This document shows, in pieces, positions 1-64,000 of a DNA stretch of 64,000 nucleotides (within the stretch, counting starts at the first letter, position 1; every line of letters starts with the position of its first letter). Location of the stretch: assembly GCF_002368415.1 (NCBI RefSeq), contig NZ_AP018290.1, forward strand, positions 6,647,614 through 6,711,613. Direction: 5' to 3'. The position numbers and the translations under genes were made by a program. Below the pieces are notes generated by a model that searched no databases, was not told the origin of the DNA, and saw only the letters and a list, made by a program, of their open reading frames with translations. This DNA is from Calothrix sp. NIES-4105 (lineage in GTDB: Bacteria; Cyanobacteriota; Cyanobacteriia; Cyanobacteriales; Nostocaceae).

Positions 1-279
1 GAAGCAATTAAAAACTTTACCCAAGCAATTCGTCTTAACCCTCTTTATATAGAAGCATATAAATATAGAGGGCTTGTTTGTTCACAACTTGGCTTAGAAC
101 TGCGCGCGACAGCCGACTTAACAAAAGCAATCGAACTCGAAAGGCGCCTGCACGGTAAATATAGCAAACCGCCGGCGCCGCCACCAAACTATAAATACTC
201 ATACTACCGTAAGCCCAAACCCTTTGGTGAAAGGGTGTGTCAAGCTTTGAAGAACTTATTTAGATTAAAGCGACGTTAA
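1..279 (+). CDS. TPR-repeat protein, C-terminal end (partial)
   Basis: An open frame enters from the left edge and ends at TAA (277-279). Its first residues (EAIKNFTQAIRLNP, then a second helix pair ending in KAIELE) have the spacing and Ala/Pro pattern of tetratricopeptide repeats, which form helical scaffolds for protein-protein contacts. The tail is Pro/Tyr/Lys-rich and basic, ending in an LKRR-like stretch. Only about 92 residues are visible, so neither the full architecture nor the function can be judged. The TPR call is reasonable, but any partner is unknown. Two GGCGCC sites lie in this short piece. Confidence 0.6.
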   Translation, partial: EAIKNFTQAIRLNPLYIEAYKYRGLVCSQLGLELRATADLTKAIELERRLHGKYSKPPAPPPNYKYSYYRKPKPFGERVCQALKNLFRLKRR

Positions 280-900
280 TAAAAGTTTATATAATTAATA
301 AGTAATTACTCTCATATATATAAAGGTAGTTGGCAAAACTTTGCAGAAAGTAAACAGCAATCACAATTGGTAAATAAGTGAGATTTTCTTAGAAAGTAGT
401 GCTAACTTAAAAACATGGCACAGAGAAGTTCAAGTTTCAATCAAGTTTCAATAAACAAAAAGCTAGATGTTAGAGCTAGTGCCACCCGCTTTAATATCGC
501 CGCAATCACTGTTCTATAGTCGCATCCTTCAATAAATGTGTTTTCGCCTTGAGTTTCATTTCATTGTTTTTGGAGGTTACTGAACGCACAGCCAAAAATG
601 CCTGCCTAGCTGTAAATAACGGATGCACAGCACTATACGAAACAAATTGCGATGTACAGTCCACACTAGTTAAGTAATTCCTCTGCTAATTTTAAACTCT
701 TACAAATTCCATCAATATATAGTAAACCGCTGTAAGCTACTGATAAAATTCGGTCGTAGCATACAGCGGTTAACTCTATTTAGTGCTGAGTCGAAAGTGC
801 TGAGTGCTGAGTTTAGTTAAAAGTTAAGAGGCGCGGAGTTAGGAGTTAGGAGTTAGGAGTAAATCTTAAACACTCAGCACTCAGTACTCAGCACTCAACA
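280..900. other. Intergenic region with heptamer-type repeats near its right end
   Basis: I see no convincing gene in this stretch between a TPR gene end and the 3' end of a PEP-CTERM gene. It is AT-rich to about 780. Direct GTGCTGA heptamers then appear near 795-815, an iterated GAGTTAG run near 836-858, and ACTCAGC-type heptamers on the opposite sense from about 868. The two opposed heptamer blocks could pair as a hairpin. This matches the short tandemly repeated repetitive sequences known from heterocystous cyanobacteria. Confidence 0.6.
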
Positions 901-917
901 CTACTCAGCACGAGCGC
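795..917. repeat. Short tandem heptamer repeats (STRR-like), opposed blocks
   Basis: GTGCTGA/TGCTGAG heptamers on the left are mirrored by CTCAGCA/CTCAGTA heptamers on the right. The right block runs through the 3' end of the adjacent minus-strand gene, so its last codons and stop are made of repeat sequence. Such degenerate heptamer arrays are a known feature of filamentous cyanobacterial genomes. No function is evident. Confidence 0.7.
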
Positions 918-1668
918 ACTTTTTACTTCTTAACACGGCGCCCACAACAAGCAGCGAACCCAAAACAACAGACGGCTCAGGAATTTTGCGGCTACCAGTA
1001 TTCGATTTAGAACTTAATACAAACGCACGTTCTACAGGATCGCTGCTTCTCGACCAGTTTTTTGTATCTCCTTGGTAAACACTCATACCATTAGTTCCAA
1101 AACCTTTATCTGTAGTTTCCCAGTAAATATCATCGCGCTCAAAGTTACTAGAAAGTTGCAAACCTAGCCAATAGATAGTATTCGCTGCTATATTTACTGG
1201 CTTTTCAAAATCAAACGAGTAGCTGTACTCGTTATAATAATTAAACAGCGAACGATTTGTAGCTTGTTTGAGTACATTAGTCCCAATACCCGAAGCAAAA
1301 GCTTGTGTGTCAGGTTGACCACCGATATCTTGAAATAGAAAATATTTAGCAGTGCCATCCCATTTAGACCCAGGCGCCTCAACAGTCCAAAACTTAAGAT
1401 GATCTAACCAACTGTCTTGACTCACTACAAAATCTTCTGCTTGTATCCATAAAGTAGCTTCTCTTCCAGCAGTTAAACTAGGCGCCCCATTATCAAACAA
1501 TACTTGTGACTGTGTAGATGATAGTGCATTCGTCAAATCTTGGTTAACCTTAGTTGCGTCAAATATACCTTGAGTGGCACTTACCCTTCCTGCTTGCAAT
1601 GCTAATGCAGCGAATAACACTCTAATAAAAACTGGGAACAACCTATGCGAAATTTGAAGCCGAGCCAT
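901..1668 (-). CDS. PEP-CTERM sorting-domain protein, exported
   Basis: This 255-residue protein starts with a basic, hydrophobic signal peptide (roughly residues 1-32, ending near VSA). It ends with the PEP-CTERM signature: the KIPEPS motif about 25 residues from the end, a hydrophobic helix (VVLGSLLVVGAVL) and a basic tail. PEP-CTERM proteins are exported and then processed by exosortase-type enzymes, often with a role in cell-surface or extracellular polymer biology. The middle, rich in Asn, Ser and Trp, resembles extracellular beta-sandwich proteins, but I recognise no named domain. The last residues (CARAE) and the stop lie in STRR-like repeat DNA. No exosortase gene is in the window. 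The start is followed by an obvious signal peptide and is well supported. Confidence 0.85.
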   Translation of the reverse strand: MARLQISHRLFPVFIRVLFAALALQAGRVSATQGIFDATKVNQDLTNALSSTQSQVLFDNGAPSLTAGREATLWIQAEDFVVSQDSWLDHLKFWTVEAPGSKWDGTAKYFLFQDIGGQPDTQAFASGIGTNVLKQATNRSLFNYYNEYSYSFDFEKPVNIAANTIYWLGLQLSSNFERDDIYWETTDKGFGTNGMSVYQGDTKNWSRSSDPVERAFVLSSKSNTGSRKIPEPSVVLGSLLVVGAVLRSKKCARAE

Positions 1669-2043
1669 TTACTTTCTCCTGAAACCAGGTAATTGTATTG
1701 ATAGATGCACCCGGTAGCAGTCTGTTTTAAGCATTCTTTTGTGGTAGACACACTTGATTACCACCACTTAATAAATACATAATTTTGCGTATAAATACAT
1801 AACGTATAAGCAAATTATAAACTATATTTTTTTACCATAAGCATTTCTTCTAATTATTCCTCAACACTCAGCACTCAGTACTCAGTACTCAGCACGAGCG
1901 CACGAGCGCACTCAACACTCATCACTCACCACTCTCCACTCAGCACGAGCGCACGAGCGCACGAGCGCACTCATTACTCTCCCCTTGCCTTCAAAGGCTA
2001 GATTGCGTCACAATAAAAATAAAAGTTGTAATTTGTCTTAACA
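1669..2043. other. Divergent intergenic region with STRR heptamers (1861-1976)
   Basis: This spacer separates the minus-strand PEP-CTERM gene from the plus-strand hydroxylase, so it must hold both promoters. The left half is AT-rich. From about 1861 to 1976 it is an array of ACTCAGC/ACTCAGT heptamers interrupted by iterated CACGAG/CGCACGAG units, the same repeat family as at 795-917. A conventional sigma-70 promoter for either gene could not be assigned with confidence. Confidence 0.65.
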
Positions 2044-3303
2044 ATGGCGCAAGTACAAATCTCTCAAACCCTTGAAAATCTTCAAATTACGACGAACCCT
2101 AACGGTTATGACTACGACTTGGTAATCGTTGGTGGTGGAATTGTCGGTTTAACCCTAGCAAGCGCACTTAAAAATTCGGGGTTAAATATTTTATTAATCG
2201 AAGCTCGTGTAGAATCAGCAGCAGTAATGAAAGGACAAGCGTATGCAGTACATATGCTGTCGGCTTTGATTTACGAGGGAATCGGGGTTTGGAATAAGAT
2301 TCTGCCTAATATAGAGACATATCGACGGGTACGTTTATCTGATGGTGATTATCCAGGTGTAGTGGAATTTAGCACGGCGGATATAAATAAAGATGATTTA
2401 GGATATGTAGCAGAACACCAAGCACTACTATATCCATTACAGGAATTTGTAAAAACTTGTCCGAACGTCACAGTACTTTGTCCAGCATCCGTATTAGAAA
2501 CCGAATATTTAGTTGATGCTGCTGTCACAACTATTCAAGTCGCTTCAGAAATAAAAACGATTCGTAGCAAATTGCTAGTAGCAGCAGATGGTTCGCGTTC
2601 GCGCGTTCGTGAAGCTGCTGGCATTACAACTCGTGGTTGGAAATATTGGCAGTCGTGTATTGTTGCATTTGTCAAACCTGAAAAATCGCACAATCAAACT
2701 GCATACGAAAAATTTCAACAAAGTGGACCATTTGCGATATTACCATTACCAGGAAACCGTTGCCGAATAGTTTGGACGGCGCCGCACTCTGAAGCGAAAG
2801 CATTGTGTGCGCTCAACGACGAGCAATTTTTAGCTGAGTTACAAGCACGCTACGGCGACCACATGGGTAAACTAGAGTTACTAGGTGAACGTTTTGTCTT
2901 CCAGGTGCAGTTAATGCAAAGCGATAAATACGTCAAAAACCGTTTAGCATTAATTGGTGACGCTGCACACAACTGTCACCCAGTCGGAGGACAAGGTTTA
3001 AATTTAGGCATTCGTGATGTCGCAGCATTAGCACAAGTCATTCAAGAAGCACATGTTGCGGGTAAAGATATCGGTAATATTAAAGTTTTGAAAAAATACG
3101 AACGCTGGCGCCAGATCGAAAATCTAACAATATTAGGTTTCACAGATATATTAGACAGAGTATTCTCAAACAACTTTTTACCTATAGTTATCGTGCGGCG
3201 CCTGGGTTTACTAGCAATGAAATATATACCCTTAATTAAAGTATTGTCCTTAAAACTTATGATAGGACTACTAGGAAGAACCCCCAAAATAGCCCAGCGT
3301 TAA
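2044..3303 (+). CDS. FAD-dependent hydroxylase, UbiH/COQ6 family
   Basis: This 419-residue flavoprotein monooxygenase has the dinucleotide-binding motif VGGGIVGL at residues 29-36, followed by an acidic residue at the end of the second beta strand (LLIEAR). It also has the second FAD motif GDAAHNCHP...GQGLN near residues 304-318. This layout belongs to the aromatic-ring hydroxylases of the UbiH/UbiF/COQ6 group, which hydroxylate quinone precursors using NAD(P)H and oxygen. Cyanobacteria make plastoquinone rather than ubiquinone, so the natural substrate is uncertain, and I leave the symbol empty. A hydrophobic C-terminal segment suggests membrane association. The ATG at 2044 is well placed for the Rossmann fold. 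It is a single gene with repeats on both sides. Confidence 0.85.
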   Translation: MAQVQISQTLENLQITTNPNGYDYDLVIVGGGIVGLTLASALKNSGLNILLIEARVESAAVMKGQAYAVHMLSALIYEGIGVWNKILPNIETYRRVRLSDGDYPGVVEFSTADINKDDLGYVAEHQALLYPLQEFVKTCPNVTVLCPASVLETEYLVDAAVTTIQVASEIKTIRSKLLVAADGSRSRVREAAGITTRGWKYWQSCIVAFVKPEKSHNQTAYEKFQQSGPFAILPLPGNRCRIVWTAPHSEAKALCALNDEQFLAELQARYGDHMGKLELLGERFVFQVQLMQSDKYVKNRLALIGDAAHNCHPVGGQGLNLGIRDVAALAQVIQEAHVAGKDIGNIKVLKKYERWRQIENLTILGFTDILDRVFSNNFLPIVIVRRLGLLAMKYIPLIKVLSLKLMIGLLGRTPKIAQR

Positions 3304-3640
3304 CCCTCTATAATCCCCCCTAGTCCCCCTCCAGAGCGTTCTTGTTGGGGGAATTTTAATTAAATATTACCTATACCAGGTAAAGAAACCAAATTTGTAA
3401 TGGAAATTGCATTGTAGAGACGCGATTAATCGCGTCTCTACAAACGGCGCCTTTAAACAATCTCAATATTAAAAAGTTTAAAAGCCATGATGATAATAAG
3501 TCTCTTGTTGGGAACACTAGAAGCATGAAAAGTTATTTAAACTGACGAGTCGGGTACATAATGGCTCTCTGTGATTCTAATTTCAGGGTACCGTATGCGA
3601 GAAAACGCCAAAAATCTCAATAAACTCGGCGCCAGTATAT
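3304..3640. other. Intergenic spacer with terminator-like hairpin and REP palindrome
   Basis: After the hydroxylase stop there is a C-rich/G-rich hairpin (TCCCCC near 3324 pairing with GGGGGA near 3347) followed by a T/A-rich stretch, compatible with a terminator. The REP-type palindrome lies at 3412-3443. The rest, up to the histidine kinase start, shows no gene. Confidence 0.55.
3412..3443. repeat. REP-type palindrome (32-nt perfect inverted repeat)
   Basis: This is a perfect palindrome with arms TTGTAGAGACGCGATT and AATCGCGTCTCTACAA. The same sequence is the core of the eight-copy array at 50306-51173 next to a RAYT transposase gene. Variants with compensatory changes occur at 12254, 30320 and 36062. 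It is probably a dispersed REP element mobilised by that transposase family. Confidence 0.85.
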
Positions 3641-5920
3641 TTGAATTACGGGGTAATGGTAGTGCAAAAAGTATCTAAAAAAGCACCTTTACGTCTGCTT
3701 CTAGTCATGAGTTTTGTTTTACAAGTTTTTGCTGTTGTAGGATTGGTTGGGTATTTCTCATTTATTCGAGGACAAAAAGCAGTCAACAATCTTGCTAATC
3801 AATTAATGGACAAAACAAGTCAGCAAGTTGATATACATTTAGATAACTACTTGGCATTGCCCTTGCAAATTGCTCAGATGAATCTTAATGCCATTGCGAC
3901 TGGAAACTTGGACATCAATAACCGAACAAAGAGCGAACGTTACTTTTGGCAACAAGCTCAAGCTTTTAAAAATATTACTTATGTTGGTTATAGCCTAAAG
4001 GATGGTACAGAGGTAGGCGCCGGACGTTGGATAAAGGGTTTAGATGTTGTAATCTACGAAAATCTAAAAGGTTTGGGTAAAGCATCTGATTACGCTACCG
4101 ACGTACAAGGTAATCGTAAAGAACGCTTGCAAAGTTATGACTATGACCCACTTTCTGAATCTTGGTATCAAGAAGCTATCAAGGCGGGTAAGCTAATTTG
4201 GAATCGAATATATGTAGCCCAAAATACTAGTATTGAAGTTACTCAAGCCGCAAAAAAGCTAAAAACGCATAATGTTACCGTTGATAACTCACTAAAATAC
4301 TATGTTGCTGCAGCTGTTGGGTCGCCTTTTTATGATAAAAACGGCAATTTATTGGGTACTGTTGGTGTTGATTTATTACTAAGTGATATTAGTAAATTTC
4401 TTTATAGTTTAAAAGTTAGTCCTAAAGGTCAAGTTTTTATAATGGAGCGCAATGGCCTTTTGGTAGGTACATCTACAACTCACTCGATATTGTATGAGGT
4501 TAATGATAAAGTTGAACGATACAGCGCATTGAAAAGTCCTGACCCACTAATTCGTACAGTTGCTAGTGGATTACAAAAACAGTTTGGTAATTTTAAAAAC
4601 ATTGAATCTGTTAAAAATAGTCAAGAAGTTAATATTACTTACAATGGAGAGCGCTATTTCGTTCGAGTTACACCGTGGCAAGACGAACGTGGGTTGGATT
4701 GGCTAATGGTTGTAACTGTACCTGAATCTGACTTTATGGCAGAAATTAATGCTAATACCCGCACAACTATTTTATTATGCTTGGCGGCATTAGGCATTAC
4801 TGTACTACTAGGAGTATGTATAGCAAGTTCAATTACTAAACCTATTTTACAGTTAGCTCAAGCTACAGAAGCAATTTCCACGGGAAAACTTAATCAAATT
4901 GTCAAAGAAAGCAAAATTTATGAAATAGATATTCTTTCACTTTCCTTCAACCGGATGGCACAACAGTTACGTTCTGCTTTCACTGCCTTAGAAACAACCA
5001 ATCAAAAACTTGAGCAAACAAATGCGGAATTAGAAACGCGCGTTCTTCAAAGAACCAAGGCATTAGAAAATACACTTCATGAATTAAAACAAGCTCAAGC
5101 ACATTTAGTACAAACAGAAAAAATGTCGGCATTAGGACAAATGGTTGCTGGTGTCGCTCATGAAATAAATAATCCTGTTAACTTTATTTCGGGCAATTTA
5201 ACTTATGTTAATACCTATACGCAAGATTTATTAAAACTTATTCAAGTTTATCAAAAAACTTTACCATTCCCACCCGATGATGTTCAGAGTGTCATTGATG
5301 AGATTGAATTAGAGTTTATTCAAGAAGATTTAAATAAGATTCTGACTTCAATGCAAATAGGCGCCAAACGAATAACTGAAATTGTGCTTTCATTGCGTAA
5401 TTTTTCCCGTTTGGACGAAGCAGATTTTAAAGAAGGAGATATTCATGAAGGCATTGATAATACCTTAATGATATTACAAAATCGCCTGAAAATGCAGCCT
5501 CATCGTCCAGAAATTCAAATAATTAAACAATACGCTAAACTTCCATTAGTTAAATGCTACGCTGGGCAACTAAACCAAGTGTTCATGAATTTATTATCTA
5601 ATGCAATCGATGCTTTAGAAGAATCTTATGCCCAACATAAAACGCAAAACCCCACAATTACAATTTCTACTCACATAACAGTAGATAATATGGTTTCTAT
5701 TTATATAATCGATAATGGTAAGGGTATCGACGAAAATATTAAAAACAAACTATTTGACCCATTTTTTACTACTAAACCTGTAGGTAAGGGTACAGGTTTA
5801 GGTTTATCTATCAGTTATCAAATTGTCGTTGAAAAACACTGTGGTCGTTTGTGGTGTGATTCCATACCAGGTCAAGGAACCAAATTTGTAATCGAAATCC
5901 CTATAATTACCACGAAATAA
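3641..5920 (+). CDS. Membrane sensor histidine kinase (Cache-HAMP-HK), orphan
   Basis: This 759-residue sensor has one N-terminal transmembrane helix (about 17-38), a large extracytoplasmic Cache-like region (about 45-370) and a second helix near 374-397. A HAMP domain, a coiled coil (about 440-495) and a kinase core follow. The phosphoacceptor motif is AHEINNP (His about 507). The ATPase motifs are NAIDAL (about 653), DNGKGI (about 690) and GTGLGLSIS (about 719). All key residues look intact, so it should autophosphorylate and pass phosphate to a response regulator. No regulator gene is adjacent. The frame opens with TTG at 3641; the ATG at 3656 (MVVQKV...) is an equally good or better start. 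Its 3' end abuts the convergent slipin gene with no spacer. The kinase core closely resembles those at 9535 and 57291. Confidence 0.9.
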   Translation: MNYGVMVVQKVSKKAPLRLLLVMSFVLQVFAVVGLVGYFSFIRGQKAVNNLANQLMDKTSQQVDIHLDNYLALPLQIAQMNLNAIATGNLDINNRTKSERYFWQQAQAFKNITYVGYSLKDGTEVGAGRWIKGLDVVIYENLKGLGKASDYATDVQGNRKERLQSYDYDPLSESWYQEAIKAGKLIWNRIYVAQNTSIEVTQAAKKLKTHNVTVDNSLKYYVAAAVGSPFYDKNGNLLGTVGVDLLLSDISKFLYSLKVSPKGQVFIMERNGLLVGTSTTHSILYEVNDKVERYSALKSPDPLIRTVASGLQKQFGNFKNIESVKNSQEVNITYNGERYFVRVTPWQDERGLDWLMVVTVPESDFMAEINANTRTTILLCLAALGITVLLGVCIASSITKPILQLAQATEAISTGKLNQIVKESKIYEIDILSLSFNRMAQQLRSAFTALETTNQKLEQTNAELETRVLQRTKALENTLHELKQAQAHLVQTEKMSALGQMVAGVAHEINNPVNFISGNLTYVNTYTQDLLKLIQVYQKTLPFPPDDVQSVIDEIELEFIQEDLNKILTSMQIGAKRITEIVLSLRNFSRLDEADFKEGDIHEGIDNTLMILQNRLKMQPHRPEIQIIKQYAKLPLVKCYAGQLNQVFMNLLSNAIDALEESYAQHKTQNPTITISTHITVDNMVSIYIIDNGKGIDENIKNKLFDPFFTTKPVGKGTGLGLSISYQIVVEKHCGRLWCDSIPGQGTKFVIEIPIITTK

Positions 5921-6697
5921 TTATTTTACCTGTTGCTGCTCAATATGCGGCGCCTCAGATAATTTTCTTGCCATATTCAGAAAATCTGAAGGCAACATAA
6001 CTACTGTAGTCGTATTATTCTCGGCGCCAACTTCTGTTAACATTTGTAAACGTCGTAACTCTAAGGCAGCAGGATTCTCAGCAATTAATTTTGAGGCTTC
6101 AGCTAATTTGATCGAAGCTTCTTGCTCTGCTGCTGCTTTAATTATCCGCGCGCGTTTTTCACGAATAGCTTCAGCTTCCTTTGCCATCGCGCGTTGCATT
6201 GAAGTTGGTATTTCCACATCTTTCATCTCCACGCGCTCGATAACAATACCCCACGGTTCGGTAATCTCATCGACTATTTCTTGAACTTTGATGTTTATTT
6301 TGTCGCGGTTTTGTAACACATCGTCCAAAATATTCTGCCCAACAACGTTGCGTAAAGTTGTAAGTGCAGCTTGGTATACAGCAGCTTGATAATCTTCTAC
6401 TTTGTTAATTGCTTTCGATGGATCGAGGATGCGGTAGAAAAGAACAGCATTGACACGAATCGTAACACTATCTGCGGTTACTGTTTCTTGCGGCTCAATA
6501 TTTACTGTTTTTGTACGAATATCAACCTGTGCCTTTTGGTCAATAAAAGGTAATATCCAATACATGCCTGGACCTCTAACTCCGTTAGTTCTACCTAAAC
6601 GAAAAATCACTCCACGTTGGTATTCTCTATCTAACTTGAGTCCAGATAGAGACAGGATTATTAAGAAAGTGAAAAATGTACCTATAAGAGTTCCCAT
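5921..6697 (-). CDS. Slipin/stomatin-like SPFH (band 7) protein
   Basis: This 258-residue protein has an N-terminal hydrophobic anchor (residues 4-20). An SPFH/band 7 domain follows (RGVIFRLGR, GPGMYWILPFID, ETVTADSVTIRVNAV). Next comes an Ala/Glu-rich coiled coil (AMAKEAEAIREKRARIIKAA) of the kind that lets stomatins and prohibitins assemble into membrane-bound rings. Length and motifs fit bacterial slipins, often linked to membrane microdomains and protease control. No NfeD partner, which commonly accompanies slipins, is adjacent. Its stop codon is directly next to that of the convergent histidine kinase gene. Confidence 0.88.
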   Translation of the reverse strand: MGTLIGTFFTFLIILSLSGLKLDREYQRGVIFRLGRTNGVRGPGMYWILPFIDQKAQVDIRTKTVNIEPQETVTADSVTIRVNAVLFYRILDPSKAINKVEDYQAAVYQAALTTLRNVVGQNILDDVLQNRDKINIKVQEIVDEITEPWGIVIERVEMKDVEIPTSMQRAMAKEAEAIREKRARIIKAAAEQEASIKLAEASKLIAENPAALELRRLQMLTEVGAENNTTTVVMLPSDFLNMARKLSEAPHIEQQQVK

Positions 6698-6980
6698 AGA
6701 TGCTTATACAATATATCTATAGCTTTATTTTATACTAAATTTTTTGAATGGTTATAATATCATTTCATAACAAATTAATAAAGATAATTTGTCAACTGAT
6801 CCCCAAATTGCGCGGTAGATTGTAAACTGTTTAGGAGTCACTCGGATGTAACTTCAAGGAGGCGCCGATGCCAAATGTTAAATTTAGATTTAGATTTAAA
6901 TTTGAATTAACAACTAATCGTTCCTTCTTGGCTCCAGTGATACTATTGCATTCAATAAACGTCACTTTCAGCGGGTTGAA

Positions 6981-9242
6981 ATGCTGAAGAAGCTACAAAA
7001 AAAGCAAATTTCTCTGATTGCGGGTGCTGGGTTGTGTGCCTTTCTAGCTGGAGCCTTGGTTTCAGCCCCTGAGATTGGCAAAAACTTTGGTAATTTATTC
7101 AAATCTGGTAGGGACAAACCTGAACTCCTAACAGAAGAAACCAAAGCTAAATCAGCCGTACTGCCATTGGTTGTACAATCCCCGCAAGAACGGACGGCGA
7201 AACTTGAGGCTATTGCCAAAGGTTCAGAGTCTATTGACCGCAATCGTGCGCGTTACCTTTTAGCAAACGATTTGATTGATCTTAAAGATGCGAAAAATGC
7301 GCTAAAACAGCTAGAAGGGCTTGAAAATGACTACACGCAACTGGCGCCTTATGTCATTCTCAGACAAGCACAAGCGCACGAAATGTTAGGAGAAGATGGC
7401 AAAGCGTCAGATTTACGGCAAAAAGTAATCAAAGATTATCCAACGCACGCTGCCACAGCCAAAGCGCTTTATTTGATTAGCACTAAAGAATACCAAGATA
7501 AAGCAATTGCTCAATTTCCGTCACACCCCCTAACTTGGGAAATCGCCAAGAAGCGCTTGAGTGAAAATCCTAACCAACCTCAATTGATACTCTTATTGGC
7601 GAAATATTCGTTCGACCAACCTGGTATTACTGAAGTGTTGAACAAACTTGAAGGTGACCCAACCCTCAAACCAGAGGATTATGAAGTTTTAGGAACTGCG
7701 TATTGGGAAAATAAAGAGTTTGGTAAAGCTTCAAGAGCTTACAGCAAGGCACCTCGTACTGCCCGAAATCTTTATCGTACTGGACGCGGTTTGCAAGTTG
7801 GTGGACAGCGCGAACAAGCTGCCTCTTATTATCAAGCCTTAATAAAAGAATTTCCTGAAGCGCGCGAAACAGGAACCGCGCTAATACGAATGGCAGAAAT
7901 CGCATCTAACAAAAAAGATGCGCTACCATACCTTGATGCTGTTATCAGTAAATTCCCAGATAAAGCAGGCGCCGCACTAGTTCAAAAAGCAGATATTCTC
8001 AAATCACTAAACGATGGCAAAGGTGTAGAAGCTGCACGCAAGCTGTTGATTGATAAATTTGGTAATACAGAAGAAGCTGCTGAATACCGCTGGAAAGTTG
8101 CCCTCGACAAAGCCAAAGCTAAAGATTACAAAGCTGCTTGGCAGTGGGCAGAACCAATTGCTACCAACAACCCCGATAGCATTTTGGCGCCACGTGCGAG
8201 TTTCTGGGTAGGTAAATGGGCTTCATTACTCGGTAAACAAAACGAAGCCAAACAAGCATATGAGTACACAGTTAGTAATTTCCCATTCTCATATTACTCT
8301 TGGCGTTCAGCAGGTCTTTTAGGGTTAAACGTCGGAAACTTCAACAATCTTAGACAATTAAACCCAAAAGTAGTAGAACTAGTACGTCCTGTACCTACGG
8401 CAGGGTCAGAAACGTTCAAAGAATTATACCTGTTAGGACAAGACCGTGATGCTTGGTTGCAATGGAATAGCGAATTCCAAAATAAAATGCAGCCAACCAT
8501 AAATGAACAGTTCACCGAAGGTTTAATGCAACTAGCAAGGGGTGAAAATCTCAAAGGTATCGGCACAATTTCAACACTCGAAGACCGTGATGCACCCGAA
8601 GATTTAGCACAATATCAAGCCCTTAAAAAGCAGCTTATTTATTGGCAAGCACGCTACCCCTTTCCTTACATTGACCTCATCGAAAAATGGTCAGCGCAAC
8701 ATAAAGTCAACCCATTGCTCGTAACAGCAGTAATGCGTCAAGAGTCACGGTTTGAGAAAAAAGCTAAATCAACAGCAGGCGCCACCGGGTTAATGCAAGT
8801 AATGCCAGCAACAGCCCAATTTATCGCACCGCAAATCAAACAGGATATCAAAAACATTAAACTTGAAGACCCAGACAATAACATAATGCTAGGAACTTGG
8901 TATTTAGGACATACCCATGACCAATACCAAGAAAACTCACTGTTGGCAATTGCATCTTATAACGCAGGCCCAGGCAACGTTTCCAAATGGCTAACAACCT
9001 TACCAAAAGACGACCCTGACAACTTCGTCGAAAATATCCCCTTCGACGAAACCAAAAACTACGTCCGTCAAGTCTTCGGTAACTACTGGAACTACCTGCG
9101 GTTATATAACCCTGAAACTTCCCAAATAGTATCCAAATACTCTACCGAACATCCCAAACTACCTCACGAAGGTTCACAAGACCAACCCACAGCAACACAA
9201 AAACCTGCTACAGCACAACCCGCTGAAAAACCCAAACAATAG
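6981..9242 (+). CDS. slt: Soluble lytic murein transglycosylase (Slt70-like)
   Basis: This 753-residue exported protein has an N-terminal signal or anchor (residues 10-30) and a long helical superhelix of TPR-like repeats (about 60-540). A C-terminal lysozyme-like SLT domain spans about 560-690. The catalytic Glu lies in MRQESRF (about residue 588), followed by the family motifs GATGLMQVMPATA and ASYNAGPGNV. Such enzymes cleave the MurNAc-GlcNAc bond of peptidoglycan non-hydrolytically, giving 1,6-anhydro ends, for wall turnover in the periplasm. The Pro/Thr/Gln-rich tail after 715 is probably disordered. It is a single gene. The ATG at 6981 directly precedes the basic-hydrophobic signal. Confidence 0.93.
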   Translation: MLKKLQKKQISLIAGAGLCAFLAGALVSAPEIGKNFGNLFKSGRDKPELLTEETKAKSAVLPLVVQSPQERTAKLEAIAKGSESIDRNRARYLLANDLIDLKDAKNALKQLEGLENDYTQLAPYVILRQAQAHEMLGEDGKASDLRQKVIKDYPTHAATAKALYLISTKEYQDKAIAQFPSHPLTWEIAKKRLSENPNQPQLILLLAKYSFDQPGITEVLNKLEGDPTLKPEDYEVLGTAYWENKEFGKASRAYSKAPRTARNLYRTGRGLQVGGQREQAASYYQALIKEFPEARETGTALIRMAEIASNKKDALPYLDAVISKFPDKAGAALVQKADILKSLNDGKGVEAARKLLIDKFGNTEEAAEYRWKVALDKAKAKDYKAAWQWAEPIATNNPDSILAPRASFWVGKWASLLGKQNEAKQAYEYTVSNFPFSYYSWRSAGLLGLNVGNFNNLRQLNPKVVELVRPVPTAGSETFKELYLLGQDRDAWLQWNSEFQNKMQPTINEQFTEGLMQLARGENLKGIGTISTLEDRDAPEDLAQYQALKKQLIYWQARYPFPYIDLIEKWSAQHKVNPLLVTAVMRQESRFEKKAKSTAGATGLMQVMPATAQFIAPQIKQDIKNIKLEDPDNNIMLGTWYLGHTHDQYQENSLLAIASYNAGPGNVSKWLTTLPKDDPDNFVENIPFDETKNYVRQVFGNYWNYLRLYNPETSQIVSKYSTEHPKLPHEGSQDQPTATQKPATAQPAEKPKQ

Positions 9243-9330
9243 TGTCATTCTGAGCGAAGCGAAGAATCTCGATAAGTTTCTACTTCGATGCGAGATGCTT
9301 CACTTTGTTCAGCATGACGTGTAACTAATT
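9243..9330. repeat. Imperfect palindromic intergenic repeat (GTCATTCTGAGCGAAGCG type)
   Basis: Directly after the slt stop lies GTCATTCTGAGCGAAGCG, with an inverted counterpart near 9295-9320 (GATGCTTCACTTTGTTCAG then CATGAC). The structure is a long hairpin. A related, more degenerate copy lies near 46145-46220. This type of repeat is common between genes in many bacteria and may act as a terminator. Confidence 0.6.
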
Positions 9331-9534
9331 GTAAATTCTTTGCTTAAATCAACTAAACGTGTAATGTTTGCTTGATTTAAATAAATATCTAGATTTTCTA
9401 ACTTTCGGCGCCAATCAATAAGTTATTTAGATGGATAAGATAGATAAGAATCTTTTATAAAAGATTTATGAAATTTTTACTTTGCTGTGGGAATCCTATA
9501 AAGGAAGCGATAGTATGCAGCACTAGGTGAAAAT

Positions 9535-12258
9535 ATGCCTTTAACTTTGAAAGTCCCAGATTATGAAATTACGGAAGTAATTCATGAAGCTGAGAATACA
9601 ACAGTATATCGAGCAAAATCGCAAAAAACTAACATGCCTGTGATTTTAAAGGTTTATCAGGCGGAATTTCCAACCTTAGAGCAGATTAATCGCTTAGAAC
9701 GCGAGTTTAAGATTAGCGAAAATTTGGATTTAGAGGGAGTCGTCAAGGTTTACGGTCTAGAAACCTATCAAAATCACCTTATTCTGGTGATGGAAGATTT
9801 TGGTGGTATTAGTCTTAAAAATTTTCTCTCTACAAATAATTTATCTCTTGAGACTTTCCTTGTTATAGCCGTACAGTTAGCCCAGTCTCTAGAATCTTTA
9901 CACGGTCGAAGCATCATCCATAAAGATATTAAACCAAGCAATATCATTATTAATCCACAAACGCTACAAGTAAAGATTACTGATTTTAGTATTGCTTCAA
10001 CGTTTCAGGATGTTGAGCTTGGTAACTCGACTCAACTCGAAGGGACACTCTCATATATATCTCCAGAACAAACTGGACGAATAAACCGCAAAATTGATTA
10101 CCGTAGTGATTTCTACTCGCTTGGTATAACGTTTTACGAGCTTTTAACAGGACAGTTACCGTTTGCAAGTAATGACCCATTAGAAGTTGTTCACGCGCAT
10201 ACTGCTCTAGAAGCAACACCAATTCGAGAATTAAATCAAAAATTATATGAGGAAATTCCTGAAACTGTTATATCAATAATTACTAAGCTCATGGCAAAGA
10301 ACCCAGACGCGCGCTATCAAAGCGCGTCCAAGTTACGAGTTGATTTGCAGCAGTGTTTGAGTGAGTGTAAAACTGTAAGTAAGGTTACACAAGAACAAAA
10401 ATACCCTGAATTATTACCAAGCAAGCACGAGCCAGAGCGATATAGTACAATCACCAGCACAAAGAGTACTACAACAAGTAAGGAAGTTTTAGATTTAGCG
10501 ACGATTATCAAAGCAACGAGCGCAATATCAAGCGAAATAGTTCTTGATAAATTGCTTCTTAAATTGCTGCATATCATTATCGAAAACGCTTCTGCCCAAA
10601 TAGGTTGTATTATTCTCGAACGTAATAAGCAGTTATTTATCGAAGTTGCTGACACAAATCAAGATGCATCAGTAGTTCAACTACAATCAACACCTGTCAA
10701 TGTTAGCAGTGATATTCCAGTTACAGTAGTTGATTATGTTGCTGCTACTAAAAAACCATTAATATTAACCAATGCTAGTCTTGAAGGTATTTTTCAAAAA
10801 GACTCGTATATTCTCAACAAACAACCCAAATCTATATTATGTACACCGATTTTCTACCAAAGCAAATTTATTGGTATAGTTTACCTAGAAAATAACCTAC
10901 TTACAGGCGCCTTTACGCAAGAAAGACTGGAAATTCTCCAAGTTATAACCTCGCAAGCAGCTATTGCGATTGAAAACGCGCGTTTGTTTAGTGCAGAACA
11001 ACAGAAATCTCAACAGCTAGCACAGCAAGAACAACAATATCGCGGTATTTTTGAAGCTGTCACCGATGGAATTAATATTATCGACATTGAAACGGGAGAA
11101 CTACTTGAAGTAAATCCCGCATATTATACAATGCATGGATATACGCATGATGAGTTTCTACAGTTAAACCCTGCTAACTATATACATCCAAATTCATATC
11201 CGAAGTTTACAGAGTTTATTAATACCGTTAAATCAGGTAGAGCGTATTACACCCAAGCAACAGACATTCATAAGGATGGAACTTTGCTAGATATTGAAGT
11301 TAAGTGTATACCATATAACTTAAATGGTAGAGCTTGTGCTTTAACTGTGATACGGGACATTTCCGAACATAAACGCGCGCTAGAAGAACTAGAGCAAACC
11401 CTAGCAAAACTCCAACGCACTCAATCTCAACTAGTCCAGACCGAAAAAATCTCTCAACTTGGACAACTTGTTGCAGGTGTTGCCCACGAAGTAAATAACC
11501 CCGTTAGCTTTATCAACGGTAACTTAACCCATGCGAAACAATATATAGAAGACATAGTTAACCTCGTTAATTTGTATCAAGAAAAATATCCAAATCCTGA
11601 CAATGATATCAAAACAAAAATCGAAAATATCGACCTCGACTTCGTACTTGAAGACCTACCCAAGCTAATTATCTCAATGAAACTAGGCACAGACCGCATC
11701 CGTGATATTATGCAGTCACTTCGCAACTTTTCACGCTCCGATACAGGTGAAAAAACTAAAATTGACATCCACCAAAGTATCAATACAACTTTGATAGTAT
11801 TATCACATCGCCTTAAAGCAAAACCCGAACGTCCAGCAATTCAAATTATTAAGCAGTATGGAAAATTACCATTATTACCGTGTTATTCCGGTCAAATAAA
11901 CCAAGTATTCATGAACTTACTAGCAAACGCTATTGATGCTTTAGACGAATCCAACATAGGTAAAACATATTTAGAAATAGAGAAAAATCCCAATCAAATC
12001 AAAATAACCACCGAACTAGTAAACGACACTAGATCTTACATTCAAATTAGAATTACCGATAACGGTTTAGGAATGACCGAAGAAGTGCGGCAAAAGTTGT
12101 TTAATGCATTTTTTACCACCAAAGTCGAAGGCAAAGGAACAGGTTTAGGACTATCAATAAGTCACCAAATCATTACTGAAGCTCATGCTGGAACATTAGA
12201 ATGTTTCTCATCTCCAGGACAAGGCGCCGAATTTGTAATTAAAATTCCGCAAATGTAG
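9535..12258 (+). CDS. Hybrid Ser/Thr kinase - GAF - PAS - histidine kinase (HstK-like)
   Basis: This 907-residue fusion joins two kinase types. The N-terminal Ser/Thr kinase fold (about 8-275) has the ATP-binding Lys in VILKVY (residue 39) and a catalytic loop HKDIKPSN (about 128) where HRD is usual. Its metal-binding motif reads DFS (about 148) instead of DFG, and its activation-segment end reads SPE. A GAF domain (about 310-485), a PAS domain (about 500-620) and an intact histidine kinase core follow: AHEVNNP (His about 651), NAIDAL, DNGLGM and GTGLGLSIS. HstK-type fusions of this order are known in Anabaena, but the long AAA/STAND middle region of the larger ones is absent here. The stop codon lies inside a REP palindrome. 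No cognate regulator is adjacent. Confidence 0.9.
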   Translation: MPLTLKVPDYEITEVIHEAENTTVYRAKSQKTNMPVILKVYQAEFPTLEQINRLEREFKISENLDLEGVVKVYGLETYQNHLILVMEDFGGISLKNFLSTNNLSLETFLVIAVQLAQSLESLHGRSIIHKDIKPSNIIINPQTLQVKITDFSIASTFQDVELGNSTQLEGTLSYISPEQTGRINRKIDYRSDFYSLGITFYELLTGQLPFASNDPLEVVHAHTALEATPIRELNQKLYEEIPETVISIITKLMAKNPDARYQSASKLRVDLQQCLSECKTVSKVTQEQKYPELLPSKHEPERYSTITSTKSTTTSKEVLDLATIIKATSAISSEIVLDKLLLKLLHIIIENASAQIGCIILERNKQLFIEVADTNQDASVVQLQSTPVNVSSDIPVTVVDYVAATKKPLILTNASLEGIFQKDSYILNKQPKSILCTPIFYQSKFIGIVYLENNLLTGAFTQERLEILQVITSQAAIAIENARLFSAEQQKSQQLAQQEQQYRGIFEAVTDGINIIDIETGELLEVNPAYYTMHGYTHDEFLQLNPANYIHPNSYPKFTEFINTVKSGRAYYTQATDIHKDGTLLDIEVKCIPYNLNGRACALTVIRDISEHKRALEELEQTLAKLQRTQSQLVQTEKISQLGQLVAGVAHEVNNPVSFINGNLTHAKQYIEDIVNLVNLYQEKYPNPDNDIKTKIENIDLDFVLEDLPKLIISMKLGTDRIRDIMQSLRNFSRSDTGEKTKIDIHQSINTTLIVLSHRLKAKPERPAIQIIKQYGKLPLLPCYSGQINQVFMNLLANAIDALDESNIGKTYLEIEKNPNQIKITTELVNDTRSYIQIRITDNGLGMTEEVRQKLFNAFFTTKVEGKGTGLGLSISHQIITEAHAGTLECFSSPGQGAEFVIKIPQM

Positions 12259-12283
12259 AGACGTGATTAATCACGTCTTTACA
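12254..12283. repeat. REP-type palindrome overlapping a stop codon
   Basis: A near-perfect inverted repeat (TGTAGAGACGTGATT with AATCACGTCTTTACA) is a variant of the GTAGAGACG family. Both arms carry GTGAT/ATCAC instead of GCGAT/ATCGC, so pairing is preserved. The TAG stop of the upstream kinase gene (12256-12258) lies inside it. Confidence 0.8.
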
Positions 12284-12378
12284 ACCAATGTGGATTTAAC
12301 AAACGCGCTGCACGCACGGTAGCCTTTATATTAAGTAGGTGCGGCAAAGCCACCTTACAAATTAAGTATTTATGCTTG

Positions 12379-13203
12379 TCAAACTTTTTTACGCCACTCT
12401 AGCAAAGCAATTCTTGAAGCTTCCCTAACAACAGAACTTAGTTCGCATCGGTACAAAGCCGCGCAAGAAAAAAAGCCAATCTCTAAAATATAAGCTTTTC
12501 CCTCAAATATACAAAGATCGAGTACCCAAATTGAATCAGGTTGCCAACCACATCCAGCAACTTCTTGAGCTAGCAAAAGCACTTCTTCTAGCATTCGTCC
12601 AGTATAAAAAGGTTTCCCAAACTGTTTATACTGAGAGGCGCCAACAATCTTCCCATCGCTTACAATAACTCGCCATTCCCCATCAATTTGTCTTTCTTTT
12701 GCCACAACAACCAGTATGTTTTCATCCTCAAGATAATGGCACCGCATAAACATCTGTAAATTATCCAGTTCTCCCAAAGAATACACATTTCCTGGAAAGA
12801 GCTTTAGAGGACTATCAGGGCGAACGAACAAACGTTTGGACTTAGCTAAATTTTCAATGTCTGAGTCGTGATGGGCAACTCGATAACACAAGTCTTTCAA
12901 AGATAGAATATAGTAAGGGGTATTTAGTAACCACTTGGATAGATACTGATAATAATTAGTACAGTAATAATGCTCAATTCTACCAATTACTCCAGGCGCC
13001 CAAGGTAAAATCAAAATTTTAGAAGCAACATGAATAGAGCCGTAAAATAATATACATTCATCTTCTGGAAAAAAGCGTGTAAAATCCGTATCTTCTTTAC
13101 TATAATCAATGACTCTTACTTGGTGTCCTTGATTTTGAATCTCCGAAACTAATGGAATAATCGAACTTCCAAACACCCCATCTTCAACAATCCAATTAAC
13201 CAT
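12379..13203 (-). CDS. ATP-grasp domain protein (DUF4343-like)
   Basis: This 274-residue protein has an ATP-grasp-like C-terminal half, including RLFVRPDSPLKLFPG, a WRVIVSDGKIVGASQY strand pair and the metal-binding segment WVLDLC...KAYILEIG. The ATP-grasp fold activates carboxylates through acyl phosphates, so a ligase activity on a peptide or small molecule is expected, but no substrate can be inferred. The N-terminal third looks like the alpha/beta lobe seen in DUF4343 proteins. It stands alone, with no precursor peptide or transporter gene visible nearby. The fragmented Uma2/WD40 remnants begin just upstream of its start. Confidence 0.7.
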   Translation of the reverse strand: MVNWIVEDGVFGSSIIPLVSEIQNQGHQVRVIDYSKEDTDFTRFFPEDECILFYGSIHVASKILILPWAPGVIGRIEHYYCTNYYQYLSKWLLNTPYYILSLKDLCYRVAHHDSDIENLAKSKRLFVRPDSPLKLFPGNVYSLGELDNLQMFMRCHYLEDENILVVVAKERQIDGEWRVIVSDGKIVGASQYKQFGKPFYTGRMLEEVLLLAQEVAGCGWQPDSIWVLDLCIFEGKAYILEIGFFSCAALYRCELSSVVREASRIALLEWRKKV

Positions 13204-13230
13204 AATAAATTAAGGCGCCTTCGATAAGCC

Positions 13231-13440
13231 TTATATAAAGCCAGTATGTACTTGATAATTTATACTTTGTTGTAGTACTGTTAATACTTTTCCCATATTT
13301 TTTGACAGTAAGGCTTTTACATCTAACCATAAGCCTGGAAATACCTGGCTTTTAATAATACCAGCAACATCAGGCAGCAGTGATACATACTTACCGTTAT
13401 CTATGCTAAACCAGTCAAGCTTGTTATCTAAAACTTGCCA
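13231..13440 (-). pseudogene. Uma2 family (DUF820) nuclease, C-terminal remnant
   Basis: On the minus strand about 65 residues (VLDNKLDWFSIDNGKYVSLL, then DVAGIIKSQVFPGLWLDV and a Val/Leu-rich end) match the conserved C-terminus of Uma2 proteins, a PD-(D/E)XK-like family very abundant in cyanobacteria. The N-terminal nuclease core is missing. Upstream of about 13440 the frame runs into sequence that reads as a WD40 fragment on the other strand. I read this as a truncated remnant left by a rearrangement, not a working gene. Confidence 0.65.
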
Positions 13441-13981
13441 AATGATAGATTCTACGTTCAGATTATGGAATGTTAGTGATGGCGAATGCATTCAAATTGT
13501 ACAAGCACATTCAGATAAAGTATATTCGATAGCATTAAGTATCGATGGAAAAATGCTTGCTACTTCCAGTTCTGATTGCACAATAAAACTTTGGAATTTT
13601 TATACTGGAGAATATATCAAAACTTTTCGAGGGCATACAGATACAGTTGAATTTCTAACTTTTAGTCCTGATAGCCAAACTTTGATAAGTAGCAGTTACG
13701 ACCAAACTATTAAATTATGGGATATTGGCACAGGCGAATGTCTGAAAACTCTACAAGACCATTTTGGTTCTGTTTGGTCTGTTGCAGTTAATTCTTTCGG
13801 TACAACTATGGCGAGTACTAGTCATGATAATACAATAAAGCTTTGGAATTTTAAAACAGGTGAGTGCCTAATAACTCTTAAGCACTCAAGACCCTACGAA
13901 CACATGAATATCACAGGTGTTAAAGGACTGACAGAGGTAGAAATTACTACCCTCAAAGCATTAGGTGCAGTTTCCGATTAA
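13440..13981 (+). pseudogene. WD40 repeat protein, C-terminal fragment
   Basis: The frame (open from 13403) encodes about 3.5 WD40 blades with the usual endings (FRLWNVSDG, IKLWNFYTG, IKLWDIGTG, IKLWNFKTG). It then has the conserved cyanobacterial tail RPYEHMNITGVKGLTE followed by LKALGAV, which is typical of large NACHT/NB-ARC-WD40 or kinase-WD40 proteins. A whole protein would have seven or more blades and an N-terminal effector, so this is the 3' end of a larger gene. The first residues before STFRLW do not fit and lie over the Uma2 remnant. It is probably non-functional. Confidence 0.7.
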
Positions 13982-14391
13982 GTAATTGATTTACTTTAAT
14001 TGCGGGGATTTGAATGCGTGAATTTTGAATTCGGGCACGATCTAGTCACCCCCAGCAGCATGTCATGGCGCCACTTCAATAGTTCATATTTTACCCATTT
14101 GAGTAAATCCCGCGCACGAAAGGGGAATTTTTAGGGGGTCTTAGCCCCCCTTCCACGCGCTGCGGTGTACACACATCTTTAATAAGCCCTTTCTTTCCCC
14201 CCTTTGTGTACGAGCGTGCCTACCCTGCGGGAAATCCTCCGGATTACGTGGTTCTTTAAAGAGATAAACCACAAAGAACACGAAGGACACAAAGAAAGAG
14301 AAGAAAGAGAAACTTGTGTGTACACGGTAGCCTTATTAAGGGGGGTTGGGGGGGATCAAATTCAACGCACAGGCACCGGACGCCTATGCTA
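13982..14391. other. Intergenic region with inverted repeats
   Basis: No gene is supported here. A G/C-rich hairpin lies near 14130-14150 (AGGGGG...CCCCCC). A segment near 14165-14185 (GTGTACACACATC and AATAAGCC) has its inverted counterpart near 14312-14340 (TTGTGTGTACAC and GCCTTATTAAGG). Between them is an A/G-rich CACAAAG/CACGAAGG/CACAAAG stretch, also seen inverted near 42510-42530, which is a widespread non-coding repeat in cyanobacteria. A short frame at 14204-14395 is made of this repeat and is not a gene. Confidence 0.55.
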
Positions 14392-15996
14392 CTAACTATT
14401 AATAGCTAATTGGGCGTGTTGTCTTTGCTGCTGGGAAGATGCATACAATCTATTCAGTGCATTTACGTATGCTTGCGCTGATGCCACAATAATATCGGTA
14501 TTAGCTGCATGTCCGGAAAATACTCGCCCTTCATGTTGTAACCTAATTGTTACTTCTCCAAGCGCATCAATTCCCGCTGTCACTGATTGTACAGAAAACT
14601 CGATTAATTGATTTGGTACACCAGCAACTCGGTTAATCGCTTTATAAATTGCATCTACTGGCCCAGTTCCAATTGCTGCATCCGTTAATTCTTCACCCGA
14701 AGGGTTACGTAATGTTACGGTTGCTGTTGCCCGCGCGTGGTCGCCGCATGATACTTGTACTAATTCGAGTTTAAATAACTCCGGCGCCTGTTTAATTTCA
14801 TCGTTAACTAGTGCCTCTAAGTCCCAGTCGGTTATTTCTTTCTTTTTATCAGCAACTTCTTTAAACCGAACAAACGCTTTGTTTAAATCTGTCTCTGATA
14901 ATTCATAACCTAATTCCTTCAGCCGAGTCCGAACTGCATTCCGCCCAGAGTGTTTACCTAAAACTATTTGGTTCTCTGTTAAACCAATTAACTGAGCATC
15001 CATAATTTCGTAAGTGAGTTTATTTTTCAAAACTCCATCTTGGTGAATTCCTGACTCATGAGCAAAAGCATTGGCGCCAACGATAGCTTTATTCGGCTGT
15101 ACTAACATCCCGGTTAAACTCGATACTAAGCGCGATGTTTTATATAGTTGGCGTGTGTCGATATTTGTCAGTGATTCTTCGGAATTAGCTGGTTTACCAA
15201 AGAACGGGTTGAAGTATTGCCGACGTACATGTAACGCCATTACTAACTCTTCTAAAGCAGCATTTCCCGCGCGTTCGCCAATGCCATTAATTGTACATTC
15301 GAGTTGACGGGCGCCGTTTTTGACTGCTTCTAAAAAGTTTGCAACCGCTAAACCTAAGTCATCGTGACCATGAACGGAAATAATCGCTTTGTCTATATTA
15401 GGGACATTTTCTTTGATGCCCTTTATTAATGCTCCAAACTCACTTGGTGTTGTATAACCAACTGTATCGGGAATATTAACCGTTGTGGCGCCTGCATTAA
15501 TAACTTTTTCTAATACTTCGTACAAAAATTCTGGGTCGGAACGCCCAGCGTCTTCGGGTGAGAATTCGATGTCGTTGGTAAAGCTTTTAGCATACGCGAC
15601 CATTTCCTCTGCGACAGCCAAAACTTCACTTCTTGTTTTTTTCAACTTATATTCAAGGTGAATATCGGAAGTAGCGATAAAAGTGTGAATTCTTCCTTTG
15701 GCAGCACCTTTAATAGCTTCTGCTGCTGCCTTGATATCGTCATGCCGTGCGCGCGCCAAACTACAAATAATTGGGCCATTTTCTGTTCCAACAGTTTGGG
15801 CTATTTTGCTCACTGCCTCAAAGTCACCAGGACTCGCAAATGCAAACCCCGCTTCGATTATATCTACACCAAGACGTGCTAGTTGCTTGGCTATAACCAG
15901 CTTCTCGTCAATGTTGAGCGTGGCGCCAGGAGATTGTTCGCCGTCGCGAAGTGTAGTATCAAAGATGATGATTCGGTCTTGTGTGCTGTTACTCAT
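14392..15996 (-). CDS. leuA: 2-isopropylmalate synthase
   Basis: This 534-residue enzyme condenses acetyl-CoA with 2-oxoisovalerate, the first committed step of leucine synthesis. The HMGL-like barrel shows the catalytic and metal signature [12 protein letters not shown] (residues 13-24) and the downstream metal motif [13 protein letters not shown] (about 204-216). The C-terminal regulatory LeuA dimer domain follows (about 390-520), including the GTGPVDA loop. That domain normally binds leucine for feedback inhibition, so the enzyme is probably leucine-sensitive. Length is typical of the long LeuA form. It stands alone, with a 3' end flanked by repeat DNA. Confidence 0.96.
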
Positions 15997-16093
15997 TTCG
16001 GTATTTTTGTTAGTTTTTAGTAGCTACAAAATATTTTCAACTTGATTCAACTTGATGTTTATAAGTTTTAATATTGTTAAAAAATACTCTTGT

Positions 16094-16630
16094 TTAAGGA
16101 CCTTCGGTTTTTTCTATAACTTCGCGAATATCGTTTAAATCTATATATCTATCCGTAGCATTACGTAGCTCCCGTGCTATCATTCCTTCTGTTGATACAA
16201 CTGTTATATGAGTATTTTTAGAACGTAATAATTCGATTGCTCGCTCAAAGTCACCATCGCCACTAAATAAAACTACACGGTCATATTGGTCTACAGTATT
16301 AAACATATCTACAACAATTTCTATATCTAAATTAGCTTTTTGTGAATAGCGACCGGAAGTGTCATCATAATATTCTTTCAAAATTTTAGTGCGGACGGTA
16401 TAACCTAAACTGATAAGAGCATCACGAAAACCTCTTTGGTCTTGAGGGTCTTTTAAACCAGTGTACCAGAATGCGTTAATGAGCGTCGTTTCGGACTGTT
16501 CGTATTTAAAGTATTCTAGTACTCGTCGCGGGTCAAAAAACCAGCCATTTTTTTGTTGAGCGTAAAACATATTGTTTCCGTCTACAAAAATAGACAGACG
16601 ATTCATAGTAGTACCCATAGAAAATAACAC
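16094..16630 (-). CDS. NYN domain protein, LabA/DUF88 family
   Basis: This 178-residue protein has the NYN (PIN-like) fold, with acidic residues where the family coordinates metal: FVDGNNM near the start, DIEIVVDM in the middle and LFSGDGDFERAI (about 120-131). LabA-type proteins in cyanobacteria include one that affects circadian output in Synechococcus; others are presumed RNases. Neither role is proven here. The frame starts at 16630 (MLFSMG), but internal starts at MGTTMNRL or MNRL directly before the first strand are more natural. It is separated from leuA by about 100 bases, so independent transcription is likely. Confidence 0.85.
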   Translation of the reverse strand: MLFSMGTTMNRLSIFVDGNNMFYAQQKNGWFFDPRRVLEYFKYEQSETTLINAFWYTGLKDPQDQRGFRDALISLGYTVRTKILKEYYDDTSGRYSQKANLDIEIVVDMFNTVDQYDRVVLFSGDGDFERAIELLRSKNTHITVVSTEGMIARELRNATDRYIDLNDIREVIEKTEGP

Positions 16631-17458
16631 CTACATATATAGAATAAGAATTTAGATAAAACAAGAGGTTATAGCAATTTAAAATGTTAAGACTGCTAAT
16701 ATCAATAAAAATAGTTGACGTGTATAGCTTTTATCTTGCATTACTCCAGTGGAAATTAATTTAAACATTTATTACAGTACAGGCATTGAGGTTTATACTT
16801 TTACCCAGATAGATGGATAGATGTTCCCCACAATTGCAATCTACCAATAAATTAGACTTTTGGGACAGCATTCAATACTGCATATCAATCCAGTTTACTC
16901 CTAAACAGGTATGAAATTGGCAACTACTGTCCTTATTAACTCGCAACCGCTTATAATCGCTCGTATTTGTCTTGCAACCGCAATCAAGAACACATCAAGA
17001 TTTATGACAAATGAAAGCAATTTCGTGTTTTGCATTGCTTGCATGTCATGAAATGCACTGCGTACATTAACAAGATGCATGATTGGAGTACTGGTAGTGT
17101 TATAGTTGCGAGTAGCAAAACTTGCGGACGACAAGTTCTGCTATCCGTATCTACATCATCTATTGTTCCCAAGATTGATCAAAAATTCTCGACACTGCTT
17201 ATATAAATTAGAGTAAACCCCCGAAAGCGAGGATTTCTACGAGCGTTTTATCTGTATGGCTCAAGCGTTGGGGATTCAGGACTGTATCAAGCGGCAATTG
17301 ACAGCTAAATTAATTTAGTACAAAATAACTATATGATGTAAATGAGTATAAATTACTAATGTATAAATTTTCATACAAGTATAGTTTTTAGTGTTTAGCG
17401 TATAAAGTATGTGTAAATAAATAATGGAACAAGCGGTAAATCAACTAGACATTACGCT
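16631..17458. other. Long divergent intergenic region, no gene recognised
   Basis: About 830 bases separate the LabA-like gene (minus) from the CHASE2 kinase gene (plus). Frames inside it (for example 16901-17134 minus, and about 50 codons from 17048 plus) have no recognisable motif, biased composition or good ribosome site, and I do not annotate them. No tRNA-like or terminator-like structure stood out. It probably holds the two promoters. Confidence 0.5.
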
Positions 17459-19792
17459 ATGAATGAAGAACCTACACCTACCTTAACTAAAAAGTATGTT
17501 CCGGCGACAGACCAGCAGTCAAGTAGAACTACAAAATCTACTTCCACGACGGGAGCGCGTCAATACAAAAAGATCGCGCGCTTTGGTCATTGGCTAGCAT
17601 TTGTATGGACAGTAGGTGCAGGGTTACTGACTATCTCCAGTTTGCGGTTGCCTAGTATGATGGAGAATCAGGCACAATCGGCATTTTATCAATTTCGTGG
17701 TTCGATTGCACCGCCAAAGGATATTATAATTCTGGCAATTGACGACGCTTCGATTTCAACGCCAGCAGTATCTTACGCAACCGACCCTGTAAAATATGGT
17801 CATTTGGAGCCTTTAAAAGGATTTCCTTATAAGCGTGAAGCATACGCGCGCGTTATAGAAAAACTGGTTCAAGCCGGAGCGCGCGTTGTCGCATTAGATG
17901 TTATTTTCGACTTGCCAAGTAGTTATGGTGAAGAAGATGACCGCAAGCTACAAGCAGCATTACAACGGTATGGTAGCAAAGTTGTTCTAGCTGCGTCTTA
18001 TGAAACTTTTGATACTGATAGTGGTTCCATAACACAATTACGTTCTCCCCAAGGGCAACTTCGCGTTGGTTCAGTCTCAACTGGGTCTGTAAATTTTCCT
18101 ATAGAGGTTGACGGCAAGATTCATCGCTTTGCGGGTGAGTATACTAAAGAACTTACCGAAACCCAAGGTAGCTTATTAGATAAAATACCAGACTTCAGCA
18201 CAGCGACTTTGCGGGCGGCAAATATCGACTATCCAAAACCATTAGGTGATAGAATTTATTATCGAGGCTCTGCTGGTAGTTTTGAGCAAATTCCATTTTG
18301 GCACGTTTTTGACCAAATGTTTTGGGATAGCAATTTACAGTCCGGAAAAGTATTTAAAGACAAAATAGTAATAATTGGCGCCACTGCAACGGCTGCAAAT
18401 GATTTTCATTCAGTTGCTGTGAACTGGCTATTTCCTGAACGTATGGCTGGGGTAGAAATACATGCAAACGCAATTGCAACACTGAAGCAAGGTAACTCAG
18501 TTAGAATTGCATTTAACACTCGCTATAGAAGTAGCTTATTTGTCTTAGTCTTAGTTGGTGGTAGTGCGTATTTTATATCTAGAAAAAAATATAATCGAGT
18601 TCGAGTTTTTACTAGCTTTAGTATTGCTATAGCCTGGGGAGTTATTAACTATATACTGTTTGTTTCAAGTCAATTATTTTTACCAACAGCCATACCTATA
18701 ATTGCATTGTTAGCGATTGGATTATCTTATTTAGGTATTGAAATTGCAATTCAACAATTACGAAAAATTCAGTTAGTTGATATTATCCAAAAAAATCCTT
18801 ATTCTCGTATTGCCCAAGAGATTCTTAGTCAGCAAGAAGACCTTATAGATTTACTGAAAAAGCGTGAAATTCAAATTAGCGGAAAAATTCTAGATGGACG
18901 TTATCGTATCGTTAAAGTTTTAGGTTCAGGTGGATTCAGCGAAACTTATATAGCAGAAGATACAAGACTTCCGGGTAATCCGTTATGCGTCGTTAAACAA
19001 CTTCAACCAGTAAATAATAAACCTGAACAATTGGAAGTTGCTCGGCGCCTTTTTAGTTCAGAAGCTCAAACTCTTCAACAATTAGGAACGCATCCTCAAA
19101 TACCTCAGTTGATGGCTTATTTTGAAGAGGATGAAGAATTTTATTTAGTTCAAGAATTTATCGATGGTAATTCTTTGAGTCAGGAACTCCCATCAGGAAA
19201 ACGTCATAATCAAGGTGTTGTTATCGAGATGTTGTGTGAATTACTACAAATCTTAAAATTTGTACATCAAAAAGGTGTAATTCACCGTGATATTAAGCCA
19301 AGTAATATTATGCGACGAAAAAGTGACCATCAACTTGTGCTGATTGATTTTGGCGCCGTTAAGCAAGTCTCGACAAATTTACTTGAAAATCTGGAAGATA
19401 CAGCATTTACTATTGGTATCGGCACCAAAGGTTACGCACCTAGAGAACAGTGCTTCGGGCGCCCGCAATATAGCAGCGATATTTACGCAGTTGGAATGAT
19501 TGGTATCAAGGCATTAACAGGAGTTTCTCCTCACGAACTCCAGCATGATGACAACGGTGAATTAATATGGATAGAGCGCGCGGAAGTTGCAACTAGTTTT
19601 GCTAATATACTTAACAAGATGGTGCGCGATAGTTTTCAAGAGCGTTATCAAACTGCAACAGATGCTCTTAATGCGTTAAACAAATTAATTTCTGCTGATA
19701 ATATTCAACCTTTACCCTTAGACAATTTATCTATCAATACCCAATCTTTAGAAGATTCAGAAGTCCCAACTATACCTTGGGATGGAAATTAG
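17459..19792 (+). CDS. CHASE2-domain membrane Ser/Thr protein kinase
   Basis: This 777-residue protein starts with a Thr/Ser-rich cytoplasmic tail and a transmembrane helix (about 44-64). A CHASE2 extracytoplasmic sensor follows (about 70-345), including the AIDDASI and VVALDVIFDLPS segments and the GATATAAND motif. Three membrane helices (about 357-435) lead to a complete Ser/Thr kinase domain (about 477-735). Its motifs are GSGGFSETY, an ATP Lys in CVVKQL, HRDIKPSN (about 608), DFGAVK (about 630) and the GTKGYAPREQ activation segment. CHASE2 modules sense unknown external cues. The downstream FecR protein and outer-membrane protein suggest a shared envelope-stress or surface-signalling role (inference). 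The kinase looks fully active. Confidence 0.93.
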   Translation: MNEEPTPTLTKKYVPATDQQSSRTTKSTSTTGARQYKKIARFGHWLAFVWTVGAGLLTISSLRLPSMMENQAQSAFYQFRGSIAPPKDIIILAIDDASISTPAVSYATDPVKYGHLEPLKGFPYKREAYARVIEKLVQAGARVVALDVIFDLPSSYGEEDDRKLQAALQRYGSKVVLAASYETFDTDSGSITQLRSPQGQLRVGSVSTGSVNFPIEVDGKIHRFAGEYTKELTETQGSLLDKIPDFSTATLRAANIDYPKPLGDRIYYRGSAGSFEQIPFWHVFDQMFWDSNLQSGKVFKDKIVIIGATATAANDFHSVAVNWLFPERMAGVEIHANAIATLKQGNSVRIAFNTRYRSSLFVLVLVGGSAYFISRKKYNRVRVFTSFSIAIAWGVINYILFVSSQLFLPTAIPIIALLAIGLSYLGIEIAIQQLRKIQLVDIIQKNPYSRIAQEILSQQEDLIDLLKKREIQISGKILDGRYRIVKVLGSGGFSETYIAEDTRLPGNPLCVVKQLQPVNNKPEQLEVARRLFSSEAQTLQQLGTHPQIPQLMAYFEEDEEFYLVQEFIDGNSLSQELPSGKRHNQGVVIEMLCELLQILKFVHQKGVIHRDIKPSNIMRRKSDHQLVLIDFGAVKQVSTNLLENLEDTAFTIGIGTKGYAPREQCFGRPQYSSDIYAVGMIGIKALTGVSPHELQHDDNGELIWIERAEVATSFANILNKMVRDSFQERYQTATDALNALNKLISADNIQPLPLDNLSINTQSLEDSEVPTIPWDGN

Positions 19793-20177
19793 TGTTCGTA
19801 GTTGGGCTTTAGCCCTCGTTCTGTTTTTAATAGCTATCGTGCGTTCTCCGCGCTACTACATACCTACCAAAATTAATGACATGGACTATTAGTGGTTTGT
19901 GTCATTAGTTTTGGGGCGTTGTATGGTGGCTTTTGCCGCACCTACGAGAGATACCAACAACACAAAACTTTTGACACGAACTATTAGTGCTTCATTTCAT
20001 AAGTTTTGGGGAGTTATGTACGTAGTTGTTGCCCTAGCCCTCTAGATTTTCACGCGAAGACAGCGCTACTACGAGTTCTCATCCTCCTACGTTTTATTAA
20101 TAGTTTTGACAGGCGCCAGCTTTGTCAACCCATCAAAACTATTGATAGAAATACTTGAAATTATTTTATAAAAAATT
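19793..20177. other. Intergenic region with diverged direct and inverted repeats
   Basis: No gene is seen. Two diverged copies of a segment containing CTATTAGTG...TTTTGGGG (near 19886-19918 and 19980-20012) are present. Near 20098-20148 an inverted repeat pairs AATAGTTTTGA with TCAAAACTATT and could act as a terminator for the two convergent genes. A related motif lies near 36110-36130. The function is otherwise unknown. Confidence 0.5.
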
Positions 20178-21869
20178 TTAAGTACTTGGTCTAGTTGATG
20201 GATCCGTAGTTGCATCAGACGGTGGATTAGGAGTTACTGGTGTTTCTGGTTTAGTCGGAATTGTACCTGTACCTGTACCAGGTGTAGATGGAGGAGTTAC
20301 TGGTGTTTCTGGTTTAGTCGGAATTGTACCTGTACCTGTACCAGGTGTAGATGGAGGAGTTACTGGTGTTTCTGGTTTAGTCGGAATTGTACCTGTACCT
20401 GTACCAGGTGTAGATGGAGGAGTTATTGGTGTTTCTGGTTTAGTCGGAATTGTATCTGTACCTGTACCAGGTGGAGATGGAGGATTTATTGGTGTTTCTG
20501 GTTTAGTCGGAATTGTACCTGTACCTGTACCAGGTGGAGATGGAGGATTTATTGGTGTTTCTGGTTTAGTCGGAATTGTACCTGTACCTGTACCAGGTGA
20601 AGATGGAGGATTTATTGGTGTTTCTGGTTTAGTCGGAATTGTACCTGTACCTGTACCAGGTGGAGATGGAGGATTTACTGGTGTTTGTGGTTGAGTCGGT
20701 GTTGTAATTGTACCTGTACTAGGTGAAGATGGAGGATTTACTGGTGTTTGCGGTTGAGTCGGTGTTGTAATTGTACTTGTGCCTGTACTAAGTGAAGATG
20801 GAGGATTTACTGGTGTTTGTGGTTGAGTCGGTGTTGTAATTGTACTTGTACCTGTACCTGTACTAGGTTGCCGTTGCTGTGTTGTTACGCTTGGATTTGG
20901 TACATTCTTCACTGATGTCGAGGAATTGTTATTAGCCTCATTTGTGGAGTTATTGCTACTGTCAGCTTGGTTGAAATTTGGTTGAATTTGTGATTTGTCT
21001 AGTATGCTATCAACTTTGTCGGTGTCTTGAAATGCTGTATCAGATGTTTGTTGTGTTTCTTCAGGAGGTGTAGATAATTTAATAAATGACGGGTCTTTTA
21101 TAGTACCTGGACCTGATATTGGTAATTGCTTGGCTAAAGCTTGTGATGTTTCAGCACGAACGCTATCGAGCGCTGGGTCACCAGTTGGGTTTTGTTTTGT
21201 TAAGTCAAGTCCTCGAACTAAATCACTAGTATCATAAAAAGTCCGCAGGTCAAAATCATATAGTCCCTGAAATTTACCCTTGACTACAACCATCATCTGC
21301 CCAGCTTGCAAAACTTGGCTACTAGAAGCATCTTTGTTAAAAACTTCGATACCACTGTTTGTAAGGGCGCCAACGACTGTAGTATCAGTAGCTTTGTCGT
21401 AGCGTACAAAGAGCGCTGAACCGCGAATCGCAGCAGCAGCACTTGGTGTTCTGATATTTGTTCGTCCTCGTCCCGGAGGAATCAGTAATAATACAGTACC
21501 GTTATTAAGCGTAAAGTTTCTGGTTCGCGGTAAAAACTTAAATACCGCTTGTTCTCCAACTCGCGCTAAAGAATTGTCGTTAAAGCGCAAATCAGCTAAA
21601 GATAATCTTCCTGTAGATAACCCATCCCCAGGTGTCATTGCATCTGAACGCTGTGCCTTACGTTTTGGCTGACGTTGAGGCATCAGTTGCACTAAGTTAC
21701 GCAAATCTTGAATTACAGCTTTAGTCAAAGCTACCTGAGCATTAGCTGAATTCGATACGGGCAGTACTGCTAGCCCTGAGATGCTAATCACTAGAAGTGG
21801 CAACAACTTACGAAACATTTGTTGCAGTTCGGGAAGTTTACTCATACTCAACCAGGTAAAACGATTCAA
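20178..21869 (-). CDS. FecR domain protein with long Thr/Pro tandem-repeat tail
   Basis: This 563-residue exported protein has a signal peptide (about 20-45) and a FecR-like beta domain (about 90-200: DGLSTGRLSLADLRFNDNS, FKFLPRTRNF, AAAIRGSALFVRYD). After a Ser/Asn/Gln linker there is a low-complexity tail of three TPTQPQTPVNPPS units and seven IPTKPETPxxPPSxP units. The FecR fold is used for periplasmic ligand or signal relay. In cyanobacteria such proteins often sit near CHASE2 proteins, as here. The Pro/Thr tail probably spans periplasm or cell wall. The 63-bp DNA units are nearly identical, so copy number may vary between strains. No sigma factor or TonB receptor is adjacent, so this is not a classical Fec system. 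Confidence 0.85.
   Translation of the reverse strand: MNRFTWLSMSKLPELQQMFRKLLPLLVISISGLAVLPVSNSANAQVALTKAVIQDLRNLVQLMPQRQPKRKAQRSDAMTPGDGLSTGRLSLADLRFNDNSLARVGEQAVFKFLPRTRNFTLNNGTVLLLIPPGRGRTNIRTPSAAAAIRGSALFVRYDKATDTTVVGALTNSGIEVFNKDASSSQVLQAGQMMVVVKGKFQGLYDFDLRTFYDTSDLVRGLDLTKQNPTGDPALDSVRAETSQALAKQLPISGPGTIKDPSFIKLSTPPEETQQTSDTAFQDTDKVDSILDKSQIQPNFNQADSSNNSTNEANNNSSTSVKNVPNPSVTTQQRQPSTGTGTSTITTPTQPQTPVNPPSSLSTGTSTITTPTQPQTPVNPPSSPSTGTITTPTQPQTPVNPPSPPGTGTGTIPTKPETPINPPSSPGTGTGTIPTKPETPINPPSPPGTGTGTIPTKPETPINPPSPPGTGTDTIPTKPETPITPPSTPGTGTGTIPTKPETPVTPPSTPGTGTGTIPTKPETPVTPPSTPGTGTGTIPTKPETPVTPNPPSDATTDPSTRPST
20210..20880. repeat. Coding minisatellite, 63-bp units in the FecR-type gene
   Basis: Near-identical 63-bp units repeat head to tail, each encoding about 21 residues (GTGTGTIPTKPETP plus a PP-rich end). 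Seven such units are followed by three related TPTQPQTP units of somewhat different length. Small substitutions (GTAGATGGAGGAG versus GGAGATGGAGGAT) divide the array into sub-blocks, which points to local duplication. Confidence 0.9.
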
Positions 21870-22168
21870 GAGGCGGGTTTCTGGGTATGTTATCTGTTAT
21901 AACAACTTTACTTACGTATTTTCGCTGAAAATTTATCAAATCTTGAATATGTAAAACATTTCAATATACTATAAATTATTTACTCATCACTGTTTTGTTA
22001 ATCGTGATAGGTAGAACACAGGTGTGCATATTATAACCTAGCTGATACTTAAGTATACGTTAAGTACAAGCATCCTTATCCTTGATATCAGCCGCACGTT
22101 TTCTTTAAATAATTGAAACTCTATTAAAGAATTCGTGGTCTGAATCTTTCGCTCACGATGCCGTAAAG

Positions 22169-23563
22169 ATGCAACCGAAGAAACTTAAAAAAATTTTGCT
22201 TTTGTCGATTTTAGTGCCCACCAGTACATGTATGTATCTGATTAAACTAGATGCAGTCATAGCTACAAGCGTCACTCAATCGCAGAAAACATCCCTGAAT
22301 GTATCAAATATACCATCATTTAGTGACGCATTTGTAAAAAAGCACAAACAACCACAGACTAAACCAACACTATCTGAGTTCCCATTTGAGCCAAATAGTA
22401 AATTTATACATTCAATCAAGACGCAACAGGCGCCATTACAAGGGTTGAAAGAATCGATAATTATGGTTCAATCAACTCCAGAACAACCGAAAGAAAGCAT
22501 AAACTCTCAAAACCCAGCAGAACCTCCACAAGTTGAGGCACAACCCAATGAACCAACACAGCCAACTCCAACGCAAATAGAACAGCGTCTAAATAAACCT
22601 GATATCAATTACAGCCAAAGAGTAGAAAGGCTTATACGTCTTCTTGAAAAAAACAAACAACCGAAACCCGAAGCTAGTAATACAGAGCTAGGAAATATTA
22701 TTGCCAGACCTCGAACACGAGAACCTCAAACATCAGAACTAGGCATCGTCGCACAACCAAGACAAATTGAATCACCACCGTTGCCAACTCAACCACCTCC
22801 AACAAAAACTCCACTCCCCCCATCCCAACCTATCGCTTATCTACTTGGAAGAGTTAGTTTTTTCCAGACAGATAATCTTTTTGCCTCAAAAGTAGACCCC
22901 ATTGAAGATGGACTAATATATTCTGGTGTTACACTTGCTAGCGCGCCTTTAAAATTGGGACCAAAAACATTCCTAAGTGGTTCATTTGATGCTAACGTTA
23001 TTCGCTACATCAATCAATCAGAATTTAACTACAACCAACTTCGGCTAAACGTAGATTTATATCAGCAACTTACTCGCCGAATGTATGGTGAAATTGGTTG
23101 GAGCAACCAACAATTGTTTTATGCCCAAAACAGCAGACGCTACGGATTTGCATCAGGCGACCGATTTTTGAATGAAAACTCATTTCATCTATCATTCGGA
23201 CGTAGAGATTCCCTGGCGCCGCAATGGACGCTCGACAGTTTCTACGAATTTCGCTGGAGCCTAGCTGAAGTTCCTGAAAAGCGCGACCGTATCACCAATA
23301 CGTTATGGCTTTCATTAAGTTATTACTTGTTACAACCGCTAAATGTTGGTTTAAATTATCAACTTTCTCTTTCTAACTTTACCCAACGCGATCGCGAAGA
23401 TTTATATCATCGGATATTCACTCATGTCAACTATAAAGCGACTGATACTAGTAGTATTAGCTTCCAATCCGGAGTAACCCTAGGTAATTCCACAGAGCCA
23501 AATATTAACTTTAATGGTTGGTTTTTTAGTATAAACTACAACTGGGAAATAGGTAGATTTTGA
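22169..23563 (+). CDS. Exported Pro-rich protein with C-terminal outer-membrane beta-barrel
   Basis: This 464-residue protein has a signal peptide (about 1-33) and a Pro/Gln/Glu-rich linker (about 90-222). A region of about 240 residues of alternating amphipathic strands follows, rich in Tyr/Asn/Trp and ending in a C-terminal Phe (YNWEIGRF), the classical recognition end of outer-membrane barrels. I recognise no named family. The Pro-rich segment may cross the periplasm or peptidoglycan. It is divergent from the FecR gene across about 300 bases and both products are envelope proteins with Pro-rich linkers, so a functional link to FecR and the CHASE2 kinase is plausible but unproven. Confidence 0.75.
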   Translation: MQPKKLKKILLLSILVPTSTCMYLIKLDAVIATSVTQSQKTSLNVSNIPSFSDAFVKKHKQPQTKPTLSEFPFEPNSKFIHSIKTQQAPLQGLKESIIMVQSTPEQPKESINSQNPAEPPQVEAQPNEPTQPTPTQIEQRLNKPDINYSQRVERLIRLLEKNKQPKPEASNTELGNIIARPRTREPQTSELGIVAQPRQIESPPLPTQPPPTKTPLPPSQPIAYLLGRVSFFQTDNLFASKVDPIEDGLIYSGVTLASAPLKLGPKTFLSGSFDANVIRYINQSEFNYNQLRLNVDLYQQLTRRMYGEIGWSNQQLFYAQNSRRYGFASGDRFLNENSFHLSFGRRDSLAPQWTLDSFYEFRWSLAEVPEKRDRITNTLWLSLSYYLLQPLNVGLNYQLSLSNFTQRDREDLYHRIFTHVNYKATDTSSISFQSGVTLGNSTEPNINFNGWFFSINYNWEIGRF

Positions 23564-23586
23564 AATATAGCTACAAGTGTCCAACA

Positions 23587-24402
23587 TTAATAACTAATCC
23601 AATCACTCCAACTGCCAGCGTAAAGCCTAGCGTTACGAAAACCAGCTAATTCCAATGATAGTAAATTGACACACGCAGTAACACCTGAGCCGCAATAAAC
23701 AATAATTTCTTGGCTGCCTAAAATATCTTGCCAGCGCTGCAGCTGATCTTCAACATTAAGTAGGTACCCTGAACTATCAGTGACGGATTGCCAAGGATAG
23801 TTTACAGCACCCTCAATATGTCCAGCGATTTTATCAATTGGTTCTCGGATACCGAGATACCGTTCGTTCTCACGGGAGTCTACTAAAACTACACCTGGCA
23901 AATCTTTACGATTCTTAACAAAGTTAATATCAGCGACCATGTTCGATTTAACGTGTCCCGTGTAAATTGTACTTAGATTCGCTTCTAATGGTTCTCTAAC
24001 TTCCGAAGTAACAGGATATGATAATGATAACCATCCAGCAAACCCTCCATCAAGAACTGCAACTTTTTCATGTCCGATATAGCGTAACAACCACCACAAC
24101 CGCGCGGCAAATCCAAGTCTTGAATCGTCATATGCTACAACTAGTGTTTGGTGGCTAACACCCATTTTTGAGAGCTTTGTGGCGAGCTCAGACAAATTTG
24201 GTAAAGGATGTCTTCCTCCATGCTCACCTACTGGGGCAGAAAGGTCTTCATTCAAGTCAAAGTAATAGGCGCCTGTTATATGACTTTGTTGATACTGTTG
24301 TTTTCCGCTCTTTGAGTCATTGAGCGAAAATCGACAATCAATAATCACTACTTCACCAATCTTAAGATGCTCAAATAGCCATTGTGCAGAGACTACATTC
24401 AT
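23587..24402 (-). CDS. sseA: Rhodanese sulfurtransferase (thiosulfate/3-mercaptopyruvate type)
   Basis: This 271-residue protein has two rhodanese domains. The first is non-catalytic (about 1-125). The second carries the active-site loop CGSGVTAC (about 234-241) after EIIVYCG, the CGSGVTA form seen in mercaptopyruvate-type enzymes. It moves sulfur from thiosulfate or 3-mercaptopyruvate to thiol acceptors or cyanide. Signatures such as VIIDCRFSL, HITGAYYFDLN and GGRHPLP are typical. It is divergent from the mnmD-like gene with only about 31 bases between the starts, so the promoters overlap. A link to the thiouridine-related gene next door is tempting but not shown. Confidence 0.9.
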   Translation of the reverse strand: MNVVSAQWLFEHLKIGEVVIIDCRFSLNDSKSGKQQYQQSHITGAYYFDLNEDLSAPVGEHGGRHPLPNLSELATKLSKMGVSHQTLVVAYDDSRLGFAARLWWLLRYIGHEKVAVLDGGFAGWLSLSYPVTSEVREPLEANLSTIYTGHVKSNMVADINFVKNRKDLPGVVLVDSRENERYLGIREPIDKIAGHIEGAVNYPWQSVTDSSGYLLNVEDQLQRWQDILGSQEIIVYCGSGVTACVNLLSLELAGFRNARLYAGSWSDWISY

Positions 24403-24433
24403 AATTACTGTTTTTTCGTATCTTTAGTATATA

Positions 24434-25327
24434 ATGCCAGAAGATTTCATTCCACAGTCAACAGCCGATGGTTCTTTCACTTTCTTCTCGAAAGAGTTTG
24501 AAGAGTCGTATCACAGCCAGTTCGGCGCAAGACAAGAGAGCTTTCAAAAATTTGTTGTCCCTACACGACTTGAAGTTGTAGCAACAGCATCCAAACAAAA
24601 AACTATCCGTATTTTAGATATTTGCTACGGACTTGGATATAACACTGCTGCTGCACTGCAAACTATTTGGAAAAGTAATCCTGATTGTCGTGTTGAAGTT
24701 ATTGGTTTAGAGTTTAATCCAGCCGTACCACGTGCAGCACTCAGCCACAATTTATACGCTGACTGGAATTTTGAATATATCGATATCTTAACAGAACTTG
24801 CCAATACGCACTACGTAGAAAACGATAATCTGAAAGCATCTTTATTGATAGGCGATGCTCGGACTACAATCAAACAGCTAAGTCAGTCATTTCAAGCTGA
24901 TGCCATTTTCCTTGACCCTTTTTCTCCACCGCAATGTCCACAATTGTGGACAATCGAGTTTATTGCGCTTGTTTCTCAGTGTCTACACTCCGAAGGATTA
25001 CTAGCTACTTACTCATGTTCTGCAGCAGTACGTACAGCACTCCTAACCTCCGGTTTAATCATCGCTTCAACACCTCCTGTTGGCAGAAAAACTCCTGGTA
25101 CTGTTGCAGCATATCCTAACTCTCTTCAATTTTTGACTCAACATCCTCTCTCAACCGCTGAACTGGAACATTTACATACACGTGCTGCGATTCCTTACCG
25201 CGACCCACTGCTTCAAGACCAAGCCCAAATCATCTTAGAACGGCGCCAACTCGAACAACGTAACAGCCAGCTTGAAACTACTTCCTCCTGGCGAAAACGG
25301 TGCTTATCACAAAATAGCAATGCTTAA
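24434..25327 (+). CDS. mnmD: tRNA 5-methylaminomethyl-2-thiouridine methyltransferase (MnmD/MnmC-N type)
   Basis: This 297-residue protein opens with the DUF752/MnmC-like segment QSTADGSFTFFSKEFEESYHS. It has an SAM-binding loop LDICYGLGYNTAAA (about 57-70) and the acidic motif DAIFLDPFSPPQCPQLW (about 155-172). The second MnmC domain (FAD oxidase) is absent, so it corresponds to the stand-alone MnmD methyltransferase. That enzyme completes mnm5 formation on wobble U34 of certain tRNAs. The terminal 40 residues are Gln/Glu/Arg-rich and look lineage-specific. The gene starts 31 bases from the divergent sulfurtransferase. Confidence 0.88.
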   Translation: MPEDFIPQSTADGSFTFFSKEFEESYHSQFGARQESFQKFVVPTRLEVVATASKQKTIRILDICYGLGYNTAAALQTIWKSNPDCRVEVIGLEFNPAVPRAALSHNLYADWNFEYIDILTELANTHYVENDNLKASLLIGDARTTIKQLSQSFQADAIFLDPFSPPQCPQLWTIEFIALVSQCLHSEGLLATYSCSAAVRTALLTSGLIIASTPPVGRKTPGTVAAYPNSLQFLTQHPLSTAELEHLHTRAAIPYRDPLLQDQAQIILERRQLEQRNSQLETTSSWRKRCLSQNSNA

Positions 25328-25931
25328 ATAAATATAGTATTATATTATACATATTATTTAGATTGAAATCGAATTGATGAAGCTACAGTGATCAAAATCA
25401 CTTGTGTTATGTGTGAATCGTCACAGCAACAAGTAACTTTACAGTAGTTTGATAATGCCTTATAAGTTTTTATGGGGAAAATACATAAGTTGCTTACTAA
25501 TAAAAAAAAATATTGTATCGTTTAATCAGACCCAAAAACTAAATTGAACAAGACTTAGACTTACTTTGCACAGGCTATGTTAAGAAATCTCCGTAAAAAA
25601 CCTGATTTAAGATTTGCTTCATACGCTCATACTGGAAAGATAGGTAGGGATTTTGGTAACAATTTTCCCTTTGCACCTTAAAGAGTTAAAAAACTTAATG
25701 TATGCTTTGGAACACAAATAGATTAGCTTTGCTTTATATGGTAATTTGAGACAGTGGTAATAATCATGTATATGACTACCATTAAAAGTCATATGTCATT
25801 TATATTCATCAATTGACACTCAACGAATTCTTACCTAAGTTGCAACATTACAACATAATGTAAAACGAACCTAAGTGTAAACTGAATGCAGGCTATAAAT
25901 TAAAATTTTCTTTAAGAATTGGAGTGCCTTT
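25328..25931. other. Long 5' region of the HD-GYP regulator with two dyads
   Basis: About 600 bases have no gene. Two neighbouring inverted repeats stand out: AGTGA-N6-TCACT at 25387-25402 and TGTGA-N4-TCACA at 25412-25425. The rest is AT-rich, including an A9 run near 25503. No terminator or small RNA could be assigned. Confidence 0.5.
25387..25425. promoter_or_regulatory. Paired CRP/FNR-like dyads (putative)
   Basis: The first dyad (AGTGATCAAAATCACT) has the N6 spacing of CRP-type sites but A in place of the outer T. The second (TGTGAATCGTCACA) has canonical half-sites but only N4 spacing. They lie about 510 bases upstream of the GTG start of the HD-GYP regulator and just after mnmD. Binding by a cyanobacterial CRP-family regulator is a guess from half-site similarity only. 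Confidence 0.3.
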
Positions 25932-27167
25932 GTGGTTTTGAAATCCAACTATACAGGTTCTACCGAAAAAGTTGTGAGTGGGTCAAACCCCTCAGATATA
26001 ACAAATGATATGGGAACAAATAATGCTTTAGGATTGCACAAAGCACAAGTTAATCCCTTGAGCTTATCAAAACAAGACCTTATGCTCGAAAAAGTTGAAG
26101 CTATATCATCTTGGGCAAACCAAAAAGCTGATTCTGGTTATGAATCATTTATTTCAAGAACACAGCAAGCCGAATTACAAGTGGATATATTTGATGGTGA
26201 CACCCCGAAAGTTCTAGTCGTTGACGACCATGCAGCTAGTCGAATGACATCTGTGGCTTTGCTGGCAATGGAGGGTTATGAAATCATTGAAGCCGATAGT
26301 GGGTTTAGTGCAATTGAACAAATCGTCAACTCATCACCAGACTTAATATTACTTGACGTAATGATGCCAGGAATGGACGGGTTTGAAGTTTGCCAGCGAA
26401 TTAAGCAAAACGAGCAAACTCGATTAATACCTGTGATTTTTATTACAGCTTTAAACGATAAACGTTCTCGTATTCACGGTATTGAAGTTGGGGCAGATGA
26501 TTTCTTAACCAAACCGTTTGACCGTCTGGAACTAGCAGCGCGCGTAAAGTCGCTAGTAAGGCAAAAGCGTTTGAATGAAGACCTTGACCATGCTGAAAAA
26601 GTATTATTCTCGATGGCACGAGCAGTTGAAAGTCGCGACCCGAATACTGGTGACCACTGCGAACGGTTAGTACAGTTGGGGAAAGCATTTGGTGAGTATC
26701 TCAAACTCTCGCGCAATCAAATTCGTGATTTAATGTGGGGAGGTTACTTGCATGATATTGGCAAAGTTGGTATTCCCGATGCCATATTGCTTAAATGTGG
26801 TAAGCTTACGACCGAAGAATGGGAGATAATGCGCCAGCACGTTTTGATTGGGGAAAGAATTTGTCAAGCCTTGCGTAGTACGCGCGGAGTAATACCAATT
26901 ATCAGACATCATCATGAGCGATGGGATGGTTCAGGGTATCCTGATGGTCTAAAAGGGAGTGAGATCCCCGAATTGGCACAAATTTTCCAAACTGTTGATA
27001 TTTATGATGCTTTAACGAGTGAGCGTCCTTATAAGAAAGCTTATACTCCAGAAGAAGCACTCTCTATAATGAAACAAGAAACCGAGTTAGGTTGGCGTAA
27101 TCCGGAATTGATGGATAAGTTTACCAACTTTATTCGCTTTTGGCAATCAAATCAAAATCAAATATAG
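25932..27167 (+). CDS. Response regulator with HD-GYP c-di-GMP phosphodiesterase output
   Basis: This 411-residue protein has an unstructured N-terminal stretch (1-90). A receiver domain follows (about 92-210: VLVVDDH, phospho-Asp in LLDVMMPGMDG near 141, Lys in LTKPF). The HD-GYP domain (about 225-400) has an intact HD (LHDIGK), HH (IIRHHHE) and GYP motif (DGSGYPDG). HD-GYP enzymes hydrolyse cyclic di-GMP, so phosphorylation probably controls local c-di-GMP breakdown. Translation appears to start at GTG (25932), preceded by GGAGTG. The gene stands alone after a long leader, with no adjacent histidine kinase; the orphan kinases in this window are candidates only. Confidence 0.93.
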   Translation: MVLKSNYTGSTEKVVSGSNPSDITNDMGTNNALGLHKAQVNPLSLSKQDLMLEKVEAISSWANQKADSGYESFISRTQQAELQVDIFDGDTPKVLVVDDHAASRMTSVALLAMEGYEIIEADSGFSAIEQIVNSSPDLILLDVMMPGMDGFEVCQRIKQNEQTRLIPVIFITALNDKRSRIHGIEVGADDFLTKPFDRLELAARVKSLVRQKRLNEDLDHAEKVLFSMARAVESRDPNTGDHCERLVQLGKAFGEYLKLSRNQIRDLMWGGYLHDIGKVGIPDAILLKCGKLTTEEWEIMRQHVLIGERICQALRSTRGVIPIIRHHHERWDGSGYPDGLKGSEIPELAQIFQTVDIYDALTSERPYKKAYTPEEALSIMKQETELGWRNPELMDKFTNFIRFWQSNQNQI

Positions 27168-27290
27168 AGTTAATTTAAATGTAAGCGGTTAACATTTCGA
27201 TTGTGGATGATTAGCTGGTATTATTTGGGCTTGAAGTACGGAGTATCTCCGGCTGTTTAATCGCAATTCACACATGCAGTATCGCTAATT

Positions 27291-28664
27291 ATGGTAGTAG
27301 TAGCAATTCTGGCGGCAGGACGCGGCACAAGAATGAAATCCAGCCTGCCGAAGGTTTTACATAAGTTAGGTGGGCTATCGCTTGTCGAGCGAGTCCTAAT
27401 GAGCGTTGAGCCAGCGCAACCAAAGCGGCGGATAATAATAGTAGGGTACCAAGCTGAATTTGTTAAAACTGCAATGCAGTCAGTACCTAATTTAGAGTTT
27501 GTTGAGCAAACTGAGCAGTTGGGTACAGGTCATGCTATCCAACAACTACTACCACCACTGTCCGGTTATGAAGGTGATTTGCTAGTTTTAAACGGCGATG
27601 TACCGTTACTGCGTCCTGAAACTTTAGAAAATCTCCTACAAGTCCATCAAGAAAATAAAAATGCTGCTACAATCCTTACCGCGCATTTAGCTGACCCAAA
27701 AGGTTATGGGCGCGTTTTTTGTGATGGTGATAAAAAGTTTGTGCAGCAGATTGTTGAAGATAAAGATTGTACGGCAGAACAAAAGCTATGTAGCCGCATT
27801 AATGCTGGAATATACTGTTTCCGCTGGCAGGATTTAGAACTTGTACTACCGCATTTACAATCGAATAACGCTCAAAAAGAATATTACTTGACAGACGCTG
27901 TTACACAAGTTTCACCAGTAATGGCAGTAGATGTCGAAGATTACCAAGAAATTTTAGGCATTAATGATCGACTTCAATTAGCAGGTGCCTATGAAATCTT
28001 GCAAAATCGAATAAAAAATCAATGGATGGCGGCAGGTGTAACTTTAGTTGACCCGTCAAGTATCACAATCGATGAGACAGTTAAGATACATCCTGATGTA
28101 ATTATAGAAGCCCAAACACACCTAAGAGGTTCAACTGTAATTCATACAGGTTGCACAATTGGCCCAGGAAGTTTAATAGAAAGTAGTCAAATTGGTGAAA
28201 ATGTCACCGTACAGTTTTCAGTAATTACAGATAGCAGCGTTGCAGCAGGTGCCCGCATAGGTCCTTATACTCACTTACGTGGTCATGTTAGTGTCGGTGA
28301 AGGATGCCGTATCGGTAATTTTGTTGAATTAAAAAACACCACTTTAGGTAATAAAACTAACGTCGCTCATCTTTCATACTTAGGTGATACAACAACTGGA
28401 ACAAAAGTAAACATTGGCGCCGGAACAATTACTGCAAACTACGACGGCTTCAAAAAACATCCAACCAAAATCGGTGATTACACAAAAACTGGTTCTAATA
28501 GCGTCCTAGTGGCGCCGCTTAACCTTGGCTCAGACGTTTACATCGCCGCAGGTTCAACAGTCGCACAGGATATCCCTAACGACTGTCTGGTAATTGCCCG
28601 TTCGCAACCAGTCCTAAAACCCGGTTGGGTGTCTAAAAAACGACAAGAAAAAGAAAATAGTTAG
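27291..28664 (+). CDS. glmU: Bifunctional GlmU (GlcNAc-1-P uridylyltransferase / GlcN-1-P acetyltransferase)
   Basis: This 457-residue enzyme has an N-terminal nucleotidyltransferase with the signature [11 protein letters not shown] (residues 7-17) and the NGDVPLL metal site (about 103). A left-handed beta-helix acetyltransferase follows (about 255-450), including the [15 protein letters not shown] segment. It makes UDP-GlcNAc for peptidoglycan and lipopolysaccharide in the cytoplasm. Length and motifs are standard. The start ATGGTAGTAGTAGC at 27291 leads directly into the first strand. The GGTGGGCAGTGCCCACC palindrome downstream probably ends transcription from both convergent genes. Confidence 0.97.
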
Positions 28665-28695
28665 TTCAAGCGAAGTAGTTCAAGCGAAGCTGTAC

Positions 28696-28712
28696 GGTGG
28701 GCAGTGCCCACC
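28696..28712. terminator. 17-nt palindrome between convergent genes (putative terminator)
   Basis: GGTGGGCAGTGCCCACC forms a strong G/C hairpin between glmU and the convergent peptidase gene. The identical 17-mer lies between pyrD and its convergent neighbour at 34201. The absence of a clear T-tract and the exact repetition suggest a dispersed palindromic element that may also stop transcription. Confidence 0.5.
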
Positions 28713-28716
28713 CTAC

Positions 28717-29661
28717 CTAACTTTCCGCAACTCCTACTTGTGGTTCATCAGGGAGTTCTAAAGTATCATTCATTTTTTCACCGTTGTGATAGGCTGCCAG
28801 CAAGACTTCGCTAGTTTTACCCCATCCAATTGTCCCCTTGGCATCAAGTGCAATGGCGCCGAAATCGCGCTTATTTTTTGTTGCTTCATTAAACGAGCGC
28901 TGCATTGCTTCAAACAAAGACATTCCATCTGTCACCCGCACTACTATACGCGGCGCCAAGCATTCGTCGATAATATCTTCTCCAATACCCGTACAGCTAA
29001 CACCCGCATACTGAGTAGCATAATTACCAGCAGGCATAGCCGAATCACTAACACGACCAATACGCTCAAACCCTTTTCCACCTGTAGAAGTACCAGCGGC
29101 AATTTTTCCAAACGTGTCTAAAGCAACAACACCAATCGTACCTCTACCAGCACCACTTTCAACTAATTCTTTTTCTGCTACTACCCCCGCCATTGCCTTT
29201 TTGAAATTATCTTGGCGTTCTTGTAGCCATTCTTCTAAACGTAAATCTGTAAGCGGATTGTAACTAGGTATTTGTAATTCTCGCGTTAATTCACTGGCGC
29301 CAAAATCTGATAGTACTCGGTCATGAGATGACTGGAGAAATTGCGCTAAATTAATGGGATTTTGTATGCGTGTAACATTAATTACGCCGCTAAAGCTTTG
29401 AGATGTACTATCCATTAAGGAAGCACTCATACGAATTTGACCATCCGATTGTAGTACAGAGCCAGTACCAGCATTAAAACGCGGGTCATCTTCTAATAAT
29501 TGGCAACCGTGTACTACTGCTTCTGCAGCATTGGCGCCGGATAGTAGTATTGCATAAACCTCTTCTAATACTTTATATAACGACTGACGTACTATTTCAA
29601 CGCCACCTTTACCTTTAAGAGAACTACCTGCCCCACCATGAATAATTAATTTCGGTCGCAC
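28717..29661 (-). CDS. Isoaspartyl peptidase / plant-type L-asparaginase (Ntn hydrolase)
   Basis: This 314-residue precursor is of the N-terminal-nucleophile asparaginase family. It shows the starting GGAGS motif, the FNAGTGSVL oxyanion segment, the cleavage site GAGRGTIG (nucleophile Thr near 186) with VVALD after it, and GTSTGG and GRVSDSAMPAG (substrate binding). Such enzymes self-cleave into alpha and beta subunits and remove isoaspartyl residues from dipeptides, with side activity on asparagine. In cyanobacteria some act in cyanophycin breakdown as isoaspartyl dipeptidases, which fits but is unproven here. The DUF2256 gene lies immediately upstream in the same direction. Confidence 0.92.
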   Translation of the reverse strand: MRPKLIIHGGAGSSLKGKGGVEIVRQSLYKVLEEVYAILLSGANAAEAVVHGCQLLEDDPRFNAGTGSVLQSDGQIRMSASLMDSTSQSFSGVINVTRIQNPINLAQFLQSSHDRVLSDFGASELTRELQIPSYNPLTDLRLEEWLQERQDNFKKAMAGVVAEKELVESGAGRGTIGVVALDTFGKIAAGTSTGGKGFERIGRVSDSAMPAGNYATQYAGVSCTGIGEDIIDECLAPRIVVRVTDGMSLFEAMQRSFNEATKNKRDFGAIALDAKGTIGWGKTSEVLLAAYHNGEKMNDTLELPDEPQVGVAES

Positions 29662-29679
29662 CTGTGTAACTCCGTATAT

Positions 29680-29844
29680 TTATGAATCTTCAGTTTTAGC
29701 CTGAGAACGCCGACGACGGCACCTTTCAGAGCAATATTTTACTTCGTCCCAGTTCTTTTCCCATTTTTTGCGCCATGTAAAAGATAATCCGCAAACCGGA
29801 CAGACTTTTGTTGGCAGGTCAGACTTAGAACGAGCGCGTGCCAT
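29680..29844 (-). CDS. Small DUF2256 zinc-ribbon-like protein
   Basis: A 54-residue protein is encoded by the ATG at 29844 and the TAA at 29680-29682. It has CPVCG, then [19 protein letters not shown], then SERCRRRR. The two Cys pairs and the [19 protein letters not shown] core are the hallmark of DUF2256, a small family common in cyanobacteria and proteobacteria, sometimes fused to photolyase-like proteins. The Cys spacing suggests a zinc knuckle. The role is unknown. Only 18 bases separate it from the start of the peptidase gene, so the two are probably co-transcribed. Confidence 0.85.
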
Positions 29845-29943
29845 AAATGTGTAATAGAATTATGTTTAGATTTATTAAGGGTAAGGAACATTATATCTTG
29901 ATATCTTGCTGTCATAACGTCACATTCAATGTCTATACATTTT

Positions 29944-32910
29944 TTATTTGGTAGCAAGTGCTAGTAGTAAGCGACTGACGATACGACCATCAGGTAATTG
30001 GTAAAAGTTAAGTTCTCCTCCCATTTGCTTTACCATGTTTTGGCAGATAAGTAAGTGTAAACCCGGTGGCTGATCTATATAGGAAGATACAAGCACATCT
30101 GTTGAGGCATCTTGATATAGTTCTGCAAGTAATTGAGCGTTGATACTACCATTATCGGTAATCGAAAGCTCCAACGAATTATCTTCTAGGCGCCGACACC
30201 AAAAGTCTATTCTTCCTCCGGTTACAGAGCGTTCTACTGCTGCGGTTAATATCTCATTCATTATCAATTCAATCTTCACAATATCGCCAATGACGGTTAA
30301 CGAGTATTGCGACAAGTTAGTAGAGACGTGATTCATCACGTCTTTACCTGTAACGTCTTTACCTGTAACGTCTTTACCTGTAACGTCTTTACCTGTAACG
30401 TCTTTACCTGTAACGTCTTTACATGTAACGTCTTTACTTGTAGAATCAACTATATTTTGCCCTAAACCATGTACTCCTACCCATAATTTCTTTTCTTTGA
30501 CCGATTTATCAATTCGTTCAAGCGCGCGTTTAAGCAAGCTAGCAACAGGCATTTTTCCCGAACCTAACTGTAGTTGCCATTGTTCTTCTTCAAGCAGCAC
30601 TGTTAGTGATGAATGAGTACTTTCTAACTGACGTAAAATTTGCTGGTAGCGTACTTGTGTAAATTCGTTATTCGGAACACCTAATGCTTTAATTTGATTA
30701 ATCAAGGAGCTACTCATACGCTGGTTTTCCTCGAATCTTCGATGTTTATACCAGTTTAAAAGCTGTAAATCTTGTTTTGATTGAAGCAGAGAAAGCGAAA
30801 CTTTTTGAAAGCGTCGCGACCAAGCAAGTTGACTAATTAACATGGAAACTGCATTCAAGCTAGCTTGTGACCAACGACGTGCTACCCTATCCCCTATAAC
30901 TATTACACCTGTTGGTTTGTGATCAGGGTTAGTGCGTAATGCCACTATTAACAGTTGACCAATACCGGAACCATGTAGCCATTTACGTGTATCTTCGGGT
31001 AAATCTTCGGCTTTAACAAGCATCATTCCTTCACTGCCCAACGCCCACTGTATCAAAGCTTCGCCTGATATAGGCACTGAAACTTCAGTGTTAATGGCAA
31101 ACTCTTCAAAAGCGATCAAGCCAGGAATTATTTGTGCATATTGGTTTCCGTAAGCCCAAGATAACATAAACCCTAAAGGAGAGTTTAGAACAGTCGCAAT
31201 TTGGCGTAAAGAAATAATTTCGAGATTTTTACTATCTGATTCAATAGTGGCGCCTTGTGCTTGTTCCAGAATCTGTAACGATTTTTGGAAGCTTTGCATA
31301 ATTTTAGTATTTTGTTCGTCATTGAAATATAACTGCCACTGCCTGGTAATTACACCTACCTGCTGACTAACAATTTGAACTAATTCTCTTTCGCGCGTTG
31401 TCCAAGCTCGTTTACTTTCGTGTGTAATCAATATTAATGCACATGGTGCGTTTCCAGCCTGACAATTAGTTACAATTAAAGAGCGAACTCCAACTTCAAG
31501 CAAATAAGAACGCCAGTTAAAAAACCGCAAATCTTCTTCTAGATTTTCAACCGCAACCGCTTCAGAGGAACGCTCTAAAAGTTGCCAGTCTACCTCACGC
31601 AAATCATCAAAGTGAAAATTGAATGGGCGCCGATTTGATGGTTGAGTCTGAAACAAGATTTCGTACTTACTGTGGTCATGATTATAGTACAAAAGCACAA
31701 ATCGCATCGCGCCAAGTCGTTCCAGGATTTTTTTAGCGCAGTTGCTCAAGGTTTGTTCAAAATCACGTTCGTTATATATTCCTTTGGCAATTTCACTAGT
31801 TAAATTCGCATCACCTCGAATTTGCTCGATTGTGTTTTCCATTTCTTCTTTTGGTGCGACAAGTGAAACTAGACCTGCTGCACCTTGGGCAAAGCTTTTA
31901 TCTGTTTCCTTCCAAATACGCGCTTCTGATGCTTCAACTGCTAAAAAACCGAGTAAATCCTTTTGCCAAATAATCGGCGCCGCAAGTAAAGACCTCACTT
32001 GCAAGCGTTGCATCAACTGAGCGGTAAAATGGCTTTTGAGTGAGCTTCGTCCTTCGCCAATCACAACAATTTCATTCGTTGCCAAAGCGTAGTAAAAGTC
32101 GCTTAAATCCTCAACTGTAATTGAACCTACCGCAGTCCGATTTTTCTCAAACTCGTTTTTATCAAACTTTTGTGTGTTGCCATTTGAGTAACTGCTAAAA
32201 CGGCGCCAAAAATACCGACCTTCGCGTTCATACCAATAAATATGAGTACGAGTTGGTGCTGTGAATTCATGTACAGCTTTAACTGTAGCTTCTATACGCT
32301 GCATTAAATTACTAGACGCTTGTAATTTTTGTAACAAGTCAAGTAAAGGTTCTTCAAGACGCTTAGTATGTTTTTGCTGCCAATCTAACTCATATTGGTG
32401 TAGCGCTGCTGCTAATTCTCCCAACACCATCATCAATCTTGCTTTAGCATCGGTTGCTAAAAGATATCCCCAACGAACTGAACCAAGCAGTAGTACACCT
32501 AAACATCGGTCTTTATAACGAATTGGCAGGATAATAGTTCCTTGAATTTGATGCTTTTTAGCTAATTCTTGCCACCCAGAAGCGCGCGCTTCTGCCCGTA
32601 AGTCAGCAACACCAACTGGACGCTGCTCAATAACTACCTGTTCTAATAAATCTCCGGGGCTAAGAACTAGTCGTTGATTAAGATAACTATTATCAGGAAC
32701 AGGAGAAAATCCTCCTTTGCCAATCAGTATATGATTTAAGCGGTCGTAAAGTGCCACCCATGCCAAGTTGTAGTCAAATTGTTCTTTGACAAAAGTAATA
32801 ATAGTTTGAATTAGAACATCAATATTATCTTCTTCTCTAAGGCTTTGTAGGACACGTCCCAAGGAGATAATATGTTGTTCAGCACCGATTAGTCGTTGTG
32901 GCTGCCCCAT
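29944..32910 (-). CDS. Multi-GAF protein with degenerate C-terminal histidine-kinase-like ATPase domain
   Basis: This 988-residue soluble protein contains several GAF-like sensor modules (about 20-180, 195-350, 370-530 and a weaker one to about 720). A helical region comes next, then a C-terminal fold resembling HATPase_c (ELIMNEILTAAVERS..., SITDNGSINAQLL, PPGLHLLICQNMVKQMGG). The usual phospho-His motif (HEINNP type) is not visible and the ATP-lid glycines are reduced, so it may bind nucleotide or signal allosterically rather than act as a normal kinase. Between these parts a REP palindrome and seven 15-bp units encode a KDVTG repeat insertion. GAF domains bind cyclic nucleotides, bilins or other small molecules; no ligand can be named. 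Confidence 0.82.
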   Translation of the reverse strand: MGQPQRLIGAEQHIISLGRVLQSLREEDNIDVLIQTIITFVKEQFDYNLAWVALYDRLNHILIGKGGFSPVPDNSYLNQRLVLSPGDLLEQVVIEQRPVGVADLRAEARASGWQELAKKHQIQGTIILPIRYKDRCLGVLLLGSVRWGYLLATDAKARLMMVLGELAAALHQYELDWQQKHTKRLEEPLLDLLQKLQASSNLMQRIEATVKAVHEFTAPTRTHIYWYEREGRYFWRRFSSYSNGNTQKFDKNEFEKNRTAVGSITVEDLSDFYYALATNEIVVIGEGRSSLKSHFTAQLMQRLQVRSLLAAPIIWQKDLLGFLAVEASEARIWKETDKSFAQGAAGLVSLVAPKEEMENTIEQIRGDANLTSEIAKGIYNERDFEQTLSNCAKKILERLGAMRFVLLYYNHDHSKYEILFQTQPSNRRPFNFHFDDLREVDWQLLERSSEAVAVENLEEDLRFFNWRSYLLEVGVRSLIVTNCQAGNAPCALILITHESKRAWTTRERELVQIVSQQVGVITRQWQLYFNDEQNTKIMQSFQKSLQILEQAQGATIESDSKNLEIISLRQIATVLNSPLGFMLSWAYGNQYAQIIPGLIAFEEFAINTEVSVPISGEALIQWALGSEGMMLVKAEDLPEDTRKWLHGSGIGQLLIVALRTNPDHKPTGVIVIGDRVARRWSQASLNAVSMLISQLAWSRRFQKVSLSLLQSKQDLQLLNWYKHRRFEENQRMSSSLINQIKALGVPNNEFTQVRYQQILRQLESTHSSLTVLLEEEQWQLQLGSGKMPVASLLKRALERIDKSVKEKKLWVGVHGLGQNIVDSTSKDVTCKDVTGKDVTGKDVTGKDVTGKDVTGKDVMNHVSTNLSQYSLTVIGDIVKIELIMNEILTAAVERSVTGGRIDFWCRRLEDNSLELSITDNGSINAQLLAELYQDASTDVLVSSYIDQPPGLHLLICQNMVKQMGGELNFYQLPDGRIVSRLLLALATK
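30320..30347. repeat. REP-type palindrome inside a coding region
   Basis: The GTAGAGACGTGATTC...TCACGTCTTTAC palindrome (28 nt, one imperfect pair) lies in frame inside the GAF protein gene, encoding part of KDVMNHVST. It belongs to the same family as the elements at 3412, 12254 and 50306-51173. Confidence 0.8.
30338..30442. repeat. Seven tandem 15-bp units encoding KDVTG repeats
   Basis: ACGTCTTTACCTGTA repeats seven times with few changes, beginning in the right arm of the REP palindrome. On the coding strand each unit gives five residues (DVTGK). It appears to have grown by slippage from the palindrome arm, keeping the frame. Copy number is probably variable. Confidence 0.9.
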
Positions 32911-33059
32911 AGAAGCGGTCGTCTGGTAAGAATTAACATAGCTGGTTTGTATTTAAGATGCCCAAATACTAGCTGACGCTATCAAATTTACTAATATTGT
33001 TTTGTGAAGGCGCCGTTTGTGTTAATTATTTGTACTGGCGCCTCTATGATTACCAATAA

Positions 33060-34193
33060 ATGAACGATATATACCAACTTGCAATTCGCCCGTTATTATT
33101 CAATGTGGTGAAAGCAGACCCAGAGAAACTGCACTCTACAACCATTCGTAGCTTAAATTGGCTGGGTGAGATTTGTTACAGTCCAGGTACAACCTGGGTA
33201 AACCAGCGCTTACAGCAATCTTTTTGCCTGTTTGATAAACGTTTAGAACAAAATTTGTTTGGATTGCATTTTCCTAACCCAGTAGGCCTAGCTGCTGGGT
33301 TTGATAAAGATGGTGTCGCTGCACCTGTATGGGGAAGCTTAGGATTTGGATTTGCCGAATTAGGAACCGTTACTTTTCATCCCCAACCTGGAAACCCACA
33401 ACCTCGCTTATTTCGTTTACCAGAAGATAATGCTGCTCTTAACCGAATGGGTTTCAATAATTCAGGTGCGGTTAATATGGCTCATAGATTAGCACAAGTA
33501 CGAAAGAAACTAACTTTACCTATACCTATTGGTATTAACTTAGGCAAGTCAAAAATTACGCCGCTTGAAACTGCTGCTGTTGATTACCGCGATAGTTTTC
33601 ATTTACTCAAGGATTGCGGTGATTATTTTGTTGTTAATGTTTCTTCACCGAATACACCTGGATTACGCGCGCTTCAAGATGCTGTAATGCTTTCTTCTAT
33701 TCTAGAAGCATTAAGCCAAGAGAACACCACACAAAAACCAATATTTGTCAAGATAGCACCAGATTTAGAATGGGAAGCAATATCCGATATTATCGAATTA
33801 GCGTTCAACTACAAACTAGCGGGAATCATAGCTACAAATACTACAATTCGTCGCGATAACTTGAAAACGCAACTAATTGCCAAAACGGGAAAATCACCAC
33901 ATCTTGAAGCTGGCGGAATTAGTGGGGCGCCAGTACGCGACCGTGCGACAGAAGTTATTCGTTATATTTATAAGCATTCTCAAGGACAAATACCAATTAT
34001 CGGCGTAGGTGGAATTTTCACATACCAAGATGCATGGGAAAAAATAACAGCAGGCGCCAGTTTAGTCCAAATATATACAGGCTGGATATATTCTGGACCC
34101 TGGATGATACGCCGTATTCTTGAAGGTTTGCTTGTTTTACTTGAACAACAAGGATTGACATCAATAAGTGAGGCAGTAGGAATCGGATTTTAG
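33060..34193 (+). CDS. pyrD: Dihydroorotate dehydrogenase (quinone), class 2
   Basis: This 377-residue flavoprotein oxidises dihydroorotate to orotate in pyrimidine synthesis and passes electrons to membrane quinone. The N-terminal extension (residues 1-55) with an amphipathic helix marks the membrane-bound class 2 form. The core shows [13 protein letters not shown] (FMN/substrate), [17 protein letters not shown], the catalytic Ser in [12 protein letters not shown] and IIGVGGI near the phosphate site. The start ATGAACGATATA at 33060 fits. It is divergent from the GAF gene. The GGTGGGCAGTGCCCACC palindrome follows the stop by 7 bases. Confidence 0.96.
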
Positions 34194-34200
34194 CTCGTAT

Positions 34201-34217
34201 GGTGGGCAGTGCCCACC
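34201..34217. terminator. 17-nt palindrome between convergent genes (putative terminator)
   Basis: This is a second exact copy of GGTGGGCAGTGCCCACC, 7 bases after pyrD and 11 bases before the stop of the convergent gene, in the same context as the copy at 28696. It would form a G/C-rich hairpin in either transcript. Confidence 0.5.
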
Positions 34218-34228
34218 TTACCACAACA

Positions 34229-35149
34229 TTATTTCTCAATTGGGAAAAACTCCCTAGCTTTGCGGTCATACCTCCATGCAATACCGTCAGGGTCACGGTT
34301 GCGACTCCATTCGGGAAAATCTGGGTCATCACGCCGTTTAAACACAGTACTGGAGTATACACTTAACCTTTTAGCAAGTTCAGATTGAATCAATGAGCCA
34401 AACACTAACTGTTGCGCTAGCGTTGTTGCTTCATGAACTTGTTGTGGTTCTTTTACTTCAGCTTGTAGCAATTCATCTTCTTGTGAAAGAATGTGCTTAA
34501 CTTGTGCTTGTTGTACTTCAGTTTGGTTATTATCCGTTTGCAGTACTTCAGCTTGTTGTAATTCAGCTTCTTTGACTTGAGGTTTTGCTGTTAATGTTTC
34601 TGCTGCAACTAACTCAGGTTTTTCCTCAATTACCAACGGCATTGTTGTAGGCGCCGCTAAAAGAGGCATAGCAGTTGTGGAGCTTTTTCTTGGCTCAGTT
34701 TTAACTGGTTCACTACTATCAAATATACTGCCAAGAATATTAGCAGTCATAAAGTAGTAAACTTGTTTTCCATCGTTAGTATTAAGGACACTGGCGCCGA
34801 ATTCAGAAGCTTTCGTATCAAGAAAGCGTTTAGCCTTATCTCCAGAAAAGTTACCCCTAATAGCTAAATCCATTGGGGTTACACTACCCTGGTTTTGCTG
34901 AATTAGCTGATGGAACACAGGATTAACTCCCTCGCACCACTTATCCCACTGGTAGCGTTGCCAAAGATTAATACCCGTCATCAGTAAAATCAGCCCTAGC
35001 CAAATACGCCAGGTAGAAACTACGAAAACAACCACAAACGATATAGGCAAAAGCAAAACGAGAAATCCCTTCCCGTAGCTTTCGATAGTTTTTTCACTCA
35101 TGCCGATTATTACCCAGTAATTGTTTTGCGAGTTGGGAAATAATATCAT
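34229..35149 (-). CDS. Membrane-anchored hypothetical protein with coiled-coil linker
   Basis: This 306-residue product has two hydrophobic helices near the N-terminus (about 28-63), a small folded region (DLAIRGNFSGDKAKRFLDTKASEFG) and a Gln/Glu/Thr/Val-rich middle of low complexity (about 155-255). Its conserved-looking C-terminus is rich in aromatic and charged residues (RRDDPDFPEWSRNRDPDGIAW and then RYDRKAREFFPIEK). I do not recognise the family. The frame opens at 35149, but the ATG at 35101 (MSEKTIESYGK), directly before the hydrophobic stretch, is the more likely start. The first helix pair would place the rest in the cytoplasm. It is convergent with pyrD. Confidence 0.65.
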   Translation of the reverse strand: MILFPNSQNNYWVIIGMSEKTIESYGKGFLVLLLPISFVVVFVVSTWRIWLGLILLMTGINLWQRYQWDKWCEGVNPVFHQLIQQNQGSVTPMDLAIRGNFSGDKAKRFLDTKASEFGASVLNTNDGKQVYYFMTANILGSIFDSSEPVKTEPRKSSTTAMPLLAAPTTMPLVIEEKPELVAAETLTAKPQVKEAELQQAEVLQTDNNQTEVQQAQVKHILSQEDELLQAEVKEPQQVHEATTLAQQLVFGSLIQSELAKRLSVYSSTVFKRRDDPDFPEWSRNRDPDGIAWRYDRKAREFFPIEK

Positions 35150-35462
35150 CTTGGCAAAAAGTGCGATACATATCTGTATACAAGGTAGTTTTGCCAGGGA
35201 ATTTCCCAGTCATATCACTACCATTGCCACACTTTTGCCAAAAGATAAACATGGCAAAATTATAGGCAAAAATGGAAAAAAAATCTTTACTTGTATTATA
35301 AAATACACATTTCTACTTAATCGCACCTCACTATCAAGCAGCAAAAAAATGTAGAGACGCTGAAACCTAATATCTTTTTGTCTCAAGTTTGTACTGTTTT
35401 TAGTACTGATTTATATAACTATAAATCAAAAAATACTGTAATTTTAAAGTGATGAATAGTAC
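35150..35462. other. Intergenic region, no gene recognised
   Basis: AT-rich spacer. It includes a half-copy of the REP motif (TGTAGAGACGCTG near 35350) without its mirror arm. The frame at 35121-35354 overlaps the neighbouring gene start and has no supporting features. Confidence 0.45.
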
Positions 35463-35714
35463 ATGCGTTCAAAGTGTATTCATTCCTGTAGAATTTTGAA
35501 AGTTCATCTACACGCGGATTCACATCACATGGAGCCAACAGAAGCTCAATATCTAGTATTGAATGCCCTAGAAACATTGGAGTTACTAGAGGGTATGCTT
35601 TATGATGAAGAGAGAGGATTTTATCTTATTAGTACTCTTAGTTCTATTTTACCAATAGCACTTGTTCTACAAGATGGGGAAATAATTCCAACTTCGTGGG
35701 CAACAGACATATGA
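35463..35714 (+). CDS. Small hypothetical protein, first of an overlapping pair
   Basis: This frame of up to 83 residues more likely begins at the ATG at 35529 (MEPTEAQYLVLNALETLELL), giving about 61 residues rich in Leu/Glu helices. It ends in a hydrophobic stretch (LISTLSSILPIALVLQDGE). No family is recognised. Its stop overlaps the start of the next gene (ATGA at 35711-35714), which indicates translational coupling. The pair architecture resembles small toxin-antitoxin or regulator pairs, but I see no diagnostic motif for either component. Confidence 0.5.
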   Translation: MRSKCIHSCRILKVHLHADSHHMEPTEAQYLVLNALETLELLEGMLYDEERGFYLISTLSSILPIALVLQDGEIIPTSWATDI

Positions 35715-35968
35715 AAGAACCAACACAAAAGCAAAAGCAGCAATATCAAAGATTAAATGAACTTTTTGCCCAAGCCCGCTCTCGATATCTTGAAGCAGGT
35801 GGAGATCCACGGCGCCCAGTTGATAACAGTTACTTAACAGAGGAAGAAAGGAAAGAAGCGCTTGAACTTGGAGCGCAAATTTTCGGCGTCGAAGTTAAAG
35901 ATAGCTACGTCCACTGTCAAGGACGCTCGTGGAAGCTTACTGATAAACAAGAAGTTAAAAACCCTTAA
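35711..35968 (+). CDS. Small charged hypothetical protein, second of an overlapping pair
   Basis: The ATG at 35711 overlaps the TGA of the preceding gene. The product of about 85 residues (MKEPTQKQKQQYQRLNELFA...) is helical and highly charged, with RYLEAGGDPRRPVDNSYLTE and then ERKEALELGAQIFGVEV. I do not recognise the family. Coupled translation implies a functional pair with its neighbour. The upstream in-frame ATG at 35696 would lie inside the first gene and is less likely to be used. Confidence 0.55.
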   Translation: MKEPTQKQKQQYQRLNELFAQARSRYLEAGGDPRRPVDNSYLTEEERKEALELGAQIFGVEVKDSYVHCQGRSWKLTDKQEVKNP

Positions 35969-36061
35969 TATTATTTGATACCTTGTAGCATAGGCGTCTC
36001 GCCTGTGCAGTACATTGTTATTATTATTACCACAGAGGCGCAGAGGGCACAGAGAAATGTA

Positions 36062-36083
36062 GAGACGTTACATGTAACGTCTC
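36062..36083. repeat. REP-type palindrome (22 nt, perfect)
   Basis: GAGACGTTACA with TGTAACGTCTC, preceded by TGTA, forms another member of the GTAGAGACG family. The central bases differ from the 3412 copy (GTTACATGTAAC versus GCGATTAATCGC) yet remain perfectly palindromic, which implies selection or a copying mechanism for the fold. Confidence 0.75.
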
Positions 36084-36138
36084 AAAGCGCGTTTCAATTT
36101 TAACCAACCTGCCAAAACTATTGATATTAAACACTAGG

Positions 36139-36333
36139 CGCCAGTCTATAAGTAAATTAAGCCAGCGGTACTACTGGTTAACTAACCAGTAGTACCAAAT
36201 ATAGTGATTGGTGATTTGAAGAAATTACTTGAAGCGAACAAGTAGTACAAGCGTGGACACCAGCCTAAAAGCAAGTTAAGCCAGTAGTACTACTGGTTAA
36301 CCTAACCAGTAGTACCAAATATGGTGATTTGAG
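36139..36333. repeat. Two direct repeats, each with a strong hairpin
   Basis: Two copies (about 36139-36220 and 36258-36333) share CCAG..TA.AAG..A.TTAAGCCAG, then GTACTACTGGTTAA and CTAACCAGTAGTACC, then AAATATxGTGATT. Within each copy the TACTACTGGTTA and TAACCAGTAGTA arms pair as a hairpin of about 12 bp. They lie directly upstream of the three tRNA-like RNAs. Confidence 0.75.
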
Positions 36334-36517
36334 GATTGGGTAGTAATTCAGAAACCACTATTTTTCATTATTTTGCTGGCGCCTCTCCTCGCATCCGAAA
36401 TTGGTCAAATAATATTTTTAAATTCCCATTGACATCTTGTAATACATATACTACATTGAATATACAGAGCGAAATACAGATTTCACTGCTTGTAAACTGT
36501 AAATTAAATAACTTATG

Positions 36518-36640
36518 TGGCGGGTAGCTCAGTTAGGTAGAGCGTTACATCCTTATTTGCAACTTGTCTGAAAAGACCGAATAATGAGGGTTATCGGTGA
36601 AAATCGGGGGTCGCAGGTTCAAATCCTGCTCCGCTACACC
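36518..36640 (+). ncRNA. tRNA-mimic Y RNA-like ncRNA 1
   Basis: It folds as a tRNA lacking a normal anticodon arm. The acceptor stem is UGGCGGG (36518-36524) with UCCGCUA (36630-36636). The D arm is GCUC-AGUUAGGUA-GAGC with the G-G pair in its loop, and the T arm is GCAGG-UUCAAAU-CCUGC. The 3' end reads CACC. In place of the anticodon arm, about 70 nt contain CUUGUCU-GAAA-AGACCGA and then GGUUAUCG (36563-36596). A GAAA-capped stem flanked by CUUG and CCGA resembles the Ro60-binding stem of Y RNAs (CUUGAC.../...GUCCGA). Bacterial Y RNAs with tRNA-like modules (YrlA type) are known near Ro60 orthologues, and a Ro60 gene lies about 380 bases downstream. It is not a translating tRNA. Confidence 0.85.
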
Positions 36641-36664
36641 TATTTAATCATAGTATAAATTTGT

Positions 36665-36800
36665 GCGGGATTAGCCAAGTGGTAAGGCAGGAGACAAACT
36701 TTTGTTTGTAGTCCTTAGTTAACAACCTTGTCTGAAAAGACCGAATAACAGAGGGTTATCGTCAATCTCACATTCGCAGGTTCAAATCCTGCATCCCGCA
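36665..36800 (+). ncRNA. tRNA-mimic Y RNA-like ncRNA 2
   Basis: This is the second member, 24 nt after the first. The acceptor GCGGGAU (36665-36671) pairs perfectly with AUCCCGC (36793-36799). The D arm is GCC-AAGUGGUAA-GGC, and the T arm is GCAGG-UUCAAAU-CCUGC, identical to copy 1. The body resembles a tRNA-Gln-like D-arm sequence. The anticodon region is replaced by a long arm carrying CUUGUCU-GAAA-AGACCGAAUAA and GGUUAUCG (36727-36761), nearly identical to copy 1, plus an extra self-complementary ACAAAC/GUUUGU hairpin (36694-36709). No CCA is encoded (the end is A-rich). The shared core amid different acceptor stems argues for a conserved binding site for Ro60. Confidence 0.85.
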
Positions 36801-36817
36801 AAAAATTCATTATCTAC

Positions 36818-36946
36818 GCGGAGGTCGTCTAACGATAAGACACCCAGAGATTCTTTCTTTCGTCAACTTGCCCGACAGGGACGCAGAAATTAAGGTTATC
36901 GTTTCCAACTGGGTGATGGTGCGTTTAATTCCACCTCTCCGCGCCA
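36818..36946 (+). ncRNA. tRNA-mimic Y RNA-like ncRNA 3, encoded CCA end
   Basis: This is the most diverged member. The acceptor GCGGAGG (36818-36824) pairs with UCUCCGC (36936-36942), directly followed by GCCA, that is, a discriminator base plus encoded CCA. The D arm is GUCU-AACGAUA-AGAC. The T arm is weaker (GGUG with CACC, enlarged loop). A 7-bp CACCCAG/CUGGGUG stem opens the replacement arm, which contains CUUGCCC-GACA-GGGACGCAGAAAUUAA and GGUUAUCG (36867-36901). Relative to copies 1 and 2 the capped stem has changed from UCU/AGA to CCC/GGG, so pairing is maintained by covariation. The Ro60 start codon lies about 70 bases downstream. Confidence 0.8.
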
Positions 36947-37018
36947 AATATACATTTCCATCAAGCTTTGAACATCACGTTCATGGCTATAGTTCGCCTG
37001 CAAAGGCTGATGTAGTAT

Positions 37019-37537
37019 ATGAATTACAACTTTTTCACAAAATCCCATAACAAAGCCACACCTCAAAATCAGCCTATCCCTGGACGCGAATCAGAAATGA
37101 TTCAAGGGCGTAGTGGCGGATACATGTTTGATGCTGGTATTTGGCAAATGCTACGTCGCTGCTTACTAATAGGTACAGCACAAAGCACTTATTACGCTGG
37201 CAAACAAGAATTAACAAACGACTTTGTAACAGTATTAAATCAAGCCATTGCCGAAAATCCTCGTCGTGTTGCCGATGAAGTTCTTTATGCCAGTGATGGA
37301 CGCGCGATTAATAACAGTACTCCTATCTTGGCTTTAGTGCTGCTATCAATGGGTGAAGCACCTGAAGCTAAAACAGCATTCATGGAAATTTTCCCACAAG
37401 TCGTTCGTACAGGCAGTCACTTTTACGAATGGCTCAACTACACCAAATCAATGCGCGGTTTTGGTAAAGTGATTCGCGAAGCAGGTAGAAACTGGTTAGG
37501 CAAGGAAGACGTAAAAGGTTTAGCGTACCAACTTATG
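37019..37537 (+). pseudogene. rsr: Ro60/Rsr (TROVE domain) protein, 5' half of interrupted gene
   Basis: This encodes residues 1-173 of a Ro60 orthologue. The MNYNFFTK start and the TROVE-type segments IQGRSGGYMFD, WQMLRRCLLIG, TAQSTYYAGKQELT and WLNYTKSMRGFGK begin the HEAT-repeat ring. That ring binds misfolded RNAs in its hole and Y RNAs on its outer surface. The reading is in frame up to LAYQLM (ATG at 37535-37537), where an IS200/IS605-like end begins. The frame then runs 12 foreign codons to a stop at 37571-37573. The rest of the protein resumes in frame at 42787. In bacteria Ro60 acts with Y RNA and exonucleases in RNA quality control and stress survival. As it stands the allele should not make full-length protein unless the insertion is excised. 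Confidence 0.93.
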
Positions 37538-37674
37538 AACCACCCCACCGCACTCATAGGATGGGGTTTCTAGTTTACTGACCCGGTTGGTAGAGTCGAT
37601 GCCCGGTATTATCCGGGGCACCTCTCTGTTAGAACTGGACGTGCGCGTTTCCGTGCATCCAGCTCCCGATATTC

Positions 37675-38616
37675 TTAGCTTGCGCTTTTGCCCATGTGTG
37701 TATAATCGTGACAGGATTCGTGTATTGCAATCAGATTATTAGGTTTCCAATTGTCGTGATTCCCGTCTATATGGTGTAAGTGTACTCGTTCTTCACTTGT
37801 AAACTTTAATCCACAGTGTCCACATGTATGGTTTTGCCTATTTAAGGCTTTAGAGGTTTCCCCGTCATAGAGCTTGCTATTACGCTCGCTCCAGTAGCTG
37901 ATGTCGCCGTCGTAAGGTGATTTATTCCCTTTGACATTGACATATTTGTTTTCGGAGTAGGGAACCGATGGGAACGCTTTTTCTATTAACTTAGTTGTAG
38001 ATTCTCGCGTTAATTTCGTTTCCTTATTGAAGACTTTCCATGTCCTGTATCTGATGTGCCATAATGAAAATCTTGACCCATCCATTTTACAGAAGCGGTG
38101 GTAGTTCCTCCAACCCCTAATAATAGGTGCTAGCTTTTGGGCTTTTACCTTTGCACCATAATTCGAGCAGTTAACGATAGCTTTTACCTTCTGGCGGAAT
38201 TTTTTATAGTTATCCGCTGAGGGAGTACTTCTAAATTTTCCGTTGCTTTGCACTTTAAAATGCCAGCCAAGGAAGTCAAATCCATCTGTCGTAGCGGTTA
38301 GTTTTGTCTTTTTCTCACTTACTTTTAATCCTCTGGCTTCTAGAAATTGGCTGATTTTTTCAAGTATTTTTGTTGCATCATCAGTGGGTTTAAGGATTAT
38401 TACCATATCATCGGCATAACGTACTGATTGGTGAATTTCCTCTATTCCGTTGAGCGCAATGTTAGCTAAAAGTGGACTCACAACGCCACCTTGACAAGTA
38501 CCTTGTTCTGGAAATTCAGGGTTTACACCTGCTTTTAGACAGCGAAAAATTCCCTGTTTTATGCCTGATGGGGCAATAAGGTTGTCCATTATTGTGGTGT
38601 GTGATATTCTATCGAA
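37675..38616 (-). pseudogene. Group II intron reverse transcriptase, C-terminal part (outer intron)
   Basis: This encodes the RT palm after motif A (FDRISHTTIMDN...), the catalytic RYADDMV box, the LGWHFKV thumb entry, maturase domain X (about WHIRYRTWKVFNKET) and a C-terminal HNH endonuclease (CGHCG ... HLHHIDGNHDNWKPNN ... HESCHDYTH). The frame continues upstream of the first ATG (38589) to 38616, where it meets the 3' end of the inner intron. The first residues FDRI complete the RT motif A whose other half (LDIEKC) ends at 41022. It is functional only if the inner intron splices and the N-terminal frameshift is suppressed. Confidence 0.88.
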
Positions 38617-41021
38617 AGTGGGTAGCTAGCTAACGAGGTTTCCGTTTATTTGGTTCCTTTTCTAACTAGCCCCCTCCGAACCGTGCTTACAAGTTTCCAG
38701 GTACACGGCTCTCCAGTATTCTTATTTACGGAACTCGTTTACCTGTTGGTTTACCTGCATGTATTGCGTCGTGGCATTGAGAGCAGACCATGAGAGTTTT
38801 CCTTTTACGTGCGGACATAATTTGCATCCATTGCGGTAAATCCTTTCTACCCTTAATTTTGAGGTCTTTAAGGGCGCGAATATGGTGAACTTCAATGTTG
38901 CCTTTTGCCCCACAGATTTCACATTCATCCGCGAGAAGCCGCTTGATTAATTCATTTCTAGGTGCGGGTTTTCTTTGTGTTGATAAGTCTTCTATGGTTG
39001 CTTTTAGGTTACGTTTTAATTGTATTCCTCCGAAGCGAGCTACCAAGGGTTTCTTTCCCTCAACTGGGACGGTTATTTCAACACACTTTCTTAAACCTTG
39101 TGGAAGTTTTACCGTCTTAATATAACGAGCGCAAATTTTATTCACGCTTGTCTTATGTTTACAGGCAAGGGTTTTCATCAATGAGGTTGACATAACCCAT
39201 TGTAGTTTTCGGAGCCATGCAATATTTTGAGCAAGGCTATAGAATTGTACGTACCCTCTAAACTCTGATTGAAAAATGTTGATGATAGAAAAATCATCAT
39301 CATTTATTAATTCAGGACGATGAATGGGTTTACCATTCCTCATATATAAGGTACACTTTTCTTCTATAACTTTGGCTGGTATTCTTAGTGCAACAATTCC
39401 GTTAATTGAGCGTTTACCATTGGTATGCTTATCATCGGAATATTGGACTAATATTTCGTACCCCAAAAATTTTGCTGCTTCATTCCTAGCGTTAGTAATT
39501 AAGGTCTTTTCTGGCGACAATTCCAACTGAAGTTTTTCGGCTAGAAATATCTTGACTTTTTCCTTAATTGCTTCTGCTTCAGTGAATGAACCAATAAAAC
39601 CAAGTAGAAAATCATCAGCATAACGGACGTAATTTAGCCTTCTGTATTCCGGGTCGCGAACGTCTTTGGATGGCATGTGCTGGTATTTAATTTCCAGTTG
39701 ACGCGCTTTCTCAAATTGTCCGTTTTTCCTGTAGTACCAGGCTAGTTTTACAAGTTTTGAGTACTCTGGATTTTCTGCCCGACATTTGCCGCGTGTATAC
39801 TCTGGGATGAGTATCTGCTCGATAAATTTGTCTAATTTATCAAGATAGATATTTGCGAGTATGGGTGATAAAATCGAGCCTTGCGGCGTTCCGCTAAGGG
39901 TAGAAAAATATTTCCATTGCTCGCAGTAACCTGCTTTAAGCAAGTTTTCAATTAATCTTAGGAAGCGGTTATCTTGAATTTTCTCGCGTAGGATTGACAT
40001 TAAGATTTTATGGTCTATATTGTCAAAACACCCACGAATATCTCCTTCGATAAACCATTTAGTTCCTTGCCAAGTGCGGTCTATTATTGTTAATGCCGTG
40101 TGGCATCCGCGCTTGGGTCTAAAACCGTGACTGCTGTTAGAAAATTGGGGTTCGTAATACGCTTCTAATATTAAACGTATTACTTCCTGAACCAATTTAT
40201 CATTCCAAGTAGGAATACCTAAAGGTCGGGTTTTCCCATTTTTCTTAGGGATATTAATTCGTCGTACTGGTGTCCATTGAAAACGTTCATAGCGAATATC
40301 CTCTATGAGGTCTTCAATCTTTTTAATGGACATCCCATCAACAGTCTCTGATGTAACTCCTTGCGTCATTGCCCCATCATTTTTGTAGATACGACTATAC
40401 GCGAGAAGGTACAGGTTAGGGTTGAAAAGTTGCCTGTAGATATCATCCAGAGGTAAACCACGATAACCTCTGTCTCGAATTACACTTAAAACCGTTTCGG
40501 CGTTTCGCATCTCGCGTACCTCTCGATACAAGTGTTTTGGAATACCTGTTCCCCTTCGCCATGTGGGCGGCTTTCCCGTCCTCGGACTACTATGGGAACT
40601 CTGTAACCATAGGGGTCGCCCCCCGTAGGTCATCCCGCGCTTTATTAACTTGGTACGTATCAGTGTGATTTAGGTGTCCCATTCATTCCTTAAGCCATCT
40701 CATCGGTGGCTGACTTCGTTTGAAGGAGTTGTATAGTTCAAATGCTTAAAACTACACACAAACGATTATTCCTTTTAGGCGTTGTAGGAATAGGCAATCG
40801 AGTATACCGTCAGAATTGGGCTTCAAGTAGTTTAACTTTCACCGTGTCACACAGGTCTTGCCGAACAATAGTTTTAACGCCTTCTCTCTATTCCCGGCTT
40901 TACCAACATGCTGTTGTCCCCTTTGTCTTTCGACTCCAGGTTAGTTGGTTGACCTAGAGACTATCTCCTTATTCTCTCCCAACTTTGGGTTGGGGATACC
41001 GTATTAACTGTCACGGCGCAC
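38617..41021 (-). mobile_element. Inner group II intron, inserted in the outer intron's RT gene
   Basis: Read on the minus strand it begins GTGCGCCGTGACAG (5' G at 41021, GUGYG consensus). It ends around 38617 just before TTCGAT (FD of the split RT motif; the exact 3' base is uncertain by one). Domain V is at 38678-38711 (GAGCCGTGT...GCACGGTTC with GGAAAC loop). It carries one intact RT-maturase-HNH gene (38726-40510 or -40633). The length of about 2.4 kb is typical. It is in the same orientation as the outer intron, so one transcript could splice inner then outer, a twintron arrangement. The encoded protein differs strongly from the outer RT, so this is not simple self-duplication. Confidence 0.87.
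38726..40633 (-). CDS. ltrA: Group II intron-encoded reverse transcriptase/maturase with HNH (inner intron)
   Basis: This is an intact protein of 635 residues as the frame is open, or about 594 from the more natural start MRNAETVLSVIRDRG (40510). It has all RT blocks (TRPLGIPTWNDKLVQEV, FSNSSHGFRPKRGCH, EGDIRGCFDNIDH, LSGTPQGSILSPILANIYLD and the catalytic VRYADDF). A large insert lies between blocks 4 and 5, then maturase domain X, and a C-terminal HNH (CEICGAKGNIEVHHIRALKD ... CSQCHDAIHAGK). Such proteins bind and help splice their intron and carry out retrohoming by target-primed reverse transcription. It could in principle act on the outer intron too, but specificity is usually for the cognate RNA. 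Confidence 0.93.
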   Translation of the reverse strand: MTYGGRPLWLQSSHSSPRTGKPPTWRRGTGIPKHLYREVREMRNAETVLSVIRDRGYRGLPLDDIYRQLFNPNLYLLAYSRIYKNDGAMTQGVTSETVDGMSIKKIEDLIEDIRYERFQWTPVRRINIPKKNGKTRPLGIPTWNDKLVQEVIRLILEAYYEPQFSNSSHGFRPKRGCHTALTIIDRTWQGTKWFIEGDIRGCFDNIDHKILMSILREKIQDNRFLRLIENLLKAGYCEQWKYFSTLSGTPQGSILSPILANIYLDKLDKFIEQILIPEYTRGKCRAENPEYSKLVKLAWYYRKNGQFEKARQLEIKYQHMPSKDVRDPEYRRLNYVRYADDFLLGFIGSFTEAEAIKEKVKIFLAEKLQLELSPEKTLITNARNEAAKFLGYEILVQYSDDKHTNGKRSINGIVALRIPAKVIEEKCTLYMRNGKPIHRPELINDDDFSIINIFQSEFRGYVQFYSLAQNIAWLRKLQWVMSTSLMKTLACKHKTSVNKICARYIKTVKLPQGLRKCVEITVPVEGKKPLVARFGGIQLKRNLKATIEDLSTQRKPAPRNELIKRLLADECEICGAKGNIEVHHIRALKDLKIKGRKDLPQWMQIMSARKRKTLMVCSQCHDAIHAGKPTGKRVP

Positions 41022-41592
41022 GCACTTCTCAATATCGAGTTCTATAACCCGTTTGTTGATTCCTTTTGCTTGGGAGTTTAGGTTATGAAATAGGACTTTT
41101 TGGGCATCATGTGCCGAGCGTCCGGCTCTAAACCCGTAGCTTTTTTCGTGGAATGTTGCTTCGTGTGCTGGTTCTAAAGCATATTTAGCGAGGCATTGCC
41201 AACACCTATCTGCAATAGTTGGAATTTTTAGCATCCTATTGCTACCGTCTTTCTTAGGAATTGGGATTGCACGTAACCCTTGGTGTTTCCAATTGTTACT
41301 GGATGTTTTTAGCAGTTCTTCAAGTTCAAAGCGCTCTTTAAAATTGAGGGCTTTTTTACCATCAATACCTGCCGTTTTTTTACCAGCGTTTAGCTGTGTT
41401 ACTTGACGGATAGCCAAGAATCTAGCCGCTTTGGACTTCAGAATAAGTTTTTGCAAAGACATTGCTTTACGCTTGTCTCCTGCTTGAACCGCTTTAAACA
41501 CTCTATGAGTGTAGGCGGAATAAATCGCGGCGGAATTTCTTCCACGGTAATTTTATCCAAGATTCACTAGTATTGCTACTGTGCCCAATCAT
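41022..41592 (-). pseudogene. Group II intron reverse transcriptase, N-terminal part with frameshift (outer intron)
   Basis: Two frames make up the N-terminus. MIGHSSNTSESWIKLPWKK and then FRRDLFRLHS ends at a stop at 41503. The protein continues one frame over as RVFKAVQAGDKRKAMSLQ and then the RT0/RT1 region (LRAIPIPKKDGSNRMLKIPT), RT2 (SYGFRAGRSAHDA) and the start of motif A (VIELDIEKC). At 41022 the inner intron begins. One extra base near 41503-41508 explains the shift. The joined product with 37675-38616 would be a typical RT of about 550-560 residues. I treat it as a damaged gene unless the shift is programmed or a sequence error. Confidence 0.85.
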
Positions 41593-42507
41593 ACTCTTCT
41601 CCATTAAGTGTTTTCTGAATACCTTGCAGCAATTACGCCGCATCCTATCCGAATCAAAAGATTTCCGTACCTCGTCATACCTACCTGAAGTTCGACCTCT
41701 CCAAGACTTTTGACTCGTTTTTCTTCGTTCCAAGAGATGATTGATTGTTCCGTTAGGAAGTGCCAATTTAACCATCAGACCCCCAGGTTCTTACCGCTGT
41801 TTCACTGAGACGCGGCAGGGATTCACTCTGATGAAGTCGGGTTCAAAGGATATGTCCCGCTTTAGGATAGGTTACTTTTATAGGCATCTGTTTTTCCATA
41901 GGAACCCCCCGTTAGCGCCAGTGTCCACCCATAACGGTAGTCTGATTGCGCCCTGTTCCCAGCTTCAGCCTCCGAAAACCGAGTTCGGTCATTGTGGGCA
42001 GGTAGGGAGTCAAGCATGAACCTTGCTGGTGGGACTTTCACCCACATCAGTCTCTTAGTTCAAGGTTACTTTAGGTGTTCACCTTGGGTAGCTTATGTAC
42101 GGGCTGATTACCGTGATTCAGCCACCAACGAATCGCACCAGTGAGTCCTATAGTCGTGCAACAAGACTTGCTCGCTGCCGTACCTTTACTTGAACTGCGT
42201 CGCCAACACTGTACAGTTTCCATTTCTGGGTAGTTGCTGCTAATACCGCCTTGGAACTACTGGGGATCGGTGTGGTTTTGCATTCCACTCTCAACGGGGC
42301 AGTTACCGTCTCAAAGCTTTCGTCCTGTACGCATATCCAAATGTTGGCGCAAATCCTTGAAGATTTTACGTACCAAAGGTATTTCTTGGTACAACGCTCT
42401 ATCTTCAGTTGTCAAGGTTCATGTTATTATTGTAATGCAATTAGCATTACAAGTCAATATGGCTACTCCCTTCCCGGCATAAGATTACCTATCTTCCCTC
42501 CTCCTTT

Positions 42508-42708
42508 GTGCCCTTTGTGTCCTTTGTGGTTCATTCCAAATTAGTATTCTTTGAGTGGGAAGGGAGTAGTCCCAATTCATCGCTAACAATTCGGATTACA
42601 GAAGAAGAAAAGGCGATACTCAAAGCTTATTGTAAGCAAACAACACGCCAGCAAAGTGAGGTAATTCGAGAGTTTGTGCGCTCACTTGAAAAGAAATTAC
42701 AAAAATAA
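42508..42708 (+). CDS. Small ribbon-helix-helix protein of the IS element
   Basis: The meaningful part is about 45 residues starting near SSLTIRITEEEKAILKAYCK and continuing SEVIREFVRSLEKKLQK, a CopG/Arc-type ribbon-helix-helix DNA-binding fold. The upstream frame (MPFVSFVVHSKL...) is repeat DNA and probably not translated. Small RHH genes often accompany IS200/IS605-type elements in cyanobacteria, placed near one end and divergent from tnpB, which is the layout here. It may repress transposition. It ends 78 bases before the right border of the element. Confidence 0.6.
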   Translation: MPFVSFVVHSKLVFFEWEGSSPNSSLTIRITEEEKAILKAYCKQTTRQQSEVIREFVRSLEKKLQK

Positions 42709-42786
42709 AAGGTATCGAACCTTTTATTTTTGTGCGAAGCACCATCCCCACCTTGTAAGAAGGTGGGGAATTCCGCGAATCCGTTA

Positions 42787-43872
42787 AAATATCAACAACG
42801 TTCGGGTTTTTCTCACCGTGACGCACTGCGCTTATTCCACGTCAAACCCCAAACAGATGACCACCAATTGCTTTACAACTGGGTAGTCAAAGGTTGGCAA
42901 GAATTGCCATCTCAAATTCCTAGCAGCGCATTAGCACAAATTTGGTGGTATGAATGGCTCAAACGTAACCCTAGCCAAACCCACGAAGCTATTCAAAAAG
43001 GGCGCCTAACTCATGAAATGGCGGCGCCTGTTGGCAAAATGGATAAACAAGCATGGCAATTGCTATTTCAAGAAATGCCAATTGGCGCCATGCTACGTAA
43101 CTTGGGTTCTTTAACAGAAATAGGTGTATTACGTAGTGACGAACCTACAAACCTAGACCGAGTAGAAGCCGTTCTTAATAACCTAGAACACCTACGCAAA
43201 GGTCGTATTCATCCAATTGACGCACTTAAAGCACTCAAAACCTATCAGTCAGGAGGTACATTAGGACGCAGTAAAAAGACTTGGCAACCTGTCGCACGCA
43301 TTGTAGACATTTTAGAGAAAACAGTCGAACTATCCTTCGATGTCGTCGAACCTACAAACAAAGTCTTCATGCACGCGGTTGACATATCAGGTTCAATGTC
43401 TAGCCCAGTTGCCGACATGGGTTTAACTTGCTGCGAAGTTGCCACAACAATGGCACTAGTGACAGCAAAAGCTGAGAAAAACTATGCAATTCGCGGTTTT
43501 TCCACCCAATTCATAGATTTAGGAATAACTGCCAAAGACAGCTTTAGTACTGTAGTTCGCAAAGCTAGCAATCTCAACTTTGGTGGAACAGATGCCTCTG
43601 TTGCCTATGATTGGATGATTAAAAACAAATTCAAAGCCGATGTTGTTTGCTTTTGGACAGACAGTGAAAGCTGGGCAGGAACAAAACACCCCTCTCAAGC
43701 ACTTGCAGAATATCGCCAAAAAGTAAACCCCAACGTTAAAGCAGTGTACGTTACCCTAACACCATACAGAATTACCTTAGTAGATCCAAAAGACCCAATG
43801 TGTTGGGACTTAGGTGGTTTCGACCCAAGTACACCGCGCGTTATTCAAATGCTAGCTAATAGTGAATTGTAG
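42787..43872 (+). pseudogene. rsr: Ro60/Rsr, 3' half of interrupted gene (von Willebrand A domain)
   Basis: This encodes residues 174-534 of Ro60. KYQQRSGFSHRDALRL continues the TROVE ring, then a vWA-like domain follows with an intact MIDAS (DISGSMS ... GGTDAS) and the closing segments WTDSESWAG and ITLVDPKDPMCWDLGGFD. In frame upstream, 19 codons of IS sequence begin with a GTG at 42730, so a fragment could be translated separately, but it would lack a third of the ring. The combined reading frame (519 + 1086 bases) gives 534 residues, close to the usual size of Ro60. The absence of any damage in either half implies a recent insertion or a still reversible one. Confidence 0.93.
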
Positions 43873-43884
43873 AGGCGCCATAAA

Positions 43885-43915
43885 AACCGGGTATGAATAA
43901 AAACCCGGTTTATTT
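43885..43915. terminator. Bidirectional terminator after Ro60
   Basis: AACCGGGT and ACCCGGTT pair around a short A-rich loop. A TATTTTAT run follows on the plus strand and an A-rich run precedes on the other side. It lies between the Ro60 stop (43872) and the convergent VapC stop (43928), so it can serve both. Confidence 0.75.
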
Positions 43916-43927
43916 TATATTACGCTC

Positions 43928-44326
43928 TTATTCCCAATCTTCTATTTGCAATTCATTTACCCTACTAAATTCCCGTGTGTTGTGCGTAACCAGTGTTAAG
44001 TTAGTTGCCATTGCAATTGCGGCTATTTGTAAATCATAAGGGTCAATTGGCGTGCCACTTGCAGATAATTCAGAACGAATTATACCAAATATTCTTGCTG
44101 CTATATCATCAAAAGGTAAAGATACAAAATTATTTAAAAATGCTTCTTGTAACGCCAACGTGCGTACCGGATTATTACTTCTCATCGCGCCATAAAATAG
44201 TTCAGCTTTGACTACAGAACAAACTGCAATATCTTGTGGTGATAGTGTCGCTAATCGTTGCCGCACACCAGATATAGGGCGATTTAAATAAACAATACAA
44301 GCATTTGTATCTAACAAGTAAATCAC
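43928..44326 (-). CDS. vapC: VapC-type PIN-domain toxin (type II TA)
   Basis: This 132-residue PIN protein has the conserved acidic residues in place: Asp6 (YLLDTNA), Glu42 (VKAELFYG), Asp95/98 (GTPIDPYDLQIAA) and Asn116 (LVTHNTREF). PIN toxins are Mg-dependent RNases that often cut tRNA-Phe/initiator tRNA or rRNA loops to arrest growth. The start overlaps the stop of the upstream antitoxin gene by four bases (ATGA), typical of a TA operon with coupled translation. It is convergent to Ro60. Nothing suggests inactivation. Confidence 0.93.
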   Translation of the reverse strand: MIYLLDTNACIVYLNRPISGVRQRLATLSPQDIAVCSVVKAELFYGAMRSNNPVRTLALQEAFLNNFVSLPFDDIAARIFGIIRSELSASGTPIDPYDLQIAAIAMATNLTLVTHNTREFSRVNELQIEDWE

Positions 44327-44577
44327 TTAAGTGGCTCCCTTTCTTCATATTCACCTTGGGGATACCTTACCAAAGGGTCATCTTGTAAACAGCCAGCGGT
44401 TTGCTCAAAAAAACCAGGAGTCCAGCCTAATTCTTCTGGCGTTTTTTGTTGTGTAGAAGATTCGAGCGGTTGATAAATCACCATTATTTCTACATCTCTA
44501 TCTGTTAATCCAACTGGAATTTGTAAATGTATAATTCCATCTTTGCCGACATGTGACCGCAATTTGATACTATGCAT
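44323..44577 (-). CDS. Antitoxin of the VapC-type pair
   Basis: This 84-residue protein has a short beta-rich N-terminal part (MHSIKLRSHVGKDGIIHLQI). A segment VGLTDRDVEIMVIYQPLE and an acidic Pro/Glu-rich C-terminus of the kind that wraps a PIN toxin follow. It lacks an obvious RHH or AbrB signature, although the first 35 residues resemble the small AbrB-like/DUF antitoxins paired with VapC in cyanobacteria. The identification rests mainly on position: it is immediately upstream and overlaps vapC by four bases. It probably binds its own promoter in the AT-rich region upstream. Confidence 0.75.
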   Translation of the reverse strand: MHSIKLRSHVGKDGIIHLQIPVGLTDRDVEIMVIYQPLESSTQQKTPEELGWTPGFFEQTAGCLQDDPLVRYPQGEYEEREPLK

Positions 44578-44713
44578 AGCTTTATCTCCAATTGATTCTT
44601 TTATATTTCAGCTATAATTATAACAATTAATTATTAATTATTATTATAATTGTAAGTCAGTTCTAACTGTTATAATATTAATCATTGCATCCCTAAACAT
44701 AATATTTACGGTT

Positions 44714-45358
44714 ATGACTACAACCATTCGCGTTGTCAAACCTATCGCTACCATGCAGCTTGAACCTGGTAGCTTCGTTACAATTCCTGACGTTACCTGG
44801 GAAGAATTTGAGGCGATATTGGAAGAGTTGGGAGAAAAACGCTCCTCACGGGTTGCTTACTATCAGGGTACATTTGAAATTATGGTTCCATTGCCTGAAC
44901 ACGAAAAACCTAAAGATATAATTTCAGATATCGTTAAAATATTACTTAAATTTACACGTAGAAGATACGAACCATTTGGCTCAACAACATTTAAAAAAGA
45001 AGGTGCCGCAGGTGTAGAGCCAGATGCTTGTTTTTATATCCAAAACTGTCAAATCATGATAGGTCGGCGCCGTATTGAACCGACTGACCCACCACCAGAC
45101 TTAGCAATTGAAACCGATGTCACATCTAAAACAACTATTGACGCTTACAAAGCAATAGGCGTTCCAGAAGTATGGATTTATAACGGTAAAACTTTAACTA
45201 TCCATCTACTTCAAAATAACAACTATATAAAATCAGACACTAGCCCAACTTTCCCAAATATAGCCATAACCCAAATAATCCCCACAATTGTAGAACGTAG
45301 CTGGCAAGTAGGTCATATTCAAGCCTTAGAAGAATTTGAAGCAATGATAAGAGTTTAA
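44714..45358 (+). CDS. Uma2 family (DUF820) putative endonuclease
   Basis: This 214-residue protein is of the Uma2/DUF820 family, with the typical opening ITWEEFEAIL-like helix (here VTWEEFEAILEEL), YYQGTFEIMVPLPEHE, VEPDACFYI and LAIETDVTSKTTIDAY, and the C-terminal VPEVWIYNG. The Glu/Asp residues in GVEPDACF and DLAIETDV correspond to a PD-(D/E)XK-like nuclease core. The family is hugely expanded in cyanobacteria; its biological role remains unclear. A remnant of a paralogue lies at 13231-13440. It sits between two TA modules in an accessory region. Confidence 0.88.
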   Translation: MTTTIRVVKPIATMQLEPGSFVTIPDVTWEEFEAILEELGEKRSSRVAYYQGTFEIMVPLPEHEKPKDIISDIVKILLKFTRRRYEPFGSTTFKKEGAAGVEPDACFYIQNCQIMIGRRRIEPTDPPPDLAIETDVTSKTTIDAYKAIGVPEVWIYNGKTLTIHLLQNNNYIKSDTSPTFPNIAITQIIPTIVERSWQVGHIQALEEFEAMIRV

Positions 45359-45401
45359 ATTTGTAATATAATTACATAGTGTTCACATCAAATATAGAAA
45401 G

Positions 45402-45632
45402 ATGGAAAAATTGCTTAATATTCGCATTGAAAAATTATCAGAAGGTGTATTTCTGGCAACATCAGACGAACTACAAGGTTTAATTGCACAAGGAAGAACA
45501 GTTACTGAGACTCTAGAAATAGCTCGTGATGTTGCACGCAAATTATTAGAGGCACAATCTCAGGATAAAGAAGTTGATTATTTACAGCCAATTGCTGATG
45601 AGTTTAATTATTCTTTAGTGATAGGGCAATAA
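45402..45632 (+). CDS. hicB: HicB-like antitoxin
   Basis: This 76-residue protein has the HicB partial RNase H-like fold: NIRIEKLSEGVFLATSDELQ followed by GLIAQGRTVTETLEIARDVA and a Leu/Glu helix. It lies eight bases upstream of the HicA gene. The order antitoxin-first is seen in many HicBA pairs in cyanobacteria. It is shorter than classical HicB and lacks an obvious C-terminal DNA-binding domain, so autoregulation may differ. Confidence 0.85.
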   Translation: MEKLLNIRIEKLSEGVFLATSDELQGLIAQGRTVTETLEIARDVARKLLEAQSQDKEVDYLQPIADEFNYSLVIGQ

Positions 45633-45640
45633 ATAACTTT

Positions 45641-45868
45641 ATGGGTAGATTAGCAGGGTTCAGCTACAGAGAAATTACTAGAATTCTAAAATCCTTTGGT
45701 TTTACTTTTTATCGTCAAGCAGCAGGAAGTCACGAAATTTGGTTTAATTCTCAAACCAATCGTTACACTACTATTCCTAACCATAGTGGTGATATGCCTG
45801 AAGGAACATTACGTGCCATACTAAAGCAAGCTGGTATTGAACCGGATGAGTTTTTAGAGCGTTCTTAA
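45641..45868 (+). CDS. hicA: HicA-type mRNA interferase toxin
   Basis: This 75-residue protein has a dsRBD-like HicA fold. The helix REITRILKSFGFTFYRQ leads to the catalytic strand AGSHEIWFN with the active His at residue 31, then TTIPNHSGDMPEGTLRAILK and AGIEPDEFL, all family hallmarks. HicA cleaves mRNA independently of ribosomes when free of HicB. It is intact and directly downstream of the antitoxin. Confidence 0.92.
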   Translation: MGRLAGFSYREITRILKSFGFTFYRQAAGSHEIWFNSQTNRYTTIPNHSGDMPEGTLRAILKQAGIEPDEFLERS

Positions 45869-46313
45869 CAGCGTAGATTAAGTCGAAAATTGGCGGCAAT
45901 ATTTAGTTTTTGAGTTACTAGTATTACAATATACATACATCGATATAACAAATATATTTAGTCTTTGTCAGAATGCCATAATTTTATTGGTGTATCTTGA
46001 TATTTATAACGAATTTTTTTGCTTCTTTCCGTAATGCTTCTGTTAAGAATGACATAGTTCGTCTAGTAAGGCACCACAAATTCTCAATAATATATTGATA
46101 CTAAAAACGGGATAAAACTTTACTTTTAAAGCAAGCAAAAATCTTTAAGATGCTACCCTACCCTTCGGGATATCCTTCGGATAACGGGAAAACTTCGTTT
46201 ACGTTCCTTAGCATGACATAAGTCCAGGTTTACCCGTTTGCAGCATAATCAGGTTCATACTATAATCGCCTACAAATAATACACTTGTGGCACACAACAG
46301 TCATAGCGCCTAC
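45869..46313. other. Intergenic region with degenerate palindromic repeat
   Basis: No gene. It is AT-rich in its first 250 bases. Near 46145-46225 a degenerate form of the intergenic repeat seen at 9243 appears (AGATGCTACCC, CTTCGGGATATCCTTCGG, then CTTAGCATGAC). It separates the plus-strand HicA gene from the end of a minus-strand ATPase gene. Confidence 0.5.
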
Positions 46314-47231
46314 TTAAGGAATATCTTCAGGCATAATAGTCATCATTTCTTCTTTGCTAACTCCTGAAAGGGTTACTAATCGGTTAGCTTGTCTTTCGAT
46401 TGTTTTTTCAAAGATATTTCTTACGAGTCTCCCATTGCCAAAGTTTTTATCTCTGGTTGTATACAAATCTTTAAACTTGTTTAGTAAGACTTCCTTGGAT
46501 GCTTCATTTAAATTAAAGTTATTTTTTTGACAAACCTCATCAAAAATACTTAATAGCTCTTGAGGTTCATAATCATTAAAGTAAAAATATTTGTTAAACC
46601 TGGACTGTAAACCAGGATTAGAGTTAATAAATATTGACATTTCGTCAACATAGCCAGCTACGATAACTACTAACCTGTCTCTATGATCTTCCATTCGTTT
46701 CAAGAGAGTATCTATAGCTTCCTGACCAAAGTCATTACCCGAACCTTGCGACTTTAATGCGTATGCTTCATCAATAAACAGTACTCCATCTAATGCTGAC
46801 TCAATTAAATTATTTACCTTGGTTGCTGTTTGTCCAATATATCCTGCTACCATTCCTGACCTGTCTGTTTCTATTAAATGGCCTTTCGAGAGTATCCCAA
46901 GCTCGCGATATATTTCACCCATTAGTCGAGCTACGGTTGTTTTTCCTGTACCTGGTGGACCACAAAATACTGAATGTAGCGTCACAGAAATCTTATTAAG
47001 TCCTTTTTCTTCACGTAGCTTTTGTATCTTCAAAAAATTAATGAGAGTATTGACTTCATCTTTTACATTCTGCATCCCAACTAGATGACTAAGCCGATTT
47101 GAGATAGCTTCTAACCCTTGGTGATAATTATTGTATTCATTTGATTCTTGATTTAATATAGTATTTCCACGCTTTAACTCTGCTTTCATGCGTTGAAGCT
47201 CAAATTCAATTTCATCATCGAGTAAAGACAT
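46314..47231 (-). CDS. AAA+ ATPase of the CbbX/SpoVK type
   Basis: This 305-residue protein has a coiled N-terminal part and then one AAA+ domain. Its motifs are Walker A GPPGTGKTT (91-99), a pore-loop region with SGMVAGYIGQTATK, Walker B GVLFIDEAY (about 147), sensor 1 VVIVAGY and the arginine finger near NPGLQSRF. The CbbX family remodels protein complexes (Rubisco activase in red-type organisms); related proteins include SpoVK and EccA. No Rubisco gene is here and the partner is unknown. The divergent WD40 gene begins about 160 bases away. It has no GGCGCC site, unlike the housekeeping genes in the window, which may indicate recent acquisition. Confidence 0.88.
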   Translation of the reverse strand: MSLLDDEIEFELQRMKAELKRGNTILNQESNEYNNYHQGLEAISNRLSHLVGMQNVKDEVNTLINFLKIQKLREEKGLNKISVTLHSVFCGPPGTGKTTVARLMGEIYRELGILSKGHLIETDRSGMVAGYIGQTATKVNNLIESALDGVLFIDEAYALKSQGSGNDFGQEAIDTLLKRMEDHRDRLVVIVAGYVDEMSIFINSNPGLQSRFNKYFYFNDYEPQELLSIFDEVCQKNNFNLNEASKEVLLNKFKDLYTTRDKNFGNGRLVRNIFEKTIERQANRLVTLSGVSKEEMMTIMPEDIP

Positions 47232-47387
47232 AATTATTCTCTGTGAAAAAATATATAATATCTTGCTTTGTACATTATAAGTTTTAATTTCGGTATTTGG
47301 CGCCTGCTAGGTATTGAAAAGCTTTCCCAGTAGAAAAATGGCAGGTTGTTTGACATTGAGTAAAATAGGAAAAATTTATAAACGAAG

Positions 47388-48320
47388 ATGCCAAATATGG
47401 AAATGCAAAACTTAGTACTTACAGAAAATTTAAAGGGGCATTCGGATAAAGTAAAGTCAGTAGCGTTTAGTCCTGATGGGCTAAAACTAGCCAGTGGTAG
47501 CGATGACAAAACTATAAAAATTTGGAATCCTCAAAGAGAGCTTTTGACGCTTAAAGGGCACGGAGAGTCTTCTTGGTTTGAAGGAAAGGTTACTTCAGTC
47601 GCTTTCAGTCCAGATGGTAATACCTTAGCTAGTGGAAGCGATGATAAAACTATTAAATTATGGGATGTGTCTACAGGAAAGGAAATTTTTACTTTCGCGG
47701 GACACGAAGAGGTAGTTTGCTGTGTTGCTTTTAGTCCAGATGGTAATACCTTAGCAAGTGGTAGTAAAGATAAAAAGGTTAAACTGTGGTCATTAGAACT
47801 ACGCAAAGAGCTATATCAATTATCAGGACATACTGATGATGTTTTATGTGTCGCTTTTAGTCGAGATGGTCAACTTCTAGCTAGCGGTGGCGCTGGTAAT
47901 GATAAAAGTATTAAGCTGTGGCATTTATCAAAGCAGAAGGTTCTTACTCTTACAGGTCATTCTGATTGGTTTGGAGGTATTCACTCAGTTGCCTTTAGCC
48001 CGGGTGGTAAGATTTTAGCAAGTGGCAGCAATGATAAAACTATTAAGTTATGGGACGTAAATACAGGAAAGGAAATTAGGACTATCAATGCTCATTCTGA
48101 GTGTATTTATTCTGTGGCATTTAGCCCAGATAGTAAAATTTTAGCCAGTGCTAGTCAAGATAAAACGGTTAAGCTTTGGCAAGTTGATACTGCTAAAGAG
48201 ATAGCAACTTATACATTTTACGAAAAAGCTGTTTATTCTGTAAGCTTTAATCCTAATTTCAAAATCTTAGCAAGCGGCAGTGGTGATACAAATATTTCTC
48301 TAATACCTTACTCTATCTAA
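47388..48320 (+). CDS. Stand-alone WD40 repeat (beta-propeller) protein
   Basis: This 310-residue protein is made of about seven WD40 blades and almost nothing else, with repeated FSPDGxxLASGSxDKTIKLW motifs. The WD ends are [39 protein letters not shown] and VKLWQVDTA, and the last blade ends in NISLIPYSI. It should form one closed propeller acting as a protein-binding platform. Its 3' end overlaps the convergent methyltransferase gene by 21 bases. It could partner the divergent AAA+ ATPase, but this is positional inference only. Confidence 0.9.
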
Positions 48321-49256
48321 ATAATGTTGAACGCTTTTAGCTAGATGGAAGGCAAATAACGGAGGAACTGCATTACCAACTTGGTTAAAGCAACTTATCT
48401 CTCCTCCTACAAATTCAAACCAGTCCGGAAAACTTTGTAATCTGGCTGCTTCTCTTAACCACAAACGTCTTCTTCTACCATCTGGTAGTTTAATGCGGTG
48501 CATATCACCTGTGGCGCCAGCTAAGTTTCGACAAGTTAAAGTTCTTGCGGGTTTATTTAAATGTAAGTCACGAGGATTTTTACAAAAGGAGGCTTTTTCA
48601 TACTTTGCCACATATTCATCCATGCTGGGAGTCAGAAACTTTGATGAAGGAGGCGCCAATAAAGCCATTTCTCCTAAAGCTTCACCTGCTGATACTTTAT
48701 ATCCAGTATATAGAGGAAATTTAAAATTACCTCGATGTCCAACTACAATTAAACGTTCGCGGTTTTGCGGTACACCATAATTTACAGCATTTAATAATTC
48801 CCAATTTATAACATATCCTAAGCCTTGAAGAGTTTCGACAATTTCGTCAAAATAACATTTATTTTTGTAAAGTAAACCCCGAACGTTTTCAAATAACCAA
48901 ATTTCAGGATTTAGGGTTTTAACAGCATTTATAAATATAGGAAACCCATCGCGCGAATCTTTTAAACCTTTTTGATGACCTCCTACGCTGAAGGGTTGGC
49001 AAGGTGGCCCACCTATGATTATTGTAGCAGGGGGCAGTTTAGTATCTGGTGTGAGTACAATTTCTGTACATTTGCCTTTTAGGTTTTTTCTATAAGTTGC
49101 ACATGAATCAGTATCCATTTCAAAACCATGTGTCTCGAAACCTTGGGCTTCAAAACCAAGAGATAAACCACCGCATCCGGCGAATAAATCGATTACTAAC
49201 AAATTGTCAGATTGGGAAGGTTTGAGTAAATGGTTTATTTTATCAACATAATTCAT
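48300..49256 (-). CDS. Solitary C5-cytosine DNA methyltransferase
   Basis: This 318-residue enzyme has all core motifs: I ([15 protein letters not shown]), IV with the catalytic Cys86 (GGPPCQPFS), VI (ENVRG), VIII ([10 protein letters not shown]), a short target-recognition region (about 205-265) and X ([15 protein letters not shown]). It transfers methyl from SAM to C5 of cytosine in a specific site. The small size is like M.HhaI and M.HaeIII. No restriction enzyme or Vsr gene is next to it, so it is probably an orphan. Given the density of GGCGCC in this genome, that palindrome is a candidate target (speculative). It contains two GGCGCC sites itself. Confidence 0.93.
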
Positions 49257-49360
49257 ATCTAAAATTTAAAGCAAATATAAAGTTGAGATTACGTAGTTAT
49301 ACTATTCACACTAAGTTTTACAGTATTCTAACATTAAGCTAAATAATAAAGCTTAATTTT

Positions 49361-49684
49361 ATGGACATTACACAAGCTAAATCGGTAATAGAAATAATTT
49401 TAAATAGCATTTTAACTTCAGCTCCCGATGCCATACTAAATCTGGAAAAAATATTACAATTAATTGCAAATGGTATACGTTCAGTTGGAACGCTTGGTGT
49501 ATTAATTTCTCAGAATCCAGCATTTGCACAACTTGCTCAGAAATTGCTGTATTTGTTAAACTCTGGTATTTCAGTACATGAAATTGCTATTTCTTTGACT
49601 CAATTTGCTACTAATCTTGGTTTACCTTTAGAACTTTTAATTCAATTTTTACAAATAGTAAGTGGCTTAATAGCAGTATTTTGA
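49361..49684 (+). CDS. Small hydrophobic hypothetical protein
   Basis: This 107-residue protein is almost entirely amphipathic or hydrophobic helix (repeated Ile/Leu/Ala with few charges, for example IANGIRSVGTLGVLIS and LLYLLNSGISVHEIA) and ends in a hydrophobic SGLIAVF. No family is recognised. The even spread of polar residues suggests a helical bundle rather than clear membrane spans, although membrane insertion is possible. It lies 18 bases upstream of the RAYT gene and may be co-transcribed with it. Confidence 0.55.
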   Translation: MDITQAKSVIEIILNSILTSAPDAILNLEKILQLIANGIRSVGTLGVLISQNPAFAQLAQKLLYLLNSGISVHEIAISLTQFATNLGLPLELLIQFLQIVSGLIAVF

Positions 49685-49702
49685 TAAAAATTCATCAAAT
49701 TT

Positions 49703-50287
49703 ATGACTTTATACCAAAATAAATATAGAGTTGAATCTACTCGTTTAAAAGGATGGGATTATAGCAGTAATGGTTATTATTTCGTAACAATTTGCACATT
49801 AAACCGTGTCTGCTATTTTGGTGAAATAGTCTCTGGAGAGGTAAATCTGTCAAAGGCAGGTGAATTGGCTAGAGATTTGTTAATTCAAATACCTGATTAT
49901 TTCCCTAATTTTAGAATAGATGAATTCATTATTATGCCAAACCATGTTCACGGAATTTTAATTATTGATAATGATTTAAGTAAAAACACTAATCAAGAGA
50001 TTGTCAACTGCGTTACCACAAATGCTAAGGAAAAGGGAGGAGTAACTGGGCAAAACAATCCAATGTTATCTCAAGATTCTCTTTCAAAAGCTATCCGCTG
50101 GTATAAAGGTCGAAGTAAGCATGAGATTGGAAAATTCAATCCTGAATTTTTTTGGCAAAAACGATTTCATGAAAGTATCATCAAAGATGAGCAAGGTTTA
50201 GATGCTGTAAGACAATATATTATTCAAAATCCTCTGGCTTGGGAAGATGATAAAGAAAACCCAGTACATTATATTAAAGGCAATTAG
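49703..50287 (+). CDS. rayT: REP-associated tyrosine transposase (RAYT, Y1 HUH family)
   Basis: This 194-residue Y1 transposase domain has the HUH motif MPNHVHGI (His81, His83), the strand YFVTICTLNRVCYFG typical of RAYTs and a candidate nucleophile Tyr134 (RWYKGRSKHEI). The C-terminal WQKRFHESIIKDEQGLDAV and then RQYIIQNPLAW is the conserved RAYT tail. RAYTs bind and cleave REP palindromes and are thought to spread them. Strikingly, the gene is followed after 18 bases by eight tandem copies of the GTAGAGACG palindrome, its likely substrate. The catalytic residues look intact. Confidence 0.92.
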   Translation: MTLYQNKYRVESTRLKGWDYSSNGYYFVTICTLNRVCYFGEIVSGEVNLSKAGELARDLLIQIPDYFPNFRIDEFIIMPNHVHGILIIDNDLSKNTNQEIVNCVTTNAKEKGGVTGQNNPMLSQDSLSKAIRWYKGRSKHEIGKFNPEFFWQKRFHESIIKDEQGLDAVRQYIIQNPLAWEDDKENPVHYIKGN

Positions 50288-51180
50288 GCAGTAATGTAAA
50301 TGGTTGTAGAGACGCGATTAATCGCGTCTCTACGTTTGGTGTGATTTGTAAAAATAATCTGACTGTATAGGGATGGTAATTAATTATCAAATCGGCGCCA
50401 TCACCTGATAACGGTGTAAATGGTTGTAGAGACGCGATTAATCGCGTCTCTACGTTTGGTGTGATTTGTAAAAATAATCTGGCTGTACAGGGATAGGTAA
50501 TTAATTATCAAATCGGCGCCATCCCCTGATAACGGTGTAAATGGTTGTAGAGACGCGATTAATCGCGTCTCTACGTTTGGTGTGATTTGTAAAAATAATC
50601 TGACTGTATAGGGATGGTAATTAATTATCAAATCGGCGCCATCACCTGATAACGGTGTAAATGGTTGTAGAGACGCGATTAATCGCGTCTCTACGTTTGG
50701 TGTGATTTGTAAAAATAATCTGGCTGTACAGGGATAGGTAATTAATTATCAAATCGGCGCCATCCCCTGATAACGGTGTAAATGGTTGTAGAGACGCGAT
50801 TAATCGCGTCTCTACGTTTGGTGTGATTTGTAAAAATAATCTGGCTATATAGGGATGGTAATTAATTATCAAATCGGCGCCATCCCCTGATGACGGTGTA
50901 AATGGTTGTAGAGACGCGATTAATCGCGTCTCTACGTTTGGTGTGATTTGTAAAAATAATCTGGCTATATAGGGATGGTAATTAATTATCAAATCGGCGC
51001 CATCCCCTGATAACGGTGTAAATGGTTGTAGAGACGCGATTAATCGCGTCTCTACGTTTGGTGTGATTTGTAAAAATAATCTGGCTATAGGGATGGTAAT
51101 TAATTATCAAATCGGCGCCATCCCCTGATAACGGTGTAAATGGTTGTAGAGACGCGATTAATCGCGTCTCTACGTTTCGT
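50288..51180. repeat. Eight-copy tandem array of REP palindromes (118-121 bp period)
   Basis: The palindrome GTAGAGACGCGATT-AATCGCGTCTCTAC starts at 50306, 50426, 50547, 50667, 50788, 50908, 51028 and 51146. Linkers share GTTTGGTGTGATTTGTAAAA, TTAATTATCAAATCGGCGCC and the ATGGTTG before each palindrome. Sub-types alternate (GACTGTATAGGGATGG with ATCACC; GGCTGTACAGGGATAGG with ATCCCC) as A-B-A-B, followed by three closely related GGCTATA units. That pattern points to amplification as a 241-bp dimer plus later single-unit steps. It lies between the RAYT gene and the 3' end of groEL. Open frames within it are repeat artefacts. Confidence 0.95.
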
Positions 51181-51204
51181 TCAACGTTGGCGGGGATCAA
51201 CTAA

Positions 51205-52914
<1,710 letters not shown>

Positions 52915-53229
52915 CTAGCTAACAACAGCTAAGATGTCTTTCTCAGAGAGTAATATGTACTCGTCGGTGCCAAGCTTAATGTCAGTACCTGCGTACTTCG
53001 AGTAGAGAACTTTGTCTCCTACCTTGACATCCATTGCCACACGATTTCCGTCATCTTTAAATTTGCCTTCACCAACGGCAACAACTTCGCCGACTTGGGG
53101 CTTTTCTTGCGCGTTATCGGGCAAATACAGACCACCTGCGGTTTTTTCTTCGGCTGCGCTTACTTTGATAAAAACGCGGTCGCCCAAAGGTTTAACAGTG
53201 GATACGCTTACTAGAGATACAGCTGCCAT
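52915..53229 (-). CDS. groES: Co-chaperonin GroES (Cpn10)
   Basis: This 104-residue protein contains the GroES core: [20 protein letters not shown], then [20 protein letters not shown] and [20 protein letters not shown]. The mobile loop (about 20-37) contacts GroEL. It is the first gene of the operon, 69 bases before the groEL start. The CIRCE dyad lies 13 bases upstream of its ATG, so it overlaps the leader and is placed for HrcA repression. Confidence 0.97.
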
Positions 53230-53241
53230 AGGAATTTATTT

Positions 53242-53268
53242 TTAGCACTCTCGACTCCTGAGTGCTAA
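53242..53268. promoter_or_regulatory. CIRCE operator of groESL
   Basis: TTAGCACTC-N9-GAGTGCTAA is a perfect match to the CIRCE consensus, the HrcA repressor site of heat-shock chaperone operons. It lies just upstream of groES. In cyanobacteria light/redox elements upstream can add to this control, but I did not identify such a site. Confidence 0.95.
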
Positions 53269-54138
53269 TGTAGCTAACATGGCTGATAATAGCAATAAAT
53301 ATCCATGTACGGGTTCCCGAACTAATTTAAATATATTTTTACTTATTAAGTATAAATACCTAGTTGAAGTTCGATTATGAGTAAATTTTCTTGGTTTATA
53401 AGAATTTTTGTATCTTCAAATTTATTTGCAAACCGTGGAAATTGTTATAGAACAGTAATTAGGTTGTGCAGTTTAAGAATAAGATGATGCTAATCGGAGC
53501 CACTAAAATACCAAAATCTACCAAGCTATCCGGTCAAAAAATCCTAAGTAATTCTTACGATTTTCGGTCATAATAGCAATGCAGGAACAGCATATTTCTG
53601 TATATGCTTTCTAAACCGATTTGATCTAATGGTTGGCCAAACCAAGATTATTTGGAATTATGGACTTACTTAAAAGTCTCAAAAAGTAAACTCGATTATT
53701 TACTTCCGGTGAAAAGTGTTGTTACTTTTTCAGAACAATGAGCGCTAACTGCTTGCGAGTTTGTTGCTCTGGAACGATAATAGTAGTTTACCCGGATGGT
53801 GCGGATGTAGCGCGCCCGCGAAGAGTAGAAATGATTGAACGTCTTATTCAAGAACTAATTTAACCAGGATGCCTGCTTTATGACTCCACGCGGTTTCTTC
53901 ACTAACACAAGAAGGATATGAACAAGCAGTAAGCTTTCAAGACGCGGGTTTAGAGACCTGGGAGCATCTAGTACTAATACCGATCCGGTAAAACTTGAAT
54001 AATTATTATTTAATCAGTGTTTTTTCACCCGCACTCTTCAAAGCGATATATAATAGCGCATTATAATTACTACTGCTCTACGTATCCTTACTGGACTTTT
54101 GCCCTAATTCTTGCGGTTAAAGAAAGTGTTGGTCACTT
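53269..54138. other. Long divergent intergenic region between groES and a response regulator
   Basis: About 870 bases. The part next to CIRCE should hold the groESL promoter. A small possible gene (53738-53863) lies in the middle. The rest has no repeats of the REP family and no clear hairpin terminator. A long leader for the downstream regulator is possible. Confidence 0.45.
53738..53863 (+). CDS. Possible very small ORF or gene remnant (41 codons)
   Basis: MSANCLRVCCSGTIIVVYPD continues as an Arg/Glu-rich helix ending in ERLIQELI. The Cys-containing start followed by VVYPDG and a terminal amphipathic helix vaguely recalls the C-terminal half of thioredoxin-like [2Fe-2S] ferredoxin domains, which end in a VVYPEG segment and a helix, but the cluster ligands are not all present. 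It may be a decayed remnant. I give it low confidence and no function. Confidence 0.25.
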   Translation: MSANCLRVCCSGTIIVVYPDGADVARPRRVEMIERLIQELI

Positions 54139-54225
54139 TTGAGGTCAAGAGAAATATTGGTTAAGTTAAGTGGGAAAAGCAACATCTCCATCATTCAATT
54201 AAAGAGGATAACGAATAAAGACCTC

Positions 54226-54903
54226 ATGGACCGAAGTGCGACAAGTGCCACTGCTATGAAAGAACCCAGCATGAAAGAACATAAACGACTTCTACTTATC
54301 GATGATGACCCCAACCTCATTTTGCTGGTAAAGGATTACTTGGAATTCCGGGGATATGAAGTCATCACTGCCGAAAATGGTCGCGAAGCTCTGGAAATTT
54401 TAGAGCAGGATATTCCAGACATGATTATTTGTGACGTGATGATGCCAGAAATGGATGGATACACCTTTGTTGAACAAGTCCGGCAAACCGAGCGCACTAG
54501 TTGGATCCCCGTACTGTTCTTGTCCGCAAAAGGACAAAGTGCCGACCGCGTTAAAGGACTAAACAAAGGCGCCGACGTTTATATGGTTAAGCCTTTTGAA
54601 CCGGAGGAACTCGTCGCGCAGGTTGAATCTTCGCTTAAACAAACAATTCGTTGGAAAGAACACCAAGCCAAAGGAGGAGAAAACGGTTCTCGTATTCAAG
54701 TACCCTTCGACGTGCAGTTAACTCCTACCGAACTCAAAGTTGTCCAATTTGTTGCTCGAGGTTTAGCTAACCGGGAAATCGCTGAAGAACTCAACGTTAG
54801 TCAGCGTACTGTTGAAAGCCACGTATCTAACATGTTAGGCAAAACCAATCTCCACAACCGCACCGAATTAGCACGGTGGGCGATTGAAAACCAAATGGCA
54901 TAG
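54226..54903 (+). CDS. NarL/LuxR-type response regulator
   Basis: The receiver domain has acidic residues in LLLIDDDPNL, phospho-Asp in MIICDVMMPEMDG, conserved Thr/Ser in LFLSAKG and Lys in YMVKPFEPEE. It is joined to a C-terminal LuxR/GerE helix-turn-helix (LTPTELKVVQFVARGLANRE, then IAEELNVSQRTVESHVSNML). The frame is open from 54139, but MDRSATSATAMKE (54226) or MKEHKRLLL are more natural starts. Phosphorylation should promote dimerisation and promoter binding. No histidine kinase is adjacent. The terminal HTH with KTNLHNRTELARWAI is typical of cyanobacterial NarL-type regulators. Confidence 0.92.
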   Translation: MDRSATSATAMKEPSMKEHKRLLLIDDDPNLILLVKDYLEFRGYEVITAENGREALEILEQDIPDMIICDVMMPEMDGYTFVEQVRQTERTSWIPVLFLSAKGQSADRVKGLNKGADVYMVKPFEPEELVAQVESSLKQTIRWKEHQAKGGENGSRIQVPFDVQLTPTELKVVQFVARGLANREIAEELNVSQRTVESHVSNMLGKTNLHNRTELARWAIENQMA

Positions 54904-55461
54904 ACCCTGATTGCCATAAACAAAACGGACACCAGTTAATTGCTGTGATGCTATCGTTACGCAAGCCTTTTTTTGTCGTAACATCTGCTTCATACATGTG
55001 CTACGCTCGCGCTCTTAAGGTTAGAGCAGCTTAAAGGCGAGAGCGCAACATGCTTAAATCGTTTACTGGTATCTGTCAACTAAAAATGGTATTTGCTGAG
55101 AATGAAAGCATTATTGCGGCTTTTTATCCTCAACTGGGGAAGGAGCTACTGACTTATCAACACCCTGCGTATTCATCATTGTCCAGATGATGAGTACTAA
55201 CGAAACAACTTCATTGCTGTCAATCAAGTTGATTTAACAACTGGCTTCATCTACTGGTAAAGGATGAAGCCAGCTTTTGTTTTTGTCTTGTCATGTCAAA
55301 ATTCATTAGTTGTATTGTATCGATTGACCACTAAAATGTAAATCCGTGTTACAGCAATAGTGTTACAGATAATACTGTTTTTCTACGTATGTAAAATTAA
55401 TAAGGGAATATTCCCCCACCACAAATTCTCCATTTTGATAAAATTTACGCATTAACTCGTT
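54904..55461. other. Intergenic region with inverted repeat and strong terminator
   Basis: There is a long imperfect inverted repeat near 55000-55052 (ACGCTCGCGCTCTTAAG versus CTTAAAGGCGAGAGCG) and a terminator at 55240-55281. A 46-codon frame from 55050 to 55190 (MLKSFTGICQLKMVFAENES...) lies between them and could be either a small gene or a transcribed non-coding RNA; I see no family motif. Confidence 0.45.
55240..55281 (+). terminator. Intrinsic terminator
   Basis: CTGGCTTCATC pairs perfectly with GATGAAGCCAG around an 11-base loop and is followed by CTTTTGTTTTTG. This is the best intrinsic terminator in the window. It lies about 340 bases after the response regulator and ends either its transcript or a separate small transcript starting near 55000. 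Confidence 0.85.
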
Positions 55462-56061
55462 ATGAAACTAGAATCATTGCTGAAGTTGAATCGAACAATC
55501 CGCGTTGTTGGTTTCGACGATGCTCCATTTATTCGCGGTTCAAAAGAGAATGGTCTAAAAGAGAATCTAAATCTAGCGGGAGTTGTTTGCGCGCAAACCC
55601 GGTTTGAAGGAATGGTGTGGGGACAAATTCAACAAGATGGTTTTGATTCTACCGATACAATATGTAATTTACTCATTGGTCGTAAGTTTCTGCCACAATT
55701 ACATATTGTGTTACTTGATGGAATTGGCTTTGGTGGATTAAATTTTGTTAACTTACCTGAGTTAGCCGCGCGTTTACAAATTCCGTGTGTTGCTGTAATG
55801 CGAAAAAAACCAGATTTAACGGCAATGGCAGAACCGATAAGTCGTTTACCTTATCCTGAAAAACGATTGGAATTACTTCGCTCTGCTGGAACGATTTACG
55901 AACATCCACCTTTTGTGTTTCAAGTTAGTGGCGAACATCCTTCGGTAATAGCATCTGTACTACAACGATTAACCGATTGCGGCAAAGTTCCCGAAGCTTT
56001 ACGATTAGCTCATTTAATAGGGGCAGCAGTAATCAAAGGTGAAAGTGGTAGTTCTGCCTAG
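55462..56061 (+). CDS. DUF99 family protein (endonuclease V-like fold)
   Basis: This 199-residue protein has the DUF99 pattern: VVGFDDAPFIRG near the start, VVCAQTRFEGMVWGQIQQDG, LHIVLLDGIGFGGLNFVNLPEL, IPCVAVMRKKPD, and a C-terminal helix LRLAHLIGAAVIKGESG. The fold is related to endonuclease V, but a nuclease role for DUF99 has not been established to my knowledge. It is common in archaea and cyanobacteria. It is followed 41 bases later by a hydrolase gene in the same direction, possibly an operon. Confidence 0.85.
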   Translation: MKLESLLKLNRTIRVVGFDDAPFIRGSKENGLKENLNLAGVVCAQTRFEGMVWGQIQQDGFDSTDTICNLLIGRKFLPQLHIVLLDGIGFGGLNFVNLPELAARLQIPCVAVMRKKPDLTAMAEPISRLPYPEKRLELLRSAGTIYEHPPFVFQVSGEHPSVIASVLQRLTDCGKVPEALRLAHLIGAAVIKGESGSSA

Positions 56062-56102
56062 AATTAAAATACTTGTGGTTCTAATTAAATGGGGGTCTGA
56101 AC

Positions 56103-56990
56103 GTGATTCAATATCAACCACCTGGTTTTGGGCAAAAAGTCATTCCAACTTCGCAAGGGAGCATGGTTTACTATACCCAAACAAGCGCTCCCTGGCTAAT
56201 ACATGAATATCAAACTCCCACGCTTTTGTTTTTACATAACTTTGGTGGTGGCGCCTCTGCTTACGAATGGTCTAAAGTTTACCCAGCCTTTGCCGCAACA
56301 CATCGAATTCTGGCGCCTGATTTAATTGGGTGGGGAGATTCGGCGCATCCAGTTCGCGATTACCAAATTAATGATTATCTAACCACGATTACAGAATTTA
56401 TTAATCAAACTTGTGATTCTCCCGTCACAGTTATTGCGTCTTCATTGACTGGAGCTTTAATAATTCGACTCGCGATTACTCAACCCAGTTTATTTAAGCA
56501 ATTGATTCTAATTTGCCCTTCCGGATTTAATGACTTTGGCGAAGGCGCCGGCAGACGACTTCCACTTGGGCTTATCAACTTACCCCTTTTAGAAGACTTG
56601 ATATATACGCTTGGCGCCGAAAATGAACTTTCTGTTCGTAATTTTTTACAAAGCTTCCTCTTTGCCAAACCTCAACTTGTCACACAAGAAATGGTTCAAG
56701 CATATTTATATAGCGCTCAACAGCCAAATGCGAAATTTTCAGCTTTGGCGTTTCTACGTGGTGACTTATACTTCGATTTAAGTTTATACATCCAACAATT
56801 AGCAATTCCCACAATAGTCTTTTGGGGAGAGCAAGCACAGTTTACGCGCGTTCGTCTTGGACAAAGATTATCACTGTTAAACCCAAACGCGATTCAACAC
56901 TTTTACGCTATACCCAATAGCGGTATTTTGCCTCATCTTGAAATTCCAGCTATCTTAATCGCACTAATAAAGCAGTATTTGTTTATTTAA
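56103..56990 (+). CDS. Alpha/beta hydrolase
   Basis: This 295-residue protein has the alpha/beta hydrolase pattern: FLHNFGGGASAYEWSKVYPA (oxyanion loop HNFGG), ILAPDLIGWGDSAHP and a nucleophile elbow VIASSLTGALIIRLA, where the usual GxSxG reads ASSLTG. It also has an acid-loop strand IPTIVFWGEQA and a late His (LPHLEIP). Cyanobacterial members of this type resemble haloalkane dehalogenase-like or pheophytinase-like hydrolases; the substrate is unknown. The leading Gly of the elbow is replaced by Ala, which is tolerated in some members. It lies 41 bases after the DUF99 gene. Confidence 0.85.
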   Translation: MIQYQPPGFGQKVIPTSQGSMVYYTQTSAPWLIHEYQTPTLLFLHNFGGGASAYEWSKVYPAFAATHRILAPDLIGWGDSAHPVRDYQINDYLTTITEFINQTCDSPVTVIASSLTGALIIRLAITQPSLFKQLILICPSGFNDFGEGAGRRLPLGLINLPLLEDLIYTLGAENELSVRNFLQSFLFAKPQLVTQEMVQAYLYSAQQPNAKFSALAFLRGDLYFDLSLYIQQLAIPTIVFWGEQAQFTRVRLGQRLSLLNPNAIQHFYAIPNSGILPHLEIPAILIALIKQYLFI

Positions 56991-57110
56991 ATCAATATCA
57001 TATCCAAATCTAACACAAATTCATGCATTAAATTATACATTATATTGTTGGGCTGTACTATAATTAACTACATCATGAAAAACAATCATTAAAAGAGTGT
57101 TAATCTAAAC

Positions 57111-57236
57111 AGGACTTACGATATTGTCACAATCGCTTATCTGGTGCGTGACGCTACAAGTCTTATCACTACGTTCAAATTTTTTTCCGAAGCGTCACGC
57201 ACCCTACGGTTTTTATGTGCCGATTGCGTAAGTCCT
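57111..57236. mobile_element. MITE-like inverted-repeat element (about 126 bp)
   Basis: Perfect terminal inverted repeats AGGACTTACG (57111-57120) and CGTAAGTCCT (57227-57236) enclose a second perfect 13-bp inverted repeat, GGTGCGTGACGCT (57143-57155) and AGCGTCACGCACC (57191-57203). There is no coding capacity. Such small elements with AGGACTTACGCA-type ends are common in filamentous cyanobacteria and are thought to be moved in trans by a full-length IS. A TAAAC/TACTA difference at the flanks shows no clear target duplication. Confidence 0.8.
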
Positions 57237-57290
57237 ACTAAAAACTACGGCTTTTATTACTTTGACTGATGTTACTAATTCGCTCAAACT

Positions 57291-59519
57291 ATGATAAACC
57301 CCGAATCCAACCAATATCAAGCCCATTTAAATAATCAGCTAAACAATCAGCAGGAAGAACGGTTAGCATTATTACTTCAAATATTGAATAGTATATCTGA
57401 CCCAATATTTGTTAAAAATTCCCAACATGAGTGGATTTTTTTAAATGATGCTTTTTGTAATTTTATCGGATACAGACGAGAAGAGCTAATTGGTAAAACA
57501 GACTACGATTTTTTTCCCAAAGAAGAAGCTGATATTTTTTGGAAAAAAGACGAACAAGTTTTTTTAACAAATCAATTTTGTGAAAACGAGGAGTTTTTCA
57601 CTGATTCATTTGGCGTAACTCATATCATCTCTACGAAGAAAACATTGTTTTTTGATAAGATTGGTAATAAATTCTTAGTTGGTACAATTCGAGATATAAC
57701 GAGTATTATCGAAAAGTATCTTAATACTGAGGAAGCGCTGCAAAATGCGTATACTAAAATGGAGACACTGGTTTTTGAAAGAACTCAACAGCTATTGCAA
57801 ATAAACTTAGCTCTGCAAGCGGAAATTGCAGACCATCAAAAAACCGAGCAAGGACTGCGCGAAAGCAAAGCACAATTAAATAAATTAGCAGCAAATGTAC
57901 CTGGAGTTTTGTACCAATTTATGCTGCAACCCGACGGTTCGATGTCTTTTCCTTATATTAGTTCGGGGTCACAAGATATCTTTGAATTGGCGCCAAAACA
58001 AATTCAAGCTTCTCCTAACTCGGTCTTTTCGTTAATTCATCCTGACGATAGAAATGCTTTCAGCAGAGACTTATTAAAGTCAATTAATACGTTACATTCC
58101 TGGCAATGGGAAGGGAAAATAATTCTCAAAAGTGGGACAAAATGGATTAAAGCAATATCGCGTCCAGAAAGGCTTGTTGATGGAGCGATTTTATGGCATG
58201 GTGTAGCATCGGATGTAACCGAACGAAAGCAAATTGAAATAGCACTACGCGCGTCACAACAAAGGTTATCATTGCTCATCGAACAGACACCTTTAGCAAT
58301 TATCGAATGGAACCCCAAACTTGAAGTAGAATCATGGAACCCAGCAGCAGAGAAAATATTTGGATATACCAAAGACAAAATAATTGGTTGTAATATTGGG
58401 GTTTTAGTTCCTGAACATGTAAAAGAACATGTTGAAAAAGTAGTGGGTGATTTATTGACATCGCGAGCAGGTAACTGTAGTGTTAATGAAAATTTAACAG
58501 CAGATGGCAGAATAATTATCTGCGAATGGCATAATAATCCTTTAGTGACTCGAACAGGGGAAATTATAGGAGTAGCATCAATAGCAATTGATATTACTGA
58601 ACGCAAACAGTTAGAAGCAGAACGTCAAATTGCACTTATAAAACTTGAGGCAGCTTTAGATAAACTGCAACGCACCCAACTACAATTAGTACAAAATGAG
58701 AAAATGTCAAGTCTAGGGCAAATGGTTGCGGGTATCGCTCACGAAATCAATAATCCTGTAAGTTTTATTTATGGCAATCTTACTTATACGTCTGAGTATA
58801 GTCAAAACTTATTAAACTTATTAAAGCTTTACCAAGAAAAGTATCCTCAACCTGTTAAAGAAATTCAAGATTGTATACAAGACATTGACCTGGAATTTCT
58901 TCAAAAAGATGTACCGCTGCTTCTCAACTCCATGAAAATGGGGGCAGAGCGAATTCGGCAAATAGTTGTTTCGCTGCGAAATTTTTCACGGTTGGACGAA
59001 GCTGAAATGAAAACCGTAAATATCCATGAGGGTATTGATAGCACCTTGATGATTTTAAATAGTCGTCTTAACCAGCAAAATCGGCGCCCAAAAATTAATG
59101 TAATTAAAAATTATGATGTAGATTTACCTTTAGTTCATTGTTATGCAGGACAACTTAACCAAGTATTTATGAATATTTTAGTCAATGCAATTGATGCATT
59201 AGAACAATTATGTTTTCAAAATAAAGTAGCAAATCAAGAATTAACTATTAATATTCAAACGCAAAATATTCAAGCGTCAAGCAATACACAAAATCGTATA
59301 TTAATAAGCATTGCTGACAATGGTTGTGGAATCCCACAAGATGTACAGCAAAAAATATTTGACCCATTTTTTACAACCAAACCAGTTGGTCAAGGAACCG
59401 GTTTAGGTCTATCTATAGCTTACCAAATTATTGTAGACAAACATCATGGCGAGCTTCGCTGTATTTCCAACCCAGCACAAGGTACCGAATTTAAAATCGA
59501 GATTCCTTTACGTTGCTAA
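57291..59519 (+). CDS. Soluble PAS-sensor histidine kinase, orphan
   Basis: This 742-residue protein has three PAS-like sensor modules (about 28-150, 195-315 and 325-445; the ends of the latter two carry the DVTERKQ/DITERKQ linker). A coiled-coil linker and an intact kinase core follow. The core has MSSLGQMVAGIAHEINNPVS (His about 484), NAIDAL (about 640), DNGCGI (about 685) and the GTGLGLSIAYQI box. No membrane segment is seen, so it senses an intracellular signal such as redox, oxygen or a small ligand. The C-terminal core is close to that of the kinases at 3641 and 9535, implying recent family expansion. No response regulator gene is adjacent. Confidence 0.93.
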   Translation: MINPESNQYQAHLNNQLNNQQEERLALLLQILNSISDPIFVKNSQHEWIFLNDAFCNFIGYRREELIGKTDYDFFPKEEADIFWKKDEQVFLTNQFCENEEFFTDSFGVTHIISTKKTLFFDKIGNKFLVGTIRDITSIIEKYLNTEEALQNAYTKMETLVFERTQQLLQINLALQAEIADHQKTEQGLRESKAQLNKLAANVPGVLYQFMLQPDGSMSFPYISSGSQDIFELAPKQIQASPNSVFSLIHPDDRNAFSRDLLKSINTLHSWQWEGKIILKSGTKWIKAISRPERLVDGAILWHGVASDVTERKQIEIALRASQQRLSLLIEQTPLAIIEWNPKLEVESWNPAAEKIFGYTKDKIIGCNIGVLVPEHVKEHVEKVVGDLLTSRAGNCSVNENLTADGRIIICEWHNNPLVTRTGEIIGVASIAIDITERKQLEAERQIALIKLEAALDKLQRTQLQLVQNEKMSSLGQMVAGIAHEINNPVSFIYGNLTYTSEYSQNLLNLLKLYQEKYPQPVKEIQDCIQDIDLEFLQKDVPLLLNSMKMGAERIRQIVVSLRNFSRLDEAEMKTVNIHEGIDSTLMILNSRLNQQNRRPKINVIKNYDVDLPLVHCYAGQLNQVFMNILVNAIDALEQLCFQNKVANQELTINIQTQNIQASSNTQNRILISIADNGCGIPQDVQQKIFDPFFTTKPVGQGTGLGLSIAYQIIVDKHHGELRCISNPAQGTEFKIEIPLRC

Positions 59520-59590
59520 AGGCGCCTGAACCCTTTGAAAATTCTTCTTTAAAAAACTAAAAAGTCAGGGATTGCAAGATATCAATCCAT

Positions 59591-61126
59591 TTATTTATCT
59601 TCAAACTGCAAAACTCCCGGCTTTAAAAGCTGCCAATTTTGCTCTTTTGTTTGCATCACTTTAGCGGGTTTAAGCAAAGTGAACTTATAATCTCCTTGTG
59701 GCTCACCTAATACTTTGAATAAAGGTTTTACCATTGCAATATTATAATTATTAAATCTCACTCCAATCTTCGGTACCAAATATAGCTCGTTCTGATCGAA
59801 TAATACCCAGAAGTTTGCTCTTCCACTACGAGTCTTTTCTAAAACTATAGAAGAATTAGTACCTAAACGACGTTGGTCAATACTGTCTTCAGTTTCGCTA
59901 ACTTCAATTGCAACTTGTGAAACATACTTAGAAAAACTTTCAGGAGACTTATTATAGTATGAAACCCAACTTAGTGGTGGTTCATTGCTTGGAGGGTCAA
60001 TAATAGTTTGTTCGCGAGATTGTTGATGTTGAGTATCACTATTTTCTACTTTATTTTCAGTTGCATTCTGTGCGTTTAAGGGTAAAAATTCTATAACTCC
60101 AGGTTGAATTAAAATCCATTGTTTTAAATTTACTAATACCCAATTTTCACCTTGACTAAGTAGAGATACTTTTGCAGGTTTAATCAATTTAAATTTGATT
60201 GCATATTCTGGTTTATAATTATGAAACTCAAATATACCTAGCATAGTAATTACATCTTCATGGCTAATTTTAATATCCCATTGAGGAACCAGATAAATTA
60301 CGCTACTTTTCGTACTAATTATCCAGTATTTTCCGGAAGTATCGCTTTGAAAAATTGCAGATTGACTAATTCCTAATCCACGCTGCTTTTTACTATCTAA
60401 TGTTTCGGATACTGTGATTGCATGTTCAGTTAAGAAAGATGGTTTTTTATTATATGAGGATGTAAATAGTTTATCTAGCTGCTCAATTTCATTGTTGTCT
60501 GTTTGATTTGATTGTACTTGTTCTAAGTTAGTATCTACTTTTGAATGCTCTGGCTCCTCAGCGGTTGTTGAGTGAAAATTTAAAATACCTGGTTGAGTAA
60601 ATGTCCATTGCTTTCCACTTGGCGCCAAGGAAACTTTTGCAGGTTCAATGATTACAAATTGATTATCAAAATCTGCCTTATAACCATCGCAGCGAAATAT
60701 CTTTTTAATAGTATCATAGTTAAATGCGTTTATTCTAAAATTATCTTTGGGTAATAAATAGTATTTATCATCTGTCGTTGCAATAATCCAAAAGTTGCCT
60801 TTTTTATCGAGATTAAAGCAGAAGGATTTGTCTGTTTTTTGTAGTAAACTTTCCGATAACAGCGATACTTTAATAACTTTATTTACCAACCATTGGCAGT
60901 TAGTGTGATATTGTTCAACAATTTCACTTGCTGATAAGCTCAATTTCGGAAAACTCGGAACTTCAACGGCGCCTGCAACTTCTTCGCCTTCGTCTTGAAA
61001 ACTAGGGTTGTGAATGTCTAATAATTTTTCGACTTTAACAAGGCGCCGTTCAATGATATGAACTTTATTTACTAAATAATCAATTTTTTTGACGAGTTCT
61101 TCAAGATTTTGTTCAAAGTCTGACAT
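59591..61126 (-). CDS. Three-copy protein of an unrecognised repeated domain
   Basis: This 511-residue protein starts with a short coiled coil (residues 1-35, FEQNLEELVKKIDYLVNK). Three diverged copies of a domain of about 110 residues follow (about 70-195, 230-355 and 395-510). Each copy has an N-terminal VSETxDSxxQRxLG-like segment, a FWVL..../YWII strand, YLVPK or YLLPK, then LFKV or IFRC, FTLLKPAKV or FKLIKPAKV and a final W.L..PG(V/I)L.F. Linkers are Gln/Asn/Pro-rich. I do not recognise the domain. No signal peptide is seen, so it is probably cytoplasmic. It is the last of three same-strand genes sharing the domain (24 bases after the next one). Confidence 0.75.
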   Translation of the reverse strand: MSDFEQNLEELVKKIDYLVNKVHIIERRLVKVEKLLDIHNPSFQDEGEEVAGAVEVPSFPKLSLSASEIVEQYHTNCQWLVNKVIKVSLLSESLLQKTDKSFCFNLDKKGNFWIIATTDDKYYLLPKDNFRINAFNYDTIKKIFRCDGYKADFDNQFVIIEPAKVSLAPSGKQWTFTQPGILNFHSTTAEEPEHSKVDTNLEQVQSNQTDNNEIEQLDKLFTSSYNKKPSFLTEHAITVSETLDSKKQRGLGISQSAIFQSDTSGKYWIISTKSSVIYLVPQWDIKISHEDVITMLGIFEFHNYKPEYAIKFKLIKPAKVSLLSQGENWVLVNLKQWILIQPGVIEFLPLNAQNATENKVENSDTQHQQSREQTIIDPPSNEPPLSWVSYYNKSPESFSKYVSQVAIEVSETEDSIDQRRLGTNSSIVLEKTRSGRANFWVLFDQNELYLVPKIGVRFNNYNIAMVKPLFKVLGEPQGDYKFTLLKPAKVMQTKEQNWQLLKPGVLQFEDK

Positions 61127-61150
61127 TTTAACTAGTTTAAATAATTTTTA

Positions 61151-62497
61151 TTAAAATTGAAGCACACCAAACTCAATAATCTGCCATTTTGCTTGAGCAA
61201 CAGTGGCAACTTGCGCGGCTTGAATTAGTCTAAAATCACGTGAGTATCCTGCTTGATAATTTTGACAATCAAATAAAGCATGAACTGTTTCATAATTATA
61301 TTCATCAATTTTAAAGTTTTCTTTAGGAACTAAATATTCTCTTTCTTGCCAAGAAACTATCCAATAATTTCCCCTGCCTCGACGCACTTGTTCTAATATT
61401 ACCGCGCTTTTAACACCTAGGCGCCGTTGGTTGATACTATCTTTTGTTTCTGACACTTCAATAGCTAAATTTGACAAAGAACGGCGGTTTTGGTTGTAAA
61501 CAGCAATTAGATCAGTTTGAGGTATTAATGAATGATTTGTTGGTTGTTGGATGATATTATTTAAGGTACTTTTTGCCGTAATATTTGATGATGGTACTTG
61601 TGGCTGCTGTGTTGATGGTGGAAGCACCGGATTGATATTTTGATTTTCAACTAATGTTTGCTGCGATGTGGTATTAATTTGAGTTACTTCACGATATTGA
61701 TTATTACCTCTTGATGATGTATTTTGACGCTCTCGATAAATAAACATTAATATGGAACCAATAATTAAGCCAATAAAAAAGGAAAGTGTAGGAAATATAA
61801 TTAAATCTCTTTTCAATCGCTGATTGTTAATAGTTAATTCTTCAAATTTTGACTCTAAGGTTTGAGCTATGTTACTTAATTCAGTTTCTCGGTTTATAAC
61901 GCTTGAATTTGAAAGTAGTTGATTGATTTCAGCTAATAATTTATTATTTTTTTCTTGAAAATATTTTTGAATAGCATTTTGGGTAATCAAGCCAAATTTC
62001 CCTAAGTTATTATTGACATTGGGATTATTTACATCAAGTTTTAAATATTTTTGTACAACTGCTACATCAGACTTTTCTAATCCTGGATTTAAACGTTCGA
62101 TGACAATTTTAATATCATTAATTATAGTATTAATCTCTTGAAGATGAGGCGCCGCTATTTGTTTTTGCTCAGATGTAACTAAATTATTCCGAAAATTTGT
62201 GCTTGCTTGTTGTAACTGTTTTAAACTTTCAAAAACAGCCTTGTTATCTATATTATTTTTTTGCCGTTGATTATTCGCAACTTCGCGAAGCTGTTTGTTA
62301 AAGCTATTAAGTAAATCTGTCAAATTGGTCTGCGCTATTTGAAATTCGTTAATCTGGGATATATTAGAGATAGAATTAGGAGTATTTTGATTACTAGGAA
62401 TTTCACTGGCTGACTGACAAGAAAATAGAAAGCTTGGTATGATAAATAAAAAAAGTAAGGCTTTGAAATATTGCTGCCGTATCATTAGCACACCCAC
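61151..62497 (-). CDS. Lipoprotein or membrane protein with one C-terminal copy of the unrecognised domain
   Basis: This 448-residue protein has an N-terminal signal with a lipobox-like FLFSCQ (Cys27). A helical and coiled-coil region follows (about 50-230), then a transmembrane helix (about 237-258: FPTLSFFIGLIIGSILMFIY) and an Asn/Gln/Ser-rich linker. One copy of the shared domain ends it (about 335-448: VSETKDSINQRRLGVKSAV, YLVPKENFKIDEYNYETVHA, FGVLQF). If the lipobox is used, the helical part is periplasmic and the shared domain cytoplasmic, which makes it a membrane link for the cluster. The function is unknown. It is the middle gene of the trio, with spacings of 24 and 26 bases. Confidence 0.75.
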   Translation of the reverse strand: MGVLMIRQQYFKALLFLFIIPSFLFSCQSASEIPSNQNTPNSISNISQINEFQIAQTNLTDLLNSFNKQLREVANNQRQKNNIDNKAVFESLKQLQQASTNFRNNLVTSEQKQIAAPHLQEINTIINDIKIVIERLNPGLEKSDVAVVQKYLKLDVNNPNVNNNLGKFGLITQNAIQKYFQEKNNKLLAEINQLLSNSSVINRETELSNIAQTLESKFEELTINNQRLKRDLIIFPTLSFFIGLIIGSILMFIYRERQNTSSRGNNQYREVTQINTTSQQTLVENQNINPVLPPSTQQPQVPSSNITAKSTLNNIIQQPTNHSLIPQTDLIAVYNQNRRSLSNLAIEVSETKDSINQRRLGVKSAVILEQVRRGRGNYWIVSWQEREYLVPKENFKIDEYNYETVHALFDCQNYQAGYSRDFRLIQAAQVATVAQAKWQIIEFGVLQF

Positions 62498-62523
62498 TTT
62501 TACATGATTACTATTTTGACTAT

Positions 62524-63753
62524 TTATTCACCTTCAAACTGCAAAACTCCTGATTCTAAAAGCTGCCAATTTTGCTCTTTAGTTTGTATAACTTTAGCAG
62601 GTTTAAGCAAAGTGAACTTATAATCACCCTGTGGCTCACCCAATACTTTGAATAAACATTTTACCGTGGCAATATTATAATTATTAATTTTCACTCCAAT
62701 TTTCGGTACTAAATATATCTCGCTCTGATCAATGAAGACCCAAAAACTTCCTCTTCCAACACGAATCTTTTCTAAAACTACAGAATAATTGCTGCCTAAA
62801 CGACGTTGTTCGATACTGTCTTCGGTTTCGCTAACTTCAATTACATTTTGTGAAACTTCCTTAGAAAAACTTTCAGGTGACTTATTATAATATGAAACCC
62901 AACTTGGTAGTGGTTCATCCCTTGGAGGCTCAACTATAGTTTGTTCGCGCGATTGTTGATATATATCACTATTTTCAACATTTTCTTCGGTATGTTTTTC
63001 AAGTTTTTGTACATTTTCTACGTGATTTTTAGGTGTATTCTGTGTATTTGCCGATAAATAGTTTAAGCTATTTTGAACGCCTTCTAAAGGTTTACTTGCA
63101 AGATATTTTGTTATTTCTACTTGTAAATTTTGTAGAAGTTGGGAAATCTCTTGAGTCTGTAAATTTCGATTTTTTTGAATAGCTTTTATTATTGCTCCTT
63201 CCAATTCTCCTTGAAAAGATTTTAATTGTAATTTTTGTTGTTCAAGTAAATTTTGGCTAAAATTTGGCGCTTGTGTTGGGGGTATACTTGGAGGAGGTGA
63301 AAGAAATTGATTAGCTTGTAACTCACTTTGAGGATATTTTAATCTAAACAATGACTCTGAATATTGAGTTGTCAATGATATAAATTTATTCTGAAATTCA
63401 AGTAGCCTTTGATTTGACTCATCAATTTGCTTTGCAACTTTGTTACCCGCTTCACCCATAGCCTTTATTCTTTCAATATCTAATAAATCAATCTCTATTC
63501 TTTGTGGAAGCTGGTTGCGAAGCTGCTCTAATTCAGATGTCACTTTTGCAAAACTTTGAGTAGATTGATTGTACTGATTTTGCAGCGACTGAAGATGTTT
63601 TTCTAACTGCTGATTTTCGGCTGTTAGAACCTGTATTTCTTCATCGTTATCTGCTAATTTATTTAACTTATCATCCTGCTCATCTACCTCAAAATGCCTT
63701 TGAGGTGGAGAATTTCGCAAATTGGAAAAGGGGTCTGTAGACATAATTGGCAT
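62524..63753 (-). CDS. Coiled-coil protein with one C-terminal copy of the unrecognised domain
   Basis: This 409-residue protein has a long N-terminal coiled coil (about 20-225, Gln/Leu/Glu-rich heptads such as LTAENQQLEKHLQSLQ) and a Pro/Gln linker. A C-terminal domain copy (about 295-409) is almost identical to the third copy of the 511-residue protein (shared KSPESFSK, EVSETEDSI, KIGVxxNNYNIA, GEPQGDYKFTLLKPAKV and LQFE). That near-identity in only part of the gene suggests gene conversion or recent duplication. It is the first gene of the trio. I know no function. Confidence 0.75.
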   Translation of the reverse strand: MPIMSTDPFSNLRNSPPQRHFEVDEQDDKLNKLADNDEEIQVLTAENQQLEKHLQSLQNQYNQSTQSFAKVTSELEQLRNQLPQRIEIDLLDIERIKAMGEAGNKVAKQIDESNQRLLEFQNKFISLTTQYSESLFRLKYPQSELQANQFLSPPPSIPPTQAPNFSQNLLEQQKLQLKSFQGELEGAIIKAIQKNRNLQTQEISQLLQNLQVEITKYLASKPLEGVQNSLNYLSANTQNTPKNHVENVQKLEKHTEENVENSDIYQQSREQTIVEPPRDEPLPSWVSYYNKSPESFSKEVSQNVIEVSETEDSIEQRRLGSNYSVVLEKIRVGRGSFWVFIDQSEIYLVPKIGVKINNYNIATVKCLFKVLGEPQGDYKFTLLKPAKVIQTKEQNWQLLESGVLQFEGE

Positions 63754-63861
63754 TCCTTACTCATAACGGAATTAGCTTTCCAGTATATACCTTATCCCAA
63801 CCGTAGGGTGGCTTAAGCCACCTTACCCTCGCTGTTAAACCGGATTTTTGTTGCAAAATCT

Positions 63862-64000
63862 TTACTTTGACCATTTACTTGCCCACTCCTTACCCAAAAC
63901 TCGCAATAGTGCTTTTAAACCTAAAATATAAGGAGGTTCCAAACGAATATCCTCAGATTTACCTTTAATTTTAATTAAAAGGCTCGTTAACTCGCGTTTA
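63862..64000 (-). CDS. C-terminal end of an unidentified protein (partial)
   Basis: On the minus strand an open frame enters from the right edge and ends at TAA (63862-63864). The last residues read RELTSLLIKIKGKSEDIRLE and then PPYILGLKALLRVLGKEWASK. The composition is that of a real protein, with a charged-hydrophobic alternation. I cannot identify the family from about 45 residues. A small GGTGGC/GCCACC inverted repeat lies between it and the next gene. Confidence 0.5.
   Translation of the reverse strand, partial: KRELTSLLIKIKGKSEDIRLEPPYILGLKALLRVLGKEWASKWSK

Follow-up and report, generated by a model that had tools for sequence, protein, structure and literature searches.

Three RNAs that combine the acceptor, D and T arms of a tRNA with a Ro60-type Y stem are encoded at 36517-36946 (+ strand) of the window, by which we mean the whole 64,000-nucleotide stretch of Calothrix sp. 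NIES-4105 DNA analyzed here. They are probably Y RNAs in tRNA order, with the putative Ro60-binding stem set inside the anticodon arm of a tRNA body. At the level of sequence comparison, the anatomy, the covariation, the linkage to and co-occurrence with the Ro60 gene rsr, and the permutation relative to YrlA all agree with this description. A sequence-only reading had reported three tRNA-mimic Y RNAs beside a Ro60 gene; that observation was confirmed, and the interpretation placed on it is partly supported.

Three tRNA-like RNAs and an interrupted rsr gene

We searched the locus with two covariance models, neither of which contained a sequence from the window: R1, a model of the Y stem (59 examples), and R2, a model of the whole RNA (34 RNAs). 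R1 matched copies 1-3 with E-values of 1.9e-15, 1.6e-13 and 4.7e-9 (62, 55 and 39 bits), and R2 with 1.2e-20, 9e-13 and 1.2e-12 (99, 64 and 64 bits); by the tools' own warning, these E-values are rough. As a scale for the R2 scores, the best ordinary tRNA of the same genome reached 48.6 bits. The three RNAs stand before rsr, as had been claimed. The features of the locus were as follows.

36429..36457, + strand: sigma-70-like promoter (TTGACA, 17, TACATT) 5' of copy 1; consensus scan, weak evidence
36517..36637, + strand: copy 1, tRNA-ordered Y RNA; R2 98.8 bits, Rfam tRNA 36.5 bits, fold
36550..36597, + strand: Y stem (Ro60-type site) of copy 1; R1 62.2 bits
36665..36800, + strand: copy 2, tRNA-ordered Y RNA, Type II, outer stem GAGA/UCUC retained; R2 64.3 bits, Rfam tRNA 47.8 bits
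36694..36709, + strand: small hairpin adjoining the copy 2 Y stem (ACAAAC UUUU GUUUGU); sequence, fold
36713..36762, + strand: Y stem of copy 2; R1 55.4 bits
36818..36946, + strand: copy 3, tRNA-ordered Y RNA with degenerate T arm; R2 63.6 bits, sequence; below Rfam tRNA gathering
36852..36902, + strand: Y stem of copy 3; R1 39.3 bits
36994..37010, + strand: Y-like leader hairpin remnant; R1 10.1 bits, E 0.73, comparison with locus L193
37019..37534, + strand: 5' part of rsr (Ro60); tblastn-type match to residues 1-175 of a relative's Rsr, 82% identity; L193 DNA match ends at 37534
37535..42783, - strand: 5,249-bp insertion in rsr; group II domain V matches, reverse-transcriptase-like frames, clean boundary against L193
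42784..43872, + strand: 3' part of rsr; residues 170-533, 84% identity, TROVE match
L092 (G000:C1:2290500-2298000), second locus in the window's genome: rsr fragment and two family RNAs

The body of copy 1 spans 36518-36637, and G36517 with C36637 forms an eighth acceptor pair. Folded without constraint, copy 1 gave the 8-bp acceptor, the D arm, the Y stem, a short hairpin and the T arm. In copy 3, the acceptor is formed by 36818-36824 with 36936-36942, followed by G36943 and an encoded CCA at 36944-36946. Folding z-scores were -2.0 for copy 1, -3.6 for copy 2 and -1.3 for copy 3, whose folding energy alone was no better than that of shuffles. Complete acceptor, D and T arms had been ascribed to all three RNAs; this holds for copies 1 and 2, but the T arm of copy 3 is degenerate, with an imperfect stem and no TTC. 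Similarly, a Ro60 motif was said to stand where a tRNA has its anticodon arm, and the Y stem is indeed there, but the arm often survives around it rather than giving way altogether: GAGA/UCUC persists in copy 2 and ACCCAG/CUGGGU in copy 3, and a short hairpin is present 3' of the Y stem in copy 1. The capped stem was correctly given as UCU/AGA in copies 1 and 2 and CCC/GGG in copy 3, and the three copies, which lie directly 5' of rsr, differ in their acceptors. By consensus scan, five sigma-70-like sites were found in the region, against 1.9 expected.

Copies 1 and 2 passed the Rfam tRNA gathering score, copy 2 despite its long insert, and copy 3 failed it. Neither YrlA nor any other Rfam Y RNA family matched 36400-37050, even at E<=10, so the RNAs are not YrlA by model. 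No tmRNA match was found in the window at gathering.

The rsr gene downstream is interrupted in this genome by the 5,249-bp insert. The insert contains group II intron domain V matches (RF00029) at 37590-37667 and 38617-38713 (- strand); the same strand has three reverse-transcriptase-like frames (YADD, by eye), and the insert is possibly made up of nested elements. Because these elements lie on the strand opposite rsr, they would not be expected to splice out of the rsr transcript. In Calothrix sp. PCC 7716 (L193), whose DNA is 89-92% identical to that of the window, rsr is uninterrupted; this locus matched copies 1 and 2 of the window, with no separate match to copy 3. A relative's Rsr keeps K170, R174 and H187, the Y-RNA-contact residues of Xenopus Ro60. 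The same protein matched D. radiodurans Rsr (2nvo, E 2.3e-75) and Xenopus Ro60 (1yvp, E 3.9e-73). No intact rsr was found among the three Rsr matches in the window's genome, the third being a distant fragment (residues 1-108, one stop) that lies beside two more family RNAs (95.4 and 52.4 bits). Given the interruption of rsr and the lack of an intact copy among these matches, the RNA set of the window is probably idle or decaying. The same genome also has a tRNA gene cluster at G000:C1:7436838-7443634, in which some genes are divergent second versions of isotypes found elsewhere.

Anatomy of the family and its link to Ro60

From 339 Y modules we parsed 230 distinct bodies, the other 109 being unparsed or duplicates. 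Parsing demanded that at least 6 of the 7 acceptor positions be paired, which inflates the pairing counts. The 61 bodies counted for their acceptors (26 of 87 had been dropped beforehand) had 30 different 5' acceptor strands, a variety that the pairing filter does not explain. In Type I (164 of the 230 bodies), which is defined by a 3' linker of 14-20 nt, the Y stem is inserted between positions 29 and 30. The outer anticodon pairs of this type were formed in 401/492 cells (shuffled mean 281, maximum 299) and the inner ones in 245/328 (shuffled 162, maximum 183); the loop has U33 in 126/164 bodies and a purine at 37 in 149/164. In Type II, exemplified by copy 2 of the window, the anticodon stem is kept and its loop is swapped for a small hairpin and the Y stem. 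Two further forms stand first in a cluster or downstream of rsr.

An alignment of 34 whole RNAs was paired in 95.8% of cells against 82.2% after shuffling. Double changes occurred in 159 cells (41.7 shuffled) and at 24 of 33 pairs (15.5 shuffled), including 7/7 acceptor pairs and 4/5 T-stem pairs. None of 500 shuffles reached the paired percentage, the number of double-change pairs or that of double-change cells; further pair types numbered 53 against 46.7 shuffled, a value reached by 2/500 shuffles. The Ro60-type stem with its bulged C and CUUG/CGA strands is present, as judged by R1 matches and the YrlA consensus, and its short hairpin covaries.

Of the 230 bodies, G-1:C73 is present in 170, U1-A72 in 182, and CCA is encoded at the expected offset in 107, as it is in copy 3 of the window. 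Their D arms were generic in 172 bodies, Gln/Cys/His/Ser-like in 18, TAGTTT in nine, Leu-like in eight, TAGTTC in seven, Glu/Asp-like in one and other in 15. The acceptor does not match the isotype of the anticodon, the same acceptors occurring with many anticodons; UGGC[A/G]GG, for example, accompanies AGG, UGG, CGG, UCC, CUU, UUU and GUU. The bodies could not each be traced to one parent tRNA, as the best isotype was scattered and scores lay near the cross-isotype baseline; the D-arm types alone were distinguishable.

We then analyzed how the family is distributed with respect to Ro60. Among 292 genomes of the phylum, 31 had a TROVE match and 24 had a Y stem (R1): 23/31 with a TROVE match and 1/261 without. 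The motif proposed from the window is conserved at other cyanobacterial TROVE loci. The lone genome without TROVE, G048, had a weak match (30.8 bits). No Y stem was found in eight TROVE genomes (G018, G021, G030, G032, G038, G041, G044 and G127), and four of the eight loci in such genomes gave YrlA matches below gathering at E<=1. Around TROVE matches, an element consisting of CUUG, a short hairpin, CCGA and GGUUAUC recurs. In 30 TROVE loci, R1 gave 93 matches at E<=1; six were left out (two opposite the rsr strand at 13.9-14.6 bits, three leader hairpins and one partial), and 87/87 of those kept were on the rsr strand. A Y stem lay downstream of rsr in 14 of the 23 loci having R1 matches. Parsed bodies in TROVE loci (n=160) were all on the rsr strand, 157 upstream and three downstream. 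The first rule for finding rsr missed it in L045, L052 and L058; it was found later in L045 and L052. Two 8-kb stretches carried a Y stem with no TROVE match, L091 (G143:C3:857500-865500, 55.9 bits) and L093 (G048:C483:3500-11500, 30.8 bits).

When the genomes of 84,980 species were scanned for an exact pattern, at least 116 stretches were found, 80 of which were examined; the majority of the records were cyanobacterial. TROVE was present in 69/80, and of the 11 stretches without it, seven have the pattern about 1 kb or less from the stretch end, whereas L148, L184, L196 and L200 do not. The non-cyanobacterial records in which TROVE was accompanied by R1 matches at E<=0.01, with MAG taxon labels as given in the records, were Lihuaxuella thermophila (Bacillota, five matches), a Chloroflexi MAG (two), an Abditibacterium MAG (four, weak, 25-33 bits) and a Gracilibacteria MAG (two), the last of which probably reflects cyanobacterial contamination. 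The exact pattern was absent from virus contigs in a strict motif scan, but the covariance models did match there. In 80 virus-contig Ro60 loci, kept from 160 TROVE relatives, R2 gave 37 matches that exceeded 50 bits and measured 105 nt or more; they fell in 27 loci (23 once near-duplicates were removed), all on the rsr strand. The set had been described as three-membered and cyanobacterial; in fact it extends to other phyla and virus contigs, and its copy number varies, with six Y stems upstream of rsr and one downstream in locus L044. In Picosynechococcus sp. PCC 7002, an uninterrupted set on plasmid pAQ7 (L352) has three RNAs 5' of an annotated TROVE gene (R2 98.5, 55.1 and 50.0 bits); the RNAs occupy positions 3042-3164, 3190-3295 and 3322-3443 of L352.

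Module order and alternative readings

YrlA (RF02553; 6CU1) resembles the window family in having a Ro60 stem with CUUG and CGA, a D arm, a T arm and an acceptor helix, and in lying beside rsr. In the Rfam YrlA consensus, CGA is near the 5' end and CUUG near the 3' end, with the T arm, a closed acceptor hairpin and the D arm between them. YrlA therefore ends in the Ro60 stem and its acceptor is a closed hairpin, whereas in the window family the CUUG/CGA strands are joined by a loop, the acceptor is open with its strands at both ends, and anticodon-arm pairs are kept. The YrlA order is accordingly not that of the window RNAs, which carry the YrlA motif rotated, and no YrlA match at gathering was found in 15 relatives' loci. 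It had been correctly noted that a Y-type Ro60 stem is joined to tRNA-like modules and that the molecule ends in the latter.

Some virus-contig Y RNAs have the ordinary order. These RNAs (e.g. those of L339) and animal Y RNAs have a bulged-C Ro60 site as in the window family, and the virus-contig ones also share GGUUAUC with it; unlike the window family, ordinary-order Y RNAs end in the Ro60 stem, and the simple ones (L339) have no tRNA body. In the L339 array, ordinary-order Y RNAs and one tRNA-ordered RNA stand side by side as distinct units. Adjacent units of both topologies, as at L339, may point to tandem duplication as the route between them. Fusion of a tRNA part to another functional module is also the plan of tmRNA, which has an mRNA-like part and SmpB.

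Circular permutation had been claimed relative to animal Y RNAs. It holds against the Rfam YrlA consensus; the animal comparison rests on the conserved GGUCCGA and its critical bulged nucleotide, as described in the available part of PMC11277228. PMC4726728 describes the Ro60 site of vertebrate Y RNAs as a helix with one bulged C plus another bulge. In ARTEMIS, according to the available part of PMC11472068, 6CU1 superposes on tRNA by circular permutation.

The tRNA-like anticodon loops could instead be decoys that absorb attack by an anticodon nuclease or another tRNA-cleaving agent (e.g. of a phage or toxin), with Ro60 as the carrier. Anticodon-like loops of many types do survive, the RNAs are present in virus contigs, and Hughes 2020 (PMC7790460) raised inhibition of an anticodon nuclease as a possible role of YrlA. 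However, an anticodon loop is missing from its usual place in two of the window's three copies, and we regard a decoy function as unlikely.

In arrays, the units could also be drawn differently, as YrlA-like RNAs that each stretch between the Y stems of adjacent copies, with the acceptor formed between neighbors. Stem counts over 102 loci are compatible with this partition: 4-bp stems gave 290 matches in tRNA order and 285 in the other order, and 6-bp stems gave 1 and 48 (shuffled 1.3 and 6.0). Furthermore, the YrlA model reached 31 bits, against a gathering score of 69, over a region spanning PCC 7002 copies 1 and 2, and ordinary-order Y RNAs are common in virus contigs. By contrast, full acceptor pairing was found within the unit in 214/230 bodies (selected at 6/7) and across neighbors in only 49/129; where neighbors differ, the mean was 6.97 of 7 within and 5.94 across. 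In L036, L177 and L202, the single R1 match has no family neighbor within the stretch; covariation of the short Y hairpin is local, and L339 has both orders as distinct adjacent units. Taken alone, the stem-order counts give tRNA order no advantage in arrays; it is favored by the within-unit acceptor pairing and by the single-copy loci, and the rotated partition is very unlikely to be right.

We give still less credence to the view that the genes are intron-containing tRNAs, in which the insert is spliced out to leave an ordinary tRNA, although a 2017 paper (PMC5733544) seems to have reported two such genes in this way. Its available text describes group I introns in tRNA-Gly(UCC) and tRNA-Lys(CUU) genes of two cyanobacteria, with the motifs CTTGxCT, AAGxC, GAAGAAT and GG; compared by these published motifs, the introns fit the Y stem, and both anticodons occur in the Type I set. 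Ro60 has 0 occurrences in that paper. The sequence-only reading had named an ordinary tRNA with a proper anticodon after intron removal as grounds for rejecting Y RNAs. In sequence terms this is partly the case: in Type I an anticodon stem and 7-nt anticodon-like loop, with the pairing and U33 and R37 frequencies given above, do remain once the insert is taken out. Nevertheless, splicing leaves the link to Ro60 and the mismatch of acceptor and anticodon unexplained: the insert tracks rsr and matches the YrlA Ro60 stem, and one acceptor type occurs with many anticodons in bodies that fit no single isotype. In addition, the inserts are about 50-60 nt long, no group I family matched the window at gathering, Type II copies lack such an anticodon loop, and the genome has 61 Rfam tRNA matches, copy 1 included. 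Ordinary tRNAs were also rejected: ARAGORN found 0 tRNAs in the window, acceptors and isotypes are mismatched, and the Rfam tRNA model passes only copies 1 and 2, with a long insert.

A leader hairpin and a possible mechanism

Cyanobacterial rsr leaders carry a hairpin of the form UUG-CCY-loop-RGG-C-Y-GG with a GGAG-like Shine-Dalgarno sequence. The hairpin begins 22-35 nt 5' of the start codon in all distinct listed examples except L217 (52 nt). A regular expression found it at 82/96 starts, compared with 135/19,200 mononucleotide-shuffled leaders. The 14 misses include L031-L035 and L059, which have TROVE without a Y stem, L036, L046 and L060, where the start codon is wrongly placed, and L177 and L204, which have near variants; the hairpin was not seen at L040, L180 or L198. 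Covariation in the leader was modest: 93.2% of cells were paired against 87.0% shuffled, with 12 double-change cells against 3.5, and pairs with double changes numbered 2 against 1.7, a value reached by 376/500 shuffles. Many of the aligned rows come from close Nostoc relatives. The single leader folded (L044) was no better than shuffles (z 0.02). In virus contigs, 9/69 leaders passed a lenient hairpin rule. The remnant in the window lacks the GGAG present in L193. A hairpin resembling the Y stem at this place in cyanobacterial leaders points to possible autoregulation.

We propose that the Y RNAs in tRNA order would work as follows. The RNA would start and end at the acceptor stem, with the Ro60 site as an internal capped hairpin; the putative Ro60 stem comprises CUU, a G-Y-C-Y/R-G-R-C hairpin, a bulged C with GA, a lower helix and GGUUAUC. 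Units would be released from the array by RNase P together with the enzymes that process tRNA 3' ends, and Rsr would bind the Y stem. YrlA tethers Rsr to PNPase in RYPER and bears tRNA-type modifications, according to the available part of PMC8394870; as for YrlA, the tRNA module may be the effector, whether it tethers PNPase, gates it or contacts tRNA enzymes. One Ro60 may have several adaptors in the form of different tRNA bodies. In cyanobacteria, free Rsr may repress its own translation via the leader hairpin, with Y RNAs competing.

More broadly, we tentatively suggest that bacterial Y RNAs may have two natural topologies, related as circular permutants, of which the tRNA-ordered one would be widespread and overlooked or taken for intron-bearing tRNAs; that its members would provide each Ro60 with a set of adaptors that differ in tRNA body and are matured by the tRNA pathway; and that cyanobacterial Rsr would sense their supply via a hairpin at its own ribosome-binding site. 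The best-ranked literature matches contained no description of tRNA-ordered Y RNAs. In 2014, Chen reportedly described Y RNAs close to Ro60 in >250 species of bacteria and phages, and some of these could be tRNA-ordered; an earlier description of part of the family is possible. If correct, these proposals would supply two naturally occurring circular permutants of a single structured RNA, connect Y RNAs with the genes and the processing of tRNAs, and set right an apparent misreading of such RNAs as group I introns. Should the leader hairpin be confirmed, it would act as a simple feedback sensor for Ro60. Picosynechococcus sp. PCC 7002, a laboratory strain that is transformable and has three RNAs and rsr on pAQ7, would serve as a system for the function of bacterial Ro60-Y RNA particles.

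Further observations concern other TROVE loci. In deep-branching members of the phylum, tRNA-like arrays lie 5' of TROVE at L059 (3751-5487) and L035 (5464-5561 and 5727-5779); eight tRNA-like genes of L059 and two of L035 have a partly palindromic T-loop insert of about 24 nt between GGTT and CGA. In L032 (341-1317) and L034 (84-1244), TROVE genes are near big arrays of ordinary tRNA genes, and YrlA matches below gathering were found. In L155, the Microseira wollei TROVE gene (1175-3527) is another interrupted rsr, in two pieces with about 760 bases between them.
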